From the NCBI RefSeq assembly GCF_002563715.1, contig NZ_PDJJ01000001.1:2356001-2420000 (forward strand): 64,000 bases of DNA, read 5' to 3'. Both the position numbers and the translations under genes were made by a program. This document shows, one piece after another, positions 1-64,000 of this stretch. Under the pieces are notes generated by a model. The model was not told where the DNA came from. It ran no database searches and was given only the letters and a program-made list of their open reading frames with translations. Source of the DNA: Isoptericola jiangsuensis. Lineage in GTDB: Bacteria > Actinomycetota > Actinomycetes > Actinomycetales > Cellulomonadaceae. Each line of letters starts with the position of its first letter. Within the stretch, counting starts at the first letter, position 1.

Positions 1-1399
1 ACAGCGACCGCTTCCAGCCGCCGAACGAGTAGTAGGCGACCGGCACGGGGACGGGCACGTTGACGCCGATCATGCCGACCTCGACGTCCTCCTCGAACCG
101 GCGGGCCGCGCCGCCGTCGTTCGTGAACACCGCGGTGCCGTTGCCGTAGGCGTTGCCGTTGACGAGCGCGATCGCCTCCTCGTACGAGGACACCCGCACC
201 ACGCTCAGCACCGGGCCGAAGATCTCCTCGGTGTAGACCGACATGTCCGGGGTGACGCCGTCGAACAGGGTCGGGCCGAGCCAGAAGCCGTCCTCGGCGC
301 CCCGGGCCGCGGTGGTCCGGCCGTCGACGACGAGCTTGGCGCCCTCACGCTCGCCCGCCTCCACGAAGGACGCGACACGGTCACGGTGCGCGCGCGTCAC
401 GAGCGGGCCCATGTCGACCTCGCGGCCGTCGCCGGTGGCCGCCCGGCCGCCGTCCCCGATCGCCAGGGTGCGGGTGCGGTCGGCGATGCGCGCCACGAGG
501 TCGTCGGCGACGGGGTCGACGGCCACCACGACGCTGATCGCCATGCAGCGCTCGCCGGCGCTGCCGTACCCCGCGCTGACCGCGGCGTCCGCGGCGAGGT
601 CGAGGTCGGCGTCGGGCAGCACCACCATGTGGTTCTTCGCGCCGCCGAGCGCCTGGACGCGCTTGCCGTGCCGGCTCGCGGTCTCGTAGACGTACTCCGC
701 GACGGGGGTCGACCCGACGAAGCTGATCGCCCCGACCTCGGGGCTGGTGAGCAGCGCGTCCACGGCGACCTTGTCGCCCTGGAGCACGTTGAACACGCCG
801 TCCGGCAGACCGGCCTCCTGCCAGAGGCGGGCGAGCCAGATCGCGGCGCTCGGGTCCTTCTCGCTCGGCTTGAGCACGACGGCGTTGCCCGCGGCGATCG
901 CGATCGGGAAGAACCACATCGGCACCATCGCCGGGAAGTTGAACGGGCTGATGATGCCGACCACCCCGACGGGGGCGCGCCGGGAGTGGACGTCGACCCC
1001 GGTCGAGGCGCCCGCCGTCGCGCCGCCCTTGAGCAGGTGCGAGATGCCGCAGGCGAACTCCACGACCTCCTGGCCGCGGGCGACCTCGCCCAGGGCGTCG
1101 GAGTGCACCTTGCCGTGCTCGGCGGTGATGATCGCCGCCAGCTCGTCGCGGCGGGCGTTGAGCAGCTCGCGGAACGCGAAGACCACCTGGGTGCGGCGCG
1201 CCAGGGACGTGCGGGCCCACGCCGGGGCGGCCGCCGCCGCGGCGGCGATGACGTGCCGGGCGTCGCGCTCGTCGGCGAGCGCCACGCGGCCGGTCACGCG
1301 GCCGGTGGCGGGGTTGGTGACGTCGGCCCAGCTCCCGGAGGCACCCGGGTGCTCCGCGCCGTCCGACCAGTGCTGGATCGTCGAGATCGTCGAGGTCAT
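1..1399 (-). CDS. mmsA: Methylmalonate-semialdehyde dehydrogenase (CoA-acylating), 3' end beyond window
   Basis: Oxidises methylmalonate or malonate semialdehyde to propionyl- or acetyl-CoA in valine, inositol or beta-alanine breakdown; cytosolic NAD enzyme. The 466 visible residues (family about 500) begin MTSTISTIQHW and carry the aldehyde dehydrogenase core: the SPFNFP segment, the cofactor-site motif ISFVGSTPVAEYVY, and the nucleophile in GSAGERCMA (Cys285). The C-terminal part, ending GVNVPVPVPVAYYSFGGWK, is cut by the left edge. The ATG lies 7 nt after a CAGACT box, so the transcript is probably leaderless. The gene is divergent from a PucR regulator, which probably controls it. Acyl-CoA specificity is inferred from overall resemblance to MmsA rather than to NAD(P) aldehyde dehydrogenases that form acids. 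Confidence 0.92.
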   Translation of the reverse strand, partial: MTSTISTIQHWSDGAEHPGASGSWADVTNPATGRVTGRVALADERDARHVIAAAAAAAPAWARTSLARRTQVVFAFRELLNARRDELAAIITAEHGKVHSDALGEVARGQEVVEFACGISHLLKGGATAGASTGVDVHSRRAPVGVVGIISPFNFPAMVPMWFFPIAIAAGNAVVLKPSEKDPSAAIWLARLWQEAGLPDGVFNVLQGDKVAVDALLTSPEVGAISFVGSTPVAEYVYETASRHGKRVQALGGAKNHMVVLPDADLDLAADAAVSAGYGSAGERCMAISVVVAVDPVADDLVARIADRTRTLAIGDGGRAATGDGREVDMGPLVTRAHRDRVASFVEAGEREGAKLVVDGRTTAARGAEDGFWLGPTLFDGVTPDMSVYTEEIFGPVLSVVRVSSYEEAIALVNGNAYGNGTAVFTNDGGAARRFEEDVEVGMIGVNVPVPVPVAYYSFGGWKRSL

Positions 1400-1406
1400 G
1401 GCGAGG

Positions 1407-1498
1407 AGTCTGCCCCGCTGTGACGTGGACGACACCGACAACCTGTCGATGATCCCGCTCCCGTCCCGTCAGAGTGTCACCGCGGCAGGCGGCACAAT
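1407..1498. promoter_or_regulatory. Divergent promoter region, mmsA / PucR regulator
   Basis: Minus-strand box CAGACT (1412-1407) sits 7 nt before the mmsA ATG. Plus-strand box CACAAT (1493-1498) sits 7 nt before GTG 1506 of the regulator. Between them is a small dyad, CGACA-ACC-TGTCG (1436-1448), a candidate regulator site. The boxes fit the -10 pattern seen across the window; the operator assignment is only a guess from position. Confidence 0.5.
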
Positions 1499-1505
1499 GG
1501 CACCC

Positions 1506-3146
1506 GTGACCGCACTGACGCTCGCCGAGGCGCTCGAGATGCCCGCCCTGCGCCAGGCCGGGCCCGAGGTCCTCGCCGGGACCGAGAACCTGGGCCGCGC
1601 CATCCGCTGGGTGCACGCGACCGAGCTGCCCGACATCGCGCGCCTGCTGCGCCCCGGCGACCTCGTCCTCACCACCGGCACGGGCCTGCCCCCCGACGAC
1701 GCCCCCGACCTGGCGGCGTTCGCCCGGACCCTCGCCGACGCCGACGCCGTCGGGCTCGTCGTGGAGCTCGGCCGCCGCTGGACCGCGCTGCCCCCCGCGC
1801 TCGTCGACGCCTGCCGCGACGCCGGCCTGCCGCTGGTCGCCCTCACCCACGAGACCCGGTTCGCCCACCTCACCCAGGCGATCGGCGAACGGATCGTCGA
1901 CGGCCGGCTGACCGAGCTCCGCGAGGCCCAGCGGGTGCACGAGACGTTCACCGAGCTGAGCTTCACCCAGGCGGGTCCCGCCGACGTGCTCGACGCCGTG
2001 CGGCGCCTCGCGGGCGCGGCCGTCGTGCTGGAGAGCGCCGAGCACCGCCCGCTGGACTACCTCGCCGGACCCCAGGACGACCCCGGATTCCTGGAGGGCT
2101 GGCACGCCCGGTCGTCCCGCGTCCGCATCGCCGGACGCACCGGCTGGGACCCGGTCAACGGCTGGCTCGTCACCCGGCTCGGCAGCGACGAGCGCAGCTG
2201 GGGACGGCTCGTCGTCGGCTCCGCCACCGCGCCGACGCAGCGCCTCGTCGCGGTGGCCGAGCGGGCCGCCGCCGCCCTGTCCCTGCACCGCCTGCACAGC
2301 CGCGACCGCGACAAGCTCGTGCGCCGCACCCACGCCGAGGTGATCCGCGGCCTGCAGCGCGACCCCGACGGCGAGGACGCCCGCCGCCGCGCCGACCTCG
2401 CGGGGTTCCCCACGCACCGCCGCCGGTACGTGGCCCTGGTGGTCCGCACCGTCCCCACCGGCGTGCGCACCGAGCCCGGCACCGGCGCCCCCGACGCGGG
2501 GGACGTCGTGGCGGCCGTCGTCGCCGCGGCGCACGCGACCAGGACGCCGGCACTCGTGGCCGAGGTCGACCGTGACGTGCGGCTGCTGCTGTCCGCCCCG
2601 CCCACCGCGGACCTCGACGGCGTCGCCGACCGGATCGCCGCCCGCCTCGGCGAGCACCGCCCCGTGCTCGTGACCGCCGGTCCCGTCACCGACGAACGCG
2701 CCGGGATCGACCTCACCGTGCGCGAGGCCCAGCTGGTCGCCGACGCGGCCCGCGGCGACGCGCGCACGGCCCGGCCAGGCCGGGCCCTGCGGCTGGAGGA
2801 CACCGGCCTGCGCGGCCTGCTCTCGATGCTGGGCCCGGACGAACGGGTCCGGCTGTTCGTCGACCGGCAGCTCGACGAGCTGCGACGTCACGACGCGCGC
2901 GTGGCCGACCGGCCCGGGGCGGCGCTGCGTCCCGTGCTGGAGGCGCTGCTGGCCCACCCCGGGTCCAAGAGCGACGCCGCGGCGAGCCTGCACCTGTCCC
3001 GCGCCGCGTTCTACGACCGGCTCGCCCGGCTGGAACGTCTGCTGGGCGCCGACCTCGGCGACGCGGACGTGCGGGTGTCGCTGCACGTGGCGCTGCTGGC
3101 CGACGAAGTGTCGGGCATCGCGCCCGGCGGCGACGTTCCGTCGTGA
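1506..3146 (+). CDS. PucR-family transcriptional regulator
   Basis: Cytosolic DNA-binding regulator of 546 residues. The N-terminal part (about 1-125) is a PucR-type sensor domain with LRPGDLVLTTGTGLP. The middle is a GGDEF-like CdaR-type region, and the C-terminus carries the PucR helix-turn-helix with HPGSKSDAAASLHLSRAAFY. The start is set at GTG 1506 because CACAAT lies exactly 7 nt upstream, as in many neighbours; ATG 1497 is the in-frame alternative (549 residues). Divergence from mmsA suggests it controls that catabolic gene. The ligand is unknown. Confidence 0.88.
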   Translation: MTALTLAEALEMPALRQAGPEVLAGTENLGRAIRWVHATELPDIARLLRPGDLVLTTGTGLPPDDAPDLAAFARTLADADAVGLVVELGRRWTALPPALVDACRDAGLPLVALTHETRFAHLTQAIGERIVDGRLTELREAQRVHETFTELSFTQAGPADVLDAVRRLAGAAVVLESAEHRPLDYLAGPQDDPGFLEGWHARSSRVRIAGRTGWDPVNGWLVTRLGSDERSWGRLVVGSATAPTQRLVAVAERAAAALSLHRLHSRDRDKLVRRTHAEVIRGLQRDPDGEDARRRADLAGFPTHRRRYVALVVRTVPTGVRTEPGTGAPDAGDVVAAVVAAAHATRTPALVAEVDRDVRLLLSAPPTADLDGVADRIAARLGEHRPVLVTAGPVTDERAGIDLTVREAQLVADAARGDARTARPGRALRLEDTGLRGLLSMLGPDERVRLFVDRQLDELRRHDARVADRPGAALRPVLEALLAHPGSKSDAAASLHLSRAAFYDRLARLERLLGADLGDADVRVSLHVALLADEVSGIAPGGDVPS

Positions 3147-3167
3147 CCCGGGCGGGGCGTCCGCGGC

Positions 3168-3173
3168 CAGGAT
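3168..3173 (+). promoter_or_regulatory. Leaderless -10 box of cupin gene
   Basis: CAGGAT followed by 6 nt and the GTG start at 3180. Confidence 0.4.
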
Positions 3174-3179
3174 GATCAG

Positions 3180-3494
3180 GTGCGCAGACTCCTCGACACC
3201 ACGTCGCCCCTGGACATCGGGCCGTTCGGCCCCGAAGACGCCCGCCCCGGGACCGGGCATCGGCCTCTCGGCGCGCTGGGCGGCCTCGAGGTCGGCGTGT
3301 GGGAGATGGAGCAGGGCACGGCCGACGACACCGAGACCGACGAGGTGTTCGTCGTGCTCACCGGCGCGGGCACCGTGACGTTCGACGACGGCGAGGAGAT
3401 CGCGCTCGCCCCGGGCGTCGCCGTCCGGCTGCGTGCCGGCGAGCGCACCACGTGGACGGTCACGGACACCCTGCGCAAGCTCTACGTCGCCTGA
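3180..3494 (+). CDS. Small cupin (DUF861-like) protein
   Basis: A 104-residue single-domain beta-barrel protein. The segment DEVFVVLTGAGTVTFDDG is the characteristic cupin strand pair, followed by APGVAVRLRAGERTTW. The form without a clear HxH metal motif resembles the cupin_3/DUF861 group, whose members include ureidoglycolate-hydrolase-like and EutQ-like folds. The GTG start follows a CAGGAT box by 6 nt. It lies 33 bp after the PucR gene on the same strand and could assist the same pathway. Substrate not predictable. Confidence 0.75.
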   Translation: MRRLLDTTSPLDIGPFGPEDARPGTGHRPLGALGGLEVGVWEMEQGTADDTETDEVFVVLTGAGTVTFDDGEEIALAPGVAVRLRAGERTTWTVTDTLRKLYVA

Positions 3495-3569
3495 TCCGCT
3501 CGGCCGGCCGGGCCGCGAGACGGACGAGGCCGGGCGGGGGCGCTGCGCCCGCGTCCCGGCCGAGGTGCG

Positions 3570-4172
3570 TCAGCGCGCGGCGACGCCGGCCGGTGCGAGA
3601 CCGGCGACGGCCTCCAGCCGCTCGACCAGCGCGACGACGCCCGCCACGACGGGCAGCAGCACGAGGTTGCCGAGCAGCATCGGGCGCAGGAACGGCAGGC
3701 CCGCGACGTAGCTCGCCGCGAGGCCGTCGAGGCCCGCCGGGTAGAACGTGCCCCGGCCCTGGAGCCACACGCCGAAGTTCGTCCAGAGGTAGAACCAGAG
3801 GGTCGAGCCGACGCCGAACCCGAGGGCGGCGACGAACCGCACGCCCCCGGACGCGCGCCGCGTCCACCACGACGCGACGCCGATGACGGCCCACGCGGTC
3901 CACGTGAAGACGAGGATCGCGGAGTTCGACAGCACGAGGTCGCTGACCATGACCACGACGAGCGGGGCCAGCATCGCGGCGCGGTGCCGCAGCAGCGCGG
4001 CCGCGGCGAACGCGGCCGCGGTGGACAGCTCGAGGTTGGGCGGTGCGCCCAGGTCGTCCTTGACGAGCCGCCACACGATCGCGGCGACGACGAGCGCCAC
4101 GGCGACGGCGGGGCGCCACCAGCGCTCCGCGAGGTCGCGCAGGGTCAGGTCCGGTGCGGTCGAGGTGCTCAC
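3570..4172 (-). CDS. DUF6580-like integral membrane protein
   Basis: A 200-residue hydrophobic protein with about five or six membrane segments (first around residues 22-38, beginning PAVAVALVVAAIVW) and conserved-looking RHRAAMLAP and LWFYLWTNFGVW segments. The layout resembles DUF6580, small actinobacterial membrane proteins reminiscent of ECF-transporter S components. Its GTG overlaps the TGA of the upstream DUF4430 lipoprotein gene (GTGA), so the two are translationally coupled. The pair suggests a capture lipoprotein plus membrane permease; the substrate is unknown, with cobalamin-like molecules as one guess. Confidence 0.7.
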   Translation of the reverse strand: MSTSTAPDLTLRDLAERWWRPAVAVALVVAAIVWRLVKDDLGAPPNLELSTAAAFAAAALLRHRAAMLAPLVVVMVSDLVLSNSAILVFTWTAWAVIGVASWWTRRASGGVRFVAALGFGVGSTLWFYLWTNFGVWLQGRGTFYPAGLDGLAASYVAGLPFLRPMLLGNLVLLPVVAGVVALVERLEAVAGLAPAGVAAR

Positions 4173-4591
4173 GACTCGATCTTCTCCAGCTTCCACAGGA
4201 TCTGCTGACCGTCCTCGGTCTCGAAGGAGCCCGCGCCGACCTCGGCCATCTCGCCGTCGACGTAGAAGCCCCAGAACTCCGTGCCGTCCTCGGCGGTACG
4301 CCCGCCGATGCCGGTGACGTAGGCCATCTCGCCCTCGCCCGAGACCTCGGCCTGCGGGTCGTGCTCGAGCAGGAGGTCCAGCGCGGTGCGACCCGTCTCG
4401 CCCTCGTAGGTGAGCTCGGTGACCTCGGCGGCCTCCGTGGCGGCGGCCGACGCCTCGGCGGAGGCCGAGGCGGTGGCCGCGGGCGTCGCCGCGTCCTCGG
4501 TCGAGCAGCCGGCCAGGAGGCCGACGGAGAGCAGACCCGCCGTGGTGGCGGCGAGGAGGCGGGCGGGGAGCGGGCGCGTGGAGATCGTCAC
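4169..4591 (-). CDS. DUF4430-domain lipoprotein
   Basis: A 140-residue exported lipoprotein: signal peptide with lipobox LAGC (Cys29), an Ala/Ser/Thr/Glu-rich linker to about residue 55, then a compact domain containing TALDLLLEHDP, EFWGFYVDGE and DGQQILWKLE. These match DUF4430, a domain related to the C-terminal beta-domain of transcobalamin-type proteins. GTG at 4591 was chosen because the lipobox then falls at a normal distance and TAGGCT lies 8 nt upstream. First gene of a two-gene operon with the DUF6580-like membrane protein. Ligand not shown by sequence. Confidence 0.78.
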   Translation of the reverse strand: MTISTRPLPARLLAATTAGLLSVGLLAGCSTEDAATPAATASASAEASAAATEAAEVTELTYEGETGRTALDLLLEHDPQAEVSGEGEMAYVTGIGGRTAEDGTEFWGFYVDGEMAEVGAGSFETEDGQQILWKLEKIES

Positions 4592-4599
4592 GGTCGACC

Positions 4600-4605
4600 A
4601 GCCTA
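4600..4605 (-). promoter_or_regulatory. Leaderless -10 box, DUF4430 operon
   Basis: TAGGCT on the minus strand, 8 nt before GTG 4591. Confidence 0.6.
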
Positions 4606-4670
4606 TCCGTCCGCCGCCCCGCGGCGTGCGTCGTGGCCGCGATCCGGACACCGACCCGCGCCGCCGGTCC

Positions 4671-6797
<2,127 letters not shown>

Positions 6798-6804
6798 GCG
6801 CACG

Positions 6805-6810
6805 AGGGTA
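6805..6810 (-). promoter_or_regulatory. Leaderless -10 box, parE
   Basis: TACCCT on the minus strand, 7 nt before GTG 6797. Confidence 0.6.
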
Positions 6811-6916
6811 GTCCAGGCGGGTGACACGCCGAGGCCGACGCTCCGGCGCCGGGCCGCGCGTGATCGCCGGGAGCGAACCAGGGGCCCCGGAGGGGAACAA
6901 TCCGGGGCCCGGATGG

Positions 6917-6922
6917 TTTGAT
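6917..6922 (+). promoter_or_regulatory. Probable -10 box, zinc-ribbon gene
   Basis: TTTGAT followed by 6 nt and GTG 6929. Position fits the leaderless pattern although the usual A at the second base is T. Confidence 0.4.
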
Positions 6923-6928
6923 GGTGGT

Positions 6929-7159
6929 GTGACCACGACGACCGAACCCACGACCGAGCCGCTGACCGCCGCCGACCGCTGCGACCGCTGCGGTGCGCAG
7001 GCCTACGTCCGCGTGGTTCTTCCCGTCGGAGAGCTCCTCTTCTGCGGCCACCACGCCCGAGCCCACGCCGACGCCTACCGCGGCGTCGCGCGCCACGTCC
7101 AGGACGAGACCGACCGGCTGCACAGCCAGCACGGGTCGGCCCGGACCGAGTCCGTCTGA
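6929..7159 (+). CDS. DUF7455-like small zinc-ribbon protein
   Basis: A 76-residue protein with two paired metal-ligand motifs, CDRCGAQA and LLFCGHHARAH, which probably hold one zinc ion. It matches the small actinobacterial proteins named DUF7455, found between sigma-factor and topoisomerase genes. GTG 6929 is favoured because a TTTGAT box lies 6 nt upstream and the region before it looks non-coding. Function unknown; size and the sigma-factor neighbourhood make a transcription accessory role conceivable but unproven. Ends just before a strong hairpin. Confidence 0.78.
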   Translation: MTTTTEPTTEPLTAADRCDRCGAQAYVRVVLPVGELLFCGHHARAHADAYRGVARHVQDETDRLHSQHGSARTESV

Positions 7160-7181
7160 CGCGGCGCACCGCCGCCGACGC

Positions 7182-7219
7182 CACGAGAGCCCCGCACCTC
7201 ACGGTGCGGGGCTCTCGTG
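7182..7219. terminator. Bidirectional terminator hairpin
   Basis: A perfect 17-bp stem (7182-7198 with 7203-7219) around a TCAC loop, between the convergent zinc-ribbon and SpoIID genes. No U-tract follows, as is common in actinobacteria. Confidence 0.85.
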
Positions 7220-7262
7220 CGTCCGGGCCCGGTCGTCGCCGCCGGCGCACCGGGCGCAGACC

Positions 7263-8849
7263 TCAGCTCGTCCGGCCCGCGAACGACGACACCCAGCCGC
7301 CCCGCAGCCCGAGCGTGGTGCGCCACCCCTCCGCCGTCCGCGTGCGCGACACCTTCGTGCCGGTCGCGGACGTCGCGGTGAGCGTGCGCACCTGGCCGCC
7401 CGACCAGCGCGCCGTCACGGCCACCGACCGCACCGACGACAGCCCGAAGATCCTGCGTGCCTGCGCCTGCGTGATCGAGTCCGTCCAGCGCAGGTACGGG
7501 TTGCCCGGCGCCGACGCCGCGTACGAGTCGGGCACGTGCCGCAGGTACGGCAGCGCGGTGGTGCCGAACGCCTCGGCGTTCGTCGCGGTGCCGCGGCGCC
7601 CGCCCGCGGCACCCGTGGAGGCGAAGTACGGGGTCTCGGCGAACCCGCCCGAGGCGTCGCGCAGCACGGTGACCGTGCCGTCGTGCACCGTCGCGTCGAC
7701 GGCGGCGACCCACGCGCTCCCCCAGCTCCCGCCCTGCTTGCGCCAGCCGACGTAGTGCTGGGAACGGGTGTCGTCGTAGACGTGGCAGCCGCAGGTGCTC
7801 TTGAGCCCGCGCACCTTCTCCACGATCGCGTAGTTGCGCGCCGCGACCACCTGCGCCTGGAGCGCGGCGGCGCCGCGGTTCGTGGCCGACCCCCACCCCG
7901 ACGGCATCTCGTCGATCCCGTACAGGTACTCGGTGTTGATGACGACCCGGTTGACGACGTTGACGCGTCCCGACCGCTTCGAGACCACCAGCGACCCGTG
8001 GCGGTAGGTGCCCTGCGCCCCGGTCACGGTCGCGACGGCCCTCGTGCCGGTCGGGGAGTGGTCGCGGGTGCCGGTCCACTCGAAGGTGAACCGCGACCGC
8101 GTGCCGACGCCGGCCACGGTGCGCCCGTCCTGCCGGACCGTGGCCGACACCCCGTTCGACGTCGTGGCGACGGTGACCCGCTGCTGCGGCCCGCCCGACG
8201 CCACCACCGAGCCCGCCGTGTCCCGCAGGCGCCACCGTCCTGAGCCGACGGCGAGGACCGTCGAGGTGCGCGTGTCGGCGGGCGGGCCGAGCACCTGCAC
8301 GTCGAGGGTGGTGCGCGGGTCGTTGGCCTCGGACACCACGGCGCCCGGGTAGTAGTAACCGAGGATCTGCGCGGCCGTGCGGCCCCGGCGGGACTGCTCG
8401 TACGCGCCCCACTGGCTCAGCCCGACGCCGTGCCCGGACCCCGAGCCCGTGATCGCGAAGCGGGCGGGCACCACGCGCACGGTCACGCCTGCGCTGCGCG
8501 CCCTGCCCGTGCGGAACCGGTACGTCGTCGTCGTGCGCGGCGACACCGAGACGCTCGCGCCGCCCTTCTTCCCGGTGCGCACCGTGCGCACCTTCACCCA
8601 GGAGGAGCCCTTCTTGCGCTGCAGCGTCACCGTCGCCCCGCGCACGGGTTGGCCGCTCCTGACGTAGCGGACCTTCAGGGTCTTCGACGTGGACGCGGTG
8701 ATCGTCCCGCCGCCGGACGCCTGGAGCTTCCGCGTCGCCGCCTGCGCCGGCGGGGCCCAGAGCACGGACGCCACCAGCACGAGGGCGAGGAGGGCGGTGA
8801 GCAGGGGCGCGGCGCCGCGCGGGCGACCGTGGACCGTGGCGAGGATCAC
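7263..8849 (-). CDS. Secreted SpoIID/LytB-domain protein, permuted motif order
   Basis: A 528-residue exported protein with a signal peptide ending APPAQA (cleavage near 37), probably acting on peptidoglycan as SpoIID transglycosylases do. Residues about 40-128 form a small Ig-like beta domain (VRGATVTLQRKKGSSWVKV). Motif GHGVGLSQWGAY (139-150) with QILGYYYPG comes before the segment EYLYGIDEMPSGW (307-319) with AALQAQVVAARNYA that supplies the catalytic Glu. In B. subtilis SpoIID the GHGVG block is at the C-terminus. GTG 8849 follows CAGGGT by 6 nt. The host need not sporulate; the substrate is inferred from the family. Confidence 0.85.
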   Translation of the reverse strand: MILATVHGRPRGAAPLLTALLALVLVASVLWAPPAQAATRKLQASGGGTITASTSKTLKVRYVRSGQPVRGATVTLQRKKGSSWVKVRTVRTGKKGGASVSVSPRTTTTYRFRTGRARSAGVTVRVVPARFAITGSGSGHGVGLSQWGAYEQSRRGRTAAQILGYYYPGAVVSEANDPRTTLDVQVLGPPADTRTSTVLAVGSGRWRLRDTAGSVVASGGPQQRVTVATTSNGVSATVRQDGRTVAGVGTRSRFTFEWTGTRDHSPTGTRAVATVTGAQGTYRHGSLVVSKRSGRVNVVNRVVINTEYLYGIDEMPSGWGSATNRGAAALQAQVVAARNYAIVEKVRGLKSTCGCHVYDDTRSQHYVGWRKQGGSWGSAWVAAVDATVHDGTVTVLRDASGGFAETPYFASTGAAGGRRGTATNAEAFGTTALPYLRHVPDSYAASAPGNPYLRWTDSITQAQARRIFGLSSVRSVAVTARWSGGQVRTLTATSATGTKVSRTRTAEGWRTTLGLRGGWVSSFAGRTS

Positions 8850-8855
8850 CCCGAC

Positions 8856-8861
8856 ACCCTG
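8856..8861 (-). promoter_or_regulatory. Probable leaderless -10 box, SpoIID gene
   Basis: CAGGGT on the minus strand, 6 nt before GTG 8849. Confidence 0.4.
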
Positions 8862-8961
8862 CCACACCGCCGCCCGCACCGGCGGCGCCCGTGAGACGCG
8901 TGTCACGACGCGCGCCCCGGCCCCTCCCTCCTTCTCGGCACCATCGAACCGAGGAGGACAG

Positions 8962-10407
8962 ATGTCCAGCACCACCGGCCCCGCGACCGCGCTCGACGAA
9001 CCCACGTCGGAGCACCTCGCCGCCGCCGCCGACGCCGCCGACACGCTCGGGCGCACCGTGAGCGGCACCGTCCGCCGCCCGGGCGACGACGGCTACGACG
9101 CCGCCCTCACGGGCTACAACCTGGCCCTGGCCCACCGGCCCGCGCTCGTCGTCCACGCCGCCACGCCCGTCGACGTCGCGCTCACCGTCCGCACCGCCGT
9201 GGCGTACGGGCTGGGCGTCGGCGTCCGCTCGACCGGCCACAGCGCCGCCCCCACCGGCCCGGCCGACGTGCTGCTCGACACCTCCGCGCTCGACCGCCTG
9301 GAGATCGACGTGGCGGCGCGGACCGCCACCGTCGGCGCCGGCGTCCGGTGGCGCGCCGTGCTCGACGCGGCCGCACCGCACGGGCTGGGCGGCCTGTGCG
9401 GGTCGTCCCCGGACGTGGGCGTCGTCGGGTACACGCTCGGCGGTGGTCTCGGTCCCCTGGCCCGCACGTTCGGCCTCGCCGCCGACCACGTCCGCTCGAT
9501 CGACGTCGTCACCCCGTCGGGCGACCTCGTGACCGCCACCCCGGAGCACCACGCGGACCTGTTCTGGGCGCTGCGGGGCGGCGGCGGGGCGTACGGCGTC
9601 GTCACCGCCCTGACGTTCGACCTGTTCCCCCTGACGGTGGTGCGGGCCGGGGCGCTGTGGTTCGACGTCGACGACGCCCCCGCCGTCCTGCACCGCTGGC
9701 GCGGCCTGACCTCGGACCTGCCCGACGACGTGTCCACGTCGGTCGTGCGCCTCAACCTGCCGCCCCTGCCCCACCTGCCGGAACCGCTGCGCGGCCGCGC
9801 CGTCCTCGTCGTCCGGTACGTGCGCCACGGCGACCTGACCGCGCCCGACCCCCTGGTCGACGCGCTGCGGCGCACGGCGACGCCGCTCATGGACACCGTG
9901 GGCGACCTCCCGTACGCCCGCCTGGGCGAGGTCCACGGCGACCCCGAGGACCCGATGCCGATGGTCGACGCCGGGTGCACCCTGCGGGAGCTGCCGGCCG
10001 CCGCGGTCGACGCGTTCCTCGCGGCGACCCCGGCGGACTCCCCCGTGCTCATGGCCGAGCTGCGCCTCCTCGGTGGCGCGGTGGCCCGGCACCCGGTGGT
10101 GCCGAGCGCGGTGGGCGGTCGGGACGCGGAGTTCACCCTGTTCGTGGGGGCGCTCGCCGCCCCGCTCGGGCCGCCGGACGTCACCGAGCGCCTGCAGGAC
10201 GTCCTCGGTGCCCTCGCGCCCTGGAGCACCGGCGGTGCGCTCCTCAACCTGGCCGGTCCGCGCGACGCGGCCTCCGCCCGGCGGGTCCGCACGGCGTACG
10301 GCGCCGTGACCTACGACCGGCTGGTGGCGCTGCGCCGAAGCCTCGACCCGCACGGCGTGCTCGACCCGTCGGCCCGCTGGGACGTCGTCTCCGAACGCGG
10401 CGCCTGA
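8962..10407 (+). CDS. FAD-binding oxidoreductase (PCMH/BBE type)
   Basis: A 481-residue soluble flavoprotein of the berberine-bridge/6-hydroxynicotine oxidase type. The PCMH FAD domain includes RSTGHSAAPTG, whose His is the usual site of covalent FAD, and SPDVGVVGYTLGGGLGPL. The C-terminus has the BBE-like ending LDPHGVLDPSARW. A strong ribosome site, GAGGAGG, lies 6 nt before the ATG, unlike the leaderless neighbours. Only one attachment His is evident; a second Cys linkage is not clear. Substrate unknown; such enzymes oxidise alcohols, sugars or alkaloids. Transcribed alone towards a terminator shared with rpoD. Confidence 0.85.
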   Translation: MSSTTGPATALDEPTSEHLAAAADAADTLGRTVSGTVRRPGDDGYDAALTGYNLALAHRPALVVHAATPVDVALTVRTAVAYGLGVGVRSTGHSAAPTGPADVLLDTSALDRLEIDVAARTATVGAGVRWRAVLDAAAPHGLGGLCGSSPDVGVVGYTLGGGLGPLARTFGLAADHVRSIDVVTPSGDLVTATPEHHADLFWALRGGGGAYGVVTALTFDLFPLTVVRAGALWFDVDDAPAVLHRWRGLTSDLPDDVSTSVVRLNLPPLPHLPEPLRGRAVLVVRYVRHGDLTAPDPLVDALRRTATPLMDTVGDLPYARLGEVHGDPEDPMPMVDAGCTLRELPAAAVDAFLAATPADSPVLMAELRLLGGAVARHPVVPSAVGGRDAEFTLFVGALAAPLGPPDVTERLQDVLGALAPWSTGGALLNLAGPRDAASARRVRTAYGAVTYDRLVALRRSLDPHGVLDPSARWDVVSERGA

Positions 10408-10432
10408 CGGCCGCGCCCGCCGAGGACGACGG

Positions 10433-10464
10433 AGCCCCCGCACCGGGACACCGGTACGGGGGCT
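10433..10464. terminator. Bidirectional terminator, oxidoreductase / rpoD
   Basis: Stem AGCCCCCG-C-ACCGG pairs with CCGGT-A-CGGGGGCT around GACA, with one mismatch, between convergent genes. Confidence 0.8.
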
Positions 10465-10486
10465 TCGTGACGGACCGCGCTGCGGG

Positions 10487-12109
10487 TCAGTCGAGGTAGT
10501 CGCGCAGGACCTGCGAGCGCGACGGGTGACGCAGCTTCGACATCGTCTTGGACTCGATCTGCCGGATGCGCTCACGCGTCACCCCGTAGACCTTGCCGAT
10601 CTCGTCGAGCGTCTTCGGCTGGCCGTCCTGGAGGCCGAACCGCATCGACACCACGCCGGCCTCGCGCTCGGAGAGCGTGTCGAGGACCTGGTGCAGCTGC
10701 TCCTGCAGGAGCGTGAACGACACCGCGTCGGACGGGACGACCGCCTCGGAGTCCTCGATGAGGTCACCGAACTCGCTGTCGCCGTCCTCGCCGAGCGGGG
10801 TGTGCAGCGAGATGGGCTCGCGCCCGTACTTCTGGACCTCGACGACCTTCTCGGGCGTCATGTCCAGCTCCTTGGCCAGCTCCTCCGGCGTGGGCTCGCG
10901 GCCCAGGTCCTGGAGCATCTGGCGCTGCACGCGGGCGAGCTTGTTGATGACCTCGACCATGTGCACCGGGATACGGATGGTGCGGGCCTGGTCGGCCATG
11001 GCGCGGGTGATCGCCTGACGGATCCACCAGGTGGCGTACGTCGAGAACTTGTAGCCCTTGGTGTAGTCGAACTTCTCGACCGCGCGGATCAGACCGAGGT
11101 TGCCCTCCTGGATGAGGTCCAGGAACAGCATGCCGCGGCCGGTGTAGCGCTTGGCCAGGGAGACGACGAGGCGCAGGTTGGCCTCGAGCAGGTGGTTCTT
11201 CGCCCGCTTGCCGTCGTGGGCGATCCACTGCAGGTCACGCCAGTCGCGACGCTCCTCGGCGCTGGCCTTCGACCGGTCGAAGTCCGTGTAGTCCTGCGCG
11301 AGACGCTCCTCGGCGAACAGGCCGGCCTCGATGCGCTTGGCGAGCTCGACCTCCTGCTCGGCGTTGAGGAGCGCGACCTTGCCGATCTGCTTGAGGTAGT
11401 CCTTGACGGGGTCGGCGGTGGCGCCGGCCGTCACGACCTGCTGGGCCGGCTGGTCGTCGTCGTCCGAGTCGGACACGACGAACCCGCCGCGGTCCTCCTC
11501 GCGCTTCTCGCGCGCCGCGCGGGCCGCGGTGCGGGTGCCGCCGGACTCCTGCTCGCCGTCGGTCTCGTCGGTCGCGACGGTCTCGGCCGCGTCGTCCGAC
11601 TCGTCGGCGTCGACCTCGAGCTCGAGGTCCTCGTCCTCGGGCACGTCGTCCGACTCGGGCGCCGACTTCGCGGCGGCCTTCGAGCGCGTCGAGGTGGCGG
11701 CCTTCTTCGCCGGGGCCTTCTTCGCCGTGGTGCGCGTGGTCGTCCGCTTCGGGGCCGGGGCGGCGGCCTCGTCCTCCGGGGTCTCGGCCGGCTCGGCCTT
11801 GGCGGCGGCGCGGGACGTGGCGGCCTTGGCGGTGGGCGCCTTCGCCCGCGCCTGGGTCTTGGTGGCCCCGCCGGACGTGGCCGCGGCGACCTTGGTGGCG
11901 GTCGGCAGGCCGATCTCCACCCCGGCGGTCGCGAACGCACGCAGCACGGCCTTCAGGCGCTTGGGGTCACCCACGGCAGCGGCCTCGCAGGCCGAGCGGA
12001 AGCTCTCGGCATCGACGCGGCCGACGGCGGCTCCTCGCCCGAGGAGCTCCTTGAGGGCCTCGTGTTCGAACTCGCGGGGCAGCGGGGGGTTCTGCGCAGT
12101 GGACGCCAC
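10487..12109 (-). CDS. rpoD: Principal RNA polymerase sigma factor (sigma-70, RpoD/SigA/HrdB)
   Basis: Housekeeping sigma factor of 540 residues. Residues 1-70 form a region 1.1-like part. Residues about 75-145 are Ala/Lys/Pro/Thr rich and basic, and 150-215 are very acidic ([19 protein letters not shown]). The core follows: region 1.2 [12 protein letters not shown], region 2 with [20 protein letters not shown] and [15 protein letters not shown], region 3 with [12 protein letters not shown], region 4 with [23 protein letters not shown] 12109 is chosen because GAAAGG lies 8 nt upstream; an in-frame TTG at 12127 is less likely. It recognises the -10 boxes noted here (inference). Confidence 0.97.
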
Positions 12110-12206
12110 AAACCGACCTTTCGGCAATCGACGGGGGACGGTGAACCACCGTCAGGGCCGGGGACCTGATGCTCTCGGTCGCTCTCCGGCTCGGGCGGAC
12201 ACCTAT

Positions 12207-12212
12207 ATTGTA
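12207..12212 (-). promoter_or_regulatory. Candidate -10 box upstream of rpoD
   Basis: TACAAT on the minus strand about 95 nt upstream of the rpoD GTG, giving a leader of roughly 90 nt. No convincing -35 is visible. The rest of 12110-12396 holds no gene that I can support. Confidence 0.45.
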
Positions 12213-12396
12213 CCGGCGGCACACGGGTGCGGCCTCGGGGGGAGCGGCGACGACGCCGTGACTCGGGACGCAGTCGTCGCGCTGCAGGACGGACACCAGG
12301 CACAACACGACCCACCGGGCGGCTATTCCGTGCGCAGGGACCGTTCGCGCGCCGGGCGCGGCGCGCACGCCCGGGCGCGCCGGGCCCCGGACGCCG

Positions 12397-12756
12397 TCAG
12401 GGCTTGACGGCCAGCACCGGGCACGGCGCGTCGAGCAGGATGCGCTGCGCGCCCGAGCCCAGGATGAGCTTGCCCACAGGGCTGCGGCGGCGCAGCCCGA
12501 TGACGATGAGCTCGGCCCCCGACTCCGTGGCGGTCCGCACCAGGTCGTCCGCCAGGTCGCCCGTCCCCGGGACCAGGCGGTGCTCGACCCCGGCGGCGGT
12601 GAGCCGCTCGTGCAACGCCGTCAGCCCGGCCTCGGCGTCCTGCGCGGCCGCCGTGACGAGGACCAGCTCGGACCCGCGGCGGCGCGCCTCGGCGGTGGCG
12701 GCACCCAGCGCCTCGGAGCCCTCGGGGGTGCTGAGATGTCCAACGACGATCGCCAT
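12397..12756 (-). CDS. Universal stress protein (UspA family)
   Basis: A 119-residue single UspA domain beginning MAIVVGHLSTPEG. The ATP-binding signature is visible as GLRRRSPVGKLILGSGAQ followed by APCPVLAV, so it should bind ATP. It is shorter than the usual 140-160 residues because the region after strand 1 is trimmed. It lies just after the DUF4192 gene, and its -10 box includes that gene's stop codon. Role in stress survival inferred from the family. Confidence 0.85.
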   Translation of the reverse strand: MAIVVGHLSTPEGSEALGAATAEARRRGSELVLVTAAAQDAEAGLTALHERLTAAGVEHRLVPGTGDLADDLVRTATESGAELIVIGLRRRSPVGKLILGSGAQRILLDAPCPVLAVKP

Positions 12757-12762
12757 GGTCGA

Positions 12763-12768
12763 ACGCTA
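12763..12768 (-). promoter_or_regulatory. Leaderless -10 box, uspA, sharing bases with a stop codon
   Basis: TAGCGT (12768-12763), 6 nt before ATG 12756. Its first three bases are the TAG stop of the DUF4192 gene. Confidence 0.6.
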
Positions 12769-13929
12769 CCCGACCTGCCCGTCGGGGGTCGGCCCGGCGG
12801 CGCCGCCGGGCCGACCCGCGCGCACCCAGCCCGGGGGCAGGCCCGCGCCGACGACGCTCTCCACCAGCCGAGCCAGGCGGTAGCCGGGATCGACGGCGAG
12901 GGCCGCCGTCACCCGGTGGGCCGCCCGCGGGCCGTCGCCCTCCCACCACGCGAGGAACGCCAGGACGGTCAACGGCGCGGCCTGCCGCCGCCGGGGGACG
13001 TGCGCCACGGTCTGCTCGAGGACCGCGCGGGCACGAGCCGCGGTCCGCGGGTCGGGGCGCACCGCCACCGCCGGGTCGGTCACCGCGGCCATCGCCCGAG
13101 CGGTCGCCTCCTCCACCGCCGCCGGGTCGTCGTGCTCCAGGGTCCGGCGGGCCGACGCGTCGTGGCCGGGCACCAGGGTCAGCAGCGCCGCGTCCCGCAC
13201 CTGCCGGTCCGCGAGCGCTGCGGCGACGCGCCCGGCCAGCGCCGCGCCGAGCCGGTCCGGCGCGACGTCGGCGCCGTGGTCGGGGCCGACGGCGCGCAGG
13301 GCGCGTCGCCACGTGGCCAGCGCCTCGCGGCGCCACGCCGCGCGGTCGTCGTCGGCGCGGCCGGCCTTCTCCCAGCGGCGCGCCGCCCGGGCCGCCAGGT
13401 CGCGGGCCGTGCGGTCGACCGGGGGGATCTCGAACGCGGCCCGCGCCGAGGCGGCCACGGCGCGGCCGGCCAGGACCTGGCTCGCGCCGACGACCGTGCT
13501 GTCCAGCGCGGCGACCGGGTGACCGTCGAGGGGGCAGCAGCCGGGGTCGGTGCAGCCGAGGCCGCGGTAGCGGGTCGAGGAGACGTGCCACTCCTCGACG
13601 CGGGTCGCCGGGTCGAGGACGTCCCGCACGAGGTCGGTGCGGGCGTCGACGGTGGCGGGGTCGAGGTCCGTGTAGACCACGAGGGCGCACCAGTCGGGGT
13701 CGGCGTGCCGCACCGCACGCCGCAGGCCGGTCAGGCCGTCGGCGGCGTCGGGGCCGCCGAGGTCGTCGAGCCCGACCCGGGCGACCAGGACGAGGCGCCT
13801 GTCGGCGACGCAGGCCAGGACGACGGACTCGGCCGGGCGGAAGCCGAGCTGGTAGGGCAGGGCCGCGAGCAGGTCCTGGGGCGAGCGCAGCGTGACCGGC
13901 GCGGGGGCGGTCGAGGTGAGGGGTGTCAT
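12766..13929 (-). CDS. DUF4192-domain protein
   Basis: A 387-residue cytosolic protein of an actinobacterial family of unknown function. The N-terminal part has LRSPQDLLAALPYQLGFRP and ESVVLACV typical of DUF4192, and a cysteine cluster CTDPGCCPLDGHP around residue 140, perhaps metal binding. The C-terminal third, HRVTAALAVDPGYRLARLV, resembles the helical end of the family. No clear -10; TGGGAT lies 6 nt upstream of the ATG. Ends with TAG, rare in this window, inside the next promoter. A perfect 32-bp palindrome lies near its 3' end. Confidence 0.82.
   Translation of the reverse strand: MTPLTSTAPAPVTLRSPQDLLAALPYQLGFRPAESVVLACVADRRLVLVARVGLDDLGGPDAADGLTGLRRAVRHADPDWCALVVYTDLDPATVDARTDLVRDVLDPATRVEEWHVSSTRYRGLGCTDPGCCPLDGHPVAALDSTVVGASQVLAGRAVAASARAAFEIPPVDRTARDLAARAARRWEKAGRADDDRAAWRREALATWRRALRAVGPDHGADVAPDRLGAALAGRVAAALADRQVRDAALLTLVPGHDASARRTLEHDDPAAVEEATARAMAAVTDPAVAVRPDPRTAARARAVLEQTVAHVPRRRQAAPLTVLAFLAWWEGDGPRAAHRVTAALAVDPGYRLARLVESVVGAGLPPGWVRAGRPGGAAGPTPDGQVG
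12786..12817. repeat. Perfect 32-bp palindrome inside the 3' end of the DUF4192 gene
   Basis: The two 16-base halves (12786-12801 and 12802-12817) are exact reverse complements, encoding the RPGGAAGPT region. It could act as an internal hairpin that limits read-through into uspA, which has its own promoter. Confidence 0.6.
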
Positions 13930-14015
13930 GCGTGGATCCCAGCGCGCCGGGACCACCGGCGGGGCGGCGCGGCCCCGTGCCTGTGCGCGACGTCGGCCTG
14001 TGGACGGCGGGACGC

Positions 14016-14021
14016 TACCGT
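14016..14021 (+). promoter_or_regulatory. Leaderless -10 box, lipoprotein gene
   Basis: TACCGT followed by 6 nt and GTG 14028. Confidence 0.6.
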
Positions 14022-14027
14022 GGACCC

Positions 14028-14552
14028 GTGCCCGTGTCCCGACCTCGCCCGACGACTCTCGTGGCCGCCGCGCTGGTCGCCCTCGCACCGGTCCTCGTCG
14101 GCTGCCAGCCGTCCGCCGCGCCGTCGCCCGACGCCGCGGCGCCCTCGCCCGCCGCGTCCTCCCCCACCGCGCTGCCCACCTTCGACGCGGCCAGCACCGT
14201 GGGCGGCTACGCACCGGGCTTCCCCGTGGACCTGCTGGCCGGCCCGGACGACGCGACCGTCCTGGCGAGCTCGGCCGCGCCGCGCGACGGCCTCGTGGAC
14301 GTGTCGCTCAACCTGGCGACCGGGCTCGGCACCCGCAAGATCGTGCGGCAGTACGCCGAGCGGCTCGACGCCGCGGGGTTCGAGGAGGCGGGCGGGGGCG
14401 ACGGTTCCGCGCTGGCCGCGCAGACCGTCTTCACCCGCACCACCACCCGGAAGAAGGCGACCGTCGTGGAGTCCGTGCACGTCGGGGTCCTCGACGACGG
14501 CGAGCGACGCCTCGTGACGGTCTCCGGCACGGTCGCCCCGACCGAGGGCTGA
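14028..14552 (+). CDS. Putative lipoprotein of unknown function
   Basis: A 174-residue exported lipoprotein: short basic N-terminus (SRPRP), hydrophobic segment, lipobox LVGC with Cys26, then a Pro/Ala/Ser linker to about residue 55. The mature part, with PGFPVDLLAGPDDATVL and KIVRQYAERLDAAGF, has no domain I recognise. GTG 14028 is preferred over GTG 14034 because TACCGT precedes it by 6 nt. It lies between DUF4192 (divergent) and the polyprenyl synthase gene (downstream, own promoter). Function unknown. Confidence 0.75.
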   Translation: MPVSRPRPTTLVAAALVALAPVLVGCQPSAAPSPDAAAPSPAASSPTALPTFDAASTVGGYAPGFPVDLLAGPDDATVLASSAAPRDGLVDVSLNLATGLGTRKIVRQYAERLDAAGFEEAGGGDGSALAAQTVFTRTTTRKKATVVESVHVGVLDDGERRLVTVSGTVAPTEG

Positions 14553-14594
14553 CGCACCCGCCGGGCGCCGCGCGGACGCACCCCGTCCAGCACC

Positions 14595-14600
14595 TAGGCT
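14595..14600 (+). promoter_or_regulatory. Leaderless -10 box, polyprenyl synthase
   Basis: TAGGCT followed by 6 nt and ATG 14607. Confidence 0.65.
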
Positions 14601-14606
14601 GTCCGC

Positions 14607-15710
14607 ATGCCTGCCGCTCCCCTGGTCGACCAGGAGAACCTCCGCCCCGACGTCGACGCCGCCCTCGGTGCCCACCTGGACCGCCTCGCCGCCGAGGTCG
14701 CCGCCACCGGACCCGGTACCACCGCCATGACCGAGCAGGTCGCCACGCTCCTCGCGGGCGGCAAGCGGCTGCGGGCCGCGTTCTGCTACTGGTCGTTCCG
14801 TGCGCACGGCGGGGCCGCGTCCGGCACGCAGCGGGACGCCGTGGTCCGCATGGGGGCGGCCCTCGAGCTGTTCCAGGCCGCGGCGCTGCTGCACGACGAC
14901 GTCATGGACGCCTCCGACACGCGCCGCGGGCTGCCGACCGCGCACCGGGTGTTCGCCGCCCGCCACGCGGAGCGCGGGTGGACCGGGGACGCGGACCGGT
15001 TCGGGGTGGCGGCCGCCATCCTCCTCGGCGACCTGTGCCTCGTCGCCGCGCACCGCGAGGCCGCCGCCGCCCTCGACGTCCTGCCGGCCGACGTCGCCCG
15101 CGCCGCGCGCGACCTGTTCGACGCGATGACGAGCGAGGTCGTCGTCGGCCAGTACCTGGACGTGCTCGTCCAGGCCGAGCCGTGGGGTCTCGACCCGGCC
15201 GCGGACGAGGCGCGGGCCCGCACCGTGCTGCGCGCCAAGTCGGCCCGCTACTCCGTGGAGCGTCCGCTGGTCCTCGGCGCGGTCCTCGCCGGCGCCGGGG
15301 ACGACGCCGTGGCCGCCATGAGCGCCGCCGGGCTGCCGCTCGGCGAGGCGTTCCAGCTGCGCGACGACGTGCTGGGGGTGTTCGGGGACCCCGCCGTCAC
15401 CGGCAAGCCCGCCGGCGACGACCTGCGCGAGGGCAAGCACACCGTCCTGGTGGCCCGCACCCTGGCGGCAGGCGACGACGCCTCGCGCCGGACGCTGACC
15501 GCCCGGCTCGGCGACCCCGACCTCACGCCCGACGACGTGCGCACGCTGCGCGCCCTCGTCGTGGACTCCGGTGCCCTCGCGGGCGTCGAGAAGCTCATCG
15601 ACTCCCTCGCGGACGAGGCGCTGGACGCCCTGGCGGCGGCCGACCTCACCGAGGACGGGCGTCCGGTGCTCACCGCGCTGGCCCGCCTGGCGGTGGACCG
15701 GCACGCCTGA
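14607..15710 (+). CDS. Polyprenyl (geranylgeranyl-type) diphosphate synthase
   Basis: Trans-isoprenyl diphosphate synthase of 367 residues that condenses IPP with allylic diphosphates, supplying menaquinone side chains, carotenoids or polyprenyl carriers. The lysine region GGKRLRAAFCYW, the first Asp-rich motif HDDVMDASDTRRG (about 97-109) and the second motif FQLRDDVLGVFGDP with a following GKPAGDDLREGKHT are all intact. It is in the position of M. tuberculosis idsA2 relative to pknL (from memory). Product length cannot be set with certainty from sequence. Confidence 0.88.
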   Translation: MPAAPLVDQENLRPDVDAALGAHLDRLAAEVAATGPGTTAMTEQVATLLAGGKRLRAAFCYWSFRAHGGAASGTQRDAVVRMGAALELFQAAALLHDDVMDASDTRRGLPTAHRVFAARHAERGWTGDADRFGVAAAILLGDLCLVAAHREAAAALDVLPADVARAARDLFDAMTSEVVVGQYLDVLVQAEPWGLDPAADEARARTVLRAKSARYSVERPLVLGAVLAGAGDDAVAAMSAAGLPLGEAFQLRDDVLGVFGDPAVTGKPAGDDLREGKHTVLVARTLAAGDDASRRTLTARLGDPDLTPDDVRTLRALVVDSGALAGVEKLIDSLADEALDALAAADLTEDGRPVLTALARLAVDRHA

Positions 15711-15743
15711 GCGGCGCGCCGACCACCCGGTGGTGCGGCCTCG

Positions 15744-16124
15744 TCAGGCCAGCGCCTGCGCGAGGCGGCGCACCTCGGCCCGGCGACCGGCCCGCATCGC
15801 GGCCACGGGCGTCTCGCCGCCGAGCGTGTCCTGCCCGGTGAACAGCCACCGCAGGGCCTCGGCGTCGTCGAACCCGGCGTCCTGCAGCAGGGTCGCGGTA
15901 CCGCGCAGGGTCTCCAGCACGTGGGTGCCGTCGTCGGTGGTGACGAGGAACGCCGCGGGGACCTGGAACGTCGTGCGCTCACCCCGCTTGACGCCGAGCA
16001 GGTGACGGTCGGCCACCAGGCCCCGCACCCGGCGGATCTCGAGGTCGAGGACGTCGGCGACGTCCGGCAGGGTCAGCCAGTCGCCGACGAGGTCGTCCAG
16101 GGTGCTCTCGTGGATGTCGTTCAC
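15744..16124 (-). CDS. Rv2175c-like DNA-binding protein
   Basis: A 126-residue protein: N-terminal winged-helix/MerR-like segment (DWLTLPDVADVLDLEIRRVR and GVKRGERTTFQVP), then the Rv2175c C-terminal domain with DDGTHVLETLRGT and DAEALRWLFTGQDTLG. In M. tuberculosis the homologue binds DNA and is phosphorylated by PknL at an N-terminal Thr. Here the N-terminus VNDIHESTLDD offers Ser7/Thr8. GTG 16124 follows TAGGCT by 7 nt. Divergent from the kinase gene, so the pairing is conserved. That it is a kinase substrate here is inference. Confidence 0.87.
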   Translation of the reverse strand: MNDIHESTLDDLVGDWLTLPDVADVLDLEIRRVRGLVADRHLLGVKRGERTTFQVPAAFLVTTDDGTHVLETLRGTATLLQDAGFDDAEALRWLFTGQDTLGGETPVAAMRAGRRAEVRRLAQALA

Positions 16125-16131
16125 GCCCGCC

Positions 16132-16181
16132 AGCCTAGTCGGCCCGGCCTGCGGGCCGACGCGGGGACGGCGAAATAGAAT
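16132..16181. promoter_or_regulatory. Back-to-back leaderless promoters, Rv2175c-like / kinase
   Basis: Minus strand TAGGCT (16137-16132) is 7 nt before GTG 16124. Plus strand TAGAAT (16176-16181) is 6 nt before GTG 16188. The whole intergenic space is 63 bp. Confidence 0.65.
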
Positions 16182-16187
16182 CCCCCC

Positions 16188-18200
16188 GTGGCCACCACGA
16201 CGACTGACCCCCAGCTCGGCCGCCTGGTCGACGGGCGGTACGAGATCGTCGCGCGCGTGGCCCGCGGCGGGATGGCGACGGTCTACCGGGCCCGCGACCG
16301 CCGCCTGGGCCGCGAGGTCGCGGTGAAGATCATGCACCCGCACCTCGCCGAGGGCGTGGACGGGGCGAGCTTCGTGTCGCGGTTCCGGCGCGAGGCGCGG
16401 GCCTCGGCCCGCCTGTCCCACCCCGGGGTCGTCGCGGTGTTCGACCAGGGCGTCGACGGCGACACCAGCTACCTGACCATGGAGTACGTGCCGGGCCACA
16501 ACCTGCGCTCCGAGCTGCGCGACGGCCCTCTGCCGGTCGGCCGCGCCCTCGACGTCACCGTCCAGGTGCTGGCCGCGCTCGGCGCCGCCCACCGGGTGGG
16601 CCTGGTGCACCGCGACGTCAAGCCGGAGAACGTGCTCGTCGACGACGAGGACCGCGTCAAGGTCGCGGACTTCGGGCTGGCGCGGGCCGTCACCGAGGTC
16701 ACGTCGACCGCGACCGGCACCATCCTCGGCACGGTCGCCTACCTCGCGCCCGAGGTCATCACGTCGGGCGGGTGCACGCCCGCCACCGACGTCTACGCCG
16801 TGGGCGTCCTGCTGCACGAGATGCTCACCGGCACGCTCCCCTACCCCGGGGAGACGCCGGTCCAGGTCGCGTTCCGGCACGTCCACGAGGACCTGCCGCC
16901 CCCGTCGGTGCGCGTCCCGTGGCTGCCGGCCGAGGTCGACGCGCTCGTCGCCTCGTTCACCGCGCGCGACGCCGCCCGCCGCCCGGCCCACGCCGGTGCC
17001 GCGCTCGCCGCCCTGCGCGCGCTGCGCGCCAGCCTCGCCGACGACGTGCTCGCACGGGCCGCGGTCCCCGGTGCCGGTCCCGCCGGGCCCGCGCCCGCCG
17101 ACGGCGCGGACGGCCCGGACGCGCCGGGCCCCGGCACCGAGGCGCCCGCCGCACCGGCGGGTGCGGCGGGTGCGGCCAGCGCGGACGACGTGGACGAGAT
17201 CCCGGCCGCGTTCTTCGCCGACGTCGCCACGACCGGGCAGGTCACGGAGCACCTCGTGGCCGAACCCACCACCGCCCTGCCCGCGGAGACCCCGGTGCGC
17301 CGCCGCCGGCGCGGGCGCGTCGTGGTGGCCTGGGTGTGCGTGCTCGTCACCCTGGCGGGGGGCGGCGTCGGCGGCTGGTGGTGGTTCACCGACGGGCCCG
17401 GAGCGTGGACCGACGTGCCCACGGGCCTCGTGGGTGCCGCCGTGCAGGACGCCGAGACCCGGCTCGACCGTGCCGGTCTCGGGGGGCGCACCACCGAGAC
17501 GTACCACGACGACGTCGCCGCGGGTGAGGTCGTCAGCACCGAGCCCGGCACGGGCGAGCCCGTCCGCCGCGACGGCGTCGTCACCCTCGTCGTCTCGCTC
17601 GGCGTCGAGATGCTCACCGTCCCGGCCGGGCTCGTCGGGTCCGCGCAGGACGACGCCGAGGCCGCGCTCGCCGACGCCGGGTTCACCGTCGGGCCGTCCA
17701 GCGGCGCGTACGACGACGAGGCGCCGCGCGGCGAGGTCCTCGAGGTGTCCGTGAAGGAGGGCTCGACCCAGCCGCACGACACCGCGGTGCGGCTCACCGT
17801 CTCCCAGGGGCCCGCGCCCGTGCAGGTCCCCCAGGTCGTCGGCCGCTCGCAGGAGGACGCCGAGGGCGACCTCGCCGCCGCCGGGCTGCGCGTCGACTAT
17901 GCCGACCCGGAGCACTCCACCGACGTCGCCGAAGGGAACGTGCTGCGCCAGGACCCCGAGCAGGGCAGCGACGCGGTGCGCACCGACACCATCACGCTCA
18001 CCCTGTCCGCCGGGCCGCGCGAGGTGGCCGTGCCCGACGTCGTCGGGATGTCCGAGCAGGAGGCCACCGACGCCCTCGTCGACGCCGGGTTCGACGTCGA
18101 GGTGAACCGCTACCTCGGGGGCCTGCTCGACACCGTCCGGTTCCAGGACGTCGACGGCAAGGCCCCCGAGGGGAGCACCGTCACCCTGACGGTCTGGTGA
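16188..18200 (+). CDS. pknL: PASTA-domain Ser/Thr protein kinase (PknL/Stk1 type)
   Basis: Membrane receptor kinase, 670 residues. Kinase domain about 18-275: RGGMATVYRARD, VAVK (Lys47), catalytic HRDVKPENVL (141-150), DFGLAR (161-166), and GTVAYLAPEV. A disordered Ala/Pro/Asp juxtamembrane stretch follows to about 375, one membrane span 378-400, and four extracellular PASTA repeats, each beginning near VP-GLVG or VPQVVG/VPDVVG. PASTA domains bind peptidoglycan fragments or lipid II. All kinase residues are present, so it should be active. Divergent from its probable substrate gene. Confidence 0.93.
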   Translation: MATTTTDPQLGRLVDGRYEIVARVARGGMATVYRARDRRLGREVAVKIMHPHLAEGVDGASFVSRFRREARASARLSHPGVVAVFDQGVDGDTSYLTMEYVPGHNLRSELRDGPLPVGRALDVTVQVLAALGAAHRVGLVHRDVKPENVLVDDEDRVKVADFGLARAVTEVTSTATGTILGTVAYLAPEVITSGGCTPATDVYAVGVLLHEMLTGTLPYPGETPVQVAFRHVHEDLPPPSVRVPWLPAEVDALVASFTARDAARRPAHAGAALAALRALRASLADDVLARAAVPGAGPAGPAPADGADGPDAPGPGTEAPAAPAGAAGAASADDVDEIPAAFFADVATTGQVTEHLVAEPTTALPAETPVRRRRRGRVVVAWVCVLVTLAGGGVGGWWWFTDGPGAWTDVPTGLVGAAVQDAETRLDRAGLGGRTTETYHDDVAAGEVVSTEPGTGEPVRRDGVVTLVVSLGVEMLTVPAGLVGSAQDDAEAALADAGFTVGPSSGAYDDEAPRGEVLEVSVKEGSTQPHDTAVRLTVSQGPAPVQVPQVVGRSQEDAEGDLAAAGLRVDYADPEHSTDVAEGNVLRQDPEQGSDAVRTDTITLTLSAGPREVAVPDVVGMSEQEATDALVDAGFDVEVNRYLGGLLDTVRFQDVDGKAPEGSTVTLTVW

Positions 18201-18218
18201 GCGACGGGCCGGGAACCC

Positions 18219-19583
18219 TCACCGCCGGGTGAGCATCTCCGCGACCTGGAACGCCGTCTCCAGCGACTGCTGGTGGTTCAGGCGCGGGTCGACCAGCGTC
18301 TCGTAGCGCAGCGCGAGCCCCTCGTCGGAGATCTCCTCGCTGCCGCCCAGCACCTCGGTGACGTCGTCGCCGGTGAGCTCCATGTGCAGGCCGCCGGGCA
18401 CGGTGCCGAGCTCGCGGTGCACCTCGAAGAACCCCGTGACCTCGTCGAGCACGTCCGTGAAGCGACGCGTCTTGAAGCCGCTCTCCGACGTGATCGTGTT
18501 CCCGTGCATCGGGTCCGTCACCCACGTGACCGCCACCCCGGCGGCCGTCACCTTCGCGACGACCTCGGGCAGCACGTCACGCACGCGCGACGCCCCCATG
18601 CGGGTGATGAACGTCAGCCGGCCCGGCGTGTTGTCCGGGTTGAGGCGCTGTGCGAGCGCGAGCGCGTCGTCCGCGGTCGTCGTCGGACCGAGCTTGACCC
18701 CCACCGGGTTGGCGACCCGCGACAGGAACTCGACGTGCGCGCCGTCGAGGTGGCGGGTGCGCTCCCCGATCCACAGGAAGTGCGCGCTCGTGTCGTACGG
18801 GCGACCGGTGCGCGGGTCGACCCGCGTCAGCGCCCGCTCGTAGTCGAGCACCAGCGCCTCGTGGCTGAGGAAGAACTCCACGGTGCGCAGGGCGTCGAAG
18901 TCCGCCCCGCACGCGTCCATGAACCGGATCGCGCGGTCGATCTCCGTGGCGGTGCGCTCGTAGCGCGCGTAGGCGGGGTTCTGCATGAACCCGCGGTTCC
19001 ACTCGTGCACGCGGCGCAGGTCGGCGTAGCCGCCGCGCGTGAACGCCCGCACGACGTTCGCGGTGGCCGCCGAGATCCGGTAGGCCTGCTCCAGGCGGGC
19101 CGGGTCCGGGACCCGGGACTCCGGGGTGAACGGGTGGCCGTTGATCATGTCGCCCCGGTAGCAGGGCAGGGTGACGCCGTCGCGGGTCTCGGTGTCGGAC
19201 GAGCGCGGCTTGGCGTACTGCCCGGCGAGGCGGCCCATCTTCACCACGGGCGTGCTCGCACCGTGGGTGAGGATGACGGCCATCTGCAGGATGGTGCGGA
19301 CCTTGTTGCGGATACGGGTCGCGTTCGCGTCCGCGAACGTCTCCGCGCAGTCCCCGCCCTGCAGGAGGAACGCCTCGCCGCGGCCGGCCGCGGCGAGACG
19401 TTCCGTGAGGGTGTCCGCCTCGGCGGGCACCACGAGCGGCGCCGCGACCGACAGCCGGGCCGCGACCGCCGCGATGGCGTCCGCGTCCGGCCAGGTCGGC
19501 TGCTGGAGCGCGACGAGGTCGCGGAACCGGTCCAGCCCGTCGGGGTCGGTCCCCGGGGCGACGACGTCGACCGCGCTGCTCAT
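18219..19583 (-). CDS. aroG: Class II 3-deoxy-7-phosphoheptulonate (DAHP) synthase
   Basis: First enzyme of the shikimate pathway: PEP plus erythrose 4-phosphate to DAHP. The 454 residues match the plant/actinobacterial class II type: LLQGGDCAETF, KMGRLAGQYAKPRS, CYRGDMINGH, TRTAHFLW-like region SAHFLWIGERTRHLDGAH, VGVKLGPTT, WVTDPMHGNT and GGLHMELTGDDVTEVLGG. The start lies 13 nt after the PPi-PFK stop with a GAGGGG ribosome site spanning that stop, so it is the second gene of an operon. Homologous to M. tuberculosis Rv2178c, which follows pknL there too. Confidence 0.95.
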   Translation of the reverse strand: MSSAVDVVAPGTDPDGLDRFRDLVALQQPTWPDADAIAAVAARLSVAAPLVVPAEADTLTERLAAAGRGEAFLLQGGDCAETFADANATRIRNKVRTILQMAVILTHGASTPVVKMGRLAGQYAKPRSSDTETRDGVTLPCYRGDMINGHPFTPESRVPDPARLEQAYRISAATANVVRAFTRGGYADLRRVHEWNRGFMQNPAYARYERTATEIDRAIRFMDACGADFDALRTVEFFLSHEALVLDYERALTRVDPRTGRPYDTSAHFLWIGERTRHLDGAHVEFLSRVANPVGVKLGPTTTADDALALAQRLNPDNTPGRLTFITRMGASRVRDVLPEVVAKVTAAGVAVTWVTDPMHGNTITSESGFKTRRFTDVLDEVTGFFEVHRELGTVPGGLHMELTGDDVTEVLGGSEEISDEGLALRYETLVDPRLNHQQSLETAFQVAEMLTRR

Positions 19584-19596
19584 GGTGCCCGTCCCC

Positions 19597-20823
19597 TCAG
19601 TGCTCGGCGGGCGCGGCCGGGACCAGCGGCTGGCCGATGCCGGCCAGCAGCTCGCCGAACCACTCCGTGTGCACGTCGAACGCCTTGCCGCCGGCGATGC
19701 GCGGGAACGCGATCGCCTTGAGACGGTCGCCGTCCTCCTCGTCGTGGCCGATGACGCCCGGCTCGCCGCGCAGCGCGCAGTCCACCGCGAGGTCCGTCAT
19801 CGACTTGATGAGGCGCAGGTCCTCCGCGTTCGCCGCGGCGGCGCGCGAGTAGTAGCCGGACTTCTGGACCATGACCTTCTCGGCGCCCAGCTTCTCCGCG
19901 AACTGCTTCGCGAACCACTGGCCCGGGTTGATCGTGTCGAGCTTGACGTGGCCGAACGGGTCGCGCTGGACCTCCTCGCCGGACGCCTCGAGCTGCGCGA
20001 CGATCTCGTGCATGCCCGCACCCTCCGACAGGAAGATGTTGACGTTGCCCTGGGAGTCCATGATCGCCGTGAGGCGCTCCGCCTCGGCGTCGATGTCGAT
20101 CGCGAGCTCGGGCAGGAACACCGCGTGCACGTCCCAGCGCTCTCGGGTCAGGCCGAGGGCCGGGGCCCACTCCTGCGCGTCGAGCCACTTGCGGTACTCC
20201 TTGGCCGCGGCGGCGGTCAGCCAGCCGCAGTGCCGGCCCATGACCTCGTGCACGATGAGCATGCGCGGGCCCGACCGGTGCTCGCCGATGACGTTCGCGG
20301 CGAACCCGGCGGCCTCCTCGGCCGCGGTCCACGCGCCGAGCGACTGGCGGATCGGCACCACGTCGTTGTCGATCGTCTTGGGCAGGCCCACGACCGTCAG
20401 CTCGTAGTCGTTCTCGTGCAGGAACGCGGCCAGGTCGGCCGCGGTCGTGTTGGTGTCGTCGCCGCCGATGGTGTGCAGGACGTCGACGCCGTCGGCCTTG
20501 AGCTGCTCGGCGGCCACGTGCAGCGGGTCCTGGCCCTCGGACACCAGACCGCGCTTGACGCAGTCCGCGGCGTTCGTCAGCTTCACGCGCGAGTTGCCGA
20601 TCGGCGAGCCGCCGAAGCGGTGCAGGACGCCGGCCTGGCGGCGACCCTCGGCGTCGATCACGATCTTCGTGCCGGTGAGCAGACCGTGGTAGCCGTACTG
20701 GTAGGCGATGATCTCGATCGACGGGTCGAGCTCCGTGTACCGCTCGATGAGTCCGCCGACGGCGGAGGACAGGCAGGGCGCGAAGCCGCCGGCGGTCAGG
20801 AGTGCCACGCGACGAACCGACAT
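19597..20823 (-). CDS. pfp: Pyrophosphate-type 6-phosphofructokinase
   Basis: Phosphorylates fructose 6-phosphate reversibly with PPi (inferred) in glycolysis; cytosolic, 408 residues. Motif GGDD (120-123) has Asp where ATP enzymes have Gly, and KTIDND (149-154) carries the PPi-type Lys. Substrate motif MGRHCGW is present. The N-terminal loop TAGGFAPCLSS differs from the GGDCPG of classical forms. The ATG was chosen over the upstream in-frame extension; AGAGG lies about 12 nt ahead. Leads an operon with DAHP synthase. ATP use is not excluded without assay. Confidence 0.9.
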   Translation of the reverse strand: MSVRRVALLTAGGFAPCLSSAVGGLIERYTELDPSIEIIAYQYGYHGLLTGTKIVIDAEGRRQAGVLHRFGGSPIGNSRVKLTNAADCVKRGLVSEGQDPLHVAAEQLKADGVDVLHTIGGDDTNTTAADLAAFLHENDYELTVVGLPKTIDNDVVPIRQSLGAWTAAEEAAGFAANVIGEHRSGPRMLIVHEVMGRHCGWLTAAAAKEYRKWLDAQEWAPALGLTRERWDVHAVFLPELAIDIDAEAERLTAIMDSQGNVNIFLSEGAGMHEIVAQLEASGEEVQRDPFGHVKLDTINPGQWFAKQFAEKLGAEKVMVQKSGYYSRAAAANAEDLRLIKSMTDLAVDCALRGEPGVIGHDEEDGDRLKAIAFPRIAGGKAFDVHTEWFGELLAGIGQPLVPAAPAEH

Positions 20824-20863
20824 GACGGGTACTACCTCTCGGTGGGGGACGAACAGCCCTCCC

Positions 20864-20869
20864 ATCCTA
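20864..20869 (-). promoter_or_regulatory. Candidate -10 box, pfp-aroG operon
   Basis: TAGGAT on the minus strand about 40 nt upstream of the pfp ATG, implying a short leader carrying the AGAGG ribosome site. No clear -35. Confidence 0.45.
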
Positions 20870-20977
20870 GGTTCAGTCCGCACCGCCCGGCACCGCCGTC
20901 CACACCACGGCCGCGGTGCGTCCCACCGGGCGACCGGCGAGGCCGGACCGGCACCCGCGGGTCGCCCCCGGACCGGG

Positions 20978-21718
20978 TCAGGCCCCGGGCGTCGCGCCCG
21001 GTGCCCCCGCGCCGCCGTCGGCGTCCTTCGCCGCGCGACCGGCGGCCAGCCGCGCCTTCATGGTCGCGGCGTAGACGTCCACGTACTCCTGCTCGCTGAG
21101 CCGCCGGATCGCGTACATGATCTCGTCGGCGACCGCGCGCAGCACGAAGCGGTCGTTCTCCATCCCCTGGTAGCGGCTGAAGTCCAGGGGCTCGCCCAGG
21201 ACGACCCCGATCGACATCGGCTTCGGGACCACCCGGCCCAGCGGCTGCGCGACGTCGGTGCCGATCATCGCCACCGGGACGACCGGCGCCCCCGACTCCA
21301 GCGCCAGCCGCGCCACGCCCGTCTTGCCGCGGTACAGCCGCCCGTCCGGGCTGCGGGTGCCCTCCGGGTAGATCCCGAACAGGTCACCGTCGGACAGCAC
21401 GCGCAGGCCGGTGTGCAGCGCCGCCTCGCTCGCCTTGCCGCCCGACCGGTCGACGGGGATCGTGCCCACGCCGCGCATGAACCCGGCCACGACCCGGCCG
21501 CGCAGGCCCCGCCCCGTGAAGTAGTCCGACTTGCCGAGGAACTTCACCTGCCGGTCCAGCACGATCGGCAGCACGAACGAGTCGATGACGGCCAGGTGGT
21601 TGGAGGCCAGGATCGCCCCGCCCTCGGACGGCACGTTCTCCAGCCCCTTGGTCCACGGCCGGAAGGCCAGGCGCAGCAACGGCCCGGCCAGCACGTGCCT
21701 CATGACCCAGTAGAACAA
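20978..21718 (-). CDS. plsC: 1-acyl-sn-glycerol-3-phosphate acyltransferase
   Basis: Makes phosphatidic acid at the inner membrane face. 246 residues with block I NHLAVID (HX4D), GTIPVDRS, block III GIYPEGTRSPDG and VPVAMIG. The start is set at TTG 21718 (LFYWVMRH) because GAGGAGG lies just ahead and homologues begin at this FYW stretch; ATG 21703 is the alternative. A Gly/Ala-rich tail ends the protein. Position matches Rv2182c of M. tuberculosis. Divergent from a membrane protein gene with overlapping promoters. Confidence 0.9.
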   Translation of the reverse strand: MFYWVMRHVLAGPLLRLAFRPWTKGLENVPSEGGAILASNHLAVIDSFVLPIVLDRQVKFLGKSDYFTGRGLRGRVVAGFMRGVGTIPVDRSGGKASEAALHTGLRVLSDGDLFGIYPEGTRSPDGRLYRGKTGVARLALESGAPVVPVAMIGTDVAQPLGRVVPKPMSIGVVLGEPLDFSRYQGMENDRFVLRAVADEIMYAIRRLSEQEYVDVYAATMKARLAAGRAAKDADGGAGAPGATPGA

Positions 21719-21741
21719 CCGTCCTCCTCGCGACGTCCACG

Positions 21742-21751
21742 ACAATAGAGT
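21742..21751. promoter_or_regulatory. Overlapping divergent -10 boxes
   Basis: Minus-strand TATTGT (21747-21742) for plsC and plus-strand TAGAGT (21746-21751) for the downstream gene share two bases. TAGAGT is 6 nt before ATG 21758 (leaderless); TATTGT gives plsC a short leader with GAGGAGG. Confidence 0.55.
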
Positions 21752-21757
21752 GGTCCC

Positions 21758-22258
21758 ATGGCCCCCATCGACCGCGGCGCGGACCCGGACGACCTGCCGG
21801 ACGCGGACGTCGACGCCCGCTGGTCCGACATCGTCGCACGTCTCGGAGACCTGCAGGAGCCGGAGGGCGACCTCCCGCGCGTGCCGGACCCCGTCGACGG
21901 CGGCTCGCCGACGGCGCAGGACGCCCCCGGGACCGCTCCCGCCAGCGGGCCGCGGGACTGGCCCACCACGCCCGAGGACGCCGCCCTCGAGGAGCATGCC
22001 ACGCACTTCGTGCCGCCCGACCCCGGGCCGATCACCGACCGCGAGCCGCTGACCAGCCTGGCGTGGACGGTCGTCGTGGCGGTCCCGCTCCTGCTGGTGC
22101 TCCGCGTCGTGGTGGGCGCGTTCGTCCCGACCTTCACCGTGCCGGGCTGGCTGACGCCGACCCTCGGCGCCCTCTTCCTCGCGGGGGTGGGCGTGCTCGT
22201 GTGGCGGATGCCCCACCGACGCGACCCGGACGACACCGATCCCGGCGCCGTCGTCTGA
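21758..22258 (+). CDS. Conserved two-span membrane protein
   Basis: 166 residues of unknown function. Residues 1-100 are acidic, Asp/Pro rich and probably cytosolic. Two hydrophobic segments follow (about 103-123, LAWTVVVAVPLLLVLRVVVG, and 130-150), with the short tail RMPHRRDPDDTD. The ATG is 6 nt after TAGAGT. It sits between plsC and glucokinase and belongs to neither by strand. I recognise no domain. Confidence 0.7.
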   Translation: MAPIDRGADPDDLPDADVDARWSDIVARLGDLQEPEGDLPRVPDPVDGGSPTAQDAPGTAPASGPRDWPTTPEDAALEEHATHFVPPDPGPITDREPLTSLAWTVVVAVPLLLVLRVVVGAFVPTFTVPGWLTPTLGALFLAGVGVLVWRMPHRRDPDDTDPGAVV

Positions 22259-22289
22259 GCCGCGGGCACGCCCTCCCTGCGTGCCACGG

Positions 22290-23234
22290 TCAGCGGCGGG
22301 CCAGGTCCGCCGCGCCGACGATGCCCGCCTCGTTGCCGTGCTCGGCGAGCTCGATCTGCGCCTCCGGCCGGTGCCCCAGGGCGGACAGCTGCGCCTGGTA
22401 CGCCTTGCGCACGGGGAGCAGGAGCAGGTCGCCCGCCGCGCCGACGCCGCCGCCGATGACGAACAGCTCGGGGTCGAGCAGCGCCGCGACCGACGCGGCA
22501 CCCTCACCGATCCAGCGGCCGAGGGTCGCCAGGAGCTCGACCGACAGGGCGTCGCCCTCCTGGGCGGCCTGCGTGACGTGCGGACCGCGGATGCCGTCGA
22601 CGTCACCGCCCGCGAGCTCGAGGAGGCGCTGCGCCCGCGCGGGCTGCGCGATCACCGCGTGACGGGCGTCGCGCACCAGCGCGCTGCCGGACGCGTACTG
22701 CTCCCAGCAGCCCTCGTGCCCGCACCCGCAGTAGTGGCCGCCCGGGACGACCCGCATGTGGCCGACCTCCGCGGCGACGCCCCACTTGCCGCGCACCAGC
22801 TCGCGGTCCACGACGACCGCGCCGCCGAGGCCGGTGCCGACGGTCAGCATGATCATGTCCGTCGCGGCCCGGCCCGCGCCGAACCGGAACTCCGCCCAGC
22901 CGGCGGCGTTCGCGTCGTTCTCCACGACGACGGGGACGTCGACGTCCACGAGGTCCTTCACCCGCTGCGCCAGGGGGTGGTCGCGCCAGGCGATGTTCGG
23001 CGCGAACTGCACCGAGGTGCGGTCCGGCGACACGAAGCCTGCGGCCGCGAGGCCGATCGCACCGACCTGGTGCTCCTTCGTCAGCTCGTTGCACGCGTCG
23101 GCGATCGCCCGGTCGATGCTGTCGACGTCGTCGGCGGTGGTCTCGCGCCGGACCTTGGCCAGGATCCGGCCCGACTCGTCCACGACACCGACCGCGATCT
23201 TGGTGCCGCCGATGTCGACTCCGATGGCGTGCAT
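22290..23234 (-). CDS. glk: ROK-family glucokinase
   Basis: Phosphorylates glucose to glucose 6-phosphate with ATP; 314 residues. N-terminal phosphate-binding motif GVDIGGTKIAVG, substrate-site VVENDANAAGWAE, GTGLGGAVV, the sugar-contacting EVGHMRV and the ROK zinc motif CGCGHEGCWE are intact, and so is the C-terminal IGGGVGAAG. A GAGG ribosome site lies 9 nt before the ATG. Likely the main glucokinase of the organism because actinobacteria usually rely on this ROK type; other ROK sugars are possible. Confidence 0.92.
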   Translation of the reverse strand: MHAIGVDIGGTKIAVGVVDESGRILAKVRRETTADDVDSIDRAIADACNELTKEHQVGAIGLAAAGFVSPDRTSVQFAPNIAWRDHPLAQRVKDLVDVDVPVVVENDANAAGWAEFRFGAGRAATDMIMLTVGTGLGGAVVVDRELVRGKWGVAAEVGHMRVVPGGHYCGCGHEGCWEQYASGSALVRDARHAVIAQPARAQRLLELAGGDVDGIRGPHVTQAAQEGDALSVELLATLGRWIGEGAASVAALLDPELFVIGGGVGAAGDLLLLPVRKAYQAQLSALGHRPEAQIELAEHGNEAGIVGAADLARR

Positions 23235-23404
23235 GCGTCAACCTCACGTTCGCTCACGGGACGCCGGGCGGACCACATCGCCGCGCCGACGCAGGGAAAC
23301 GGCGCGACCCGCGCGCCCTGCACAGCCTACCGACCTCCAGGTGCCCTGCACGAACGGCCGCCGGACCCCTCGCCGGACGGTGCCGCAGCACCCCTGCGAC
23401 CCGG

Positions 23405-23410
23405 TATCGT
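23405..23410 (+). promoter_or_regulatory. Candidate -10 box, fadD
   Basis: TATCGT about 35 nt before the fadD ATG, leaving a short leader that carries a GGAG ribosome site. Confidence 0.4.
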
Positions 23411-23445
23411 GACGCCCACCGACGGACCCTGCCACTGGAGTCAGC

Positions 23446-25248
23446 ATGGACGAGATCACCGTTCCACCCCTCGTGGAGCTTCCCCCCGCGTCGAACGTCA
23501 ACGACGTCCTCGCGACCCGCGTCGCCCAGGACCCCGCCGGGACGGTGATCGAGCGGGTCGTCGACGGACGCTGGGAGTCCGTCAGCGGTCGCGAGTTCGA
23601 CGAGCAGGTCGTCGCCGTGGCCAAGGGACTGGTCGCGCTCGGCGTCGAACCGGGCGACCCGGTCGGCATCATGTCGCGCACCCGCTACGAGTGGACGCTG
23701 CTGGACTTCGCCGCCTGGGCCGCCGGCGCCGTCCCGGTCCCGGTCTACGAGACCAGCTCCGCCGAGCAGGTCGAGTGGATCGTCAGCGACGCCGGGGTCC
23801 GCCTCCTCGTCGCCGAGACCGCCGAGCTCGTCGAGCTCGTCGAGAAGGCCCGCCCGGCGGCGCCCTCGCTGGGCGAGGTCCTGTCCCTGGAGGACGGCGC
23901 CGTCGAGCGCCTCGTCGCCGCGGGCGCCGACGTCGACGACGCCGAGATCGCGCGCCGCCGCGCGCTTGCCGGCCTCGACGACGTCGCGACGATCATCTAC
24001 ACGTCCGGTACGACCGGCCGCCCCAAGGGCGCACAGCTCACCCACGGCAACTTCGCGAGCCTCACGGCCAACGCCGTGCTCGCGGTCCCCGAGGTCTTCT
24101 CGGCCGGCGGCCGCACGCTGCTGTTCCTCCCGCTGGCGCACGTCTTCGCCCGGTTCATCGAGGTCCTCGCGATCTCCGGCGGCACCGTGCTCGGGCACTG
24201 GGACAACATCAAGACGGTCACCACGGGCCTCGGCGAGTTCAAGCCGACCTACATCCTCGCGGTGCCGCGCGTCTTCGAGAAGGTCTACAACTCGGCGGAG
24301 CAGAAGGCCGCCGCGGGCGGCAAGCTGAAGATCTTCCACTGGGCCACGGCGACGGCCATCGCCTGGTCGCGCGCCCAGGACACCGGCGGCCCCTCCCTCT
24401 GGCTGAACCTGCAGCACGCCGTCGCCGGGAAGCTCGTCTACGCCAAGCTCGTCGGCGCCCTCGGCGGCGAGGCGCGATACGCAGTCTCAGGCGGCGGCCC
24501 GCTCGGTGAACGCCTCGGCCACTTCTTCCGCGGCATCGGCCTCACCGTCCTCGAGGGGTACGGCCTCACGGAGTCCACCGCGCCCACGAGCGTCAACCGG
24601 CCCGCCTCGAACCGCATCGGCTCCGTGGGCCTCCAGCTGCCCGGGTGCAGCGCCCGCATCGCCGCGGACGGCGAGATCCAGCTCCAGGGCATCCAGGTCT
24701 TCCGCGGGTACCACAACAACCCCGAGGCCACCGCCGAGGCGTTCGACGACGGCTGGTTCCGCACGGGCGACCTCGGCAGGATCGACGACGACGGCTTCCT
24801 GTCGATCACCGGGCGCAAGAAGGAGATCATCGTGACCGCGGGCGGCAAGAACGTCGCCCCGGCCCTCCTCGAGGACCGCATCCGCGCGCACGCCCTCGTC
24901 AGCCAGTGCGTCGTCGTCGGCGACAACCGGCCGTTCATCGGCGCCCTGATCACCCTCGACGCCGAGGGTCTGCCCGGCTGGCTCAAGATGCACGGCAAGC
25001 CGGAGATGACGGCCGAGCAGGCCAAGGACGACCCCGACGTGCTCGCCGCGCTCGACGCCGCCGTCACGCGTGCCAACGAGGCCGTGTCCAAGGCCGAGTC
25101 GATCCGCAAGTTCAGCGTGCTGCCCGGCGACCTCACCATCGAGAACGGCTACCTCACGCCGAAGCAGTCGGTGCGCCGCCACGCGTTCGTCGCCGACTTC
25201 GCCGCCGAGATCGACGAGCTCTACCGCGACACCCGCTCGCAGGGCTGA
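23446..25248 (+). CDS. fadD: Long-chain acyl-CoA ligase (FadD15-like)
   Basis: Activates fatty acids to acyl-CoA through an acyl-AMP. 600 residues of the ANL family: P-loop YTSGTTGRPKGAQLTH (185-200), PLAHVFARF, motif GYGLTEST, DDGWFRTGD-LG, and GRKKEIIVTAGGKNVAP with the final catalytic region TPKQSVRRHA. GGAG lies 6 nt before the ATG. In the place of M. tuberculosis fadD15 (Rv2187). Membrane-associated rather than membrane-spanning. Confidence 0.93.
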   Translation: MDEITVPPLVELPPASNVNDVLATRVAQDPAGTVIERVVDGRWESVSGREFDEQVVAVAKGLVALGVEPGDPVGIMSRTRYEWTLLDFAAWAAGAVPVPVYETSSAEQVEWIVSDAGVRLLVAETAELVELVEKARPAAPSLGEVLSLEDGAVERLVAAGADVDDAEIARRRALAGLDDVATIIYTSGTTGRPKGAQLTHGNFASLTANAVLAVPEVFSAGGRTLLFLPLAHVFARFIEVLAISGGTVLGHWDNIKTVTTGLGEFKPTYILAVPRVFEKVYNSAEQKAAAGGKLKIFHWATATAIAWSRAQDTGGPSLWLNLQHAVAGKLVYAKLVGALGGEARYAVSGGGPLGERLGHFFRGIGLTVLEGYGLTESTAPTSVNRPASNRIGSVGLQLPGCSARIAADGEIQLQGIQVFRGYHNNPEATAEAFDDGWFRTGDLGRIDDDGFLSITGRKKEIIVTAGGKNVAPALLEDRIRAHALVSQCVVVGDNRPFIGALITLDAEGLPGWLKMHGKPEMTAEQAKDDPDVLAALDAAVTRANEAVSKAESIRKFSVLPGDLTIENGYLTPKQSVRRHAFVADFAAEIDELYRDTRSQG

Positions 25249-25281
25249 GCACCGGGCCGGGACGGTGTCGGTGGCCCCGGC

Positions 25282-25287
25282 TACCGT
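25282..25287 (+). promoter_or_regulatory. Leaderless -10 box, exonuclease fusion gene
   Basis: TACCGT followed by 7 nt and ATG 25295. Confidence 0.6.
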
Positions 25288-25294
25288 CCCGGCC

Positions 25295-27055
25295 ATGTCC
25301 AGCAGCACCCTCCCGGGCGTCGGGCCCGGGGTCCAGCTCTCGTTCGCCGACCTGGGCACCCCGCTGCGGGACGTCACCTTTGTCGTCGTCGACCTGGAGA
25401 CGACGGGCAGCCGGGCCGACGACTCCGGGATCACCGAGATCGGCGCGGTCAAGGTCCGCGGCGGCGAGGTCCTCGGCGAGTTCCAGTCGTTGGTGAACCC
25501 CGGCCGGCCCGTCCCCGCGTTCGTCGCCCGCCTCACCGGCATCACCTCCGCCATGGTCGCCACGGCCCCCGGCATCGAGCTCGTCCTGCCGAGCTTCCTC
25601 GAGTTCGCCCGCGACACCGTCCTCGTGGCGCACAACGCACCGTTCGACGTCGGGTTCCTGCGCAGCGCGTGCGCCGCCCTGGACTACGCCTGGCCGGGCT
25701 TCGCGGTCGTGGACACCCTGCCGCTGGCCCGGCGGGTCGTCACCCGTGACGAGGCCCGCAACCACAAGCTGAGCACGCTGGCGACCCTGTTCCACGCCCG
25801 CACCTCGCCCGAGCACCGGGCCCTGGCGGACGCCCGCGCCACCGTCGACGTGCTCCACGGGCTGCTCGAGCGCCTCGCGCCGCTGGGGGTCACGCACCTG
25901 GAGGACCTCGCCACCGCGGCCGACCCCGTGCCCGCCGACGTGCGGCGCAAGGCCACGCTCGCCGACGGCCTGCCCGCCGCCCCGGGCGTCTACCTGTTCC
26001 GCGGCCCGGACGACGAGGTGCTGTACGTCGGCACCTCGACGAACATCCACCAGCGCGTCCGCTCCTACTTCACGGCCGCCGAGAAGCGACGCCGCATCAC
26101 CGAGATGGTGCGCATCGCCCACGCCGTCACCCCGGTCGTCTGCGCGACCCCGCTGGAGGCGCAGGTCCGCGAGCTGCGCCTCATCGCCGAGCACGCCCCG
26201 CGGTACAACCGACGCTCCAAGCACCCCGAGCGGCAGACCTGGGTCCGCCTCACCGACGAGCCCTACCCCCGGCTGTCGGTCGTGACGGACGTCCGGGGCG
26301 ACACCCCGCACATCGGTCCCTTCACGTCGCGACGCACCGCCCAGGACGCCGTCGCCGCCGTGCACGACGCGCTGCCGCTGCGCCAGTGCACGCAACGCCT
26401 GCCGAGGGTCGCCCCGGAGCGACGCAGCCCGTGCGCCCTCGCCGGCCTCGGGCGGTGCTCCGCACCCTGCACCGCCACGGCCGGACCCGACGACGGCTAC
26501 GCCGCCGTGGCCGCCGCGGCCGCCGACGTCCTCACCGGCGACCCCGGTCCCGTGGTCCGGGCCCTCGCCGACCGGGTCGCCCGGCTCGCCGCGCAGGAAC
26601 GCTACGAGGAGGCCGGACAGGTCACCGCCCGACTGCGGGCGTTCGTCCGGGCCGCCGACCGGTCGCAGCGGCTCGACCCGCTGAGCCGGTGCCGCGAGCT
26701 CGTCGCAGCCCGTCCGACCGCCGCCGGCGGCTGGGAGGTCGTGGTGGTGCGGCACGCCCGCCTCGCCGCCACGGGCGTCAGCGGACCCGACGAGGACCCC
26801 TGGCCCCTCGTGGAGGCGTTGCGCGCCACCGCCGAGGTCGTCGAGCCACCCGCGCCGCCCGCTCCGGCCGGCCATCCCGAGGAGGCCGCCCTGCTGCTGC
26901 GCTGGCTCGACGAGCCCGGCGTCCGCCTCGTCGCGGCCAGCGACGCGTGGACCTGCCCGGTCCGGGGCGCCGCCGCCCACGCCGACCTGGACGAGGTCAC
27001 CACCGCGGTGGCGCTGGCCACGGGCGGTGACGTCGATACGATGGCCCCATGCTGA
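25295..27055 (+). CDS. DEDDh exonuclease fused to a UvrC/Cho-type GIY-YIG nuclease
   Basis: 586 residues in two parts. Residues 28-190 are a DnaQ-like 3'-5' exonuclease with DLET (33-36), VAHNAPFDVGFL (111-122) and HRALADA (174-180), so the DEDDh set is present. Residues about 225-310 are a GIY-YIG domain: GVYLF, LYVGTSTNIHQRV and EHAPRYNRR. A Cys cluster (CTQRL, CALAGLGRCSAPC) follows as in UvrC. The UvrC endonuclease V and HhH domains are missing. Comparable with M. tuberculosis Rv2191. Probably DNA repair, incising and trimming; activity untested. Confidence 0.9.
   Translation: MSSSTLPGVGPGVQLSFADLGTPLRDVTFVVVDLETTGSRADDSGITEIGAVKVRGGEVLGEFQSLVNPGRPVPAFVARLTGITSAMVATAPGIELVLPSFLEFARDTVLVAHNAPFDVGFLRSACAALDYAWPGFAVVDTLPLARRVVTRDEARNHKLSTLATLFHARTSPEHRALADARATVDVLHGLLERLAPLGVTHLEDLATAADPVPADVRRKATLADGLPAAPGVYLFRGPDDEVLYVGTSTNIHQRVRSYFTAAEKRRRITEMVRIAHAVTPVVCATPLEAQVRELRLIAEHAPRYNRRSKHPERQTWVRLTDEPYPRLSVVTDVRGDTPHIGPFTSRRTAQDAVAAVHDALPLRQCTQRLPRVAPERRSPCALAGLGRCSAPCTATAGPDDGYAAVAAAAADVLTGDPGPVVRALADRVARLAAQERYEEAGQVTARLRAFVRAADRSQRLDPLSRCRELVAARPTAAGGWEVVVVRHARLAATGVSGPDEDPWPLVEALRATAEVVEPPAPPAPAGHPEEAALLLRWLDEPGVRLVAASDAWTCPVRGAAAHADLDEVTTAVALATGGDVDTMAPC
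27037..27042 (+). promoter_or_regulatory. Leaderless -10 box inside the upstream gene's 3' end
   Basis: TACGAT, 6 nt before ATG 27049, within the last codons of the exonuclease fusion gene. Confidence 0.55.
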
Positions 27056-27330
27056 CCGCGATCGTTCTCATCGACACCGCGCCCGACCGCATCCCCGAGG
27101 TCGCCACGCAGGTCACGGACCTCGCGGGCGTCAGCGAGGTCTACTCCGTCACCGGCAAGGCCGACCTCGTCGCCATGGTGCGGGTGCGTGAGCACGGCGA
27201 CCTCGCCGACGTCATCGCCGACGGCATCAGCAAGGTCCCCGGCGTGCTGCGGACCGAGACGCTCATCGCGTTCCGCGCCTACTCGAAGGTCGACCTCGAG
27301 CAGGCGTTCGCGCTCGGGCTCGACGACTGA
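27049..27330 (+). CDS. Stand-alone Lrp/AsnC ligand-binding (RAM) domain protein
   Basis: 93 residues forming only the RAM domain of Lrp/AsnC regulators, without helix-turn-helix: VLIDTAPDRIPEVATQV, GVSEVYSVTGKADLVAMV and GVLRTETLIAF. Such proteins form rings and bind amino acids. The ATG overlaps the upstream stop by 7 nt, yet a TACGAT box suggests its own promoter. It faces trpD, which may hint at amino-acid sensing; no target is known. Confidence 0.85.
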   Translation: MLTAIVLIDTAPDRIPEVATQVTDLAGVSEVYSVTGKADLVAMVRVREHGDLADVIADGISKVPGVLRTETLIAFRAYSKVDLEQAFALGLDD

Positions 27331-27343
27331 CGCGGCACCGGGC

Positions 27344-28405
27344 TCACCGCCCGGTCGCGGCGACCCAGCGCTCCAGCACGTCGGCCGCGGCACCGTCGTC
27401 GACGCTGCGTGCGGCGTGGCCCAGGCCGGCCGCGAGCCGCTCAGCGAGAGTTCCCTCCCCCGTGCCGGGCAGGGTGCCGTCCGCGACCAGCGCCGCCGCC
27501 GCGTTGAGGAGCACCGTCTCGCGCACCGCGCCCGCCCCGCGGCCGGACAGCACGTCCCGCGCCACGCCCGCGTTGTAGGCGGCGTCCGCACCCCGCAGGT
27601 CGTCCAGCGACACCGGGGCCAGCCCGAGGTCCGTGGCGACCAGACGCTGCTCGGTCACCGACCCGTCGCGCACCTCCCACACCGTGGCGCCGCCGGTCGC
27701 GGCGAGCTCGTCGAGTCCGTCGTCGCCCCGGAACACCAGGGCCCGCGTACCACGGGCGGCGAACACGCCCGCCATCAGCGGAGCCATCCGGGCGTCCGCG
27801 CAGCCGACCGCCGTGGCGCGCGGCTGGGCCGGGTTCGTCAGCGGCCCCAGGAAGTTGAAGGCCGTCGCGACGCCCAGCTCGCCACGTGCCGTCGCGGCGT
27901 GCCGCATCGACGGGTGGAACATCCCGGCGAAGCAGAACGTGATGCCGGCCTCCGTCGCGATCCGGGCCACGCGCTCCGCGGGCTGGTCCAGCCGGACGCC
28001 CAGCGCCTCCAGCACGTCGGCCGAGCCGGACGACGACGACGCGGCCCGGTTGCCGTGCTTGACGACGCGCAGGCCCGTCCCCGCGACGACCACGGCCGCC
28101 ATCGTCGAGATGTTGACGGTGTGGTGGCGGTCGCCGCCCGTGCCCACGAGGTCCACCGTCGGCCCCGGGACCTCGATGCGGACGGCGTGGGCGAGCATCG
28201 CCTCGGCCAGGCCCGTCAGCTCGGCGGCCGTCTCCCCCTTCGCGCGCAGCGCGACGAGGAACCCGGCGAGGCGGGCCGGCGACACCTCGCCGGACATCAC
28301 CCGGTCCATCGCCCACGCCGTCTGCTCGGCGCCGAGGTCGTGCCCGGCGATGAGCGCGGTGAGCAGGCCGGGCCAGGTGGTCCCGGCGGGATCGATGTCA
28401 GGCAC
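27344..28405 (-). CDS. trpD: Anthranilate phosphoribosyltransferase
   Basis: Joins anthranilate and PRPP in tryptophan synthesis. 353 residues: N-terminal helical domain with [24 protein letters not shown] loop [17 protein letters not shown], anthranilate site [21 protein letters not shown], and [14 protein letters not shown]. Extra Ser residues in the ASSSSGS loop are typical for actinobacteria. GTG 28405 has GAGG 8 nt upstream. Stand-alone, apart from other trp genes, as in M. tuberculosis (Rv2192c). Confidence 0.95.
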
Positions 28406-28527
28406 GACGGTCCTCGCTTCGCAGGTCGGGGACGACCGGTCGGGGACGATCACGGCCGGGACCCGGCGGTCCGTGACGCACGGTAGCCCACTCGCCCCGC
28501 CCGGCACCCACCGGTCTCGCCGCCGGC

Positions 28528-28920
28528 TCAGACGGCGGGCTGCGCCAAGGTGTCCGCGACGGCGCGCTGCACGACCAGGGCGTCGAGCGGCCGCGACACC
28601 ACCGCGTCCGCCAGCGACCAGGAGGCCAGCCACGCGTCGTCCGGGCGGGCCGTGAGCACCAGCACGGGCGGGCAGTCGTACACCTCGTTCTTGAGCTGTC
28701 GGCACAGGCCCATCCCGCCGGCCTTGTCCGCCTCCCCGTCGAGCACGAGCAGGTCGAACCGCCGGGCGTGCGCCGCGTCGACCACGGCGGCCGCGGTGGC
28801 CGCCTCCGTCCAGACGACGTCAGGCGCTCCTGCGCGCAGGCGTGGCCCCACGGCGAGCCGCACCTGGTCGCGCACGGAGCGGTCGTCGCTGTAGAGCAGG
28901 ACTCGCGGGCCGGTCGTCAT
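28528..28920 (-). CDS. Stand-alone response-regulator receiver domain
   Basis: 130 residues, receiver fold only: acidic pair SDD (11-13), phosphoacceptor LVLDG (Asp61) and Thr90. The conserved Lys of the KP pair is Arg110 in VVSRPLD. No output domain and no histidine kinase nearby. An AAGGGA ribosome site lies about 7 nt before the ATG. It is divergent from ctaE by 211 bp. Could be a diffusible phospho-relay protein or a degenerate regulator; role unknown. Confidence 0.75.
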
Positions 28921-29118
28921 CGAGCATCCCTTCGCCGTCGTTTCATGGCATCGTGGCACAGCACCGTCACCTCGGTCAGCACCACGGCGTGGTCTTTTCC
29001 TGGCACTCCGACGAGTTCCGTCACCAAGTAGGTCCTGGGCAGCGTGATTCTGCAGATTCTGTGGGGGCGATCTCCACGATCCGCCCTCCCCGGGTCCTCG
29101 AACCTGCCCCACGTCCGC

Positions 29119-29124
29119 CATAAT
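29119..29124 (+). promoter_or_regulatory. Leaderless -10 box, ctaE-qcrCAB
   Basis: CATAAT followed by 7 nt and GTG 29132. The ATG at 29123 would lie within the box itself. Confidence 0.55.
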
Positions 29125-29131
29125 GGCTGCT

Positions 29132-29776
29132 GTGTCGACCGCAACGGCTGCTGCCCCCCACGCCCACCAGCACGTGACAGTCAACCGACCGAACCCCGTC
29201 TCGGTCGGGACGATCGTCTGGCTCGCGAGCGAGCTCATGTTCTTCGCGGGCCTCTTCGCCATGTACTTCACCGTGCGCTCGGTGATGCCGGAGGAGGAGT
29301 GGGCGGCGCAGGCCGACACGGTCTCGCTCGTCTTCCCGGCCATCAACACGACGATCCTCGTGCTGTCGTCCGTCACCTGCCAGCTCGGCGTGTTCGCCGC
29401 CGAGCGGTTCCAGCCCGTGCGCACCGGTTCGCTGATGAACCTGCGCCAGTGGGGCATGAACGAGTGGATGACGCTCACCTACATCATGGGTGCCGTCTTC
29501 GTCGCCGGTCAGATCTTCGAGTACGCCGAGCTCGTCGAGCACGGCCTGACGCTGTCGTCCAGCGCCTACGGCTCGGTCTTCTACCTGGCCACCGGCTTCC
29601 ACGGCCTCCACGTCATCGGCGGCCTCATCGCCTTCCTCTTCCTGCTCGGCCGGTCCTTCCACGCCAAGCGGTTCACCCACCACGAGGTCACCACCGGGCT
29701 CGTGGTCTCCTACTACTGGCACTTCGTCGACGTCGTCTGGATCTTCCTGTTCGCCGTCATCTACGTCCTGAAGTGA
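29132..29776 (+). CDS. ctaE: Cytochrome c oxidase subunit III
   Basis: Structural subunit of the aa3 terminal oxidase; 214 residues, about five spans, slightly short like other actinobacterial CtaE. Hallmarks: [24 protein letters not shown]-like region [27 protein letters not shown] and [14 protein letters not shown]. The start is set at GTG 29132 because CATAAT is 7 nt ahead. First gene of the ctaE-qcrC-qcrA-qcrB cluster encoding the cytochrome bcc-aa3 supercomplex. Confidence 0.95.
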
Positions 29777-29843
29777 TCCCCCGGCCGACGACGCCGCCGG
29801 CCCCCGCCCCTGCACCAACCACCTGCGAGACGAGGACATTTTC

Positions 29844-30626
29844 GTGAAGGCACTCGCCGCCCGCCGGCACCACCGGGCCGCCCCGGTCGTGCTGATGCTG
29901 CTGGCGCTGCTGCTGACGGGCGGCGTCTACGCCGTCCTGGCACCGAGTCCGGCCAGCGCCGAGACCGCCAGCACAGCGAACGACGTGGAGGAGGGCGAGC
30001 GCCTCTTCCAGGCCAACTGCGCCACGTGCCACGGCCCGAACGCCGAGGGCACCACCGAGGCGCCGTCGCTCGTCGGCGTCGGCGCGGCCGCGGTCGACTT
30101 CCAGGTCTCGACCGGCCGCATGCCGATGCAGATGAACGGCCCCCAGGCCGCGCAGAAGCCCCGCCAGATGGACGAGGAGCAGACGGCACAGCTCGCCGCC
30201 TACGTCGCTTCGCTCGGCCCCGGGCCGGCCATCCCCACCGACGAGCAGGTGAGCGCCGAGGCCGGTGACGCCGCCAACGGTGCCCTGCTGTTCCGCACGA
30301 ACTGCGCGATGTGCCACAACGCCGTCGGCGCCGGTGGTGCGCTCTCGGAGGGCAAGTGGGCCCCGCCGCTGCTCGAGGTGTCCGAGCGCAACATCTACCA
30401 GGCCATGCTGACCGGCCCGCAGTCCATGCCGGTCTTCAACGACGCCAACATCACTCCCGAGGAGAAGCGCGACATCGTCGCCTACATCTTCGAGCAGCAC
30501 GAGGGCTCCGCCGGCGGTCTCACGCTCGGCTCCCTCGGCCCCGTCAGCGAGGGCCTGTGGGCCTGGGTCGTCGGCCTGGGTCTCATGATCGGTGCTGCCG
30601 TGTGGATCGGAGCCAAGTCCTCGTGA
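29844..30626 (+). CDS. qcrC: Di-haem cytochrome c subunit of the bcc complex
   Basis: Carries electrons from the Rieske protein to the oxidase, replacing a soluble cytochrome c. 260 residues: N-terminal signal/anchor, two CxxCH haem sites CATCH (59-63) and CAMCH (154-158), Met-rich ligands between them, and a C-terminal anchor (WAWVVGLGLMIGAAVWIG). GTG start with GAGG 8 nt upstream. Its TGA overlaps the qcrA GTG. Confidence 0.96.
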   Translation: MKALAARRHHRAAPVVLMLLALLLTGGVYAVLAPSPASAETASTANDVEEGERLFQANCATCHGPNAEGTTEAPSLVGVGAAAVDFQVSTGRMPMQMNGPQAAQKPRQMDEEQTAQLAAYVASLGPGPAIPTDEQVSAEAGDAANGALLFRTNCAMCHNAVGAGGALSEGKWAPPLLEVSERNIYQAMLTGPQSMPVFNDANITPEEKRDIVAYIFEQHEGSAGGLTLGSLGPVSEGLWAWVVGLGLMIGAAVWIGAKSS

Positions 30627-31672
30627 CCGAGAACCAGAACCCCTCCGCCGGCCAGGACGTCACCACGTCCTCGACGGCCAACCACCCCGAGCGTTTCGAC
30701 GACCCGGGCGTCCCCGCGCACCGCCAGCGCCTCACGGACACCGACCCGAAGGCCAACAAGCGCAACGAGCGCATCGTCGTGCTGCTCTTCGCGCTGTCCT
30801 GCCTCGGTGCGATCGGCTCCCTCGTGGCCTACTTCGCCGTCCGCCCGGACGGCACCACCGCCGGCACCCGCCTCTCCACGATCCTCCTGGGCGTGACGAT
30901 GGCGATCTCGCTGCTCGGCATCGGGTTCGCCGCGATCCACTGGGCCAAGTCGCTCATGAGCGACCACGAGCACGTCGACGAGCGCCACGAGCTCAAGAGC
31001 TCCCCCGAGGTCCGTGAGGTCGCCATCGCGCACCTCGCCGACGGCGTCGAGGACTCCGGCATCGCCCGTCGCGGCGTGCTCAAGGGTGCCGCCGTGTCCG
31101 CGCTCGCGCTCTTCCCGCTGACCTTCGCCGTGCCGCTCATCTCGAGCGTCGGCGGCGACTGGAACGTCGCGAAGTTCAAGCACACCATCTGGGAGCGCGG
31201 CACCCGCCTCGCGTACGACCCCTCGGGTCGCCCGATCAAGGCGTCGGACCTCACCGTGGGCTCCGTCGCGCACGTCATTCCCGAGGCCACCGAGGAGTAC
31301 ATGGCCTCGCACGAGTGGATCACGGAGAAGGCCAAGGCCGTGGTCCTCCTGGTACGCCTCAACCCGGCGGACATCCGTTCCGACCAGTCGCCCGAGGGCG
31401 AGACCTGGTCGTACGACGGCATCGTCGCCTACTCGAAGATCTGCACCCACGTCGGGTGCCCGGTGGCCCTCTACGAGCAGCAGACGCACCACCTGCTCTG
31501 CCCGTGCCACCAGTCGACCTTCGACATGGCCGACGGCGCCAAGGTCGTCTTCGGGCCCGCGAACCGACCCCTGCCGCAGCTGCCCATCGCCGTCGACGAC
31601 GAGGGCTACCTCATCGCGCAGGACGACTTCGCCGAGCCCATCGGACCGAGCTTCTGGGAGCGTCTGAAGTGA
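30623..31672 (+). CDS. qcrA: Rieske iron-sulfur subunit of the bcc complex
   Basis: 349 residues, larger than mitochondrial Rieske proteins because it has three membrane spans (about 51-73, 84-107 and 155-175). Twin-arginine-like RRGVLKG precedes the third span. The 2Fe-2S site is CTHVGC (274-279) and CPCH (293-296), with Cys274, His276, Cys293 and His296 as ligands and the other two Cys forming a disulfide. GTGA overlaps on both sides couple it to qcrC and qcrB. Confidence 0.96.
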   Translation: MTENQNPSAGQDVTTSSTANHPERFDDPGVPAHRQRLTDTDPKANKRNERIVVLLFALSCLGAIGSLVAYFAVRPDGTTAGTRLSTILLGVTMAISLLGIGFAAIHWAKSLMSDHEHVDERHELKSSPEVREVAIAHLADGVEDSGIARRGVLKGAAVSALALFPLTFAVPLISSVGGDWNVAKFKHTIWERGTRLAYDPSGRPIKASDLTVGSVAHVIPEATEEYMASHEWITEKAKAVVLLVRLNPADIRSDQSPEGETWSYDGIVAYSKICTHVGCPVALYEQQTHHLLCPCHQSTFDMADGAKVVFGPANRPLPQLPIAVDDEGYLIAQDDFAEPIGPSFWERLK

Positions 31673-33369
31673 GCACCGACACCCGCGCGTCCACCGACGC
31701 GCCCACCACACCGGCCGGCAAGGCAGCCGACTACCTCGACCAGCGCACCAGCATCGGTGTGGCGGTCAAGGAGTTCGCCCGCAAGGTCTTCCCGGACCAC
31801 TGGTCCTTCATGCTGGGCGAGATGGCGCTGTTCTCCTTCGTCGTCCTGCTGCTGTCCGGCGTCTTCCTCACCATGTTCTTCGAGCCCTCCATGGCGCTCG
31901 TCGAGTACCACGGTGACGGCCCCGAGACGATGCACGGGCAGCTCATGTCCGTCGCCTTCGCCTCCACGCTCGACCTGTCGTTCGAGGTCCGCGGCGGTCT
32001 GCTCATGCGGCAGATCCACCACTGGTCCGCCCTGATCTTCATGGCCGCGATCGTCGTCCACATGATGCGCGTGTTCTTCACCGGCGCGTTCCGCAAGCCG
32101 CGCGAGATCAACTGGCTCGTCGGCAGCCTGCTCATGATCCTCGGCCTGGCCGCCGGCTTCTCCGGCTACTCCCTGCCGGACGACGTGCTCTCCGGCAACG
32201 GTCTGCGCATCACCGACGGCGTCGTCAAGTCGATCCCCGTGGTCGGCTCGTACATGTCGTACATGATCTTCGGTGGCGAGTTCCCGGGCGAGCACATCAT
32301 CCCGCGCCTGTTCACCGTGCACATCCTGCTGGTTCCCGCCCTGATCCTCGCGCTCATCGGCGTCCACCTGTTCCTCATGGTGCTGCACAAGCACACGCAG
32401 TACCCGGGTGGCGGCCGCACCGACAAGAACGTCGTCGGCTACCCGCTGTTCCCGGTCTACGTGGCCAAGATGGGCGGCAACTTCTTCATCGTGTTCGGCA
32501 TCCTCGCCCTCATGGGCGCCACGATGGCGATCAACAACGTGTGGAACTACGGCCCCTACGACCCCTCCCCCGTGTCCGCCGGCGCGCAGCCCGACTGGTA
32601 CATGCTGTTCCTCGAGGGATCGCTCCGCCTCATGCCGGGTTACGGCACCGAGTGGGTCCTCTTCGGCTACACCCTGTCGTGGAACATCCTCGTCCCGGCC
32701 GTCATCGTCCCGGGCCTGCTCTTCACGTTCATCTTCGCGTACCCGTTCATCGAGGCCAAGGTGACCGGCGACAAGCGCGAGCACCACGTGCTCGACCGCC
32801 CGCGCAACGTCCCGGCCCGCACCGGTCTGGGCGTCGCGTTCCTCACCGCGTTCATCATCCTGGCGCTCGCCGGGTCGAACGACCTCATCGCCACGCACTT
32901 CGGGCTCTCGATCAACGAGATCACCTGGGTGTTCCGTGTCCTGATCTTCGCCGGACCGGTCATGGCGTACTGGATCACCAAGCGCATCTGCCTGGGCCTC
33001 CAGCGCAAGGACCGTGAGCTGGTCCTGCACGGTCACGAGACGGGCCGCATCGTGCGGTTCGCCAACGGCGAGTACATCGAGGTCCACCGTCCGCTCGACG
33101 AGCAGGAGCGCTGGCTGCGCGTCAACTACGACGCCCACAAGCCGCTCGAGATCGAGCCGGCCACCGACGCTCGCGGCGTGAAGCGGCGCGGGTACCGGAA
33201 GGACAAGTCCTGGCAGAGGCTCTCGCGCTTCTTCTACGAGGACCGTGTCGAGCCGGTGACCCCGGCCGAGCTGGCCGCGGCGCACTCCCACGGCGAGCAC
33301 GACGAGATCGCCCAGAACTCCCCCGCGGAGGTCACCACGGGGGCCGAGAACGTCGATCAGGAGCGCTGA
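31669..33369 (+). CDS. qcrB: Cytochrome b subunit of the bcc complex
   Basis: Oxidises menaquinol; 566 residues with eight or nine spans. Haem ligands lie in IHHWSALIFMAAIVVHMMR and FTVHILLVPALILALIGVHL. Quinol-site PDWYMLF (family PEWY) is present as PDWY. The C-terminal cytosolic extension of about 120 residues (HGHETGRIVRFANGEY to the end) is characteristic of actinobacterial QcrB. GTG overlaps the qcrA stop. Target of bcc inhibitors in mycobacteria. Confidence 0.96.
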   Translation: MSTDTRASTDAPTTPAGKAADYLDQRTSIGVAVKEFARKVFPDHWSFMLGEMALFSFVVLLLSGVFLTMFFEPSMALVEYHGDGPETMHGQLMSVAFASTLDLSFEVRGGLLMRQIHHWSALIFMAAIVVHMMRVFFTGAFRKPREINWLVGSLLMILGLAAGFSGYSLPDDVLSGNGLRITDGVVKSIPVVGSYMSYMIFGGEFPGEHIIPRLFTVHILLVPALILALIGVHLFLMVLHKHTQYPGGGRTDKNVVGYPLFPVYVAKMGGNFFIVFGILALMGATMAINNVWNYGPYDPSPVSAGAQPDWYMLFLEGSLRLMPGYGTEWVLFGYTLSWNILVPAVIVPGLLFTFIFAYPFIEAKVTGDKREHHVLDRPRNVPARTGLGVAFLTAFIILALAGSNDLIATHFGLSINEITWVFRVLIFAGPVMAYWITKRICLGLQRKDRELVLHGHETGRIVRFANGEYIEVHRPLDEQERWLRVNYDAHKPLEIEPATDARGVKRRGYRKDKSWQRLSRFFYEDRVEPVTPAELAAAHSHGEHDEIAQNSPAEVTTGAENVDQER

Positions 33370-33384
33370 GACTCCTGACGGGCT

Positions 33385-33443
33385 GACAAGGACCCGCGAG
33401 CCACTCCCCCGTGATCGGGGGCGGTGGACCGCGGGTCCTTGTC
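33385..33443. terminator. Large terminator hairpin after qcrB
   Basis: A perfect 14-bp outer stem (33385-33398 with 33430-33443) encloses a second GC-rich stem, CCAC-CCCCC pairing with GGGGG-GTGG. Confidence 0.85.
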
Positions 33444-33540
33444 TACCCCGGCCGTGACGGTGCGTCACACCGCCACCCACGGTTCGACGACATGACGCCG
33501 CGCGATCGCCAGCGCGGCCCGAACTGGAAGGTACCTGAGC

Positions 33541-34167
33541 ATGGCTGTCTACACGCTCCCCGACCTGCCCTACGACTACAGCGCCCTCGAGCCGCACATC
33601 AGCGGCAAGATCATGGAGCTGCACCACGACAAGCACCACGCCGCGTACGTGGCCGGCGCCAACACGGCGCTGGAGCAGCTCGAGGCCGCCCGTGCGTCCG
33701 GTGACCTCGGTGCGATCAACCTGCACGAGAAGAACCTCGCGTTCCACCTCGGCGGGCACACCAACCACACCGTGTTCTGGAACAACCTCTCCCCCGAGGG
33801 CGGCGGCGAGCCCGAGGGCGAGCTCGCCGAGGCGATCAAGGACCAGTTCGGTTCCTTCGCCGCGTTCCAGGCGCAGTTCGCGGCCGTCGCCAACGGCATC
33901 CAGGGCTCCGGCTGGTCCGTGCTCGGCTGGGACTCGATCGGTCAGCGCCTGGCCATCTTCCAGCTCTTCGACCAGCAGGCCAACGTGCCGGTCGGGATCA
34001 CCCCGATCCTCATGCTCGACATGTGGGAGCACGCCTTCTACCTGGACTACCTCAACGTCAAGGCGGAGTACGTCAAGGCGTTCTGGAACATCGCCAACTG
34101 GCAGGACGTCGCCGCTCGCCTCGAGCGCGCGCGCACCCAGACCTCGGGTCTGATCGTCCCCGCCTGA
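33541..34167 (+). CDS. sodA: Superoxide dismutase (Fe/Mn type)
   Basis: Converts superoxide to peroxide and oxygen; 208 residues, usual family length. Metal ligands sit in [12 protein letters not shown] (His28), [13 protein letters not shown] (His76) and [14 protein letters not shown] (Asp and His). The Gly-rich segment [11 protein letters not shown] is typical. GGAAGG lies 9 nt before the ATG. Mn versus Fe cannot be decided from sequence. Placed between the qcr and cta gene sets, where superoxide from respiration is relevant. Confidence 0.96.
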
Positions 34168-34201
34168 CCCACACCGGCGTCGCCAGCGACGCCGCACCGA
34201 C

Positions 34202-34233
34202 AGGCCCGTCCACGCTCCCGCGTGGGCGGGCCT
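34202..34233 (+). terminator. Terminator after sodA
   Basis: AGGCCCGTCCACGC pairs with GCGTGGGCGGGCCT around TCCC with one mismatch. Confidence 0.75.
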
Positions 34234-34250
34234 TCGTCGATCCTGCGCCC

Positions 34251-34363
34251 GCGACTCAGCGCAGCCAGGCGCGACTCAGCGCAGCCAGGCGCGACTCAGC
34301 GCAGCCAGACGCGACTCAGCGCAGCCAGACGCGACTCAGCGCAGCCAGGCGCGACTCAGCGCA
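34251..34363. repeat. Tandem array of a 20-bp unit, about 5.6 copies
   Basis: Head-to-tail copies of GCGACTCAGCGCAGCCAGRC starting at 34251, 34271, 34291, 34311 and 34331, and a partial copy at 34351-34363. The only variation is the 19th base (G,G,A,A,G). No spacers, so not a CRISPR. Copy number could vary between strains. Confidence 0.92.
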
Positions 34364-34369
34364 GGTCCC

Positions 34370-34653
34370 GCGCACCGGACTTGGACCCCGAAGTCAGTGC
34401 GGTCGTGCGTGATCAGGGCCAACGCCGCTCGGCCTTTCACCGACAACAACGAGGTGATGGCCTGGATGTCCCCGCGGTGTCGACCAACGACCCTCCCAAC
34501 GGCCTGAGGGGGGCATCCATCGCCGAGGTGGTAACGGCGACCCGATCTCGCGAGAGACAGGACGTCGATGCCGTCCCGATCCTTTGCGCGGGACCGCCCA
34601 CACCCACGACCGATCGCACCTGTGTCCCTCGTGCGCCTGACGGAAATCACCAC
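34370..34653 (-). pseudogene. Possible remnant of a PIN-like (DUF5615-type) protein
   Basis: One minus-strand frame reads DGIDVLSLARSG near its start and KGRAALALITHDRTDFG near its end, which resembles the spacing of small DUF5615/Mut7-C PIN-like proteins (start GHDV, end LVTHDRTDFG). The middle does not align and the end runs into a poor C-terminus. Very tentative: it may be chance similarity in non-coding DNA. Confidence 0.2.
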
Positions 34654-35074
34654 TCTGGGCGCGGATCACGACCACCCGGTCCGTCGTGAACCCTTGCCGG
34701 AAATCTCTCGCCGCGACGAACCGATCACCCGCCGATCACGTCATCCCGCCATGCGCGACGGCACGTCTATGCCCGCGGGGCCTTCGAGCTTGCAGGCCTG
34801 CAACCACCTCTACCGGTCACGATCCACGGCGACGGCGGTTCCACGGGCGCGACCGGAAGCCAAGCTGTCTCGGCCCGTCCAGTGGAGAACTCGCCCGACC
34901 TGTGACGAGCATCTGCCCGCGCCGGGACTCGCGCTGGCCGTCGGTCTTCTCGTTTGGAGTCTCTCCGGAAAGGTGTCACGGGACTGTCCTGCACGGACTT
35001 GGCGGACCGCCCAGAGCGGAGAGGACGGGCGTCGGCACTCGGCCGACATCGAGGCCACGCAGCAAGGGATCTCG

Positions 35075-35114
35075 CGCTGACTCGCGCCGGCCAACGCTGA
35101 CTCGCGGGGCTGTA
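35075..35114. repeat. Two inverted copies related to the 20-bp tandem unit
   Basis: CGCTGACTCGCG occurs at 35075 and 35095, exactly 20 bp apart. The reverse complement of the upstream array unit can be written CGCTGAGTCGCGYCTGGCTG. The first copy here, CGCTGACTCGCGCCGGCCAA, shares most positions with it, in opposite orientation. Confidence 0.65.
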
Positions 35115-35136
35115 AGGAGGGAGCTGGAGACGACGA

Positions 35137-35171
35137 AGGGCCCGTCGCACCGAGGTGGTGCGACGGGCCCT
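35137..35171. terminator. Terminator of the ctaC-ctaD-ctaF operon
   Basis: A perfect 15-bp stem (35137-35151 with 35157-35171) with loop GAGGT, just beyond the ctaF stop on the minus strand. Confidence 0.85.
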
Positions 35172-35184
35172 GCGAACGGAGAGG

Positions 35185-35586
35185 TCAGTGCGCGTGCTGG
35201 CCGCGGCTGAACTCGAAGACCCAGCCGACGAGGCCGATGACCCCGACGATGAGGCTGATGTAGAAGACCCACCAGCCGACCGCGAGCCCGAGGAACGCGA
35301 TGGCGGCGGAGGAGCCGAGCACGAGCGGCCACCAGGACCAAGGGGCGTACACGCCCTGGTCGCCGGCGCCCTGCTCGATCTCGCCTTCCTCGTCGTCCTC
35401 AGGACGCGGGTCGGTGTGCTTGGCCTGGACGACCAGGTAGGCACCGATCATCGCCATGAGGGCGCCCACGAGGGGGATCCCGAGGTAACCGACGGGCTCC
35501 TGGAAGTCGCTCAGGAAGCCGTAGACGACCCCGACGACGACGAAGAAGGGCGCGAGCCAGACGAACAGGCGGATCTCGATCTTCAC
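35185..35586 (-). CDS. ctaF: Cytochrome c oxidase subunit IV (actinobacterial type)
   Basis: A 133-residue membrane subunit of the aa3 oxidase with four predicted spans: two in [20 protein letters not shown] and [19 protein letters not shown], two in the C-terminal half around [20 protein letters not shown] and [14 protein letters not shown]. The acidic loop [14 protein letters not shown] lies between. GTG overlaps the ctaD TGA (GTGA). Ends with a His-containing tail RGQHAH. Confidence 0.9.
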
Positions 35587-37403
35587 TTGGTCGTCTCCTC
35601 GTCCTCGGGACGGTCGGCGTCGATCACCGTGGTGGTCGACTGCTGCTTCTCCTCGGCGAGGCTCTCCACGTACTCACGGTGCCCGTTGCGGTCGGGGCCG
35701 CCGTAGATCTGCTCCGAGAGGCCCTTCCGCTGGTCGTGGTTCTCCATCGCGGCGACCTCGGGGTGGTGCAGGTCGAACGCGGGCGACTCGCTGCGGATGC
35801 GGGGCAGCGACGTGAAGTTGTGCCGCGGCGGCGGGCAGGAGGTCGCCCACTCCAGCGAGCGGCCGTAGCCCCACGGGTCGTCGACCTCGACCTTGGGCGC
35901 GTTGCGCCAGGTCGTGTACACGTTCCACAGGAACGGCAGCGTGGAGGCGGCGAGGATGAACGCGCCGACCGTGGAGAGCTGGTTCTCCCAGGTGAAGCCC
36001 TCGTCCGGCATGTAGTCGGCGTAGCGGCGGGCCATGCCCTCGACGCCGAGCCAGTGCTGGACCAGGAACGTCATGTGGAAGCCGACGAACAGGATCCAGA
36101 AGTGGATCTTGCCGAGCCGCTCGTTGAGCATGCGGCCGGTGAACTTGGGCCACCAGAAGTAGAAGCCGGCGAACATCGCGAACACCACGGTGCCGAACAC
36201 GACGTAGTGGAAGTGCGCCACGACGAAGTAGGAGTCGGACAGGTGGAAGTCGAGCGCGGGGCTGGACAGGATGATGCCGGTCAGGCCGCCGAAGAGGAAG
36301 GTCACGAGGAAGCCGATCGACCAGAGCATCGGCGTCTCGAACGTGATCTTGCCGCGCCACATCGTGCCGATCCAGTTGAAGAACTTCACACCGGTCGGGA
36401 TGGCGATGAGCATCGTCATGAAGGCGAAGAACGGCAGCAGGACGGACCCGGTGACGTACATGTGGTGAGCCCACACGGTGACGGACAGCGCCGCGATGGC
36501 GATCGTCGCGTAGATCAGGCCCTTGTAGCCGAAGATCGGCTTACGGCTGAAGACCGGGAAGATCTCCGACACGATGCCGAAGAACGGCAGCGCGATGATG
36601 TACACCTCGGGGTGCCCGAAGAACCAGAAGAGGTGCTGCCACAGGACGGCACCGCCGTTGTCCGGGTTGAAGACCTGCGCGCCGAAGCGGCGGTCGGCAC
36701 CGAGCGCGAACAGCGCGGAGGCCAGCGGGGGGAACGCCATCAGCACGAGGAGGCTGGTGACCAGCGTGTTCCAGGTGAAGATCGGCATGCGGAACATGGT
36801 CATGCCGGGGGCACGCATGCAGATGATCGTGGTGATGAAGTTGACCGCACCGAGGATCGTGCCGAAGCCACCGAGGGCCAGGCCGAACACCCACAAGTCT
36901 CCACCGAGCCCTGGACTGAACGTCGTGTTGGACAGTGGCGCGTAGGCGAACCATCCGAACGAGGCGGCGCCCTGCGGGGTGAAGAAGCCCGCGGCGGCGA
37001 TGAGACCACCGAAGAAGAACAGCCAGTACGCGAACATGTTGAGTCGCGGGAAGGCGACGTCCGGCGCGCCGATCTGCAGGGGCATGATCACGTTGGCGAA
37101 GCCGGCGAACAGCGGGGTCGCGAACAGCAGCAGCATGATCGTGCCGTGCATCGTGAAGAGCTGGTTGTACTGCTCCTTGCTCTGCACGATCTGGATGCCG
37201 GGCATGAAGAGCTCGGCACGGATCAGCAGGGCGAGGATGCCTCCCACGGCGAACCAGAAGAACGACGTGATGAGGTACATGTACCCGATCGTCTTGTGGT
37301 CGGTGGAGGTGATCCACTTGATCACCGTCCGACCCAGGGTCTGGCGCTGCGGCCGCAGACCCGGGATCAGGTCCGCGCCGTGCGCGGTCTCGGTGGCTGC
37401 CAT
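35583..37403 (-). CDS. ctaD: Cytochrome c oxidase subunit I
   Basis: Catalytic haem-copper subunit, 606 residues with twelve spans. [10 protein letters not shown] carries the CuB His and the cross-linked Tyr, AHHMYVTG the other CuB ligands, and AHFHYVVFG the haem a and a3 ligands. [13 protein letters not shown] contains the low-spin haem ligand. A soluble C-terminal tail of about 60 residues ([21 protein letters not shown]) is typical for actinobacteria. Its ATG overlaps the ctaC stop by one base (TGATG). Confidence 0.97.
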
Positions 37404-38329
37404 CAGCCCTCGACCTCCACGGTCTCGTCGTGCGCGGCACCCGAACCGGGGTGCTGCTGGCGGTTGAGGTCGAGCCCGAGCTCGCCGGTCTGGCCCTTGT
37501 CGCGGAGCTCGTCCATCTTCGCGTCGTAGGTGGCGCGGTCGACGACCTGGACGTTGAAGAGCATGCCGGAGTGGAACTCGCCGCAGAGCTCGGCGCACTT
37601 GCCGGCGTAGGTGCCCTCACGCTCGGGGACGACCTGGAACGTGTTCGTCTTGCCCGGGATCATGTCCATCTTGAACAGGAACGCAGGGATCCAGAACGAG
37701 TGGATGACGTCGCGGGAGTCGACGGTGAACTCGACCCGCTCCCCCACCGGCAGGTAGAGGGTGGGGAGCTTGTCGGACGTGCCCACGGCGCCGTCGATCT
37801 CGTCCTCGGCGGTCTCGGAGCCCGGCTCCAGCAGCTGCTGGCCGGTCTCGTACACGTCGTCGTCGAGGTAGTTGAAGTCCCAGCTCCACTGCTTGCCGAT
37901 GACCTGGATGCTGACGTCGGGCTCCTCGGAGGTGTCGAGGATCGCCGTCATGTCGCGGTTCGTGTAGAAGAACAGCACGAGGATCATCAGCAGCGGGACG
38001 ATCGTGTACATGATCTCGAGCGGCATGTGGTAGCGGGTCTGCACGGGCAGCCGGTGGTCGTCGCGACGCTTGCGGTAGGCCGCGACACACCAGAGCATGA
38101 GGCCCCAGGTGATGATGCCGACGATGAGGGCGGCGACCCAGGAGCCGACCCAGAGGTCGGTGATGCGTCCCGTCTGGTTGGTCACCTCGCCGTCCTCGTA
38201 GCCGGGGAGGTAGCCGCGGGAGGCGGCGTCGCTGGCGCAACCGGTGGCGAGACCCGCGACGACGACGGCGAGCGCCGTCGCGCGCAGCGCCAGCGATCGC
38301 CGGTTGCGGGGGGTTCTCTTCGAGTGCAA
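37403..38329 (-). CDS. ctaC: Cytochrome c oxidase subunit II (CuA), lipoprotein
   Basis: 308 residues. Lipobox LATGC (Cys31), two spans (around [19 protein letters not shown] and [16 protein letters not shown]), then the CuA cupredoxin domain with [27 protein letters not shown] and copper site [12 protein letters not shown]. The start is TTG 38329 because GAAAGG lies 6 nt upstream and the signal peptide length is then normal. First gene of the ctaC-ctaD-ctaF operon. Confidence 0.94.
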
Positions 38330-38407
38330 GGGGGGCCTTTCACGTCTCGTCCGACCGACGGCCCCAGGAGCAGGGCGCACGGGTAGACATTCGTCCTCGA
38401 TGGGAGC

Positions 38408-38413
38408 AGCCTA
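38408..38413 (-). promoter_or_regulatory. Candidate -10 box, ctaCDF operon
   Basis: TAGGCT on the minus strand about 80 nt upstream of the ctaC TTG. Here it is not adjacent to the start, so the transcript would have a leader of about 70 nt with its own ribosome site. Confidence 0.45.
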
Positions 38414-38603
38414 GCGCGACCTTCACGGGTTCGACGCCAGAAGCACCCGAGTCCTACGTGACGCCGACCAGCACGTCCGTCGCCATCCGGAGCGTTGACG
38501 ACAGCCTCCGGGCGGGTGTCAGATCGGTGGACCGGATCCGGTGCGCGCGGGGCATGATGGCCAGGCGCTCCCGCACCGTTCCGCACCCCGAGCCGAGGCC
38601 CGT

Positions 38604-39767
38604 GTGACACATCCCACCACCGCTCCCCCGCCCCGCACCCACCTCGACAACGGCGGGTCCGCGCCCCTGCACCCCCTCGCGCGCGAGGCGCTCGCGCAGG
38701 CCCTCGCGGACGGCTGGGCCGACCCCCGGCGCCTCCACGCGGAGGGCCGGCGCGCGGCCGCGCTGCTGGAGGGCGCCCGCGAGGCGGTGGCCACGGTGCT
38801 CGGCGCGCGCCCGCCGGAGGTGCGGTTCACGCCGTCGCACACGGCGTCCCTGCACGCCGCCGTGGCGCAGGTGTCCCGGGCCCGGCGCCGTCAGGGGCGC
38901 GACGTGGTGGTGGCAGCCACCGAGCGCGCCGCGACCCTGCACGCGGCCGAGCACGCCGCGCGGCAGGCCGACGGCCGCCGGGTCGTCGTACCGGTTGACG
39001 GCGTCGCCCGGGTGGACGTCGAGGGGTTCGTGGCGGCCCTCGGCGCGGACGGCGCCGCCCTCGCCGCGCTGCAGCACGCCAACGGCGAGGTGGGCACGGT
39101 CCAGCCGCTCGACGTCGTGCACGCCGCGGCGCGGGAGCACGGCGTGCCCCTGCTGGTCGACGCCGGGTCGAGCGTGGGTCACCTCGCGGTGCCGCACGCG
39201 TGGGACGTGCTCGCCGCCGACCCCGCCGACTGGGGCGGCCCGGCCGGCGTGGGCGTGCTCGCGGTGCGGCACCGCACCCGCACGGCCCCCGTCGGCCCCG
39301 AGGACCCGGACCCGTGGGCGCCCGGCGGTGTGAGCGTGCCCCTGGCGTTCGCGGCCGCCGTGTCCCTCCAGGCGGTGGAGGCGGACCGGGTCGCGCAGGA
39401 CGCCCGGCGCCGTCGCCTCGTCGAGCGGATCCGGTCGGTGGTCGCCGGTGTCCCGGACGTCGAGGTGGTGGGCGACCCGGACGACCGGCTCCCGCACGTG
39501 GTGACGTTCTCGTTCCTCTACGTGGACGGCGAGGCGCTGGTGACGGAGCTCGACCGGGCGGGGTTCGCGGTCGGGTCGGGGTCGGCGTGCACCGCGGCCA
39601 CGCTGGAGCCGTCGCACGTCCTCGCGGCGATGGGCGTCCTCACCCACGGCAACGTGCGCGTCGCGCTGGACCGGTCGACGACCGACGACGACGTCGAGCG
39701 CTTCCTGGCCGTGCTGCCGGGCGCGGTGGCGCGGGTGCGGGCGATGCTCGGGGCGGACGGGCTGTGA
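38604..39767 (+). CDS. Cysteine-desulfurase-like class V aminotransferase-fold protein without any lysine
   Basis: 387 residues along the NifS/IscS fold: THLDNGGSAPLHP at the N-terminus, ALQHANGEVGTVQPL (Asn160), LLVDAGSSVG (Asp186), and the catalytic-cysteine loop GSGSACTAATLEPSH (Cys329) with LTHGNVRVALD. The PLP-lysine motif (family SHKFGGPKG) reads PADWGGPAG at 207-215, so the Schiff-base Lys is Asp209. The stacking His (family TEHKAV) is Arg108 in TERAAT, and the Gln of DAAQSVG is Ser. No lysine occurs anywhere, so PLP cannot be bound as an internal aldimine. GTG overlaps nothing upstream; its stop overlaps the tusA start. Probably a sulfur carrier scaffold or pseudoenzyme. Confidence 0.85.
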   Translation: MTHPTTAPPPRTHLDNGGSAPLHPLAREALAQALADGWADPRRLHAEGRRAAALLEGAREAVATVLGARPPEVRFTPSHTASLHAAVAQVSRARRRQGRDVVVAATERAATLHAAEHAARQADGRRVVVPVDGVARVDVEGFVAALGADGAALAALQHANGEVGTVQPLDVVHAAAREHGVPLLVDAGSSVGHLAVPHAWDVLAADPADWGGPAGVGVLAVRHRTRTAPVGPEDPDPWAPGGVSVPLAFAAAVSLQAVEADRVAQDARRRRLVERIRSVVAGVPDVEVVGDPDDRLPHVVTFSFLYVDGEALVTELDRAGFAVGSGSACTAATLEPSHVLAAMGVLTHGNVRVALDRSTTDDDVERFLAVLPGAVARVRAMLGADGL

Positions 39768-40063
39768 CGACGCCCGGCGGGACGCCTGACGCGGCCGCCC
39801 CGGAGCACGTGGTGGACGCGCGCGGTCTGCGCTGCCCCCTGCCCGTGGTCCGGCTGGCGGCGCTGGCACGGGACCTGGCGCCCGGAACCGTGGTCGCCGT
39901 CCTGGCGACCGACCCCGCGGCCCGGCACGACGTCCCGGCGTGGGCCCGGATGCGCGGTCACGCCACGACGGGCGAGGAGCTCGTGGAGCCGCCTGACGGC
40001 GACGGTCGCGCGGACGACCCGCACGAGCGCTGGTGGCGGCTCACGGTGCGCCTGGGCGGCTGA
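39764..40063 (+). CDS. tusA: TusA-family sulfur carrier protein
   Basis: 99 residues; TusA fold with VDARGLRCPLPVVRL, where Cys24 of the CPxP motif accepts a persulfide, and VVAVLATDPAARHDVPAW. The rest is a standard TusA core with a polar C-terminal tail. GTGA overlap with the lysine-free desulfurase-like gene couples translation, so the two very probably act together in sulfur transfer. In some actinobacteria I recall the two domains fused in one protein. Confidence 0.88.
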   Translation: MTTPGGTPDAAAPEHVVDARGLRCPLPVVRLAALARDLAPGTVVAVLATDPAARHDVPAWARMRGHATTGEELVEPPDGDGRADDPHERWWRLTVRLGG

Positions 40064-40079
40064 GGGGCCCGGGACGACG

Positions 40080-40122
40080 CGAGCCGCCGGACCGTCCCCG
40101 AGGGGATCGGTCCGGCGGCTCG
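40080..40122. terminator. Bidirectional terminator, tusA / erpA
   Basis: A perfect 15-bp stem (40080-40094 with 40108-40122) between convergent genes. Confidence 0.85.
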
Positions 40123-40158
40123 GGCCGGGTGGGACCGGAGCGCGTCCGGCCGACCGGG

Positions 40159-40509
40159 TCAGCTGAAGGAGCCCCCGCAGGCGCAGGCCTCGCCGGCGTT
40201 GGGGTTGTCGATCGTGAAGCCCTGCTTCTCGATGGTGTCCGCGAAGTCGATCTTCGCGCCCTCGAGGTAGGGGACGCTCATGCGGTCGACGACGACCTCG
40301 ACGCCGTCGAAGTCGCGCAGCGCGTCGCCGTCGAGCAGGCGCTCGTCGAAGTAGAGCTGGTAGATCAGGCCGGAGCAGCCACCGGGCTGCACGGCGACGC
40401 GCAGGCGCAGGTCGTCGCGGCCCTCCTGCTCGAGGAGGCTGCGGACCTTGTCCGCGGCGACCTGGGAGAGGTCGACGCCGTGCGTGGCGATGTCGGTCGT
40501 GTCGGTCAT
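40159..40509 (-). CDS. erpA: A-type iron-sulfur cluster insertion protein
   Basis: 116 residues of the IscA/ErpA/SufA family, which hand iron-sulfur clusters to apo-proteins such as NadA and LipA (both in this window) and QcrA. The three ligand cysteines are Cys45 in GGCSGLIY and Cys109/Cys111 in CACGGSF. GGAGG lies 4 nt before the ATG. Corresponds to Rv2204c of M. tuberculosis by position. Confidence 0.93.
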   Translation of the reverse strand: MTDTTDIATHGVDLSQVAADKVRSLLEQEGRDDLRLRVAVQPGGCSGLIYQLYFDERLLDGDALRDFDGVEVVVDRMSVPYLEGAKIDFADTIEKQGFTIDNPNAGEACACGGSFS

Positions 40510-40583
40510 GCTTCCTCCAACAGGCTCAGGCGTGCGGCTGTTCCCGATCCTACGCCTGCGTGGGCGCACGTCGATGACGGCGG

Positions 40584-41099
40584 TCACACCGGGCCGGTCG
40601 CGTCCGTGCGCGGGGCGGGGCACCAGGTGCGGGCGACGCGCGCGACGCGGCCCGGGTCGACGGGGTCGCCGACGTCGTGGGCGCCGGCGACCCCGGCGGC
40701 GGCGAGGGCACGCCGGGTGGTGCGGTCCTCACCGGTCAGGACGACGACGGGCACGGCGTGTGGCGCGGCGGCGCGGGCGGCCTCGGCCACGGGGCCGTCG
40801 TGGAGCGCGGCGGTGTCGAGGACCGCGACGTGGACGACGACGAGGTCGGCGGCGCCGACCTGCTCGTGCAGGCGGGCCAGCGCCGTCGGCACCGGGGGCG
40901 CGGTGACGCTGCCCAGGCCGAGCGCCGTCGTGGGGACGAACACGCCGGCCGGGGCGGTCGCGACGTCCGGCCCCGGGTGCACCGTGCGGGACGGGGGCGG
41001 CAGGACGACCCCGTCGACGGTGCACCGCGGCGCGGCCCCGGACCACAGGGCGGCGAGGTCGGCGGAGGCGTCGTCGGCGGTCACCAGGAGCACGTGCAC
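40584..41099 (-). CDS. Short glycerate-kinase-like protein (C-terminal part only)
   Basis: 171 residues. The stretch AADLVVVHVAVLDTAALHDG with HAVPVVVLTGEDRTTRRALAAAGV and AGAHDV resembles the C-terminal Rossmann part of GarK-type glycerate kinases (family about 370 residues; typical GADLVLTGEG). The acidic-glycine motif is altered and the N-terminal substrate domain is missing. In M. tuberculosis the same position, next to the ErpA gene, holds a glycerate-kinase-like gene (Rv2205c, from memory). GTG 41099 follows CACGAT by 6 nt. Probably a reduced, non-kinase remnant; function unknown. Confidence 0.5.
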   Translation of the reverse strand: MHVLLVTADDASADLAALWSGAAPRCTVDGVVLPPPSRTVHPGPDVATAPAGVFVPTTALGLGSVTAPPVPTALARLHEQVGAADLVVVHVAVLDTAALHDGPVAEAARAAAPHAVPVVVLTGEDRTTRRALAAAGVAGAHDVGDPVDPGRVARVARTWCPAPRTDATGPV

Positions 41100-41105
41100 G
41101 ACTCG

Positions 41106-41136
41106 ATCGTGGCACATCCTGGCGTCGTGGGAAGAT
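41106..41136. promoter_or_regulatory. Divergent leaderless promoters, glycerate-kinase-like / nadA
   Basis: Minus CACGAT (41111-41106) is 6 nt before GTG 41099. Plus GAAGAT (41131-41136) is 7 nt before GTG 41144. Confidence 0.45.
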
Positions 41137-41143
41137 GGCCCTC

Positions 41144-42349
41144 GTGAGCACTCTGCTGAACGAGACCTCGACGTTCGTCGAGCCGGCCGCGTCCCCGCTG
41201 CTGCTGCTCGGCCAGGGCCGCGACCTCGCCTCGGAGCGCGGGGTCGAGTGCACGGGCGCGCTGCCCGCGGCGTCCGACCCCGACCTCGTGGAGCGCGCGA
41301 GGGCGGCCCGGGCGGCCCTCGGCGACCGGGCGTTCGTCCTCGGCCACCACTACCAGCGCGACGAGGTCATCGACTTCGCGGACGTGACCGGCGACTCGTT
41401 CAAGCTCGCCCAGCGGGCCGCGGCCCGCCCGGAGGCGGAGTTCGTCATCTTCTGCGGCGTGCACTTCATGGCCGAGTCGGCGGACATCCTCACCACGGAC
41501 GCCCAGCAGGTCGTGCTGCCGGACATGGCGGCGGGCTGCTCGATGGCGGACATGGCCGAGATCGGTCAGGTCGAGGAGGCCTGGGCCGTCCTGGAGGACG
41601 CCGGGATCGCCGGCGACACCGTGCCCGTGACCTACATGAACTCGACGGCCGCGATCAAGGCGTTCACGGGTCGCCACGGCGGCACGGTGTGCACGTCCTC
41701 GAACGCCCAGGTGGCGCTGCGCTGGGCGTTCGACAAGGTCGGCGGCGTGGACGGCACGGGCAAGGTGCTGTTCATGCCGGACCAGCACCTGGGCCGCAAC
41801 ACCGCCGTGCTGCAGCTCGGCATGAGCCTCGACGACTGCGTGGTGTTCGACCCGCGCAAGCCCGGTGGCGGCCTGACCGCCCAGGAGCTGCGGGACGCCC
41901 GGATGATCCTGTGGCGCGGGCACTGCTCGGTGCACGGCCGGTTCTCGGAGCGCAACGTCACCGACGTCCGCGCGAAGGTGCCCGGCGTCAACGTCCTGGT
42001 GCACCCGGAGTGCAAGCACGAGGTCGTCACGGCGGCCGACCTGGTGGGCTCGACGGAGTTCATCATCAAGACGCTCGACGCGGCCGAGCCGGGCTCGTCG
42101 TGGGCCATCGGCACGGAGCTGAACCTGGTGCGTCGCGTCGCCGCGGCCCACCCGGACAAGCAGGTGCACTACCTGGACTCCACGGTGTGCTTCTGCTCGA
42201 CGATGAACCGCATCGACCTGCCGCACCTGGTGTGGGCCATGGAGTCCCTGCTGGAGGGCCGCGTGGTCAACCGGATCGTGGTCGACGCGGACGACGCCCA
42301 CTGGGCCCGCGTGGCCCTCGACCAGATGCTGGCGCTGCCGGGGATCTGA
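41144..42349 (+). CDS. nadA: Quinolinate synthase A
   Basis: Makes quinolinate from iminoaspartate and DHAP in NAD synthesis, using a [4Fe-4S] cluster. 401 residues from GTG 41144 (ATG 41135 would add three). Hallmarks: LGHHYQRDEVIDFAD, FCGVHFMAESA (Cys104), DMAAGCSMADM, MPDQHLGRNTA, HPECKHEV and STVCFCSTMNRID. Cluster ligands are the Cys in FCGVHF, HPEC and the CFC segment. No nadB or nadC nearby, unlike the usual nadABC operon. Confidence 0.95.
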   Translation: MSTLLNETSTFVEPAASPLLLLGQGRDLASERGVECTGALPAASDPDLVERARAARAALGDRAFVLGHHYQRDEVIDFADVTGDSFKLAQRAAARPEAEFVIFCGVHFMAESADILTTDAQQVVLPDMAAGCSMADMAEIGQVEEAWAVLEDAGIAGDTVPVTYMNSTAAIKAFTGRHGGTVCTSSNAQVALRWAFDKVGGVDGTGKVLFMPDQHLGRNTAVLQLGMSLDDCVVFDPRKPGGGLTAQELRDARMILWRGHCSVHGRFSERNVTDVRAKVPGVNVLVHPECKHEVVTAADLVGSTEFIIKTLDAAEPGSSWAIGTELNLVRRVAAAHPDKQVHYLDSTVCFCSTMNRIDLPHLVWAMESLLEGRVVNRIVVDADDAHWARVALDQMLALPGI

Positions 42350-42363
42350 CGGGAGCGCACGCG

Positions 42364-42963
42364 ATGAGCACCGACGGCGGGCTCCACATCGGCGTCTTCG
42401 TCTTCGACGAGGCGGAGGAGCTCGACGTCGTGGGCCCGTTCCAGGTGCTGGCGCAGTGGCAGGAGCACTCGGGGCTCAAGCCGCACGTCAGCACGTTCTC
42501 GCGCGACGGCGAGGGGGTCCGGCTCGCGAAGGGCATGCGGCTGGTCCCGGCGCGCTCGGCGGACGACGTGGGCCCGCTGCACCTGCTGGTGTACCCGGGC
42601 GGCTGGGGCACCCGGACGCTGCTGGCCGACCCCGACCACCTGGAGTGGTTGCGGCAGGTGCGCGCGCAGACGCCGGTCCTGGCGAGCGTGTGCACCGGTG
42701 CGCTGGTCCTGGCCGCGGCGGGACTGCTGGCGGGCCGCCCGGCCACCACGCACCACGACCACTACGACGACCTGGCGCGGATCGACCCGAGCGTCGTGGT
42801 GGACACCGAGGCGCGGTTCGTGGACGACGGCGACGTGGTGACGTCGGCGGGGGTGTCGGCGGGCATCGACATGGCGCTGCACCTGGTCGCGCGCCTGGAG
42901 TCGCCGGAGGTGGCCCGCGCGGTGCGGCACGCGATCCAGTACGACCCGGCGCCGCCGGCGTGA
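42364..42963 (+). CDS. DJ-1/PfpI-family protein (isonitrile-hydratase-like)
   Basis: 199 residues, class I glutamine amidotransferase-like fold. Nucleophile elbow VCTGALVLAAAGLL with Cys110, and acidic FDEAEELDVVGPFQ near the N-terminus, as in isonitrile hydratase and ThiJ-like proteins. TTHHDHYDDL supplies His residues. GGGAG lies 8 nt before the ATG and 14 nt after the nadA stop, so it may be co-transcribed with nadA. Substrate unknown. Confidence 0.85.
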   Translation: MSTDGGLHIGVFVFDEAEELDVVGPFQVLAQWQEHSGLKPHVSTFSRDGEGVRLAKGMRLVPARSADDVGPLHLLVYPGGWGTRTLLADPDHLEWLRQVRAQTPVLASVCTGALVLAAAGLLAGRPATTHHDHYDDLARIDPSVVVDTEARFVDDGDVVTSAGVSAGIDMALHLVARLESPEVARAVRHAIQYDPAPPA

Positions 42964-42994
42964 CGGGTCCGTACGTCGCCCGCACAGATATCTG

Positions 42995-43019
42995 ATACCG
43001 GACGTCACTGGTATAACGT
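42995..43019 (+). promoter_or_regulatory. Promoter with inverted-repeat operator before the thioesterase gene
   Basis: ATACC (42995-42999) and GGTAT (43010-43014) form an inverted repeat with 10-bp spacing, running into TATAAC (43012-43017). TAACGT (43014-43019) is 7 nt before ATG 43027. A repressor bound here would block the -10. Confidence 0.5.
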
Positions 43020-43026
43020 CCCGGCC

Positions 43027-43581
43027 ATGAGCCGCATGCTGCACCTCGCCCGGGCGACCCTGCTCCCCCGCAAGCCGCTGCCGGGGTTCGGGGCGCTCGA
43101 CACCTCGACGACCGACCTGCGCGTCCACCCGGGCGACCTGGACCTCTACGGGCACGTCAACAACGGGACCTACCTGCAGATGATGGACGTCGCCCGGTCG
43201 AACCTGCTGGCCGACCTCGGCGGCCTCGGTCGCCTCAAGGAACGCGGCTGGTACCCCGTGGTGGCGTCCTCCACGATGAGCTACAAGCGCTCGCTCATGC
43301 CGTTCGAGAAGGTGCGCGTCGCGACTCGCGTCCTCGGCTGGGACGCCCGCGTCGTCTACCTGGAGCAGGTGTTCACCGTCGGCGGCTCCCACCGGGCCCG
43401 CGGCTGGGTCGCCGGCCGGTTCCTCGGCAAGGACGGCTCCCGGGTCGCGCCGCACGACGTCCTCGCCCTCCTCGTCGACGGCGAGGCCCCCGCGAGCCCC
43501 GCGCTGCCCGACGACGTCGCCGCGTGGGCCGTGGCCGTCGACGTCGCCCACCGCGAGGTCGCGGACCGTCCGGGCCACTGA
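43027..43581 (+). CDS. Acyl-CoA thioesterase-like (4HBT hotdog) protein
   Basis: 184 residues, hotdog fold of the 4-hydroxybenzoyl-CoA thioesterase type. DLDLYGHVNNGTYLQMMDVAR carries the conserved Asp/His-Val-Asn-Asn catalytic segment; MSYKRSLMPFEKVRVATRV and VYLEQVFTV are the central helix-strand regions. Many actinobacteria carry a related single-domain protein of unknown substrate. The only gene here with a clear inverted repeat on its -10, so it is probably repressor-controlled. Confidence 0.82.
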   Translation: MSRMLHLARATLLPRKPLPGFGALDTSTTDLRVHPGDLDLYGHVNNGTYLQMMDVARSNLLADLGGLGRLKERGWYPVVASSTMSYKRSLMPFEKVRVATRVLGWDARVVYLEQVFTVGGSHRARGWVAGRFLGKDGSRVAPHDVLALLVDGEAPASPALPDDVAAWAVAVDVAHREVADRPGH

Positions 43582-43605
43582 GCCCGGACGGTTCGCGCGC
43601 CGACG

Positions 43606-44994
43606 TCAGACCGAGGCGGGGCGCCCGATCTCGCGCAGCAGCAGCGCCTCGGCGAGGACGACCTTGCGCAGCTCGCCCAGGTGGACGGACTCGTTGGCGC
43701 CGTGGGCGCGGGAGTCCGGGTCCTCGACGCCGGTGACGAGCACCGCGGCGTCCGGGTAGGACTCCAGCAGGTCGGCGATGAACGGGATCGAGCCGCCCAC
43801 GCCGATGTCGACCGGGTCGGTGCCCCACGCCGCCGCGAACGCGGCGCGCGCCGCCTGCATCGCGGCCGAGTCGGCGGGCGCACCGAACGGCTTGCCGTGC
43901 TCGTGGGGCGTCCACGTCACGCGCGCACCGAACGGCGCGTGCGCCTCCAGGTGGGCGCGCAGGGCGTCGTCGGCGGCCTGCGGGTCCTGGCCCGGCGGGA
44001 TCCGCAGCGAGAGCTTCGCCGAGGCGCGCGGCGCGATCGTGTTCGACGCGTGCGCGACGCTGGTCGCGTCGATGCCGATGACGGCCAGCGCCGGCTTGGT
44101 CCACAGCCGCCCGGCGAGGCTGCCCTCGCCGGACAGCCTGACGCCGTCCAGCACCGAGGAGTCGGCGCGGAAGTCGGCCTCCGCGTAGTCGACCTCGGGC
44201 TCCGGGCCCGTCACCAGACCGTCGACCGCCACGTTGCCGACCTCGTCGTGCAGGGTCGCCACCAGCCGCGCCAGCAGCGTGTTCGCGTCCAGCAGCGGAC
44301 CCCCGAACATCCCGGAGTGCACGGCGTGGCCGAGCGCCTCGACGGTCACGACGCCGTCGACCAGCCCGCGCAGCGACGTCGTCAGCGCGGGCACCCCGAC
44401 CTTCCAGTTCGTGGAGTCCGCGACGACGATGACGTCCGCGGCGAGCAGCTCGTGGTGGTCGGCCAGGAAGCGGGAGAAGCTCGGCGAGCCGGACTCCTCC
44501 TCCCCCTCGACGAACACCGTCACGCCGACGCCCGGGTCGGCGTCGGCCGCCGCCAGGACGCGCAGCGCCCCGACGTGCGCCATGACGCCCGCCTTGTCGT
44601 CCGCCGCGCCGCGGCCGAACAGGCGCTCGCCGACCTGCGTCGGGGTGAACGGGTCCGTGTCCCAGGTCGTCGCGTCGCCGGGCGGCTGGACGTCGTGGTG
44701 GGCGTAGAGCAGGACGGTCGGCGCGCCCGGCGCCGCGGGGCGACGGGCCACGACGGCCGGCGCGCCGGGCGTGCCGTCGGGACGCGGCGAGCGCAGGACC
44801 TGCACCTCGGGCAGCCCGGCGCCCCGCAGGAGTTCGGCGACGGCCTCGGCGCTGGCCGCGACGTGCGTCTGGTCGAAGGCCGCGGCCGACACGCTCGGGA
44901 TGCGCACCAGCGCCTCGAGGTCGGCCTGGACGGCGGGGAAGTGCGCGTCGACGTGGTCCCGCAGGGCGGCCACGTCCGGGTCGGTGTGCTTCAC
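43606..44994 (-). CDS. M20-family dipeptidase
   Basis: 462 residues, dizinc metallopeptidase. Zinc ligands and general base in LLYAHHDVQPPGD, GRGAADDKAGVMAHVGAL, EGEEESGSPSF and VVADSTNW, with the terminal His in HGANESVHLGEL. The lid/dimerisation domain includes GHAVHSGMFGGPLLDA. Presumably cuts dipeptides in the cytosol. The GTG is 6 nt after TAGCGT. Divergent from DUF3043. Confidence 0.92.
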   Translation of the reverse strand: MKHTDPDVAALRDHVDAHFPAVQADLEALVRIPSVSAAAFDQTHVAASAEAVAELLRGAGLPEVQVLRSPRPDGTPGAPAVVARRPAAPGAPTVLLYAHHDVQPPGDATTWDTDPFTPTQVGERLFGRGAADDKAGVMAHVGALRVLAAADADPGVGVTVFVEGEEESGSPSFSRFLADHHELLAADVIVVADSTNWKVGVPALTTSLRGLVDGVVTVEALGHAVHSGMFGGPLLDANTLLARLVATLHDEVGNVAVDGLVTGPEPEVDYAEADFRADSSVLDGVRLSGEGSLAGRLWTKPALAVIGIDATSVAHASNTIAPRASAKLSLRIPPGQDPQAADDALRAHLEAHAPFGARVTWTPHEHGKPFGAPADSAAMQAARAAFAAAWGTDPVDIGVGGSIPFIADLLESYPDAAVLVTGVEDPDSRAHGANESVHLGELRKVVLAEALLLREIGRPASV

Positions 44995-45000
44995 GCCCCC

Positions 45001-45044
45001 ACGCTAACCCGGCGTTCCCGGGCACTCGCGCGCTCGACTACCCT
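45001..45044. promoter_or_regulatory. Divergent leaderless promoters, dipeptidase / DUF3043
   Basis: Minus TAGCGT (45006-45001) is 6 nt before GTG 44994. Plus TACCCT (45039-45044) is 6 nt before GTG 45051. This selects GTG 45051 over the adjoining GTG 45048. Confidence 0.6.
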
Positions 45045-45050
45045 GGTGTG

Positions 45051-45707
45051 GTGTTCTCCCGCAAGCGCGACATCGCCGAGGCGTCCTCCTCCAGCACGCC
45101 CGACACCGCCGTCGACCCCGTCAAGGCCGCCGCCGACCTCGAGCTCGCGGGCCGCCCCGCGACCAAGGGCCGCCCGACGCCGAAGCGGAGCGAGGCCGAG
45201 GCGCGCAACAAGCGCCCCCTCGTGCCGAACGACCGCAAGGCCGCCCGCAAGGCGTCCCGGGAGAAGATGCGCGAGGAGCGCAACCGCGAGTACGTCGCGA
45301 TGCAGACCGGCGACGAGCGGCACCTGCCCGCCCGTGACAAGGGTCCGGTGCGCCGCTACGTGCGCGACCACGTGGACGCCCGCTGGAACCTCGGCGAGTT
45401 CTTCCTGCCGGTGGCGTTCGTCTTCATCTTCCTCAACATCCTCGTCATGCAGAACCCGACGCTCAGCGCCCTGGTGCTCGTCGCGCTGTACGCGGTGGTG
45501 CTGGTGACCCTGCTCGACGCGACGATCATGTGGCAGCGCCTCAAGCGCCGCCTGCGCGACAAGTTCGGCTCCGTCGACGCGAGCGGCGCGAAGGTGTACG
45601 ACGTACCGCGCGGCACGATGATGTACGCCGTCATGCGCGCCTTCCAGATCCGTCGATCGCGCCTGCCCAAGCCGATGCACAAGAAGCACGGCGTCTGGCC
45701 GGAGTGA
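45051..45707 (+). CDS. DUF3043 membrane protein
   Basis: 218 residues: a highly charged N-terminal half (RPLVPNDRKAARKASREKMR, DERHLPARDKGPVRRYVRD), a helical hairpin of two spans (about 122-138 and 143-160, in FFLPVAFVFIFLNILVM and LVLVALYAVVLVTLLDA), then the basic tail ending RRSRLPKPMHKKHGVWPE. Matches actinobacterial DUF3043. Function unknown; the basic, membrane-anchored layout suggests a nucleic-acid or envelope role but this is speculation. Confidence 0.85.
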   Translation: MFSRKRDIAEASSSSTPDTAVDPVKAAADLELAGRPATKGRPTPKRSEAEARNKRPLVPNDRKAARKASREKMREERNREYVAMQTGDERHLPARDKGPVRRYVRDHVDARWNLGEFFLPVAFVFIFLNILVMQNPTLSALVLVALYAVVLVTLLDATIMWQRLKRRLRDKFGSVDASGAKVYDVPRGTMMYAVMRAFQIRRSRLPKPMHKKHGVWPE

Positions 45708-45713
45708 CGGCAC

Positions 45714-45740
45714 GGCCCGGGCAGGAGGACCTCCCGGGCC
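45714..45740 (+). terminator. Terminator after DUF3043
   Basis: GGCCCGGG pairs with CCCGGGCC around CAGGAGGACCT, directly before the next promoter. Confidence 0.6.
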
Positions 45741-45744
45741 GACA

Positions 45745-45750
45745 TAGGCT
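45745..45750 (+). promoter_or_regulatory. Leaderless -10 box, aldo/keto reductase
   Basis: TAGGCT followed by 6 nt and ATG 45757. Confidence 0.65.
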
Positions 45751-45756
45751 GGTGCC

Positions 45757-46770
45757 ATGGTCAACTACCGTTACCTCGGCAACAGCGGTCTCAAGATCTC
45801 GGAGATCACCTACGGCAACTGGCTCACCCACGGTTCGCAGGTCGAGAACGACGTCGCGACGCAGTGCGTGCACGCCGCCCTCGACGCCGGCATCACGTCC
45901 TTCGACACCGCCGACGTCTACGCCAACACCAAGGCGGAGCAGGTCCTCGGCGACGCGCTGAAGGGCCAGCGCCGCGAGTCCCTCGAGATCTTCACGAAGG
46001 TCTACTGGCCGACCGGCCCCGGCGGCCCCAACGACACGGGCCTGTCCCGCAAGCACGTCATGGAGTCCATCAACGGCTCCCTGCAGCGCCTCGGCACCGA
46101 CTACGTCGACCTCTACCAGGCGCACCGGTACGACGTCGAGACGCCGCTCGAGGAGACGATGCAGGCGTTCGCCGACATCGTCCGCCAGGGCAAGGCGCTC
46201 TACATCGGCGTCAGCGAGTGGACCGCCGACCAGATCCGCGCGGGTGCGGCCCTGGCGAAGGAGCTCGGCTTCCAGCTCATCAGCTCCCAGCCGCAGTACT
46301 CGATGCTGTGGCGCGTCATCGAGGACGAGGTCGTCCCGACGTCGGCCGAGCTCGGCCTGTCGCAGATCGTCTGGTCACCCTTGGCCCAGGGCGTCCTGTC
46401 CGGCAAGTACGTGCCCGGCAAGGAGCTCCCCGCGGGCTCCCGCGCCACCGACACCAAGGGCGGCGCCCGCATGATCGAGCGGTTCATGCGCGACGAGGTC
46501 CTCGAGCGCGTCCAGGGCCTGCGCCCCGTCGCCGACGAGCTCGGCCTGTCCATGGCCCAGCTCTCGGTCGCGTGGGTGCTGCAGAACGACAACGTCGCGG
46601 CCGCGCTGGTCGGCGCGTCGCGGCCCGAACAGGTCGCGGAGAACGTCAAGGCCTCGGGCGTGACGATCCCCGCCGAGCTCATGGCGAAGATCGACGAGGT
46701 GCTCGGCGACGTCGTCGAGCGCGACGCAGGCAAGACCCTCGAGGGCATGCCCAAGACGCGCGTCGCCTGA
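45757..46770 (+). CDS. Aldo/keto reductase (Kv-beta-like)
   Basis: 337 residues, NADPH-dependent TIM barrel. Catalytic tetrad in FDTADVYANTKAE (Asp, Tyr), IFTKVYW (Lys) and YQAHRYD (His). Cofactor end VGASRPEQVAENVKASG. Closest in feel to the potassium-channel beta-subunit/YghZ group because of ITYGNWLTHG and SGRYVP-like SGKYVPGKE. Substrate unknown. Preceded by a hairpin and its own TAGGCT box. Confidence 0.92.
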   Translation: MVNYRYLGNSGLKISEITYGNWLTHGSQVENDVATQCVHAALDAGITSFDTADVYANTKAEQVLGDALKGQRRESLEIFTKVYWPTGPGGPNDTGLSRKHVMESINGSLQRLGTDYVDLYQAHRYDVETPLEETMQAFADIVRQGKALYIGVSEWTADQIRAGAALAKELGFQLISSQPQYSMLWRVIEDEVVPTSAELGLSQIVWSPLAQGVLSGKYVPGKELPAGSRATDTKGGARMIERFMRDEVLERVQGLRPVADELGLSMAQLSVAWVLQNDNVAAALVGASRPEQVAENVKASGVTIPAELMAKIDEVLGDVVERDAGKTLEGMPKTRVA

Positions 46771-46786
46771 CGACGCCCGTCCCGAC

Positions 46787-46820
46787 CGGCCCGGTCGCCG
46801 CACCCGCGGCGGCCGGGCCG
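46787..46820. terminator. Terminator between aldo/keto reductase and YczE-like gene
   Basis: A 15-bp stem (46787-46801 with 46806-46820) with one wobble position between convergent genes. Confidence 0.7.
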
Positions 46821-46835
46821 TCGTCGTCCCCGCGC

Positions 46836-47759
46836 TCAGGCGCCGTGCTCGGCCCGGACCACGTCGAGGGCTCGGGCGATCTCCGCCGCCCGCCGGGCGA
46901 CCCGGTCCGGGGCGTCGGCGTCGGGGCGGGGCAGGTCGGCGCCGGAGGCCCCGGGGACGTCGCCCTGCTGCCGGGTCGTCGTCCGCGGCGACGGCGCGGC
47001 TCCCGCGGCCCTGGGGGGTCGCGCGGCCGTCAGCGAGCCCGAGGGCACGAGCAGCCGGGAGCGGACCGCGAGCTGCACCACGGGCCCGACCCCGAGCGCG
47101 AAAGCGACCGTCGCCCAGCCGACGGTGCCCCCGAGCGCCCAGCCGGCCGCGACGACCGCGACCTCGATGCCGGTCTTGACGAGGCGGACCGACCAGCCGG
47201 TGCGGGCGACGACGCCGGTGAGGAGGCCGTCGCGCGGGCCGGGGCCGAGGTGCGCACCGACGTACGCGGCGGTCGCGACGCCGTTGAGGACGATCGCGCC
47301 GGCGGCGAGCGCGACGGCGCCGGCGGGCCCGGGGTGCGGCGCCACCGCCTCCAGGAGGCGCAGGAACGGCTCGATCGTCAGGGAGATGACGGCGACGTTG
47401 GCGAGCGTGCCGACGCCGGGACGCTGCCGCAACGGGATCCACGCGGCGAGCACGAGCACCGAGGAGGCGGCGACGACCACGCCCAGGGACCAGCCGGTCG
47501 TGCGGGCGAGGCCCTGGTGCAGCACGTCCCAGGGCATGGCGCCCTGCCCGGCGTGCAGGAGCATCGCCATCGAGGCGGTGAAGGCGAGCAGGCCGAGCAG
47601 GAGCTGCACGCCGCGGCGCACCGGACCGGCGGCCGTCGTCGCCCCCGGGGTCGTGGCCGGCGTGGTCGTGGCCGGCGCCGAGGGAACGGCAGGGGCGATC
47701 GGGAAGGGGGCCTCCGCCGGGTCGCAGGACCCGGACACGGGCACCGTGGTCGTCGTCAT
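46836..47759 (-). CDS. YczE/YitT-like membrane protein
   Basis: 307 residues: Thr/Pro/Ala-rich N-terminus to about 45, then five or so spans starting RRGVQLLLGLLAFTASMAML. HAGQGAMPWDVLHQGLARTTG, and GPRDGLLTGVVARTGWSVR are conserved features of the YczE family often paired with MocR-type regulators. The last 60 residues are polar (Pro/Arg/Asp rich). Divergent from a MocR regulator with a shared inverted repeat. Transport role unknown. Confidence 0.82.
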   Translation of the reverse strand: MTTTTVPVSGSCDPAEAPFPIAPAVPSAPATTTPATTPGATTAAGPVRRGVQLLLGLLAFTASMAMLLHAGQGAMPWDVLHQGLARTTGWSLGVVVAASSVLVLAAWIPLRQRPGVGTLANVAVISLTIEPFLRLLEAVAPHPGPAGAVALAAGAIVLNGVATAAYVGAHLGPGPRDGLLTGVVARTGWSVRLVKTGIEVAVVAAGWALGGTVGWATVAFALGVGPVVQLAVRSRLLVPSGSLTAARPPRAAGAAPSPRTTTRQQGDVPGASGADLPRPDADAPDRVARRAAEIARALDVVRAEHGA

Positions 47760-47776
47760 GGCCCCATCCTGCGGAG

Positions 47777-47803
47777 GATTGGCCTCGTCATCCATAGCCA
47801 ATC
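47777..47803. promoter_or_regulatory. Inverted-repeat operator between YczE-like and MocR genes
   Basis: GATTGGC (47777-47783) and GCCAATC (47797-47803), spaced by 13 bp, form a perfect inverted repeat in the 60-bp divergent gap. The downstream arm lies 16 nt before the regulator start. GAGAGT (47808-47813) is 6 nt before GTG 47820. Confidence 0.65.
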
Positions 47804-47819
47804 GTGGGAGAGTGGCCCG

Positions 47820-49256
47820 GTGACGATCACGACCCCGGCCCGGGCGACCGCCGTCCGGCACCTGTCGGCCCCCGCCACCGCACGGCTCCTGGGTTCCTGG
47901 CGGGCCACCGGCCCCGCCTACGCGTCCCTGGCCGACGCCCTGCGGGCCGCCGTCCTGGCGGGCTCCCTGCCCGCGCTCACCCGGCTGCCGAGCGAGCGCG
48001 ACCTCGCGAGCGCCCTGCACGTCTCCCGCACCACCACGTCCGCCGCCTACGCCCGGCTGCGCGAGCTCGGGTTCGCCACGAGCCACGTCGGGTCCGGCAC
48101 GGTCACCGTGCTCCCCCGGGGCGGCCGCCACGCGGGGAGCACCCGTCCGTCCGCCGGCGACGCCCCCGTCACCGACCTCGCCGACGAGCACGCCGTCGAC
48201 CTCGCCCAGGCGACCCCCGACGCGGTCGACGCCCTCCACGGCGCCTACGCGCGCGCCCTGGAGGCCCTGCCCGCCTACCTCGGCACCGGCGGCTACGCGC
48301 ACCTCGGCCTCGACACGCTGCGGCGGGCCGTCGCCCGCCGGTACTCCGCCCGCGGCGTGCCGACCACCGCCGACCAGGTCCTCGTCACCACGGGCGCCCA
48401 GCAGGCGCTCGCCGTGCTCGCCACCACCCTGGTCCGGCGCGGCGAGACCGCCGTCGTGGAGTCGCCCACCTACTTCCACGGCATCGAGGTGCTGCAGCGC
48501 GCCGGGGCACGCGTGGTCGGCGTGCCGCCGGGCGACGTGGAGTCGCTGGAGTCCGCGGTGCGGGCCACCGGCGCGCGGCTCGTCTACCTCGTGCCGGACC
48601 ACCACAACCCCACCGGGACGTCCCTCGACCACGACGCCCGCCGCGCCGTCGCCGACCTCGCCGCCCGGCTCGACGTCACCGTCGTCGGCGACGAGACGCT
48701 CACGGACCTCGACCTCGACGGCGTGGGTCCGTTGCCGCCGCTGGCCGGGCCGGGCACGCACCCGCGGCTCGTCAGCGTCGGGTCGGCCTCCAAGTCGTTC
48801 TGGGGCGGTCTGCGCGTCGGGTGGGTGCGGGCGGACCGGCAGCTCGTGCACCGGCTCGGCGCCGCCCGGCAGGTGCTCGACATCGCCACACCGGTGCTGG
48901 AACAGCTCGCCGTGGCCGAGCTCCTCGAGGTGGAGCACGAGATCCTGCCCGGTCGCCGGGCCGCCCTGCGCGCGCGGCGCGACCTCCTCGTCGACGAGGT
49001 GCGGGAACGGTTCCCGGACTGGGACGTCCCGCGACCGTCCGGCGGGCTCTGCCTGTGGGTCGGGCTGGGCCGGCCCGTGGCCCAGCCGCTCGCGGCCGCC
49101 GCCGTCGCCGAGGGCCTCCAGCTCTCCCCCGGTCCCCGGTTCACGCCCGACGGGACCGCGAAGGACCGCGTCCGCCTCACCTACACCCGGTCCCCCGCCG
49201 TCCTGGCGGACGCCGTGGACCGGCTGGAACGCGCGTGGCGGCGGGTCACCGGTTGA
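47820..49256 (+). CDS. MocR-family transcriptional regulator (YczR-like)
   Basis: 478 residues: GntR winged helix (about 30-95: LPSERDLASALHVSRTTTSA, FATSHVGSGT) fused to a class I aminotransferase-fold domain. The PLP lysine is present in VGSASKSFWGGLRVGW (Lys325), with HNPTG (262-266) and the C-terminal YTRSP region. So it should bind PLP or an amino-acid adduct and regulate the divergent YczE-like gene through the GATTGGC repeat. GTG start. Confidence 0.9.
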   Translation: MTITTPARATAVRHLSAPATARLLGSWRATGPAYASLADALRAAVLAGSLPALTRLPSERDLASALHVSRTTTSAAYARLRELGFATSHVGSGTVTVLPRGGRHAGSTRPSAGDAPVTDLADEHAVDLAQATPDAVDALHGAYARALEALPAYLGTGGYAHLGLDTLRRAVARRYSARGVPTTADQVLVTTGAQQALAVLATTLVRRGETAVVESPTYFHGIEVLQRAGARVVGVPPGDVESLESAVRATGARLVYLVPDHHNPTGTSLDHDARRAVADLAARLDVTVVGDETLTDLDLDGVGPLPPLAGPGTHPRLVSVGSASKSFWGGLRVGWVRADRQLVHRLGAARQVLDIATPVLEQLAVAELLEVEHEILPGRRAALRARRDLLVDEVRERFPDWDVPRPSGGLCLWVGLGRPVAQPLAAAAVAEGLQLSPGPRFTPDGTAKDRVRLTYTRSPAVLADAVDRLERAWRRVTG

Positions 49257-49258
49257 CG

Positions 49259-49468
49259 CTACGGCGCGCGGAACACGATCGTCGGGGTGACCTGCTGTCC
49301 CTCGCCCAGGAGCCGCGCCTGCGCGGCACCCGCCGCCCGCAGGCTCCGCCAGTGCTCACCGAGCCACTGCTCGGCGTCGAACTGGGTGGTGAACACCGGG
49401 CTCAGCGACGCGTCCAGCCGCACGCCCTCGTCGGTCTCCAGCGCCCACTCCCAGCGGGGCCGGATCAC
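49259..49468 (-). CDS. Small conserved protein after pyrD
   Basis: 69 residues, VIRPRWEWALETDEGVRL and FTTQFDAEQWLGEHWRSL. No domain recognised. GTG overlaps the pyrD stop (GTGA), so it is translationally coupled to pyrD. Ends with TAG only 2 bp from the convergent regulator stop. The pattern of aromatic and acidic residues is that of a small folded cytosolic protein. Confidence 0.65.
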   Translation of the reverse strand: MIRPRWEWALETDEGVRLDASLSPVFTTQFDAEQWLGEHWRSLRAAGAAQARLLGEGQQVTPTIVFRAP

Positions 49469-50544
49469 GCGATGCTCCCCGCGCTGATCGAGCCGGCGGA
49501 CCGCGTCAGCGCCCGGTTGATGCGCGACGGCCACAACGGGCCCTCGTAGACGAACGACGTGTAACCCTGCACCAGGTCCGCGCCGGCCCGCAGGTACCCG
49601 CGCACGTCGTCGGCCGTGCGCACCCCGCCCACGCCGATGACGACCGGGTCCGGGCCCAGGCGATCGCGCAGCCGGCGCACCACCTGCACGCCGCGCGGCA
49701 GCAGCATCGGCCCGGACAGCCCGCCCGGGCCGAGGTCGTGGCCGATGGTCGTGTTGACCGCGACCACGCCGTCGAGCCCCAGCTCGAGCGCCAGGTCGGC
49801 GACCGCGTCGACGTCCTCGTCCGCCAGGTCGGGCGCGATCTTCACCAGCAGCGGGGTGCGTCGCACCCCCGCCGCGGCGGTCGCGGCGTCCGCGGCCTCG
49901 CGCGCCGCCGACAGGATCGGCCGCAGCTCCTCGGTGGTCTGCAGGTCGCGCAGGCCCGGCGTGTTCGGGGACGACACGTTGACGACCAGGTAGTCGGCGT
50001 GCGGGGCCAGGAGCCGCGCGCACGCCGCGTAGTCGGACGCGGCGTCGGCGGCCGACGTCGTCTTGTTCTTGCCGATGTTGACGCCGACGACGGCGGCCCG
50101 GCCCGCCGGGGTACGGCGCAGCGCACGCAGCCGCTCCGCCATCTCCGCGGCGCCGTCGTTGTTGAAGCCCATCCGGTTGCGCACCCCGCGCAGGTCGAGC
50201 TCCCGCCACATGCGCGGCGTCTCGTTGCCGGGCTGCGGCCGCGGCGTCACCGTGCCGACCTCGACGAACCCGAACCCGAGCATCGTCAGGCCGCGCACCG
50301 CCCGGGCGTTCTTGTCGAAACCGCCCGCGAGACCGAACGGCGCCGGCACCGTGCGCCCGAACACCTCGACGCTGCCCGGACCGCCCGCGCCCCGACCCAG
50401 GTACGGGGCGAGCGCACCCTGGACGACGTCGCGCAGCACCGGCACCCGACCCGCGGTCTCGATCGCCCGGAACGCCAGCTCGTGCGCCCGTTCCGGGTCC
50501 ATGCCCTTGAAGACGGCGTCGAACAGCAGGGAGTACGGGGTCAT
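49465..50544 (-). CDS. pyrD: Dihydroorotate dehydrogenase (quinone, class 2)
   Basis: Pyrimidine synthesis, oxidising dihydroorotate with menaquinone. 359 residues: N-terminal amphipathic helix region (YSLLFDAVFKGMDPERAHE) for membrane contact, GGFDKNARAVRGL, FNNDGA, VVNVSSPNTPGLRDLQ with the class 2 catalytic Ser, KIAPDL and GVGGVRTADDV. ATGA overlap with the upstream membrane protein gene, so it is in an operon. Confidence 0.95.
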   Translation of the reverse strand: MTPYSLLFDAVFKGMDPERAHELAFRAIETAGRVPVLRDVVQGALAPYLGRGAGGPGSVEVFGRTVPAPFGLAGGFDKNARAVRGLTMLGFGFVEVGTVTPRPQPGNETPRMWRELDLRGVRNRMGFNNDGAAEMAERLRALRRTPAGRAAVVGVNIGKNKTTSAADAASDYAACARLLAPHADYLVVNVSSPNTPGLRDLQTTEELRPILSAAREAADAATAAAGVRRTPLLVKIAPDLADEDVDAVADLALELGLDGVVAVNTTIGHDLGPGGLSGPMLLPRGVQVVRRLRDRLGPDPVVIGVGGVRTADDVRGYLRAGADLVQGYTSFVYEGPLWPSRINRALTRSAGSISAGSIA

Positions 50545-50987
50545 CGGTCCTCCGTGGATCGGGACGGCACGGGAGCGTCGGGGTTCCGGGGCCGAGTGTG
50601 CCAGAGCCACCAGAGCCCGACGAAGGGCAGGACGAACGGCACGTACCCGTAGCCCTGCCCCAGGTGCGACCACACCGTCGCCTCGGGGAACAGCTCGGGG
50701 TGCCAGAAGGACAGGGTGCCCACGACGACCACCCCGACGGCCTCCACCACGACCGCGACCCATGCGGTCCGCCGCCACGCGGGCCGTGCCCCCAGCGCCA
50801 GGGCGAGGGTGGCCACCACGTACACCGCGGCGGCGAGCAGCGACAGCAGGTACGCCAGGGGCGCCTCGTCCAGCTTGGTGGTCACCTGGTAGAGCGACCG
50901 GCCGAGCGCCGCGAACGCCAGCACCCCGTACACCGTGACGAGCAGGCGACCGAAGCCCTGCCCCGTCGACACCGCGCGTCCCGTCAT
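50541..50987 (-). CDS. Actinobacterial four-span membrane protein upstream of pyrD
   Basis: 148 residues with four predicted spans (about 13-30, 42-62, 72-92 and 110-125) including LLVTVYGVLAFAALGRSLYQ and YGYVPFVLPFVGLWWLWH. Coupled by ATGA overlaps to the genes on both sides. I recognise no assigned function; recurrent in actinobacteria next to pyrD-type genes as far as I recall. Confidence 0.65.
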   Translation of the reverse strand: MTGRAVSTGQGFGRLLVTVYGVLAFAALGRSLYQVTTKLDEAPLAYLLSLLAAAVYVVATLALALGARPAWRRTAWVAVVVEAVGVVVVGTLSFWHPELFPEATVWSHLGQGYGYVPFVLPFVGLWWLWHTRPRNPDAPVPSRSTEDR

Positions 50988-51343
50988 GCGCCACCCTCCC
51001 AGATGATCCAGAGCCGCCACTGCAGGAACGCGACCGTCAGCGCCGCCACCAGCAGCACGACCGACGACCAGCGGGTCCGCTCCGCGAACGCCCATGCCGC
51101 CGCGATCGGCAGCAGCAGCGCCGACGTCAGCAGGTACCCCCAGAACAGCGGGCCGTCGACCGCGTGCCCGCCGGCCTGCAGAACGCCCGCGACCACCGCC
51201 TGCACCAGCAGCACGGCCTCGACGGCGGCGGCGCCGAACAGCTGGCGCAGCACCACGGCCCGGTCACGCAGGACGAACCACGCCGCCCACCCGGCGAGCG
51301 CGACGCACAACGCCAGCGCGAGGACGTAGAGGGGAAGCACCAC
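50984..51343 (-). CDS. Small four-span membrane protein, first gene of pyrD operon
   Basis: 119 residues, nearly all hydrophobic: LYVLALALCVALAGWAAWF at the start, two central spans, and a final VVLLVAALTVAFLQWRLWII. GTG 51343 lies 6 nt after TAGTCT. Its stop overlaps the next start (ATGA). No function recognised; could be a partner of the following membrane protein. Confidence 0.65.
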   Translation of the reverse strand: MVLPLYVLALALCVALAGWAAWFVLRDRAVVLRQLFGAAAVEAVLLVQAVVAGVLQAGGHAVDGPLFWGYLLTSALLLPIAAAWAFAERTRWSSVVLLVAALTVAFLQWRLWIIWEGGA

Positions 51344-51349
51344 GCCCGC

Positions 51350-51398
51350 AGACTACCGGGCGCGCGCGACGGCCCGACCCACCGGGCCGCGTTAGCCT
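51350..51398. promoter_or_regulatory. Divergent leaderless promoters, pyrD operon / pepA
   Basis: Minus TAGTCT (51355-51350) is 6 nt before GTG 51343. Plus TAGCCT (51393-51398) is 7 nt before GTG 51406. Confidence 0.6.
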
Positions 51399-51405
51399 GT
51401 GGTGC

Positions 51406-52905
51406 GTGGCTGACCTCACCCTGACTGCGAAGAACCCCGCCCGCATCGCCGCCGACGCCCTCGTCGTCGGGACGTGCCTCACGTCCGACGGCGTCGCCGT
51501 CGTCGCCGACCAGCTCCCCGCACCCCTGGTGGAGCAGATCGAGACCCTCGCCCCCCGGCTCGGCGTCACCGGCGCCCGCCAGGAGATCCGCACCCTGCCC
51601 GCCGGCCCGGACGTCGCCGCCGACGTCCTCGTCCTGACCGGCCTCGGCGAGCGCGAGCCCGACGGCACCTTCGACCGCGAGGTGCTGCGCGAGTCCGCCG
51701 GCGCCGCGGTGCGCTCGCTCGCCGGCTCCGCCTCCGTCGTCGTCGCGCTCCCCGCCGTGGACGAGGCCGAGCTGGGCGCCGTCGTCGAGGGCGCCCTCTA
51801 CGGCGCCTACGCCTACACCACCTACCGGGACGCGAAGGCCGCCGCCAAGCAGGCGCCCGTCGGCACCCTCCAGGTGGCGACGACGTTCGCGCGCTCCGCC
51901 GCCGCGAAGGCCGCCGTCGAGCGTGCCGAGATCCTCGCCGCGGCCGTGCACGGCACCCGCGACCTCGTCAACACCGCCCCGAACGACCTCTACCCGGCCT
52001 CGTTCGCCGACGCCGCCAAGACCGCCGTCAAGGAGCTCGGCGCCAAGGGCGTGAAGGTGACGGTCCTGGACGACAAGCAGCTCGCCGCGGGCGGCTACGG
52101 CGGCCTCACGGGCGTCGGCCAGGGCTCCGCCCGCGGCCCCCGCCTGGTCAAGGTCGCCTACACGCCCGCGAAGGCCACCTCGAAGGTCGCGCTCGTCGGC
52201 AAGGGCATCACCTTCGACACCGGCGGCATCTCGATCAAGCCCGCGGCCGGCATGGACGCCATGAAGTCCGACATGGCCGGCGCCGCCGCCGTCCTGCACA
52301 CGGTCGTGGCCGCCGCGCGCCTGGGCCTGCCCGTCGCCGTCACCGGCTACCTCTGCCTCGCCGAGAACATGCCCGGCGGCAACGCGCAGCGCCCCGGCGA
52401 CGTCGTCGCGATCCGCGGCGGCAAGACCGTCGAGATCCTCAACACCGACGCCGAGGGCCGTCTCGTCATGGCCGACGGTCTCGTGTCCGCCGTCGAGGAC
52501 GGCCACGACGTCGTCCTCGACATCGCCACGCTGACCGGCGCCCAGATGGTCGCGCTCGGCCGCCGCGTGTCGGGCGTCATGGGCTCCGACGACGTGCGCG
52601 ACCAGGTCAAGGCCGCCGCCGACACCGTGGGCGAGCAGTTCTGGCCGATGCCGCTGCCCGACGAGCTGGCCGAGGGCCTCAAGTCGAAGGTCGCCGACAT
52701 CGCGAACGTCGGGGAGCGCTGGGGCGGCATGCTCGCCGCCGGCATCTTCCTGCGCTCGTTCGTCGGTGACACCCCGTGGGCCCACCTCGACATCGCCGGC
52801 CCGGCGTTCAACGAGAAGGGCGCCTACGGCTACACGCCCGCGGGCGGCACGGGCACCGGTGTGCGCACCATGCTCGGGTTCCTCGAGAGCCGCGCCGGGG
52901 TCTGA
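51406..52905 (+). CDS. pepA: Leucyl aminopeptidase (M17)
   Basis: 499 residues, two-metal cytosolic aminopeptidase. N-terminal domain to about 170; catalytic domain with GKGITFDTGGISIKP, MKSDMAGAA, the signature NTDAEGRL and the metal/bicarbonate-site region around it, plus DIATLTGAQ. Metal ligands (Lys, two Asp, Asp, Glu) are intact. GTG start with TAGCCT 7 nt ahead. PepA in E. coli also binds DNA; nothing here bears on that. Confidence 0.95.
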   Translation: MADLTLTAKNPARIAADALVVGTCLTSDGVAVVADQLPAPLVEQIETLAPRLGVTGARQEIRTLPAGPDVAADVLVLTGLGEREPDGTFDREVLRESAGAAVRSLAGSASVVVALPAVDEAELGAVVEGALYGAYAYTTYRDAKAAAKQAPVGTLQVATTFARSAAAKAAVERAEILAAAVHGTRDLVNTAPNDLYPASFADAAKTAVKELGAKGVKVTVLDDKQLAAGGYGGLTGVGQGSARGPRLVKVAYTPAKATSKVALVGKGITFDTGGISIKPAAGMDAMKSDMAGAAAVLHTVVAAARLGLPVAVTGYLCLAENMPGGNAQRPGDVVAIRGGKTVEILNTDAEGRLVMADGLVSAVEDGHDVVLDIATLTGAQMVALGRRVSGVMGSDDVRDQVKAAADTVGEQFWPMPLPDELAEGLKSKVADIANVGERWGGMLAAGIFLRSFVGDTPWAHLDIAGPAFNEKGAYGYTPAGGTGTGVRTMLGFLESRAGV

Positions 52906-52946
52906 CGGCCTGGACCCGGCCGGCGGCGCCGGTCGGATCCGTGCCC

Positions 52947-52963
52947 GGACCGGGCCCCGGTCC
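52947..52963. terminator. Possible small hairpin after pepA
   Basis: GGACCGG-GCC-CCGGTCC, a short 7-bp stem between convergent genes; weak. Confidence 0.3.
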
Positions 52964-53043
52964 TCGCGACGCGACGTCCGCACGCCCCCCACGGGGCGGT
53001 CCCCTCGGGGGGACGACGCGCCCGGCGACCGGGGCTCGTCGCG

Positions 53044-53412
53044 TCAGCGGCGGGTGGCGCGCCTCTTCTGCTCGGCGCGCTGGGCGGTGTTCCAGTCGCG
53101 CATGCGCTGGGGGTAGCCCGTGAAGCGGACGTTGTAGACGGGGATGCCGAGCGAGCGTGCGACCTCGAAGCCGGTCCGCTCGTCGGGGACCCGGCGTCGC
53201 GTCCACTCCCCCGTGGTCGCCACCAGCAGGACCGTGGCGGGCGTCTGCGCGTTGGGCGGCTCCACGTAGGCCTCGACGCCGACGCGGGAGGACACGAACT
53301 CCTGCAGGTGCGCGACGGCCGCGCTCCTGCCCCCGCCGGTCGCGGCGGGGGTCGCCGTCGACGACGGTGCGGGGCGGCCGAGCAGTCGGTCCAGGGCTGA
53401 CCTCAGGGACAT
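53044..53412 (-). CDS. Conserved actinobacterial protein, unknown function
   Basis: 122 residues. Low-complexity stretch (APSSTATPAATGGG), then VEAYVEPPNAQTPATVLLVATTGEWTRR and GIPVYNVRFTGYPQRMRDWN, ending in a basic tail. Start ATG is 6 nt after TAGTCT. Known to me only as an uncharacterised protein recurring beside sucB in actinobacteria. No motif for an enzyme. Confidence 0.68.
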   Translation of the reverse strand: MSLRSALDRLLGRPAPSSTATPAATGGGRSAAVAHLQEFVSSRVGVEAYVEPPNAQTPATVLLVATTGEWTRRRVPDERTGFEVARSLGIPVYNVRFTGYPQRMRDWNTAQRAEQKRRATRR

Positions 53413-53418
53413 GTCGAG

Positions 53419-53424
53419 AGACTA
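53419..53424 (-). promoter_or_regulatory. Leaderless -10 box
   Basis: TAGTCT (53424-53419), 6 nt before ATG 53412. Confidence 0.55.
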
Positions 53425-53688
53425 CCGCCGTGTCCCGGCGGTGAGCACGGTCACCGACGTTCTGACGACGACAGGCACGACCGCCAGCAAATCGTCCCGT
53501 ACCGGGCACTGTGTACCGAGCATCACATTTCTCGGAGGGGGACCTCGATTGGGGCGGGGCACCAGGAAGTGACAAGATGACTCGGAGTGACCCAGGAAAG
53601 CGGCAACCCACACCCATCGGCCGACCACAGAGGTCGGCCGGTCACGGCACGTCGCCTGACCCACTGATCGAAGGAGACTCCACAGGTC

Positions 53689-55458
53689 ATGTCTGAGAAC
53701 GTGCAGCTGCCTGCACTCGGCGAGTCCGTCACCGAGGGCACCGTCACCCGCTGGCTCAAGTCGGTCGGTGACACCGTCGAGGTCGACGAGCCCTTGCTCG
53801 AGGTCTCCACCGACAAGGTCGACACGGAGATCCCGTCCCCGGTCGCCGGTGTGCTCGAGCAGATCCTCGCGGAGGAGGACGAGACCGTCGAGGTCGGTGC
53901 CGTGCTGGCCGTCATCGGCGACGGCTCCGGCGCCGGCTCCGCGGGTGCCGCCGAGCAGTCCGCCCCCGCCGAGCCCGAGGCCCCCGCCGAGCCCGAGGCC
54001 CCCGCCGAGCCCGAGCAGTCCGCCCCCGCCGAGGCCACCCCGGCCGAGGCGCCCGCCGCCGAGTCCGCCCCGGCGTCGTCCGGCCCCGCCGAGGGCACCG
54101 AGGTGACCCTCCCGGCGCTCGGCGAGTCCGTCACCGAGGGCACCGTCACCCGCTGGCTCAAGGAGGTCGGTGACGAGGTCGCCGTCGACGAGCCGCTCCT
54201 GGAGGTCTCCACCGACAAGGTGGACACCGAGGTGCCGTCCCCCGTGGCGGGCACCCTCCTGGAGGTGCGCGCCGCCGAGGACGAGACCGTCGAGGTCGGC
54301 GCCGTCCTGGCGATCATCGGCTCGGGCTCCGCGCCCGCGCCGGCGAAGACCGAGGAGAAGCCGGCTCCCGCCCCGGAGCCCGTCGGCGTCCCGGAGCCCG
54401 CCCCGGCCCCCGCCGCCGAGGAGAAGGCGCCCGCGCCCGCCCCGGCGAAGGAGTCGTCGCCCGCACCGGCGCCCGCCTCCGCGCCTGCCGCCCCGGCGCC
54501 GGCCGCGGAGTCCGCCCCGGCTGCCGGCCGTGGCTCCTACCTGACCCCGCTCGTGCGCAAGCTCGCCGCGGAGAAGGGTGTCGACGTCTCGACCCTCCAG
54601 GGCACCGGCGTCGGTGGTCGCGTCCGCAAGGAGGACGTGCTCGCCGCGGCCGAGAAGGCCGCCGCCCCGGCTCCCGCCGCTGCCGCCCCCGCGGCCCCGG
54701 CGCCGAAGAAGGCCTCGGTCCCCGAGGTCTCCCCGCTGCGCGGCACGACCGAGAAGATGTCGCGTCTGCGCAAGGTCGTCGCCGAGCGCATGCTCGAGGC
54801 GATGCAGACCCAGGCCCAGCTCACCACCGTGGTCGAGGTCGACGTCACCAAGGTCGCGAAGCTCCGCGCCCGGGCGAAGGCGGACTTCAAGGCGCGCGAG
54901 GGTGCGAACCTCACGTTCCTGCCGTTCTACACGCTGGCCGCCGTCGAGGCGCTCAAGGCCTTCCCGAAGGTCAACGCGTCGATCGACACCGACAAGGGCG
55001 AGATCACGTACCACTCCTCGGAGAACATCGGCCTCGCGGTCGACACCGAGCGTGGCCTGATCGTGCCGGTCATCAAGAACGCCGGTGACCTCAACCTGGC
55101 GGGCATCGCCCGCCAGATCGGCGACCTCGCCTCGCGCACGCGGGACAACAAGGTCGGCCCGGACGACCTGAGCGGCGCCACCTTCACCATCACCAACACC
55201 GGTTCGGGCGGGGCGCTCATCGACACCCCGATCGTCCCGGTCGGCCAGGTCGCGATCCTCGGCACCGGCACGATCACGAAGAAGCCCGTCGTGGTCACCG
55301 GTCCGGACGGTGAGGAGACCATCGCGATCCGTCAGATGGCGTACCTCTTCCTGTCGTACGACCACCGCCTGGTCGACGGCGCGGACGCCGCGCGCTTCCT
55401 CGCCGCGGTCAAGAACCGCATCGAGGAGGGCGCGTTCGAGGCCGAGCTCGGCCTCTGA
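53689..55458 (+). CDS. sucB: 2-oxoglutarate dehydrogenase E2, dihydrolipoamide succinyltransferase
   Basis: 589 residues. Two lipoyl domains (1-77 and 138-212) with lipoyl Lys43 and Lys177 in VSTDKVDTE, joined by Pro/Ala/Glu-rich linkers. Peripheral-subunit binding domain about 284-320 ([17 protein letters not shown]). Catalytic domain from about 345 with the active-site DHRLVDG (His559). Could also act as pyruvate dehydrogenase E2, since actinobacteria share E2 between complexes. GAAGGAG precedes ATG 53689 by about 13 nt. Lipoyl supply genes lipB and lipA lie downstream in this window. Confidence 0.93.
53716..54162 (+). repeat. Two identical 45-bp segments in the lipoyl domains of sucB
   Basis: 53716-53760 and 54118-54162 are identical for 45 bases ([15 protein letters not shown] in both domains), 402 bp (134 codons) apart. 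Recombination would delete or add one lipoyl domain in frame. Confidence 0.85.
53968..54021 (+). repeat. 18-bp tandem repeat in a sucB linker
   Basis: GCCGAGCCCGAGGCCCCC occurs at 53968 and 53986, with a diverged third copy at 54004, encoding AEPEAP repeats between the lipoyl domains. Confidence 0.75.
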
Positions 55459-55472
55459 CGCCTCGCACGTCC

Positions 55473-55534
55473 CGCAGGGCGGGCACCCGCCACCCCGGTC
55501 CACGGACCGTCGGTGGCCGGGTGCCCGCCCTGCG
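55473..55534 (+). terminator. Large terminator hairpin after sucB
   Basis: A perfect 16-bp outer stem (55473-55488 with 55519-55534) with an inner GCCACC/GGTGGC stem. Confidence 0.85.
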
Positions 55535-55600
55535 GCGTCCCCGGCCCCGGTCGGTCCGTCCGGGCCGCGGGACGGGCTGGGACGGGGTGGGACGGGATCC

Positions 55601-56905
55601 TCAGCCGACGTCCGTGACCCGCCAGCCCGCGTCGGTCCAGGTCAGGTGGAGGACGGCGGTGCGCCGTGGACCGGCGGGCACCCGTGTCGTCGTGCCGTCC
55701 GCCGCGACCTGGTCGTGCGCCTCGACGACGTAGTCCACGCGCACCACGGCGGTCCCGGGCGGGGCATCCTGCTCGACCCGGGTCCCGTGCAGCGTGACGA
55801 CCGGGTCGAGCACCCGCACCCCGCTCCCGACGGCGTCGGCGAGGAGCGCCGTGGTCTCGGTCTCGGCGGGCGACCCGGCGAGCACGAGGTCCCGCACGTC
55901 GCCGTCGCCCGCGAGCAGCGCGACCCGACGCAGGGTCAGGGCCTCGGCGGCGCCACCCGGGTCGGCGGGGTCGCGCACGGCCTGCGCGCCGGGCCCACCC
56001 GTCGCGGCCGAGGTCGCGGACGATCCCGTTCCCTCGGCGGCGGGCGCCGTGCCAGGACCGGTGAGGTGCAGCCCGACGGCGACGAGCAGGCCGACCACCA
56101 CGACGACGCCGCCCGCCCCGACGAGCACCCGCCCCCGGTCGGTGGGGGCGGGGCCGCGTCCGGCCCGCGTGGCCGCCCTGCGGCGCGCCGTCCGGCCGGC
56201 GGGGGACGCCGGTCGCCCACGGGCCGCCCGACGAGCCCGCCGGTGCCGCACCCCGGCGCGCCCGGGGACGTCGGCCCTCCGGGCCGCGGGGCGTCCCAGC
56301 GCGGCGGCGGCGAGCGTGGCCGGTTCGGGCACCCGGACCGGCCGCGGCGGCACCGCGTCGTGCACGCGGGCCGCGAAGGTCCCGGCCTCGGGTCGCACCC
56401 GCGGCTCCGGCGCCAGGGCGGGAGCGAGCGCGGCACGCAGCGCCACGAGCTCGTCGCCGTCGCCGTCCGCGGTGAGCCCGGCGACGAGACCGGCGAGCGC
56501 GTGCACGTCGTCCGCCTCCTGCCACCGCTCCCCCGGCGGGTCGAGGCGGGGTCGCATCCGCGGGCGGCCCTCGGCGTCGACCACGACGTCCGCGGCGGTG
56601 AGCGGGCCGTGCACCAGCCCGGCGTCGTGCAGCGCGGCCAGCCCCTGGGCGAGCGTCACGAGGACGCCGGCGGCCTCGTCGGGCGCGCAGCGGCCCCGCA
56701 CGGTCAGGAGGGTCGCCATGTCGGTGACGACTCCCCCGGCCCGACGCACGCGCAGCGAGCCGTCCGGGTCGGCGCGGGCGGGGCCGACGGGTTCGACCCC
56801 GTCGTGGTCGACGGCGGCGAGCCGCGTCAGCCGGTCGAGGAGCGCCTCGCGGGCGGCGGCGTCGGCGGGGACGGTGAGGACGACGTCGGTGCGCACGGCA
56901 CCCAT
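55601..56905 (-). CDS. Membrane-anchored probable pseudokinase
   Basis: 434 residues. Residues 1-200 resemble a Ser/Thr kinase lobe but are degenerate: LAALHDAGLVHGPLTAADVVVD at about 88-109 replaces the catalytic HRDxKPxN loop (HGP at 99-101), and no DFG or ATP-site lysine motif is clear. A basic Ala/Arg-rich linker, a membrane span about 260-281 (VLVGAGGVVVVVGLLVAVGL) and a 150-residue external domain follow (HGTRVEQDAPPGTAVVRVDY). Start ATG 56905; GTG 56896 is an alternative, 7 nt after TTCGAT. May bind a partner rather than phosphorylate. Confidence 0.7.
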   Translation of the reverse strand: MGAVRTDVVLTVPADAAAREALLDRLTRLAAVDHDGVEPVGPARADPDGSLRVRRAGGVVTDMATLLTVRGRCAPDEAAGVLVTLAQGLAALHDAGLVHGPLTAADVVVDAEGRPRMRPRLDPPGERWQEADDVHALAGLVAGLTADGDGDELVALRAALAPALAPEPRVRPEAGTFAARVHDAVPPRPVRVPEPATLAAAALGRPAARRADVPGRAGVRHRRARRAARGRPASPAGRTARRRAATRAGRGPAPTDRGRVLVGAGGVVVVVGLLVAVGLHLTGPGTAPAAEGTGSSATSAATGGPGAQAVRDPADPGGAAEALTLRRVALLAGDGDVRDLVLAGSPAETETTALLADAVGSGVRVLDPVVTLHGTRVEQDAPPGTAVVRVDYVVEAHDQVAADGTTTRVPAGPRRTAVLHLTWTDAGWRVTDVG

Positions 56906-56987
56906 CGAACACCGCCGGGCCCCTGGCGCGCTCCGGCCGTCCACAGGCCCCCGGTGGCGGGTGCCGCGGGGCCGGCCGCCGACCGGG

Positions 56988-58085
56988 TCAGAGGTCGACG
57001 CGGCGGCCGTCTCGCGCCGACGCCCTCGCGGCGTCCAGCACCTCGGCCGTACGCACGGCGTCGGCGGGGTCGACGGGCGCGGGGGTGCGGCCGGCCAGCC
57101 ACGGTCCGAGCTCACGGTAGAAGTCGGCGTGCCCGCCGGGCGCGACGGGCACCGGCTCACGGTCGCGGCCCCGGGTGAGCCAGCCGAGCGTCCCGGTCGG
57201 TGCGGCGTCGTCGAACACCTCCAGCGGGGAGGCGTCCTGCTCGAACGTCGTCACGAGGTAGGCGCCGGCGGTGCCCAGGACGCGGGTCCGTGGCCCCGGG
57301 GCCCCCACGACCGACCCCGCCCAGAGGCGCGAGACGACGGCGTGCGGGGAGGCCGCGACGCCGCCGCCGGGCTCGTGGGTGAGCACGAGGAAGACGTCGT
57401 CCTCCGTGGGGGTGGTCAGGGCGCGGGTCTGCGCCCACACGCTCGTGACCGGACCGAACAGGCGGGTCGCGGAGTCCACGAGGTGCGGCCCGAGGTCGAG
57501 CAGGAGCCCGCCGCCGGCGCGGTCGTTCTCCTTCCACCGCTTGCGGGGCACCGGGCGCCAACGCTCCCAGCGGCGCTCGAACGTGTGCACGTCCCCCAGG
57601 CCGCCCTGTTCCAGCAGCGCGGTCAGGGTGAGCTGCTCGGGGTCCCAGCGACGGTTGTGGAACACCGTGAACGGGGTGCCCGTGGCGGCTGCCTCGGCGA
57701 CCACCGCCCGCGCCTCGTGCGCGTCCACGCCGATGGGCTTGTCGAGCACGAACGGCACCCCCGCCCGGGCCAGCGCGGCGGCCTGCTCGGCGTGCAGCGC
57801 GGTCGGGCTGGCCACGACGACGAGGTCGTAGGTCGCCCGCGCCGCCAGCAGGGAGTCGAGGTCGGGGTGCAGGCGCGCGCCGGGCCAGTCCCCCGCCGCC
57901 TGGGTGCGCCGACCGGGGTCACGGGTGACCACGGCCGTGACGGGCACCCCGGCCTCCGCCGCGAGCCGGGCGTGGATCTCCCGCCCGGCGCCGCCGTACC
58001 CGACGATCGCGACCCGTGGCGGGCGCGGCGGTGCCGCGTCCGCGGTCTGCTCGTCCGTCGTCTCGTTGCCCGTCTGCTGCGCCAT
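56988..58085 (-). CDS. Gfo/Idh/MocA-family oxidoreductase
   Basis: 365 residues, NAD(P)-dependent. Rossmann motif VAIVGYGGAGREIHARL (about 25-42), DKPIG with the catalytic-lysine EKP-like motif, and GGGLLLDLGPHLVDSA containing the His of the second domain. Substrate could be a sugar or inositol derivative. ATG 58085 follows CACCAT by 7 nt; ATG 58094 is the in-frame alternative. N-terminal 20 residues are polar and probably disordered. Confidence 0.88.
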   Translation of the reverse strand: MAQQTGNETTDEQTADAAPPRPPRVAIVGYGGAGREIHARLAAEAGVPVTAVVTRDPGRRTQAAGDWPGARLHPDLDSLLAARATYDLVVVASPTALHAEQAAALARAGVPFVLDKPIGVDAHEARAVVAEAAATGTPFTVFHNRRWDPEQLTLTALLEQGGLGDVHTFERRWERWRPVPRKRWKENDRAGGGLLLDLGPHLVDSATRLFGPVTSVWAQTRALTTPTEDDVFLVLTHEPGGGVAASPHAVVSRLWAGSVVGAPGPRTRVLGTAGAYLVTTFEQDASPLEVFDDAAPTGTLGWLTRGRDREPVPVAPGGHADFYRELGPWLAGRTPAPVDPADAVRTAEVLDAARASARDGRRVDL

Positions 58086-58092
58086 GGGCTCC

Positions 58093-58098
58093 ATGGTG
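58093..58098 (-). promoter_or_regulatory. Leaderless -10 box, Gfo/Idh/MocA gene
   Basis: CACCAT (58098-58093), 7 nt before ATG 58085; overlaps the alternative start. Confidence 0.4.
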
Positions 58099-58137
58099 CC
58101 CGACGGGCCGCAGGACGGCCCCTCGGGACACCGGGCC

Positions 58138-60414
58138 TCAGCGGTGCCGCGCGACCCCGCGGGCGAGCCGGGACGGCCACCACACGCGGTCGCCGACGTC
58201 GTGGACGAGCGCCGGGACGAGCAGGCTGCGCACCACGAGCGTGTCGACCAGCACGCCGAACGCGACGATGAACGCGAGCTGCGCGAGGAAGAGCAGCGGG
58301 ATGACGCCGAGCGCCGCGAACGTGGCGGCCAGGACGACGCCCGCGGACGTGATGACGGAGCCCGTGACGGCGAGACCGCGCAGCACCCCGGCCCGCGTGC
58401 CGTGCACCAGGGACTCCTCACGGACGCGGGTCATGAGGAAGATCGAGTAGTCGACGCCGAGCGCCACGAGGAAGCAGAACGCGTAGAGCGGCACGGCAGG
58501 GTCGGCGCCCGGGAAGCCGAAGACGTGCTCGAACAGGATCGCGGCGACACCGAGCGCGGCACCGAAGGACAGCACGTTCGCCGCCATGAGCAGGACCGCG
58601 GCGAGGACGGAGCGCAGCAGGAGCACGAGGATCACGAGGATCACCGCCAGGACGACCGGCACGATGACGCGCAGGTCGCGCTGCCCGGCGAGCTGGGTGT
58701 CGAGGCGCTCGGCGGCGGCCCCGCCGATCAGCGTGTCGGGCGAGACGTCGTGGACGGACGCGCGCAGGGCCTCGACGGTCTCGACGGCGGCCTGGCTGTC
58801 CGACGGCGCCTCGGTGGTGACGTCGACGCGCACGCGGTCGTCGACGACGAGCGGCTCGCCCTGGGCGGGCGCCCCCGGCGCCGCGGCGGGCTGGTCGGTG
58901 ACGGGCGTGGCGGCGGCGACGCCGTCGGTGCCCTCGGCGGCCGCGACGACGGCGTCGAGGTCCTCGGCGGGCGCGATGACGACCGCCGGCTGGGCGGAGA
59001 CACCCTCGAAGTGCGCCGTGAGGACCTCCTCGCCGTCGACCGAGTCGACCTGCGTGAGGAAGACGTCGGAGTCGCCGGTGCCGTTCGCGTCGAGCGTCGG
59101 GACGAACGCGGCCGCGGCGGCGAGGACGAGGGCGGTGACGATCCAGGTGGCACGGTCGTGGCGGCCGACGAACGACGCGACGCGGGACCAGACGCCGTGC
59201 CCCGCGACGTCGACGGAGTCGTCGGTGCCGGTCGTCGGGGCGGCGGGCGCGGCCTCGGCGTCACCGGTGCCGGCGGCGGCCTCGACGGGGCGCGGGACCC
59301 GCGGCCAGAACACCCAGCGGGCGCGGCGGCCGCCGATGAGCAGCAGGGCGGGCAGGAGCGTGAACGCGGCGACGAACGCCGCGACGATGCCGATGGCCGC
59401 GACGGGGCCGAGGGAGCGGTTCGAGGACAGGTCGGACAGCAGCAGGCACAGCAGGCCGGCGACGACGGTGCCCGCGCTGGCCGCGATCGGCTCCCAGGAC
59501 GCCTTGATCGCGCGACGCATGGCCGTCCACGGCGACGCGAGCGCCGTCAGCTCCTCGCGGTAGCGGGCGACGACGAGCAGCGCGTAGTCGACGGAGGCCC
59601 CGACCACGAGGATCGACAGGATGCCCTGCGACTGTCCGTTGAGGGTCAGTGTGCCGTTGGCGGCGAGGTGGTAGACGACCAGCCCGGCGAGGCAGAGCGC
59701 GAGCACGGCGTTGATGATGACCATGAACGGCAGGACGGGCGAGCGGTAGACGAGCCCGAGGATGACGAGGACGGCGCCGAGCGCGACGAGCAGCAGGACG
59801 GTGTCGATGGCACCGAAGGCGCCGGTGAGATCCGCGATGAAGCCGGCCGGGCCGGTGACCCAGGCCTGGAGCCCGGTGTCCGCGAGACCGCCGTCGGCCG
59901 CGGGGGCCTCGACGAGGTCGCGCAGCGCCTGGATGGACAGCCCGGCGACGCTGGACTCGTCCGCGCCGACGTCCTCGCTCGCGAGGTCGGCGTCGAGGGA
60001 GACGACGACGAGGGCCGCCTCGCCGTCCTGCGAGGGCACGACGACGGGGTCGGCGACGCTGGCGTCCCCGACGGTGCGGGGCTCGTCGCCGGAGGTGCCC
60101 TCCAGGGGGGCGTCGGGCAGGGCGTCGGCGTAGGCCTGCACGGCGGCGAGGTCGTCGCCGTCGAGGCTGCCGCCGTCGGCTCGTTCCACGACGACGAGCG
60201 CCGGGAGGGTCTCGGAGTCGGTGAACTCGGCGGCGAGCTCGGCGGCGCGCGTGGACTCGGCGCTCTCGGGCAGGAACGCGGCGGCCTCGTTGGTCTGGAC
60301 GCTGCTCAGGTTGCCCTGGGCCTGACCACCGAGCGCGCCGACCGCGAGCCACACGCCGATGGCTGCCAGAATGACCAGACCACGGACGACACCCGTCCAC
60401 CTATTCCTCAGCAT
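58138..60414 (-). CDS. MMPL-family transporter (RND superfamily)
   Basis: 758 residues, 11-12 spans in two halves, each with an external domain. N-terminal span RGLVILAAIGVWLAVGAL. Substrate/proton relay motifs appear as GASVDYALLVVARYREEL and GVDYSIFLMTRVREES, each containing the conserved Asp-Tyr. Probably exports lipids or drugs by proton motive force. ATG 60414 follows CATCAT by 7 nt. Divergent from MarR with a shared palindrome, so it is probably induced by a ligand of that regulator. Confidence 0.9.
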   Translation of the reverse strand: MLRNRWTGVVRGLVILAAIGVWLAVGALGGQAQGNLSSVQTNEAAAFLPESAESTRAAELAAEFTDSETLPALVVVERADGGSLDGDDLAAVQAYADALPDAPLEGTSGDEPRTVGDASVADPVVVPSQDGEAALVVVSLDADLASEDVGADESSVAGLSIQALRDLVEAPAADGGLADTGLQAWVTGPAGFIADLTGAFGAIDTVLLLVALGAVLVILGLVYRSPVLPFMVIINAVLALCLAGLVVYHLAANGTLTLNGQSQGILSILVVGASVDYALLVVARYREELTALASPWTAMRRAIKASWEPIAASAGTVVAGLLCLLLSDLSSNRSLGPVAAIGIVAAFVAAFTLLPALLLIGGRRARWVFWPRVPRPVEAAAGTGDAEAAPAAPTTGTDDSVDVAGHGVWSRVASFVGRHDRATWIVTALVLAAAAAFVPTLDANGTGDSDVFLTQVDSVDGEEVLTAHFEGVSAQPAVVIAPAEDLDAVVAAAEGTDGVAAATPVTDQPAAAPGAPAQGEPLVVDDRVRVDVTTEAPSDSQAAVETVEALRASVHDVSPDTLIGGAAAERLDTQLAGQRDLRVIVPVVLAVILVILVLLLRSVLAAVLLMAANVLSFGAALGVAAILFEHVFGFPGADPAVPLYAFCFLVALGVDYSIFLMTRVREESLVHGTRAGVLRGLAVTGSVITSAGVVLAATFAALGVIPLLFLAQLAFIVAFGVLVDTLVVRSLLVPALVHDVGDRVWWPSRLARGVARHR

Positions 60415-60420
60415 GCTGAG
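60407..60420. promoter_or_regulatory. Palindromic operator between MMPL and MarR genes
   Basis: CTCAGCATGCTGAG is a perfect 14-bp palindrome. It covers the MMPL start codon and abuts the marR -10 box TATGAT (60421-60426). Confidence 0.75.
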
Positions 60421-60427
60421 TATGATG
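60421..60427. promoter_or_regulatory. Overlapping -10 boxes, MMPL and marR
   Basis: Plus strand TATGAT (60421-60426) for marR, then AGGAGG and GTG 60451. Minus strand CATCAT (60427-60422), 7 nt before the MMPL ATG. Confidence 0.5.
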
Positions 60428-60450
60428 ACCGACAGGAGGAACGCACGCAA

Positions 60451-60960
60451 GTGACCGACGCCCCGCGCTGGCCCGGCGACGCCGCACCGGCACCCACGAG
60501 CGAGGATCCCGCCCACTGGCCGACGGGCAGGCTCCTCTTCACGGTCGCGCGCCGGATCGAGCGCGAGTGGAACGCCCACCTCGCCGGGTGGGACCTCAAC
60601 CACGCCGGCTTCCCCGTCCTCCTGCACCTGCTCGGCGGGCCCCGCACCCAGCGCGAGCTCGCCGACCTCAACGGCGTCACCGAGCAGACCATGAGCCGGA
60701 TCGTGGCCCGCCTGGAACGGTCCGGCTACGTCACGCGCGACGACGACCCGCGCGACCGCCGCCGCCGCGCCGTCACCCTCGCCGACGCCGGACGCGCCGC
60801 CGCGATGGAGGCCGGCCGCTACCGACCCGCCGAGGACCTCGCCTCCCGCGGCCTCGACGACGACCAGGTCACCGAGCTGCGCACGCTCCTCGTCGCCATG
60901 GTCCGCGCCGGACGCGAGACCCCACAGACCCCCGACGGCGCCGTCCCGCCCGAGGGCTAG
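60451..60960 (+). CDS. MarR-family transcriptional regulator
   Basis: 169 residues, winged-helix dimer. RTQRELADLNGVTEQTMSRI is the recognition helix region and VTRDDDPRDRRRRAVTLADAG the wing. AGGAGG lies 11 nt before GTG 60451. Divergent from the MMPL exporter and bordered by the CTCAGCATGCTGAG palindrome, so it very probably represses both. Ends with TAG, part of the lipB promoter. Confidence 0.9.
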   Translation: MTDAPRWPGDAAPAPTSEDPAHWPTGRLLFTVARRIEREWNAHLAGWDLNHAGFPVLLHLLGGPRTQRELADLNGVTEQTMSRIVARLERSGYVTRDDDPRDRRRRAVTLADAGRAAAMEAGRYRPAEDLASRGLDDDQVTELRTLLVAMVRAGRETPQTPDGAVPPEG

Positions 60961-60963
60961 GCT
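60958..60963 (+). promoter_or_regulatory. Leaderless -10 box, lipB, sharing bases with the marR stop
   Basis: TAGGCT, 6 nt before ATG 60970. Its first three bases are the marR TAG stop. Confidence 0.65.
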
Positions 60964-60969
60964 GGCGCG

Positions 60970-61710
60970 ATGGACGTGCGCAGACTGCCCGGTCTCACCG
61001 ACTACCACGAGGCGTGGGCGCTCCAGCGCGACGTCCACGAGGCCGTGCGCACCGGCGCCGCCGAGGACACCCTGCTGCTCGTCGAGCACACCGACGTCTA
61101 CACCGCCGGGCGCCGCACCCGCCGCGACGAGCGTCCCGACGACGGCACGCCGGTCGTCGACGTCGACCGCGGCGGCAAGATCACCTGGCACGGGCCCGGC
61201 CAGCAGGTCGTCTACCCGATCGTCCGCCTCGCCGAGCCCGTCGACGTCGTCGACTACGTCCGCGCGCTGGAGGAGGCGGTCATGGCCACCTGCGCCCGGC
61301 TCGGGCTCGACACCGTGCGCGTCGAGGGCCGCAGCGGCGTGTGGCTGCCCGCCGACCCCGGCGACACCGCCGCGGGCCGCCTTCCCCGGCGCGAGCGCAA
61401 GGTGTGCGCCATCGGCGTCCGCGTCGCCAAGGGCGTCACGATGCACGGCCTCGCCCTCAACTGCGCGGTCGACCTCGACCGGTTCGGGCACATCGTGCCG
61501 TGCGGCATCACCGACGCCGACGTCACCTCCTTGAGCGCCGAGCTCGGCCGCACCGTCACGCCCGCCGACGTCGCGGACGACCTGGTCGCCGACCTGGAGC
61601 GCGCCCTCGCCACCCGGACCGCGCCCCGCGACCCCGGCACCGGTGTTGCCGACGTCACGTCCGACGACCGGGAAGCCCGACCCCAGGGTGAACCTGCTCA
61701 CGTAGGCTGA
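60970..61710 (+). CDS. lipB: Octanoyl-[acyl-carrier-protein]:protein octanoyltransferase
   Basis: Transfers octanoyl from ACP to lipoyl domains, first step of lipoate synthesis. 246 residues: [30 protein letters not shown] (Lys144) and catalytic HIVPCGI (Cys178). The pair Cys/Lys is intact. The tail after residue 230 is polar. Next gene is lipA, which follows in the pathway. Confidence 0.95.
61703..61708 (+). promoter_or_regulatory. Candidate -10 box, lipA
   Basis: TAGGCT at the end of lipB, about 63 nt before GTG 61772; a leadered promoter is therefore likely if it is used. Confidence 0.4.
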
Positions 61711-61771
61711 CCAGGTCCGGCCGGGTCGCTCGACCCGCCCGGCGACCACCCGCTCGACGACGGAGAGAGCC

Positions 61772-62782
61772 GTGACGATCGCACCCGAGGGCCGCCGCAT
61801 GCTGCGCATCGAGGCCCGCAACGCCACCACCCCGATCGAGAAGAAGCCCGAGTGGATCAAGACCCGGGCGGTGATGGGCCCCGAGTACCGGGAGCTCAAG
61901 GGCCTGGTGAAGGGCGGTGGCCTGCACACCGTGTGCGAGGAGGCGGGCTGCCCCAACATCTTCGAGTGCTGGGAGGACCGCGAGGCCACGTTCCTCATCG
62001 GCGGCGACCAGTGCACCCGCCGCTGCGACTTCTGCCAGATCGACACCGGCAAGCCCGCGGACTTCGACGCCGACGAGCCGCGGCGCGTCGCCGAGTCCGT
62101 CCAGCAGATGGGCCTGAAGTACTCCACCGTCACCGGCGTCGCCCGCGACGACCTGCCCGACGGCGGCGCCTGGCTGTACGCGGAGACGGTCCGCCAGATC
62201 CACGCCCTCAACCCTGGCACCGGCGTCGAGCTCCTCATCCCGGACTTCAACGCCATCCCGGAGCTGCTCGACCAGGTCAACGAGTCGCGGCCCGAGGTCA
62301 TGGCGCACAACGTGGAGACCGTGCCGCGCATCTTCAAGCAGATCCGGCCCGCGTTCCGCTACGACCGGTCGCTGTCCGTCCTGACCCGCGCCCGCGAGGC
62401 CGGGCTCGTCACCAAGTCGAACCTCATCCTCGGCATGGGCGAGACCATCGACGAGGTCAAGCAGGCGCTCGTCGACCTGCGCGACGCCGGGTGCGACCTC
62501 ATCACCATCACCCAGTACCTGCGCCCCTCGCTGCGCCACCATCCCGTCGAGCGGTGGGTCCGCCCCGAGGAGTTCGTCGAGCTCAGCGAGTTCGCGGAGT
62601 CCACCGGGTTCCTCGGCGTCATGGCCGGGCCGCTCGTGCGGTCCTCCTACCGCGCCGGGCGCCTGTGGGGCCAGGCGATGACGAAGCGCGGCCAGGCCGT
62701 GCCCGCCGCGCTCGCGCACCTCACCGAACCGACCACCTCGCGCCAGGAGGCGGCGAGCCTCGTCGCCCCCCGCGCCCAGTAG
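61772..62782 (+). CDS. lipA: Lipoyl synthase
   Basis: Radical-SAM enzyme that inserts sulfur at C6 and C8 of octanoyl-protein. 336 residues. Auxiliary cluster: [12 protein letters not shown] (Cys55, 60, 66). Radical-SAM cluster: CTRRCDFC (Cys81, 85, 88). Conserved end motif [11 protein letters not shown] supplies the Ser ligand. GGAGAG precedes GTG 61772. TAG stop is part of the downstream promoter. Needs ErpA-delivered clusters; acts on SucB. Confidence 0.97.
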
Positions 62783-62785
62783 AAT
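62780..62785 (+). promoter_or_regulatory. Leaderless -10 box sharing bases with the lipA stop
   Basis: TAGAAT, 8 nt before ATG 62794. Its first three bases are the lipA TAG stop. Confidence 0.6.
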
Positions 62786-62793
62786 CAGGCACC

Positions 62794-63522
62794 ATGGCCC
62801 GCACCAAGTCCGACGCCGGCGAGCCGGCGTCCACCCCGAAGCAGAAGAAGCCCAAGAAGCAGCGCTGGTACCACCAGGTGTGGTCCGCCTACCAGATGAC
62901 CCGGCGGCAGGACCCGCTCATCACCTGGGTGATGCTCGCGGTGTTCTGCGGGGTCCTGGCGGTCGCGCTCCTCATCGGCTTCCTCACCGGCCACCCGATC
63001 TACGCCACGGTCGTCGGCCTGCCGTTCGCGCTGCTCGCCGCGATGTTCATCCTCACCCGCCGCGCCGAGCGCGCCGCGTACACGCAGATCGAGGGGCAGC
63101 CGGGCGCCGTCCGCGCCGCTCTCGGCACCGTGCGCGGCGGCTGGACGTTCGACGACGAGCCCGTCGCGGTGAACCGGCACCAGGACCTCGTGTTCCGCGG
63201 CGTCGGTCGCCCCGGCGTCGTCCTCGTCTCCGAGGGCCCGTCGTACCGGGTGCAGCGCATGCTCGACGACGAGCGCCGCCGCACCGCGCGCGTGCTGCAG
63301 AACGTGCCCGTCGCCACCATCCAGGTGGGCAATGAGGACGGCCAGGTGCCGCTGCCCAAGGTGGCGCGCCAGGTCCAGAAGATGAAGAAGCAGCTGACCA
63401 GCGCCGAGGCCGGCGAGGTCGGCAAGCGCCTCAAGGCGCTCGGCGGCGTGCGGCTGCCCGTGCCCAAGGGCGTCGACCCGATGAAGGCGCGCCCCGACCG
63501 CAAGGGCATGCGCGGGCGCTGA
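62794..63522 (+). CDS. DUF4191 membrane protein
   Basis: 242 residues; basic N-terminus (KQKKPKKQRWYHQVW), two close spans (about 46-65 and 70-87, in WVMLAVFCGVLAVALLIGF and YATVVGLPFALLAAMFIL), then a cytosolic domain with GTVRGGWTFDDEPVAV, VVLVSEGPSYRVQRML and a basic end. Matches DUF4191, which often follows lipA in actinobacteria. Function unknown. Confidence 0.86.
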   Translation: MARTKSDAGEPASTPKQKKPKKQRWYHQVWSAYQMTRRQDPLITWVMLAVFCGVLAVALLIGFLTGHPIYATVVGLPFALLAAMFILTRRAERAAYTQIEGQPGAVRAALGTVRGGWTFDDEPVAVNRHQDLVFRGVGRPGVVLVSEGPSYRVQRMLDDERRRTARVLQNVPVATIQVGNEDGQVPLPKVARQVQKMKKQLTSAEAGEVGKRLKALGGVRLPVPKGVDPMKARPDRKGMRGR

Positions 63523-63555
63523 GCCCGCGCGGCACGGCCTCGGGGATCACGACCT

Positions 63556-63600
63556 GGCGGCCGGGACGGTCATCGACGCACGATGACGGTCCCGGCCGCC
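63556..63600. terminator. Terminator hairpin overlapping the RDD gene end
   Basis: A 20-bp stem with one mismatch (63556-63575 with 63581-63600, loop ACGCA) includes the RDD stop codon and last codons. Confidence 0.75.
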
Positions 63601-64000
63601 TTGTCGTGCAGCCCGCGACCGTCCGTGTCCCACACGACGGCGGGGATGACGAGGCACAGCAGCAGCGCCCGCACGGCGCTGCGGCCCAGCCCCACGAGGT
63701 GCGGGACGGACACGTCGAGGCGCCGGACCTGCAGCCGCAGCAGCGCGTGACCGAGGGTCGAGCCGACCGTCCCGACGAGGATCAGGTTCATGACGGCGAA
63801 GATGCCGAGCGTCGCCCAGGAGTCGAGGTCGAAGAACGCGTAGCTGATGGCGCTGGCCGCCGCCCAGTCGACGCACAGGGCCACCACGCGGCGCCCCAGA
63901 CCCGCCCGCGAACCCGGTCCCGAGGCCGGCAGACCGAGGCTGTCCCGGTCCGTCGTCTCACCTGTCGGGACGTCGGGACCGCTCAGCCAGGACCCGAATT
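63570..64000 (-). CDS. RDD-family membrane protein, 5' end beyond window
   Basis: At least 143 residues, open to the right edge. Begins in view with FGSWLSGPDVPTGE and GLPASGPGSRAGLGRRV, common before the RDD domain in actinobacteria; then spans around LCVDWAAASAISYAFF, WATLGIFAVMNLILVGT and LLLCLVIPAVVWD. Ends RGLHDKAAGTVIVRR, matching the RDD family ending. In M. tuberculosis a homologue also lies near lipA. Start not visible. Confidence 0.85.
   Translation of the reverse strand, partial: FGSWLSGPDVPTGETTDRDSLGLPASGPGSRAGLGRRVVALCVDWAAASAISYAFFDLDSWATLGIFAVMNLILVGTVGSTLGHALLRLQVRRLDVSVPHLVGLGRSAVRALLLCLVIPAVVWDTDGRGLHDKAAGTVIVRR

Follow-up and report, generated by a model that had tools for sequence, protein, structure and literature searches.

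A lysine-less desulfurase-like gene overlapping tusA

The window (the whole 64,000-nucleotide stretch analyzed here, taken from the high-GC, 4.04-Mb genome of Isoptericola jiangsuensis) harbors a gene for an IscS/NifS-like protein followed by tusA (Table 1). Retranslation agreed with what the preliminary description had read: the 387-residue product contains not a single lysine; its PLP-lysine site, within PADWGGPAG (residues 207 to 215), is occupied by Asp209; Arg108 and Ser189 stand in place of the stacking histidine and the active-site glutamine; and Cys329 is retained in an intact loop, GSGSACTAATLEPSH. The overlap of the stop codon with the tusA start was found as described, the TGA (positions 39765 to 39767) and the GTG start sharing four bases, GTGA.

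Table 1. Features of the locus and key residues of the 387-residue protein, with residue counts among lysine-bearing and lysine-less orthologues
Feature	Position in window	Strand	Evidence or conservation
IscS/NifS-like (class V aminotransferase family) protein without PLP lysine	38604–39767	+	387 aa, no Lys; PF00266, 135 bits
Arg108, stacking-His site (His104 of E. coli IscS)	38925–38927	+	His in 96/96 lysine-bearing; lysine-less (n = 152) Arg 121, His 28, Gln 2, Ser 1
Asp186 (Asp180 of E. coli IscS, PLP N1 contact)	39159–39161	+	Asp in 96/96 and 152/152
Ser189 (Gln183 in IscS)	39168–39170	+	Gln in 48/96 lysine-bearing; lysine-less Ala 125, Ser 23, Gly 3, Val 1
Asp206 (Ser of the SAHK motif in lysine-bearing orthologues)	39219–39221	+	Ser in 96/96 lysine-bearing; Asp in 124/152 lysine-less
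Asp209, PLP-Schiff-base lysine column	39228–39230	+	Lysine-less D 110, S 19, A 12, T 5, G 2, Q 2, E 1, R 1
Cys329 (persulfide Cys328 of E. coli IscS, Cys321 of A. fulgidus IscS)	39588–39590	+	Cys in 96/96 and in 151/151 readable lysine-less
His348, beyond the Cys loop	39645–39647	+	His in 122/122 lysine-less with adjacent tusA, 10/29 without
Arg352 (substrate-carboxylate Arg354 of E. coli IscS)	39657–39659	+	Arg in 96/96 and in 151/151 readable lysine-less
tusA	39764–40063	+	99 aa; PF01206, 61.4 bits (cut-off 28.6)
ctaC, cytochrome c oxidase subunit II, start uncertain	37403–38380	-	PF00116; synteny; divergent neighbor
erpA-like A-type Fe-S carrier	40159–40509	-	PF01521; synteny; convergent neighbor
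nadA, quinolinate synthase	41135–42349	+	PF02445; wider conserved neighbor

The protein belongs to the class V aminotransferase family, since its PF00266 (Aminotran_5) match spans residues 13 to 367 and its matches to IscS entries in the PDB reach E values down to 1.4e-50. None of the 19 NCBIfam models listed for it passed the equivalog cut-off, the best being NifS (207.6 bits, cut-off 530.75), while the IscS model gave 139.9 bits (cut-off 643.2). Of the features of a group I cysteine desulfurase (IscS/NifS), it has the catalytic Cys loop and the substrate arginine (Cys329 and Arg352), and it lacks the Schiff-base lysine (Asp209), the stacking histidine (Arg108) and the PLP-phosphate Ser/His (Asp206 and Ala208). 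The absence of lysine from the entire protein adds little to its absence from the PLP site because the family as such is poor in lysine: of 89 lysine-bearing orthologues without a fusion, 32 contain a single one. Among eight neighboring window proteins counted, seven contain 3 to 13 lysines and TusA contains none.

TusA itself has the Cys-Pro acceptor motif expected with PF01206, its acceptor Cys24 (positions 39833 to 39835) lying within RCPLP, and it is the only PF01206 match in the window genome (E up to 0.001). The placement of the desulfurase-like gene between divergent ctaC and convergent erpA, with tusA following it, is that of an actinobacterial desulfurase-TusA family found at the cytochrome oxidase (cox) locus. 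A conserved small gene lies between erpA and nadA (positions 40584 to 41117, minus strand), with a weak glycerate-kinase match below the cut-off (20.3 versus 23.3 bits). At two other loci, L026 and L077, the desulfurase gene and tusA are flipped together with respect to the surrounding genes, so that erpA, the desulfurase gene, tusA, ctaC and ctaD are all co-oriented.

Orthologues with and without the lysine

An orthologue was present in 38 of the 58 genomes searched (window genome included; 40 to 100% identity), and the lysine at the PLP column was absent from all 38. The preliminary description had left room for a single mutant or a hidden frameshift; the former is ruled out by this shared absence and the latter by the motif that the orthologues have in common. 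In the same lysine-less genomes, the housekeeping IscS paralogue kept its HK in 19 of 19 cases read, a 20th region being a placeholder without the gene.

What that description had overlooked are the lysine-bearing orthologues outside this clade. Of 248 unique family sequences, 96 carry the lysine and 152 do not. This set was obtained by merging identical proteins and removing the paralogues L003 and L047 to L056 before counting, and it retains a few near-duplicates that differ in the chosen start, such as L125 and L191. One partial sequence (L041) lacks the Cys loop; alignments A1 and A2 do not include L046, whose matched stretch is interrupted by a stop.

The two kinds are unevenly distributed. 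Among 80 named public-genome loci, the lysine is missing in 74, including Cellulomonas, Promicromonospora, Oerskovia, Cellulosimicrobium, Sanguibacter and others, whereas 6 with the same gene setting keep SAHKWGGP, namely five Kribbella loci (L128, L129, L131, L132 and L135) and one of Phytoactinopolyspora (L125). Two records, L061 (Sphaerisporangium cinnabarinum) and L087 (a Proteobacteria MAG), have titles that clash with their Cellulomonadaceae-like sequence and synteny and are probably mislabeled. An order-wide search of 347 genomes gave an orthologue-level match (E up to 2.1e-88) in 88 and none in 259, and none of the 74 order orthologues read had the lysine. This calls for caution: desulfurase models match such genes, yet no order orthologue read could be a lysine-based desulfurase.

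At the class level, the lysine was kept in 56 of 59 regions and absent from L202, L207 and L218, of which L218 belongs to the order of the window; these frequencies are biased, as the 59 useful regions (60 minus one placeholder) were hand-chosen from the best matches among 394 class genomes. In the same phylum outside the class, nine sequences were fetched, and both the lysine and His348 were kept in all eight that were readable (L367 was not among them). Within family f45 (81 genomes searched), the lysine is missing in 5 of 36 unique sequences (L202, L259, L273, L283 and L326), and in the single f40 genome searched, L207 lacks it. In genomes of family f37 (L179 to L183), which we take to be Streptomyces-like, desulfurase and TusA form a single protein of 455 to 469 residues with the lysine kept. 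No cox match was seen in the fetched stretch at L213, L216, L217, L221 and L224. Taken together, these data suggest that the family is an old desulfurase-TusA pair of Actinobacteria that usually sits beside cytochrome oxidase genes. One 1.9-Mb genome gave two matches, L324 (G552:C6) and G552:C1:3382-4452; L324 has no cox neighbor in the fetched stretch and a strongly altered Cys loop, GCGCTCGRHPSG, which nevertheless aligned as Cys.

Residues lost and kept around the PLP site

We compared the 96 lysine-bearing with the 152 lysine-less sequences position by position (Table 1). The retention of Cys329, noted at first in the window protein only, extends to all 151 readable lysine-less sequences. 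Glu162 and Asp186 are invariant in every sequence, Asn160 is present in 93 of 96 lysine-bearing and 152 of 152 lysine-less sequences, and Gly349 in 96 of 96 and 151 of 151 readable ones. Of the substitutions that had been pointed out at positions 108 and 209, Arg108 is found in 121 of the 152 lysine-less sequences and Asp209 in 110, eight residues in all occurring at the latter column. In 7 of the 152, a Gln stands one column before 189.

Twenty positions are conserved in the presence of the lysine and variable in its absence. Ten of them (78 to 80, 109, 206 to 209, 212 and 213) fall in PLP-site motifs. The other ten (22, 26, 72, 75, 89, 111, 119, which is a gap column, 216, 221 and 257) lie elsewhere, so that part of the change reflects general relaxation. 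Among the 152 lysine-less sequences, Gly remains at position 79 in 20 and Thr at position 80 in 93. Position 206 is presumably on the PLP-phosphate side, by analogy with IscS. The loss of phosphate-side residues argues against the use of PLP. Since Gln is present at position 189 in just half of the lysine-bearing sequences, the erosion may have begun before the lysine was lost.

It seems very improbable that the protein still holds PLP or some other cofactor non-covalently and uses it for a different chemistry. Asn160, Glu162, Asp186 and Arg352 of the pocket are indeed invariant in lysine-less sequences, and both E. coli IscS K206A and Archaeoglobus fulgidus IscS are described in passages of PMC9978102 and PMC9769115 as holding PLP without the lysine. 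However, the phosphate-side positions 79, 206 and 208 are changed in most lysine-less sequences, the stacking histidine is replaced in 124 of 152, and a column that admits eight residues at position 209 does not fit such a use.

The lysine-less protein is under purifying selection. For 11 hand-picked lysine-less pairs, two of which share a sequence, dN/dS was 0.09 to 0.21 (Nei-Gojobori, own script); in f45, three mixed and two lysine-bearing pairs gave 0.24 to 0.33. A pseudogene is ruled out by these dN/dS values.

Repeated loss of the lysine

In a tree of 114 sequences, a hand-picked subset from which the trait columns were excluded, the distribution of lysine versus any other residue required seven changes, at least six of them forced by the starred branches; the tree of all sequences likewise gave seven. 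Because the outgroups carry the lysine, these changes are losses. Forcing all lysine-less sequences into a single clade was worse by 291 log-likelihood units (p-AU 3.5e-11, in a test that assumes a group named before the tree, whereas ours was named after the tree was seen). A single origin of the lysine loss is rejected.

Some losses separate close relatives. L202 (AAQW) and L260 (AHKW), from one genus, are sisters at a support of 99. Same-genus sister species with and without the lysine, in an equal gene setting, were found three times: G732 with and G420 without; G743 and G764 with and G756 without; and G763 and G774 with and G769 without. Five of the six isolated losses also altered Ser206, which is invariant in all 96 lysine-bearing sequences, and this makes an assembly error unlikely in these cases. 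The exception is L283, in which a Lys-to-Arg change is the only one at the motif; it may represent either an error or a first step. Such sister species represent a natural experiment on the role of a Cys loop in the absence of PLP and on the requirements of TusA in organisms with one TusA match.

We also counted independent pairs in which loss of the lysine could be compared with changes at Ser206, His161 and His108 and with the presence of tusA. Only five supported pairs were available for each, too few to reach 0.05. The average numbers of pairs changing the same way were 4.0 for Ser206, 1.1 for His161 and 0.3 for His108; for tusA, they were 0.1 the same way and 1.0 the other way. These five pairs give no support to lysine loss as a cause of tusA loss.

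Linkage to tusA and the coupling of His348

An adjacent tusA accompanies 122 of 151 lysine-less and 93 of 95 lysine-bearing sequences (one of each kind was too short). The neighborhood pointed out in the preliminary description therefore holds for most lysine-less genes, but not for 29 of 151, which keep Cys329 all the same. One lysine-bearing locus scored as lacking tusA, L260, has a TusA match just downstream on the opposite strand. The four-base overlap is present in 109 of the 122 lysine-less cases with tusA, and the TusA cysteine is retained in 120 of 121 proteins with a lysine-less partner and in 92 of 92 with a lysine-bearing one.

Among the positions at least 97% conserved in lysine-less sequences with tusA, His348 shows the biggest drop in those without it (Table 1). 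In eight supported independent lysine-less pairs differing in tusA, His348 changed the same way in 6.0 on average and the other way in 0.0 (median p 0.031, range 0.016 to 0.063, for a site chosen after the alignment had been seen). In the lysine-bearing sequences with tusA, His348 is missing in 13 of 93, nine of which have Glu, like the fusions. Borderline and post hoc as it is, the coupling between His348 and tusA favors a real partnership in the lysine-less state.

At the tusA-less loci, 27 of which were measured, an erpA match lies 52 to 188 bases past the stop and no gene replaces tusA. We looked for TusA elsewhere in 17 tusA-less genomes: three had none (G490, G514 and G717), eight had it solely within an open frame of 833 to 909 residues, and six had only a weaker match elsewhere (best E 4.7e-8 to 2.8e-6). 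A TusA domain in such an off-locus open frame of 833 to 909 residues, a TusA-bearing protein of another kind, was seen in G021, G043, G586, G527, G479, G681, G709, G700, G644, G502 and G034. Three further genomes of the window's order, G026, G036 and G055, had neither an orthologue-level desulfurase-like match nor a TusA match (3 of 3 such genomes checked).

Cys329 was retained in 29 of 29 tusA-less lysine-less sequences. This indicates that Cys329 has some role independent of TusA and speaks against TusA as its sole partner. The main rival to a TusA-based function follows from this: the protein could be a scaffold resembling A. fulgidus IscS, in which Cys329, rather than carrying a persulfide, would be a ligand of an Fe-S or other metal center during its assembly or transfer, with SufU or the neighboring ErpA as partner. 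Such a role, which we consider unlikely, would explain Cys329 in the absence of tusA; erpA is the convergent neighbor at most loci, and the closest solved structure, that of A. fulgidus IscS, has an Asp, no desulfurase activity and a ligand cysteine, according to passages of PMC7585200 and PMC9769115. However, the neighbor here is TusA and not IscU, erpA adjoins lysine-bearing orthologues too, the single NifU_N match of the window genome is beside the SufS-like gene L001, and the coupling of His348 to tusA would be left unexplained.

The loci without tusA may also be seen as a module on its way out, with desulfurase activity becoming dispensable and then tusA and finally the gene being lost. 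In favor of this, 29 of 151 lysine-less versus 2 of 95 lysine-bearing sequences have no tusA next to them, 259 of the 347 order genomes have no orthologue-level match, and a stepwise erosion from Gln189 to the lysine to the histidine would fit. We nevertheless regard it as improbable, given that the reading frames are intact, that dN/dS is 0.09 to 0.21 in the 11 lysine-less pairs against 0.24 to 0.33 in the mixed and lysine-bearing f45 pairs, and that Cys329 and Arg352 are unchanged in 151 of 151 readable sequences.

A possible sulfur relay or docking role with TusA

Our preferred, though tentative, explanation is that the protein works without PLP catalysis and either relays sulfur through Cys329 to TusA or docks and stabilizes TusA. 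The ancestor would have been a cysteine desulfurase working with TusA beside cytochrome oxidase genes; in the lineage of the window, PLP catalysis would have been lost and Cys329 kept as the working residue. Sulfane sulfur may reach Cys329 from a lysine-bearing desulfurase of the same genome (the IscS paralogue or SufS) and then be handed to Cys24 of TusA; alternatively, the protein might dock and stabilize TusA for the transfer. In the window genome, at least three further class V proteins have the lysine: the SufS-like L001 beside the NifU_N gene, L002, and an IscS paralogue with GHK.

This explanation builds on features read from sequence comparison, namely orthology, the repeated lysine loss, the upkeep of Cys329, Arg352 and the TusA cysteine, the tusA linkage in most sequences and the coupling of His348 to tusA. 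The lack of PLP binding, a persulfide on Cys329, the sulfur donor, the transfer to TusA and the eventual use of the sulfur are each steps that we infer. The preliminary description had proposed a PLP-independent relay or scaffold acting with TusA. That proposal is still the best fit, in line with an old shared loss and purifying selection, but the 29 of 151 sequences without tusA indicate that TusA is not the whole story.

The presence of a lysine-bearing paralogue in 19 of 19 lysine-less genomes read would also suit a catalytically dead subunit acting on the active IscS paralogue, either by pairing with it or by regulating it, the conservation of the dead subunit then reflecting dimer and partner surfaces. 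IscS dimerizes mainly via the large domain, which also holds PLP, as stated in a passage of PMC2854127, and activators that are dead paralogues are known (part of PMC5201418). We regard this, too, as improbable: no positional tie of the gene to iscS was seen, a purely structural role would not require conservation of the Cys loop, and lysine-bearing orthologues living with the same paralogue must have changed role.

Returning to the TusA-linked relay, a broader claim is conceivable, which we hold with somewhat more reserve: within Actinobacteria, a desulfurase family may have given rise, on about seven independent occasions, to a PLP-free, TusA-linked sulfur-relay protein that relies on its loop cysteine only. 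If this is true, the part of a desulfurase that passes on the persulfide can evolve and persist without the part that generates the sulfur. Desulfurases are treated as having one function, to make sulfur and pass it on; here, the two parts would have been separated several times.

Comparison with known systems

The best PDB match of the 387-residue protein is IscS of A. fulgidus (entries 4eb5, 4eb7 and 4hvk). Like the window protein, it belongs to the class V family, has an Asp at the PLP-lysine column, an intact Cys loop (GSAC...PSHVL) and a His at the column of position 348; the sequence of entry 4r5f, a variant of A. fulgidus IscS, has a Lys at the Asp column. In parts of PMC7585200, the protein is described as having no desulfurase activity, which is attributed to the Asp replacing the lysine, and its cysteine as coordinating the [2Fe-2S] cluster in IscU. 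A passage of PMC9769115 names this ligand as Cys321 and shows PLP in 4EB5, and PMC5668364 also mentions the complex with IscU.

The window protein thus shares with A. fulgidus IscS the replacement of Lys by Asp and the retained Cys loop. It lacks an adjoining IscU gene: its neighbor is tusA, and the only NifU_N match of the genome lies away from it. A. fulgidus IscS is archaeal and has IscU as partner, whereas the genomic partner here is tusA. It also keeps GAT at 78 to 80 and a His at the column of position 108 and has Leu at the column of Arg352. In the lysine-less family of the window protein, by contrast, the phosphate side and mostly the stacking histidine are gone and Arg352 is invariant. 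Since the losses described here arose within an actinobacterial family, they look convergent with that of A. fulgidus, in a comparison made without a joint tree including the archaeal protein.

A second lysine-less IscS homologue is IscS1 of Methanosarcina acetivorans, which according to a passage of PMC7585200 is also without the lysine and belongs to one of three methanogen IscSU sets, discussed together with IscU1. That passage mentions no link to TusA, unlike the window protein with its tusA neighbor. These two proteins are a precedent (PMC7585200, in part) for a variant that the preliminary description had taken to be undescribed. Among the literature matches listed (titles and abstract starts), we found no lysine-less bacterial desulfurase, no dead desulfurase and no desulfurase-TusA fusion in Actinobacteria.

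The E. coli IscS-TusA pair (PDB 3LVJ and 3LVK) resembles the window pair in combining an IscS-family protein with a TusA acceptor, a Cys-loop donor and an acceptor cysteine on TusA. A passage of PMC2854127 places the donor and acceptor cysteines of these structures about 4 Å apart. E. coli IscS differs in being PLP-dependent through Lys206 and in serving many acceptors, both of which are described in PMC2854127. Parts of PMC9978102 report that the K206A, H104Q and Q183E variants lose activity and that K206A has no desulfurase activity but retains some PLP. The loss of the lysine alone is thus not proof that PLP is absent.

The f37 fusions share the orthologous family and the locus with the window gene and have TusA as their C-terminal domain; at most other loci, the two genes corresponding to the fusion overlap by four bases. 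They differ in having retained the lysine, Ser206 and His108 and are presumably active desulfurases. A lysine-less IscS is therefore a kind of protein already known; as far as these comparisons go, what sets this case apart is the TusA partner, the side of the pocket that is dismantled, the host and the repeated origin.
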